Origin: Oscillospiraceae bacterium
GTDB taxonomy: Bacteria; Bacillota_A; Clostridia; Oscillospirales; Oscillospiraceae
Direction: 5' to 3'
DNA length: 9,114 nucleotides
Assembly: GCA_017381835.1 (NCBI GenBank)
Contig: JAFOBK010000164.1
Span: 1 to 9,114, forward strand
Positions 1 through 9,114 of the stretch are shown one piece after another (the first letter of the stretch is position 1; every line of letters begins with the position of its first letter). The notes below the pieces were generated by a model. The model was not told the DNA's origin, did not search any database, and saw nothing but the letters and a program-made list of their open reading frames with translations. Position numbers and translations under genes: made by a program.

Positions 1-159
1 CAGATTGAAAAGCTGTTTGAAGGCCAGAATGTTGAGGTCGAGTATGTGACCCACGTAGAGCTGAAGGCCCAGACTCACGACTGCAAGGCAGTCATTCGTA
101 CCGGAGAAACGACCCCCTATGCAAATATCATTTTGCAGGCAGGTTGTATTTTTGCATAA
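1..159 (+). CDS. rbsD: D-ribose pyranase RbsD, C-terminal part (5' end outside window)
   Basis: The last 52 codons of a gene are open from base 1 to a TAA at 157-159. RbsD is a cytoplasmic enzyme that interconverts the beta-pyranose and beta-furanose forms of D-ribose, supplying the form that ribokinase uses. The visible end contains the family's C-terminal signature: a C-K-A-V-I-R-T-G-E stretch, then P-Y-A-N-I-I-L and a short tail. E. coli RbsD ends almost the same way (AVIRSGE, then SPYANIIL). The gene lies 30 nt upstream of rbsA, as in the classical rbsDACBK order, which supports the assignment. The N-terminal catalytic His region is not in the window, so activity cannot be judged. The operon promoter and any rbsR regulator must lie further upstream. 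Confidence 0.93.
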
Positions 160-170
160 AAACCAGGAAC

Positions 171-176
171 AGGAGG
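171..176 (+). promoter_or_regulatory. Ribosome binding site of rbsA
   Basis: AGGAGG lies 13 nt before the ATG at 190. The sequence is a perfect core, but the spacing is longer than the usual 6-10 nt. No other in-frame start fits the RbsA N-terminus better. Confidence 0.6.
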
Positions 177-189
177 AGCAAGCGAAGTT

Positions 190-1677
190 ATGCAAATCGA
201 AATGCGTGGCATCGACAAGGCCTTTGGTACCAACCAGGTTTTGAAAAATGCCGGATTTGAACTTCGGGATGGCGAGATCCATGCGCTGATGGGCGAAAAT
301 GGCGCAGGTAAATCCACCCTGATGAAAATCCTGACCGGTGTGTATACACGGGATGCAGGTACTGTCATAGTAGACGGACAGGAAGTCGTCTACAAAAGTC
401 CTCAGGAAGCAGAAAAGGCCGGCATCGTGTTCATCTATCAGGAACTGAACGTGCTGTTTGACCTGACCGTTGAGGAAAACCTCTTCATGGGCAAGGAAAT
501 CACCAAGGGCTTCGGTGTCTGCGACAAGAAGGCTATGCGTGCAAAGGCCCAGGAGGTCATGGACAAGATGGGTGTTAACATCCCCGTCAACGCAGTTATG
601 TCCGACTTGTCCGTCGGACAGCAGCAGATGGTAGAAATCTGCAAGGCACTGATGGTAGATGCCAAGGTGCTGATCATGGACGAACCCACCGCCGCTCTGA
701 CCGAGTCCGAGACCCAGGTTCTGTTTGAGGTTATCGAGTCTCTGAAGGCAAAGGGTGTCTCCATTGTTTACATTTCCCACAGAATGGAAGAAATCTTCCA
801 GCTGTGCGACCGTATCACCATTCTGCGCGACGGTCAGTATGTGGGCACTGAGAATATCAAGGACATCACCATGGACGGTGTTGTGCAGATGATGATCGGC
901 CGTGAGATCGGCGAGCGTTATCCCCAGCGCAACGTACAGATTGGTGAGGAAGTCATCCGCGTTGAAGGCCTGACCCACGAGAAGATGTTCAAGGATGTAA
1001 ACTTCTCCGTAAGAGCCGGTGAGGTTCTGGGTGTTTCCGGTCTGATGGGTGCAGGTCGTACCGAGATCATGCAGGCTATCTTCGGCAACCTGCCTATCGT
1101 CTCCGGCAAGGTCTTCATCGAGGGCAAGGAAGTACATATCAAGAATCCCAAGCAGGCTATCGAGGCCGGCATCGGTTTCATTACCGAAGACCGCAAGACC
1201 GAGGGCCTTCTGCTGGAAAAGAGCATTGCTGAGAATATCGAGCTGTGCAACCTGGGCAAGGTCTCCAAGCGGAGTGTTCTGTCCAAGTCCAAGGGCGCCG
1301 CTCTGGTAAAGAAGGGCATTGAAGAATTCCGCATTCGCTGCTTCGGTCCCGACCACGAGTGCAACAACCTGTCCGGCGGTAATCAGCAGAAGGTTGTTCT
1401 GGCAAAGTGGATCTACACCGATCCCAAGATCCTGATTCTGGACGAGCCCACCAGAGGCGTGGACATCGGCGCCAAGAAGGAAATTTACAGCGTTATCAAT
1501 GATCTGGCCGCAAAGGGCGTGGCTGTGATTATGGTTTCCTCGGAACTGCCTGAAGTTCTGGGCATGAGCGATCGGATCATGGTCGTCCATGAGGGACATG
1601 TAACCGGTATTATTGACGGTAAGACTGCAGATCAGGCAAAAGTTATGACACTCGCTACGGGAGGAAGTTTGGTATGA
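190..1677 (+). CDS. rbsA: Ribose ABC importer, ATP-binding protein RbsA
   Basis: This 495-residue protein is a double nucleotide-binding ATPase on the cytoplasmic face of the ribose importer and energises the RbsC permease. Domain 1 has Walker A G-E-N-G-A-G-K-S-T at residues 35-43, signature L-S-V-G-Q-Q-Q near 140-146, Walker B with D164-E165 and switch His197. Domain 2 has the degenerate P-loop G-L-M-G-A-G-R-T-E at 284-292, signature L-S-G-G-N-Q-Q-K at 394-401 and Walker B near 414-420. The switch His is missing in domain 2, where the motif reads V-S-S-E. One canonical and one degenerate site is normal for sugar importers of the RbsA/MglA/XylG type, and the length is typical. The rbsD/rbsC/rbsB/rbsK context makes ribose the expected substrate. 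The ATG at 190 fits the family N-terminus. The stop overlaps the rbsC start (ATGA), implying translational coupling. Confidence 0.96.
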   Translation: MQIEMRGIDKAFGTNQVLKNAGFELRDGEIHALMGENGAGKSTLMKILTGVYTRDAGTVIVDGQEVVYKSPQEAEKAGIVFIYQELNVLFDLTVEENLFMGKEITKGFGVCDKKAMRAKAQEVMDKMGVNIPVNAVMSDLSVGQQQMVEICKALMVDAKVLIMDEPTAALTESETQVLFEVIESLKAKGVSIVYISHRMEEIFQLCDRITILRDGQYVGTENIKDITMDGVVQMMIGREIGERYPQRNVQIGEEVIRVEGLTHEKMFKDVNFSVRAGEVLGVSGLMGAGRTEIMQAIFGNLPIVSGKVFIEGKEVHIKNPKQAIEAGIGFITEDRKTEGLLLEKSIAENIELCNLGKVSKRSVLSKSKGAALVKKGIEEFRIRCFGPDHECNNLSGGNQQKVVLAKWIYTDPKILILDEPTRGVDIGAKKEIYSVINDLAAKGVAVIMVSSELPEVLGMSDRIMVVHEGHVTGIIDGKTADQAKVMTLATGGSLV

Positions 1678-2645
1678 GACTCGATACAAAGAAATTAGGC
1701 GCTAAAATTAGCGAATATGCTGTGTTTATTGCACTGGTACTGCTGGTCGTGGCAATGATGATCTTCGCTGACGGCTTTGCAACCGGTTCTAACCTGCTGA
1801 ACCTGCTGCGTCAGGCAGCATTTAACGGTCTGATCGCCTTCGGTATGACCCTGGTCATTCTGTCTGACGGCATCGACCTGTCCGTTGGCTCCGTGTTCGC
1901 ACTGGCAGCCATTATCTGTGCTGAGCTGATCATGGCCGGTATGAACACCGTCCTGGCAGTTCTGATCGCGCTGGTCGCCGGTACTGCTCTGGGTCTGGTC
2001 AGCGGCTTCCTGGTGGCAAAGTGCCGCCTGCAGGCATTCATCGCAACCCTGATCACCATGACCGCTTACCGCGGCGTGGCTTACATCATCACTGACGGCC
2101 GTCCCATCTCCCGTCTGGCTGAGAGCGCAACCAGCGGTGCCTTCTTCTTCAAGGCTATGGGTAAGGGCAACCTGCTGATCTTCGAAACCATCAAGATCCC
2201 CATTCCCGCACTGATCCTGATCATCGCTTTCGTAGTTGTTTGGTTCGTTCTGACCAAGACCACTTTCGGCCGCCGCATCTACGCTACCGGTTCCAACGCA
2301 AAGTGCGCAAAGCTGGTTGGTGTTGACACCGCTAAGATCAAGATGGCATGCTACGGCATTTCCGGTTTCCTGGCTTCTCTGGCAGGCCTGCTGATGTGCT
2401 CCCGTCTGAATGCTGCTCAGCCCACCTTCGGCGACGGCTATGAACTGGATGCAATCGCTGCAACCGCTCTGGGCGGCACTTCCATGTCCGGCGGCCGCGG
2501 TAAGATCACCGGCACCATCGCAGGTGTTCTGATCATTGCTGTTCTGAACAACGGTATGAACATCATGAACATTTCTTCCTACTACCAGCAGGTCGTTAAG
2601 GCTGTGGTCATTCTGGTGGCAGTTCTGTCCGACCGCAAGAGATAA
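1674..2645 (+). CDS. rbsC: Ribose ABC importer, permease RbsC
   Basis: This 323-residue, very hydrophobic protein belongs to the branched-chain/sugar permease family (BPD_transp_2). It is expected to act as a membrane homodimer forming the ribose channel. Hydrophobic segments are visible at about residues 15-32, 48-63, 72-90, 93-115, 121-140, 176-194, 225-242, 280-292 and 306-318. Family landmarks are the I-D-L-S-V-G-S motif at 67-73, the cytoplasmic coupling loop around 203-217 (A-T-G-S-N-A-K-C-A-K-L-V-G-V) that contacts the ATPase, and the L-G-G-T-S-M-S-G-G-R-G segment at 266-276. The start codon overlaps the rbsA stop by 4 nt. A GGGAGG site at 1659-1664, inside the rbsA end, serves as its ribosome binding site with 9 nt spacing. 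Length and motifs are ordinary, and nothing suggests a change to suit the double-domain binding protein downstream. Confidence 0.95.
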   Translation: MRLDTKKLGAKISEYAVFIALVLLVVAMMIFADGFATGSNLLNLLRQAAFNGLIAFGMTLVILSDGIDLSVGSVFALAAIICAELIMAGMNTVLAVLIALVAGTALGLVSGFLVAKCRLQAFIATLITMTAYRGVAYIITDGRPISRLAESATSGAFFFKAMGKGNLLIFETIKIPIPALILIIAFVVVWFVLTKTTFGRRIYATGSNAKCAKLVGVDTAKIKMACYGISGFLASLAGLLMCSRLNAAQPTFGDGYELDAIAATALGGTSMSGGRGKITGTIAGVLIIAVLNNGMNIMNISSYYQQVVKAVVILVAVLSDRKR

Positions 2646-2647
2646 GC

Positions 2648-2654
2648 AAGGAGG
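2648..2654 (+). promoter_or_regulatory. Ribosome binding site of rbsB
   Basis: AAGGAGG lies 10 nt before the ATG at 2665, inside the 19-nt rbsC-rbsB gap. It is a near-perfect anti-16S match and fits the high expression expected of a binding protein. Confidence 0.75.
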
Positions 2655-2664
2655 CAATTACATT

Positions 2665-4443
2665 ATGAAAAAAGTATTCGCACTGATTCTGTGCCTGGCA
2701 ATGATGATTTCCATGGCCGGTTGTGTCAGAATCGTTATCGACGGTGAAGAATCCTCCGTCCAGGTTTCCGCAAACGGCACTATCGGTCTGTCCGTTTCCA
2801 CTCAGAACAACCCCTTCTTCGTCTCCCTGGTAGAAGGCGCTGAGAAGCAGGCTGCCGCACTGGGTGTCAAGATTACTGTTGCTGACGCAGGCGATGACGC
2901 CGCAAAGCAGACCTCCGATATCGAAGACCTGGTTGCTTCCGGTATCTCCGTTCTGATCGTTAACCCCGTTGACTCCGACGCTGTTACCGGCGCTGTGGAG
3001 TTTGCTAAGTCCAAGGGCGTTAAGGTTATCTCCGTCGACCGTGCTGTCAACGGCACCGAGATCGAGTGCCAGATCGCATCTGACAACGTACTGGGCGCTG
3101 AGCTGGCTACCCAGTTCATCGTAGACACCCTGGGCGAAGGCGCAGTTGTCGCTGAGCTGGAAGGTGTTACCGGCGCATCCGCTGCCATCGACCGCTCTCA
3201 GGGCTTCCACAACATCGCAGACGCTAAGCTGCAGGTTGTTGCCCGCCAGACCGCTAACTTTGCCCGTGCTGAAGGCATGTCCGTCATGGAAAACATGCTG
3301 CAGGCTAACCCCGACATCCAGGCTGTCTTCGCCGCTAACGACGAAATGGCTCTGGGCGCAATGGAAGCTATCACCGGTGCCGGCAAGGACATCATGGTTG
3401 TTGGCTTCGACGCTACCGACGACGCTATCGCATCCATCAAGGCTGGCCAGATGGCTGGTACCATTGCACAGCAGCCTGCTCTGATCGGCTCTACCGCTGT
3501 TACCAACGCACTGAAGCTGATCAACGGCGAGACCATCGAAAAGTCCATCCCCGTTGAAGTTACCCTGGTTACCATTGACAATGTTGAGACCTTTGCAGAG
3601 CTGGAAGAGGCTACCGCTGTTGTGGGCGACGGCTCCATCGGCCTGGCTGTTTCCACTCAGAACAACCCCTTCTTCGTTACCCTGGTTGAGGGTGCTCAGA
3701 AGGCAGCTGACGCTGCAGGTGTTAAGCTGACTGTTGCTGACGCAGGCGATGACGCTGCTAAGCAGACCGCTGACATCGAAGACCTGGTTGCTTCCGGCAT
3801 CTCCGTTCTGATCGTTAACCCTGTTGACTCCGACGCTGTTACCGGCGCTGTAGAGTTTGCTAAGTCTAAGGGCGTTAAGGTCATCGCTGTTGACCGCGCT
3901 GTCAACGGCACCGAGATCGAATGCCAGATCGCATCCGATAACGTTCTGGGCGCTGAGCTGGCTACCCAGTTCATCGTAGACACTCTGGGCGAAGGCGCAA
4001 TCGTTGCTGAGCTGGAAGGTGTCACCGGCGCATCCGCTGCCATCGACCGCAGCACCGGTTTCCACAACATCGCAGACGCTAAGCTGCAGGTTGTTGCCCG
4101 TCAGACCGCTAACTTTGCCCGTGCTGAAGGCATGTCCGTCATGGAAAACATGCTGCAGGCTAACCCCGATATCCAGGGTGTCTTCGCTGCTAACGACGAA
4201 ATGGCACTGGGCGCAATGGAAGCTATCTCCGGCGCAGGCAAGAATATTATGGTTGTCGGCTTCGACGCTACCGACGATGCCATCGAGTCTATCAAGGCTG
4301 GCCAGATGGCTGGTACCATCGCACAGCAGCCCGACCTGATCGGTTCCACCGCTGTGGAGTACGCTCTGAAGCTGATCGCTGGTGAGAGCATTCCCAAGTC
4401 TGTTCCTGTTGAAGTTACCCTGATCACCAAGGACAACGCCTAA
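2665..4443 (+). CDS. rbsB: Tandem double-domain ribose-binding lipoprotein (RbsB-RbsB)
   Basis: This 592-residue surface lipoprotein delivers ribose to RbsC. Usual RbsB is about 300 residues. Residues 1-20 form a lipoprotein signal (lipobox M-A-G-C, Cys20). Residues 38-306 are one full type I periplasmic-binding domain, 307-322 an acidic linker, and 323-591 a second full domain. The two align without gaps at offset 285, with 25 differences in 269 positions (about 91% identical). By alignment to E. coli RbsB, domain 1 keeps all contact residues: N49, F51, F52, N100, D125, R126, R177, F199, N225, D249 and Q269. Domain 2 keeps the same set at +285 (N334 to Q554). Both should therefore bind ribose, which is inference. 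Most changes lie in the first 47 and last 70 residues of each domain. Codon use is strongly biased, implying high expression. Confidence 0.93.
   Translation: MKKVFALILCLAMMISMAGCVRIVIDGEESSVQVSANGTIGLSVSTQNNPFFVSLVEGAEKQAAALGVKITVADAGDDAAKQTSDIEDLVASGISVLIVNPVDSDAVTGAVEFAKSKGVKVISVDRAVNGTEIECQIASDNVLGAELATQFIVDTLGEGAVVAELEGVTGASAAIDRSQGFHNIADAKLQVVARQTANFARAEGMSVMENMLQANPDIQAVFAANDEMALGAMEAITGAGKDIMVVGFDATDDAIASIKAGQMAGTIAQQPALIGSTAVTNALKLINGETIEKSIPVEVTLVTIDNVETFAELEEATAVVGDGSIGLAVSTQNNPFFVTLVEGAQKAADAAGVKLTVADAGDDAAKQTADIEDLVASGISVLIVNPVDSDAVTGAVEFAKSKGVKVIAVDRAVNGTEIECQIASDNVLGAELATQFIVDTLGEGAIVAELEGVTGASAAIDRSTGFHNIADAKLQVVARQTANFARAEGMSVMENMLQANPDIQGVFAANDEMALGAMEAISGAGKNIMVVGFDATDDAIESIKAGQMAGTIAQQPDLIGSTAVEYALKLIAGESIPKSVPVEVTLITKDNA
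2776..3582 (+). repeat. Tandem repeat unit 1 within rbsB
   Basis: This is the first copy of an 807-nt in-frame coding repeat (residues 38-306 of RbsB). Compared with unit 2 at 3631-4437 (offset 855 nt, no indels), a hand count gives about 99 nucleotide differences, or roughly 88% identity. They comprise 25 amino acid changes and about 48 silent codon changes. The longest exact block I checked is 68 nt (3247-3314). Confidence 0.93.
3631..4437 (+). repeat. Tandem repeat unit 2 within rbsB
   Basis: This is the second copy of the 807-nt in-frame repeat (residues 323-591). It is separated from unit 1 by 48 nt encoding the linker. It ends two codons before the rbsB stop, so the duplication covers one whole mature binding domain. 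Confidence 0.93.
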
Positions 4444-4452
4444 TACAACTGA

Positions 4453-4474
4453 CCGGAGGGCTTATGCCCTCCGG
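4453..4474 (+). promoter_or_regulatory. Intercistronic hairpin between rbsB and rbsK
   Basis: CCGGAGGG (4453-4460) and CCCTCCGG (4467-4474) form a perfect 8-bp stem. The first loop pair (C4461-G4466) extends it to 9 bp with a TTAT tetraloop. No T-run follows, so it is not a standard intrinsic terminator. It lies 9 nt after the rbsB stop and 4 nt before the rbsK ribosome binding site. By analogy with hairpins after binding-protein genes in other transport operons, it probably protects the rbsB message from 3' decay or lowers rbsK expression. That role is inference. Confidence 0.75.
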
Positions 4475-4490
4475 AAATAGGAGAATTCTT

Positions 4491-5378
4491 ATGAGAGTAT
4501 TGAATATCGGTTCTCTGAACATCGACTACGTCTACTCCGTAGACCATATCATTCTGCCCGGTGAAACCGAGGCTACCGGCTCCCGGAACACCTTCCTGGG
4601 CGGCAAGGGCATGAACCAGTCCTGCGCGCTGGCAAAGGCCGGTGTGGAAGTCTACCACGGCGGTATGATCGGCGAGGACGGCAAGATGTTCCTGGATGCC
4701 TGCAAGGAGTACGGCGTCCATGATGAATTCATCAAGATCGTGGACGGTCCTTCCGGCCACACCGTCATCCAGATCGACAAGAATGCCCAGAACAGCATTC
4801 TGCTCTTTGGCGGCGCTAACCAGAAGATGACCAAGGAGTTTATCGACGATGTACTGAGCCACTTCACTTCTGATGACATTCTGCTGCTGCAGAACGAAGT
4901 GAACCTGCTGCCCTACATTGTGGATACCGCTTATGAAAAGGGTATGCAGATCGCACTGAATCCCTCTCCCTTCAATGAGAAGCTGGATGCAGTGGATATG
5001 AAGAAGATCAGCATTTTCCTGCTGAACGAAGTGGAAGGTTTCCAGCTCACTGGTGAGAAGGAAACCGAGGCAATCATTGCCAAGCTCCGTGAACTGTTCC
5101 CCCATGCCCGGATCATGCTGACCCTGGGTAAGGATGGCGCAGTATATGTGGATGCTGAGCAGAAGATCTTCCAGCCCATCTTCAAGGTCAAGGCAGTGGA
5201 TACCACTGCAGCCGGCGATACCTTCACCGGTTACTTCCTGGCAGGTCTTGCTGAGGGTCTTCCCATGGAGCAGGTGCTGCGGATGAGCGCCAAGGCATCT
5301 TCCATTGCTGTTACCCGTGAGGGTGCAGTTCCCTCCATCCCTTACCGTGCAGAAGTTCTGGAAGCTCTGCAGGCATAA
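4491..5378 (+). CDS. rbsK: Ribokinase RbsK
   Basis: This 295-residue PfkB-family sugar kinase phosphorylates D-ribose at O5 with ATP in the cytoplasm, feeding the pentose phosphate pathway. Visible motifs are the N-terminal substrate motif G-G-K-G-M-N-Q-S at residues 37-44, N-P-S-P at 157-160, N-E-V-E-G at 179-183, the nucleotide-site T-L-G-K-D-G-A at 211-217 and the C-terminal signature D-T-T-A-A-G-D-T-F at 237-245 with catalytic Asp243. The tail A-V-T-R-E-G-A-V-P-S resembles the monovalent-cation and adenine region of E. coli RbsK. The start is set at 4491 because AGGAG at 4479-4483 sits 7 nt upstream and the protein then begins M-R-V-L-N-I-G-S-L-N like its family. An in-frame ATG at 4464 falls in the hairpin loop and would add nine unrelated residues. 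It is the last gene of the rbs operon. Confidence 0.95.
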   Translation: MRVLNIGSLNIDYVYSVDHIILPGETEATGSRNTFLGGKGMNQSCALAKAGVEVYHGGMIGEDGKMFLDACKEYGVHDEFIKIVDGPSGHTVIQIDKNAQNSILLFGGANQKMTKEFIDDVLSHFTSDDILLLQNEVNLLPYIVDTAYEKGMQIALNPSPFNEKLDAVDMKKISIFLLNEVEGFQLTGEKETEAIIAKLRELFPHARIMLTLGKDGAVYVDAEQKIFQPIFKVKAVDTTAAGDTFTGYFLAGLAEGLPMEQVLRMSAKASSIAVTREGAVPSIPYRAEVLEALQA

Positions 5379-5406
5379 TTAAGTAAATAACTACTCTCCT
5401 TTCCAA

Positions 5407-5452
5407 AATAGCCGCAAACGGATTTTCTCCGTTTGCGGCTATTGATCTTTTT
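5407..5452 (+). terminator. Intrinsic terminator of the rbs operon
   Basis: A perfect 16-bp stem pairs 5407-5422 (AATAGCCGCAAACGGA) with 5428-5443 across a TTTTC loop. TTTTT follows at 5448-5452. It starts 28 nt after the rbsK stop. An A-run at 5405-5408 on the upstream side could give weak activity on the minus strand too. Confidence 0.92.
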
Positions 5453-5484
5453 ATGTTACCGGTTAATATTTGGCAGATATCATC

Positions 5485-5520
5485 AAAAAACAAAAGGGTG
5501 CCCCGGAAGGCACCCTTTTC
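5485..5520 (-). terminator. Intrinsic terminator of the minus-strand regulator gene
   Basis: An 11-bp stem, AAAAGGGTGCC (5492-5502) with GGCACCCTTTT (5509-5519), encloses a 6-nt loop. Read on the minus strand it is followed by a T-rich run, the complement of AAAAAACAAAA at 5485-5495. It lies 25 nt beyond the stop of the minus-strand gene and converges on the rbs terminator. Confidence 0.88.
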
Positions 5521-5544
5521 CTTATAAGATTGGGATCGGTCGGT

Positions 5545-5802
5545 TCAGCCTTCGCTGACCACAGCAGAGTAAGCTGTTTTGACACTGACACCGGGGAGGT
5601 TGCCGATCTTGCCGGACATAGAGGAGATGGCATCCTGGGGCGCATCCAGGGCAATGGAGATAATATTGATTTTCTTCTCCCGATAGGGGATGCCCATTCT
5701 GCCGATGATATACTGTCCGTTTTCATGCAAAATCTGATTGAGTTTCTCCACACTCTCCGGATTTTCCACGATAATACTCATAACTGCCACTCTGGTTGCC
5801 AT
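5545..5802 (-). CDS. TM1266-family putative regulator of the iron-only hydrogenase system
   Basis: This 85-residue protein resembles the TM1266 family, small ACT/ferredoxin-like-fold proteins annotated as putative regulators of the [FeFe]-hydrogenase system. Matching features are the N-terminal I-V-E-N at 11-14, the core Y-I-I-G-R-M-G-I-P-Y-R at 31-41, G-K-I-G-N-L at 64-69 and the G-V-S-V-K end of the domain at 71-75. Length is typical. The ATG at 5802 is preceded by AGGAGG (5811-5816 on this strand) at 8 nt spacing. The gene stands alone with its own promoter and terminator. No hydrogenase or hydE/F/G maturation gene is visible within the window, although family members are often found near those genes. 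The family's molecular action is poorly known; no DNA-binding domain is apparent, so it may act through a ligand or protein partner. The family call is by recall of conserved motifs, not by search. Confidence 0.85.
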   Translation of the reverse strand: MATRVAVMSIIVENPESVEKLNQILHENGQYIIGRMGIPYREKKINIISIALDAPQDAISSMSGKIGNLPGVSVKTAYSAVVSEG

Positions 5803-5833
5803 AGGAAATACCTCCTAATGATACTTTAATTGT

Positions 5834-5862
5834 ATAGTAGCAAAGAAGATTTTATTTGTCCA
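5834..5862 (-). promoter_or_regulatory. Promoter of the TM1266-family gene
   Basis: On the minus strand, TGGACA (5857-5862) is followed after exactly 17 nt by TACTAT (5834-5839), with an extended TG one base upstream of the -10. It sits about 30 nt upstream of the start codon, so the 5' leader is short. Confidence 0.7.
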
Positions 5863-5879
5863 GTCTATTATCTTTCTCT

Positions 5880-5908
5880 TTACCGGGACGGTCCTGCCGT
5901 GATATACT
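5880..5908 (+). promoter_or_regulatory. Possible promoter of the D-2-hydroxyacid dehydrogenase gene
   Basis: TATACT at 5903-5908 is a good -10. The -35 is weak: TTACCG at 5880-5885 with 17 nt spacing, or TTTACC one base earlier. The spacer contains an ACGG-N5-CCGT inverted repeat (5888-5900) that could bind an activator or repressor. It lies in the shared divergent gap with the TM1266-family gene. Confidence 0.45.
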
Positions 5909-5929
5909 CACCGAAAAGGAGTGGATACT

Positions 5930-6883
5930 ATGAAAAAACTGCTGATTACTCTGCCCTGCAAACCGGATGTGCTGGCCTCTTTGCAGGACGAATTCTCCGA
6001 CCGCTATGAAATGGTCTTCGCCCAGGGAGATCCGGAGATCATCGCCCGCGAACTGAAAACCGCGGAGGTTGTCATTGGAGAACCCGCGCCCCCCCTGCTA
6101 AGCACCGCCGAACAACTTAAATGGATGCAGATCACCTGGGCCGGTGCAGATCGCTACACCAGAGATTTTCCGGAAAATGTGGTGCTGACCAACGCCTCCG
6201 GTGCTTTCGGACGGATCATCTCCGAGTACACCATGGGCATGATTTTAGCCCAGTACAAGCGGCTCCCTGAATATTATGTCAACCAAAAGAAGAGAGTTTG
6301 GGCGGACTGCGGCACGGAAAAAAGTCTGCTTCACAAGCGTGTGCTGATTTTGGGCACCGGCAATGTGGGCTCCAGTATCGCCCAAAAACTTCATGCCTTC
6401 GGCACCTATAATATCGGCATTAACCGCAGCGGCAGCTGTCCGGAGCACTTTAACGAATGCCATCCCCTGGACGAACTGGATACTTATCTGCCCCTGGCAG
6501 ATATCGTCATCGGTGCACTGCCCCGTACACCCTTTACCCAGGGTCTGTTTGATTGCCGGCGCATGCGGCTGATTCAAAAAGATGCCCTACTGGTCAATGT
6601 GGGCAGAGGTACCATGATCGTCACAAAAGATTTGGAGAAGCTGCTGGAAGAAGGTCACTTCAGCGGTGTGGTGCTGGATGTGATGGATCCGGAACCTCTT
6701 CCGGAAACCTCTTTTCTGTGGACCTGCGACCGGGTATTGCTGACACCCCATATTTCCGGTATCGGCTTCGGCCATGAAGATGCCACGGAAGCTACAATTT
6801 GGGACATCTGCCGGGAAAACTTGCGTCTTTATGCCGCAGGTAAGCCCCTGACCCATGTGGTGGATGTAGCCGCAGGATATTAA
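5930..6883 (+). CDS. D-2-hydroxyacid dehydrogenase (NAD(P)-dependent, hydroxypyruvate/glyoxylate reductase type)
   Basis: This 317-residue cytoplasmic oxidoreductase is expected to reduce a 2-keto acid to the D-2-hydroxy acid; the exact substrate is not evident. The family's split substrate-binding domain flanks a central Rossmann domain. The nucleotide motif L-G-T-G-N-V-G lies at residues 141-147. The catalytic triad is Arg226 (N-V-G-R-G), Glu255 (D-P-E-P-L-P) and His274 (T-P-H-I-S-G). After the second Rossmann strand the sequence reads I-N-R-S (164-167), not the acidic residue of NAD enzymes. This resembles the S-R-S of GhrA-type reductases and suggests NADPH. The ATG at 5930 is chosen because AAGGAG (5916-5921) lies 8 nt upstream; the GTG at 5921 overlaps that site. 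Codon use is looser than in neighbouring genes (it uses TTA and CTA), implying low expression. No clear terminator follows. Confidence 0.88.
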   Translation: MKKLLITLPCKPDVLASLQDEFSDRYEMVFAQGDPEIIARELKTAEVVIGEPAPPLLSTAEQLKWMQITWAGADRYTRDFPENVVLTNASGAFGRIISEYTMGMILAQYKRLPEYYVNQKKRVWADCGTEKSLLHKRVLILGTGNVGSSIAQKLHAFGTYNIGINRSGSCPEHFNECHPLDELDTYLPLADIVIGALPRTPFTQGLFDCRRMRLIQKDALLVNVGRGTMIVTKDLEKLLEEGHFSGVVLDVMDPEPLPETSFLWTCDRVLLTPHISGIGFGHEDATEATIWDICRENLRLYAAGKPLTHVVDVAAGY

Positions 6884-6929
6884 CGCTGCCATTTACTGTA
6901 AAATTTTTTCCTTCCGGCCAAAAAAGTTC

Positions 6930-6958
6930 TTGCATACTGAAAAGGTTTTTGCTAATAT
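6930..6958 (+). promoter_or_regulatory. Promoter of the leucine dehydrogenase-type gene
   Basis: TTGCAT (6930-6935) and TAATAT (6953-6958) are separated by 17 nt, and TG precedes the -10 by one base (extended -10). Transcription would start near 6965, giving a leader of about 145 nt. The rest of the 6884-7111 gap holds a 16-bp palindrome (listed separately) and no recognisable T-box or riboswitch. Confidence 0.75.
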
Positions 6959-6969
6959 GTATTGCATCA

Positions 6970-6985
6970 AAACACATTTGTGTTT
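6970..6985. promoter_or_regulatory. Palindrome just downstream of the dehydrogenase promoter (candidate operator)
   Basis: AAACACA-TT-TGTGTTT is a perfect inverted repeat with a 2-nt centre. It lies roughly +5 to +20 from the predicted transcription start. That position suits a repressor operator; the loop is too small for a good RNA hairpin. The binding protein is unknown. Confidence 0.4.
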
Positions 6986-7111
6986 GTATCGATTACATGG
7001 AGTATATACGCGGTCTGAAACATCTTCTCAAAACTTGTTCTCTTTCCTACGCATACCGCATGTGACCACGGCGGCTGACCAATCCGCTGAAATTTTTAAG
7101 AGGTGAGAAAT

Positions 7112-8149
7112 ATGAATCTGATGGAAACCATGACTACCTTCGGTCACGAGAAGGTCCTGTTCGTCAACAATGAAAAGGCTGGCCTGAAGGCTATTATCGC
7201 AGTGCACAACACTGTTCTGGGCCCCGCAATCGGCGGCTGCCGTCTGTGGCCCTACGCATCCGAAGAAGATGCTCTGTTTGACGTTATGAGACTGTCCCGC
7301 GGCATGTCCCACAAGAACGCAGCTGCCGGCCTGAAGTTCGGCGGTGGCAAGGCTGTTATCATTGCTGATCCCTCTCAGAAGACTGAGGCTATGTTCGAAG
7401 CTTTCGGCGAAGCTGTCAACGCTCTGGGCGGCTGCTACATCACTGCTGAAGACGTGAACACCGACTGCGATGACGCTATCGTTATGACCCGCAAGACCAA
7501 GTACGTCTGCGGTCTGCCCGCTGTCTCCGGTGACCCCTCTCCCTTCACCGCTATCGGTGTATGGCAGGGCATCAAGGCTACCGCTAAGGTTGCTCTGGGT
7601 TCCGACGATCTGAACGGTGTGACCATCGCTGTTCAGGGTCTGGGTAAGGTCGGTTATGATCTGTGCCGTCACCTGCACAAGGAAGGCGCTAAGCTGATCG
7701 TTGCTAACCGCTCCAACAAGGCTAAGCTGGATCAGGCTGTGGAAGAGTTCGGCGCTACCGTCGTTGACCAGGCTGAGATCCTGTCCGCTAAGTGCGACAT
7801 TCTGGCTCCCTGCGCTCTGGGTGCTATCGTCAACCCCACCACTATTCCCAACTTCAACTGTAAGGCTATCGCCGGTGCTGCTAACAACGTGATCCTGGAT
7901 CTGGAAGCAGGTCAGGCTCTGAAGGACCGCGGCATTCTGTACGCTCCCGACTTCATCATCAACGCAGGCGGCGTTATCAACGCAGCAGGCGAAGCAGCAG
8001 GCGCTTACAACGAGAAGGAAGTTCTGGACAAGTGCTACAACATCTACAACACTGTCGAGCGTATCCTGCGTGAGTCCCAGGAAACCGGCACTCCCGAAGG
8101 CGTTATCGCTACCCAGTTTGCAGAGGACTGCATCTACGGCAGAGCATAA
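7112..8149 (+). CDS. Leucine dehydrogenase-type amino acid dehydrogenase (Glu/Leu/Phe/Val family)
   Basis: This 345-residue cytoplasmic enzyme probably deaminates a branched-chain amino acid to its 2-keto acid, or runs in reverse to fix ammonia. It aligns well with Bacillus leucine dehydrogenase: G-L-K-A-I-I-A-V-H near residues 24-32, G-P-A-I-G-G at 37-42, K68 and catalytic K80 in K-N-A-A-A-G-L-K-F-G-G-G-K, T-A-E-D with D114, and N-A-G-G-V-I-N at 284-290. The Rossmann motif is G-L-G-K-V-G (176-181). The next strand ends A-N-R-S (198-201), replacing the Asp of NAD-linked leucine dehydrogenase, so NADP(H) preference is inferred. A pocket Val appears changed to Ala (A291). The C-terminus is about 20 residues shorter than Bacillus enzymes. 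The ATG at 7112 follows AGAGGTGAG; a GTG at 7103 lies inside that site. Codon bias is extreme, implying high expression. Valine or phenylalanine as substrate remains possible. Confidence 0.88.
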   Translation: MNLMETMTTFGHEKVLFVNNEKAGLKAIIAVHNTVLGPAIGGCRLWPYASEEDALFDVMRLSRGMSHKNAAAGLKFGGGKAVIIADPSQKTEAMFEAFGEAVNALGGCYITAEDVNTDCDDAIVMTRKTKYVCGLPAVSGDPSPFTAIGVWQGIKATAKVALGSDDLNGVTIAVQGLGKVGYDLCRHLHKEGAKLIVANRSNKAKLDQAVEEFGATVVDQAEILSAKCDILAPCALGAIVNPTTIPNFNCKAIAGAANNVILDLEAGQALKDRGILYAPDFIINAGGVINAAGEAAGAYNEKEVLDKCYNIYNTVERILRESQETGTPEGVIATQFAEDCIYGRA

Positions 8150-8162
8150 TTTATATTCCCTT

Positions 8163-8193
8163 GAACCCCACCGTTTTCGGTGGGGTTCTTTTT
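8163..8193 (+). terminator. Intrinsic terminator after the leucine dehydrogenase-type gene
   Basis: GAACCCCACCG (8163-8173) pairs perfectly with CGGTGGGGTTC (8178-8188) across a TTTT loop, an 11-bp GC-rich stem. TTTTT follows at 8189-8193. It lies 13 nt after the stop, so the gene is monocistronic. Confidence 0.93.
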
Positions 8194-8240
8194 ATGCATA
8201 GACGGTTCAAATATACATCATATACCGTTTTTTATGCATA
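8191..8240. repeat. Paired TTTATGCATA repeats with nested inverted repeat upstream of argG
   Basis: TTTATGCATA occurs at 8191-8200 and again at 8231-8240, exactly 40 bp apart. Each contains the palindrome TATGCATA. Inside them, ACGGT (8202-8206) and ACCGT (8224-8228) form an inverted pair. The whole block can be read as two protein-binding half-regions or as a bulged hairpin. It directly follows the preceding terminator and lies about 110 bp upstream of the argG -35, so its role is uncertain. Confidence 0.5.
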
Positions 8241-8351
8241 ATTCCCCGCTGGCACTTTGCAGCAAAACGCACAAAACTTTTCCCGATTCTTTTCCGGTTT
8301 TGGCCATAAAAACGAATTGGTTTTTCCTCTCTTATTTATAATAATTATGGG

Positions 8352-8380
8352 TTGACAAATGTTTTTCCCAGATGTATACT
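8352..8380 (+). promoter_or_regulatory. Consensus promoter of argG
   Basis: TTGACA (8352-8357) and TATACT (8375-8380) are separated by exactly 17 nt. An A/T-rich tract at about 8331-8348 upstream resembles an UP element. The predicted transcription start is near 8387, giving a leader of about 50 nt. This is one of the strongest-looking promoters in the window. Confidence 0.88.
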
Positions 8381-8405
8381 CTTGATTATCCAATTCCAAA
8401 ATTTA

Positions 8406-8418
8406 TGTATATTATTCA
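8406..8418. promoter_or_regulatory. Possible ARG-box-like operator in the argG leader
   Basis: TGTAT-ATT-ATTCA resembles the arginine-repressor box (TGAAT-W4-ATTCA) but has one half-site mismatch and a 3-nt spacer where the consensus has 4. It lies about 20-30 bases past the predicted start, between promoter and ribosome binding site, where ArgR/AhrC could block transcription. The match is weak and suggested mainly by location. Confidence 0.25.
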
Positions 8419-8435
8419 TTAGGAGATGCATATTT

Positions 8436-9114
8436 ATGAATAAAGAGAATATCAAGAAAGTTGTACTCGCCTACTCCGGCGGTCTGGATACTTCCATTAT
8501 CATTCCCTGGCTGAAGGAAAACTACAACAACTGCGAAGTCATTGCTGTTTCCGGTAACGTCGGCCAGGCTGACGAGCTGGAGGGTCTGGAAGAGAAGGCT
8601 CTGAAGACCGGCGCTTCCAAGCTGTACGTGCTGGATCTGACCGACGAGTATGTGGATGACTACATCATCCCCTGCATGAAGGCCGGCGCTATTTACGAAG
8701 AGTACCTGCTGGGTACCTCCCACGCAAGACCCTGCATCGCAAAGGGTCTGGTAGAGATCGCGCTGAAGGAAGGCGCTGATGCCATCTGCCACGGCTGCAC
8801 CGGCAAGGGCAACGACCAGGTTCGTTTCGAGCTGACTATCAAGCACTTTGCTCCCAACATGCCCATCATCGCCCCCTGGCGTGAGTGGGATATCAAGTCC
8901 CGTGACGAAGAGATCGACTACGCAGAGGCACACAACGTTCCTCTGAAGATCAACCGCGAGACCAACTACTCCAAGGATAAGAACCTGTGGCACCTGAGCC
9001 ATGAGGGTCTGGATCTGGAAGACACCGGCAACGAACCCCAGTATGAGAAGCCCGGTTTACTGGAAATGGGTGTTTCTCCCATTCAGGGACCCGATGTGCC
9101 CACCTATATTACCC
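8436..9114 (+). CDS. argG: Argininosuccinate synthase ArgG, N-terminal part (3' end outside window)
   Basis: The first 226 codons of a gene remain open to the window edge; the full enzyme is usually about 400 residues. ArgG joins citrulline and aspartate with ATP to make argininosuccinate in the cytoplasm, the penultimate step of arginine synthesis. Visible motifs are the pyrophosphate-binding P-loop A-Y-S-G-G-L-D-T-S at residues 12-20, G-T-S-H-A-R-P in the citrulline/aspartate region, [14 protein letters not shown] (the family's second signature), and L-W-H-L-S-H-E-G further on. All are intact. The ATG at 8436 is preceded by AGGAG (8421-8425) at 10 nt spacing. The gene starts a new transcription unit with its own consensus promoter; argH may follow outside the window. 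Codon use is highly biased, like the rbs genes. Confidence 0.95.

Follow-up and report, generated by a model that had tools for sequence, protein, structure and literature searches.

Why does a ribose importer carry two complete binding domains behind a single lipid anchor, and what keeps such a gene in place? This question is raised by a gene in a stretch of 9,114 nucleotides from an Oscillospiraceae bacterium that probably lives in an animal gut (contig JAFOBK010000164.1; hereafter, the window), for which a preliminary description had claimed an intact, free-standing double ribose-binding protein (RbsB) of a kind it did not know from the literature. In line with this claim, a full-text literature search, with most subscription journals outside it, yielded no description of a free-standing tandem RbsB. 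According to PMC9045158, substrate-binding proteins (SBPs) are generally present in large excess over their translocators; in Clostridia the excess is reached by SBP genes that are placed first, with internal terminators, and most 3′ SBP genes are without the stem-loops. The closest known case of tandem domains is GlnPQ of Lactococcus lactis, where two unlike substrate-binding domains (SBDs) are fused to the permease and act independently, and where longer linkers slow transport, presumably through a longer delivery time (PMC8025302). In addition, OpuA comprises two SBDs per transporter (PMC11065425).

Two RbsB domains on one lipid anchor

The gene extends on the plus strand from position 2665 to 4443 (ATG to TAA) and encodes a protein of 592 amino acids, which is matched in two stretches by the Pfam family Peripla_BP_4 and in two stretches by the NCBIfam RbsB model NF007936, the best model for both halves. 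The protein starts with a single signal peptide (MKKVFALILCLAMMISMAGC, 2665–2724) that ends in the lipobox SMAGC (residues 16–20), and the putatively lipidated Cys20 (codon 2722–2724) is invariant in an alignment of 49 proteins. Residues 2–17 form the sole predicted helix anchor, so that the protein has what marks a lipoprotein SBP, namely a lipobox with its Cys and no other anchor. As judged by the alignment of the two copies, the contact residues and the predicted fold, domain 1 comprises residues 38–306 (2776–3582) and domain 2 residues 323–591 (3631–4437). They are joined by a linker of 16 residues, five of them acidic and none basic (VETFAELEEATAVVGD, residues 307–322, 3583–3630). These borders and the acidic linker agree with the preliminary description.

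In the computed alignment, the eleven residues that line up with what we take to be the ribose-contacting residues in RbsB from E. coli are present in both domains, as had been stated before, and they are identical. Overall, the domains share 244 of 269 amino acids (90.7%) and 708 of 807 nucleotides (87.7%), with a longest identical run of 68 nucleotides. Third codon positions account for 66 of the 99 nucleotide differences, and the codon differences comprise 48 synonymous and 25 non-synonymous ones (dN 0.062, dS 0.398), a sign of constraint. The 25 amino acid differences are concentrated in the outer parts of the domain, with 9 in the first 47 residues and 10 in the last 51 but only 6 in the middle 171 (19/25; binomial p = 8e-5).

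The whole protein scores 589.3 bits against the RbsB equivalog model (cut-off 337), whereas the halves scored singly yield 304.2 and 297.3 bits; thus, the protein passes the cut-off because the two domain scores sum. In an AlphaFold2 model based on the 49-sequence alignment, both heads are predicted to fold (mean pLDDT 82.6) and the linker to be disordered (pLDDT <50 at residues 312–319), and the overall pTM is low (0.48), as expected for heads that are free to move. Among the best 50 structure matches, which comprise RbsB-like and other sugar-binding proteins that each align over one head, the nearest solved chain is 2ioy (54% identical in the Foldseek alignment), and none of these 50 is a chain with two RbsB domains.

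Directly after the lipidated Cys, we observed a conserved pattern, C-x-I-[TV]-IDGE (2722–2751), in a segment that is predicted to be disordered. It is present in all 18 two-domain loci, in all 3 three-domain loci and in 22 of the 54 loci with a single domain.

The rbs operon around the gene

The gene is encoded on the plus strand together with the 3′-end of rbsD for D-ribose pyranase (1–159; PF05025 RbsD_FucU, 56.7 bits, gathering threshold 25), rbsA for a double ABC ATPase (190–1677; two ABC_tran stretches), rbsC for the permease (1674–2645; BPD_transp_2) and an rbsK-like gene for a PfkB sugar kinase (4491–5378), giving the order rbsD-A-C-B-K. For rbsA, rbsC and the kinase the ribose models are the best matches, but all scores remain below the curated NCBIfam cut-offs (RbsA, 588 bits vs 745; ribose permease, 325.5 vs 398; ribokinase, 221.5 vs 299.65), so ribose is the likeliest substrate of the importer as judged by these models, though not a proven one. 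An intrinsic-terminator-like hairpin lies 3′ of the operon (5407–5443, plus strand; 16 pairs, the longest stem), although the number of terminator-like sites found, four, compares with 3.1 expected by chance. A TM1266-like small gene on the minus strand (5545–5802), encoding a putative iron-only hydrogenase system regulator, adjoins the 3′-end of the operon.

The gap of 19 nucleotides between rbsC and rbsB contains a ribosome-binding site read from the sequence (AAGGAGG, 2648–2654, plus strand). Between positions 1500 and 5600, three promoter-like sites were found, with 2.5 expected by chance; the only one on the plus strand is at the start of rbsC, and none is near the rbsC-rbsB gap. This gap measures 9–27 nucleotides in 18 two-domain loci, and in one-domain relatives it has a median of 31 nucleotides (range 9–172, n = 49). 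A sequence search for a solved relative of RbsC that could serve as a docking structure found none.

The fold, the rbsD-A-C-B-K operon and all eleven contacts are those of RbsB of the RbsABC (CUT2) importer, from which the present protein differs in having two (in relatives one to four) complete domains per polypeptide. With GlnPQ it shares two SBDs in tandem, a flexible linker (14 residues there) and structurally independent heads (PMC8025302). The GlnPQ domains, however, belong to another SBP class, are fused to the permease and differ in ligand and affinity, whereas here the permease is the separate gene at 1674–2645, the two domains have identical contacts in the alignment, and a separate lipoprotein bears equivalent, concertedly evolving heads in variable number. 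Likewise, OpuA provides one transporter with two similar heads for a single substrate (PMC11065425), but there each head belongs to a permease chain of its own, whereas in the window one anchor bears both heads and the permease is a separate protein.

Comparison of the window with the related locus L008 (window positions 190–5378) revealed DNA identities of 88.6% for rbsA, 87.5% for rbsC and 87.3% for rbsK, and of 77.7 and 77.9% for the two rbsB domains; the domains of L008 group with those of L004. Judging from these identities, rbsB may have undergone an exchange that did not include the rest of the operon.

Copy number of the RbsB domain in relatives

Protein searches were performed with the window's protein (best 120 of 1149 matches) and with a three-domain relative (best 120 of 1707), with length limits that kept out most one-domain relatives. 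The matches listed, window included, comprise 173 distinct proteins, 109 with two, 63 with three and one with four domains (P0122, 1172 amino acids); as these are the best 120 of 1149 and 1707 matches, and of 2427 in a further search described below, the counts are no frequencies. Five of the 63 three-domain proteins belong to a second family. Among the matches listed, 392 of 396 domains keep all eleven ribose contacts, and 592-residue homologues with 87–100% identity are found on many contigs. Linkers across the family vary in sequence and comprise 14–30 residues.

A genome scan yielded 80 loci, of which L001–L009 and L011–L014 encode a two-domain and L010 a three-domain form, most others being one-domain. 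In six loci (L015–L019 and L043) the gene is cut by a contig end. These six form pairs in three MAGs, each with the gene split over two contigs (L015 + L017, L016 + L019 and L018 + L043); since these contigs end inside the repeat, the true copy number there may be higher. Among 75 deduplicated, uncut loci with rbsC, 54 have one, 18 two and 3 three domains, and near the window the gene order is constant around all three forms. Two-domain forms hence recur in the same operon slot of relatives, a database check that the preliminary description had proposed, and the window's double gene is, by these alignments, one state of a series of one, two, three and four copies, which that description had missed.

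The series varies over short distances. In one genus-level set, 4 of 16 genomes have a close match (one two-domain, two three-domain, one cut; forms of 594, 886 and 880 amino acids); in a further set there are nine among 37 genomes (eight two-domain, one cut) and in another three among 26 (two two-domain, one one-domain). Family-wide surveys around the genomes of L001 and L005 gave matches in 11 of 299 (E <= 1e-100) and 9 of 396 genomes, respectively, mostly one-domain. On a tree of rbsA and rbsC from 57 loci, copy number requires at least eight changes, and the nearest rows to the window, L008 and L001, are both two-domain; this tree and the domain tree below are quick searches, and the former contains a single very long row, L039, as well as two thin ones, L032 and L042. 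In 11 genomes searched as a whole, eight further, weaker RbsB-like matches lie in frames of 311–418 amino acids, too short for two domains, which indicates that in these genomes the doubling is specific to the rbs gene.

Concerted evolution of the domains

Among the matches listed, the domains of two-domain proteins are about 0.90 identical within the protein at every distance, while same-position identity between proteins drops from 0.97 to 0.79 with distance. In the most distant bin (283 pairs), same-position and cross-position identity amount to 0.794 and 0.792, compared with 0.895 within the protein; another distant bin (3747 pairs) yields 0.824 vs 0.816 for same and cross positions. These patterns of identity indicate that the domains within a gene evolve in concert. 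For close relatives among these matches (same-position identity >0.9), within-protein identity lies below same-position identity, suggesting that equalisation is slower than recent speciation. Across 13 representatives, hardly any position signal is seen except in the last part of the domain (domain window 235–261, columns 253 and 265), with a weaker signal at column 83, and no position-specific signature at the contact site appears among the top columns.

At the nucleotide level, within-gene dS has a mean of 0.48 (27 pairs) and between-genome dS amounts to 1.69 where computable, which it was not in 95 of 210 pairs; within-gene dN/dS is about 0.15. Conversion-like tracts, that is, runs without synonymous difference longer than expected by chance, were detected in 5 of 27 within-gene pairs vs 1 of 77 between-genome controls, and in 7 of 21 pairs from Chloroflexota, one of which (L173) was compared in the wrong register and is to be disregarded. 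No such tract was found in the window's own pair (p = 0.46). In L119, domains 2 and 3 show 5 differences over 720 nucleotides and 15 in the last 87. In the domain tree, the three domains of L010 form one group, and the two domains of a gene are sisters in 5 of 18 two-domain genes (the window, L004, L008, L011 and L125). Among close relatives, first domains pair with first domains, and positions pair across genomes in L002/L003, L005/L118/L119, L006/L007/L009/L127, L012/L123/L124 and L013/L014. Homogenisation is accordingly slow or episodic.

A second family in Chloroflexota

The best 120 of 2427 matches of a search with P0110, together with relatives from the search with the window's protein, define a second family of 115 proteins, also missed by the preliminary description. 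Among the matches listed, 66 are two-domain and 48 three-domain proteins, and one has a full-length and a truncated match; all eleven contacts are intact in 276 of 277 domains. The median within-protein identity of the two-domain proteins listed is 0.954, and same-position identity falls to 0.70. Where an organism is named, it belongs to the Chloroflexota, Anaerolineae or Anaerolineales (P0217, P0265, P0196), and a survey of the class to which a Chloroflexi genome belongs gave a match in 31 of 396 genomes (E <= 1e-100). Of 20 regions analysed, 12 contain a two-domain gene, 3 a three-domain gene and 4 a one-domain gene, and in one the gene is cut. The gene order is often rbsD-C-B-A-C.

Like the window's protein, members of this family combine several RbsB domains (two or three) in which the contacts are conserved, and they lie in rbs gene clusters. 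In contrast, their domains are about 50% identical to those of the window, the anchor is a lipobox or a transmembrane segment, the gene order is rbsC-rbsB-rbsA-rbsC, and the linkers are unrelated or absent, being short, unlike those of Bacillota, and missing in L172, L173 and L176. Taken together, the second family holds the same architecture, to all appearances independently.

Among the three-domain proteins listed (P0110 and relatives), 33 of 48 apparently carry an N-terminal transmembrane helix instead of a lipid, as judged by a crude pattern, and by the same kind of pattern the anchored proteins have a cytoplasmic Pro/Glu-rich tail.

Three of the 12 two-domain regions, L169–L171, encode other sugar SBPs that are 37–43% identical to the ribose query P0265 and in which the contact positions are changed, as judged by eye. 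In these Chloroflexota-class genomes, the tandem, near-identical SBPs lie beside ABC genes of their own. Identical runs between the repeats measure 95, 463 and 617 nucleotides in L169–L171 and 797 in L168; the long runs in these four loci may reflect recent exchange, recent duplication or assembly error.

Junctions and origins

At the main Bacillota junction, the linker ends in [IVT][VTA]G[ND] in 228 of 228 cases among the matches listed. At domain column 265, V is found in 226 of 228 internal domains and I in 140 of 168 terminal domains listed, which indicates that the end adjoining the linker keeps its own type. This common junction speaks against full independence of every double. Conversely, a single ancestral duplication for all forms was discarded, because the linker of L013 and L014 differs from the main Bacillota linker and Chloroflexota have either an unrelated linker or none. 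These differences render more than one origin likelier, and the unrelated linkers of Chloroflexota suggest that the tandem architecture arose more than once.

MAGs titled Fibrobacter contain a two-domain rbsB in L013 and L014 and a one-domain rbsB in L031 in the same operon, a pattern that could reflect either a separate duplication or a contraction. A simple hybrid origin of the L031 gene, by exchange between the two heads of L014, is not supported, as this gene is about 80% identical to either head without a clean switch.

Discussion

We propose, with an even chance of being right, that the window's protein is a ribose receptor array in which one lipid anchor carries two equivalent heads on a flexible linker and serves the RbsA-RbsC translocator of its own operon. 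The architecture, the operon, the intact contacts, the forms with one to four copies and the concerted evolution can be read from the sequences. In such an array, each head would bind ribose alone and either could dock on RbsC in turn. Recombination between the near-identical repeats would raise or lower the number of heads, and the same exchange would keep them alike. The gain would be more ribose-loaded heads per anchor and per translocator; a doubled capacity appears the likeliest of the functional ideas in the preliminary description. Moreover, rbsB follows rbsC too closely to have its own promoter, for which an extra head inside the protein might compensate: given the short rbsC-rbsB gap and the 3′ location of the SBP gene, doubling within the protein is an attractive alternative. 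However, the gaps of one-domain relatives are also short, so that a missing promoter alone does not call for a second head, and the majority of such operons manage with a single domain, which counts against a benefit of the array. The absence of a conversion tract from the window's own pair and the small share of sister domains in the domain tree also speak against the proposal.

The main rival, which we regard as unlikely but far from negligible, is neutral drift, in which a chance tandem duplication is carried along, copies are gained, lost and homogenised by recombination, and fitness does not depend on how many heads there are. The eight or more changes on the rbsA-rbsC tree, the change even within one genus-level set and the persistence of one-domain forms among close relatives fit this reading, and homogenisation alone could account in part for the intact copies; yet both heads keep the contacts almost without exception, within-gene dN/dS is low, and two-domain forms persist across many lineages and also occur in the second family. 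Distinctly less probable is a hand-off in cis, whose point would not be capacity: while one head docks on the permease, the partner tethered to it would be loading or waiting, so that the local concentration at the translocator rises. This has been argued for the tethered domains of GlnPQ and OpuA, is compatible with two intact heads and the predicted flexible linker, and would agree with the slower transport seen with longer GlnPQ linkers. The array is, however, separate from the permease and thus not kept at a single translocator by the tether, and the linker varies in length and sequence up to its complete absence in some Chloroflexota.

That the heads are specialised for different sugars, or for ribose at different affinities as suggested by the preliminary description, is improbable to a high degree. 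The outer clustering of the amino acid differences and the GlnPQ precedent may be quoted in its favour, but the contacts do not differ between the heads, no positional signature marks the contact site, and concerted evolution works against specialisation; the two-affinity reading was therefore abandoned. We attach still less weight to the idea that additional heads carry the receptor outward through a thick cell wall. Heads strung from an N-terminal anchor would suit it, and both families occur in single-membrane groups, Bacillota and Chloroflexota; but ribose is small and diffuses through the wall, and no division of labour is evident between the outer and inner heads, which are nearly identical. 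Finally, repeats do trouble assemblies, as the six cut loci attest, but a one-domain gene doubled by misassembly is next to inconceivable here, since 99 of 807 nucleotides differ, no identical run exceeds 68 nucleotides and the architecture recurs on many contigs, including long contigs of relatives (L014, 650 kb; L005, 147 kb).

Extending the receptor array, we tentatively suggest, at somewhat less than even probability, that head number acts as an evolvable gain control. Unequal exchange would change the number of heads, conversion would equalise them, and lineages would thereby tune the ratio of heads to translocators in the protein and not by transcription, independently in Bacillota and Chloroflexota and reaching other sugar SBPs of the same transporter class (L169–L171).

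For the analysis of such genes, our data imply two warnings: short-read assemblies break or miscount them (6 of 80 loci cut), and summed scores can carry a tandem protein past the cut-off of a family although each domain by itself falls short of it. The domains also represent a case of concerted evolution inside a single bacterial gene that keeps receptor heads equal. How one operon yields far more binding protein than translocator is an open question (PMC9045158). The natural series of one to four heads in one operon slot offers a direct test of whether head number sets uptake, and head number may thus be a way to tune sugar capture.
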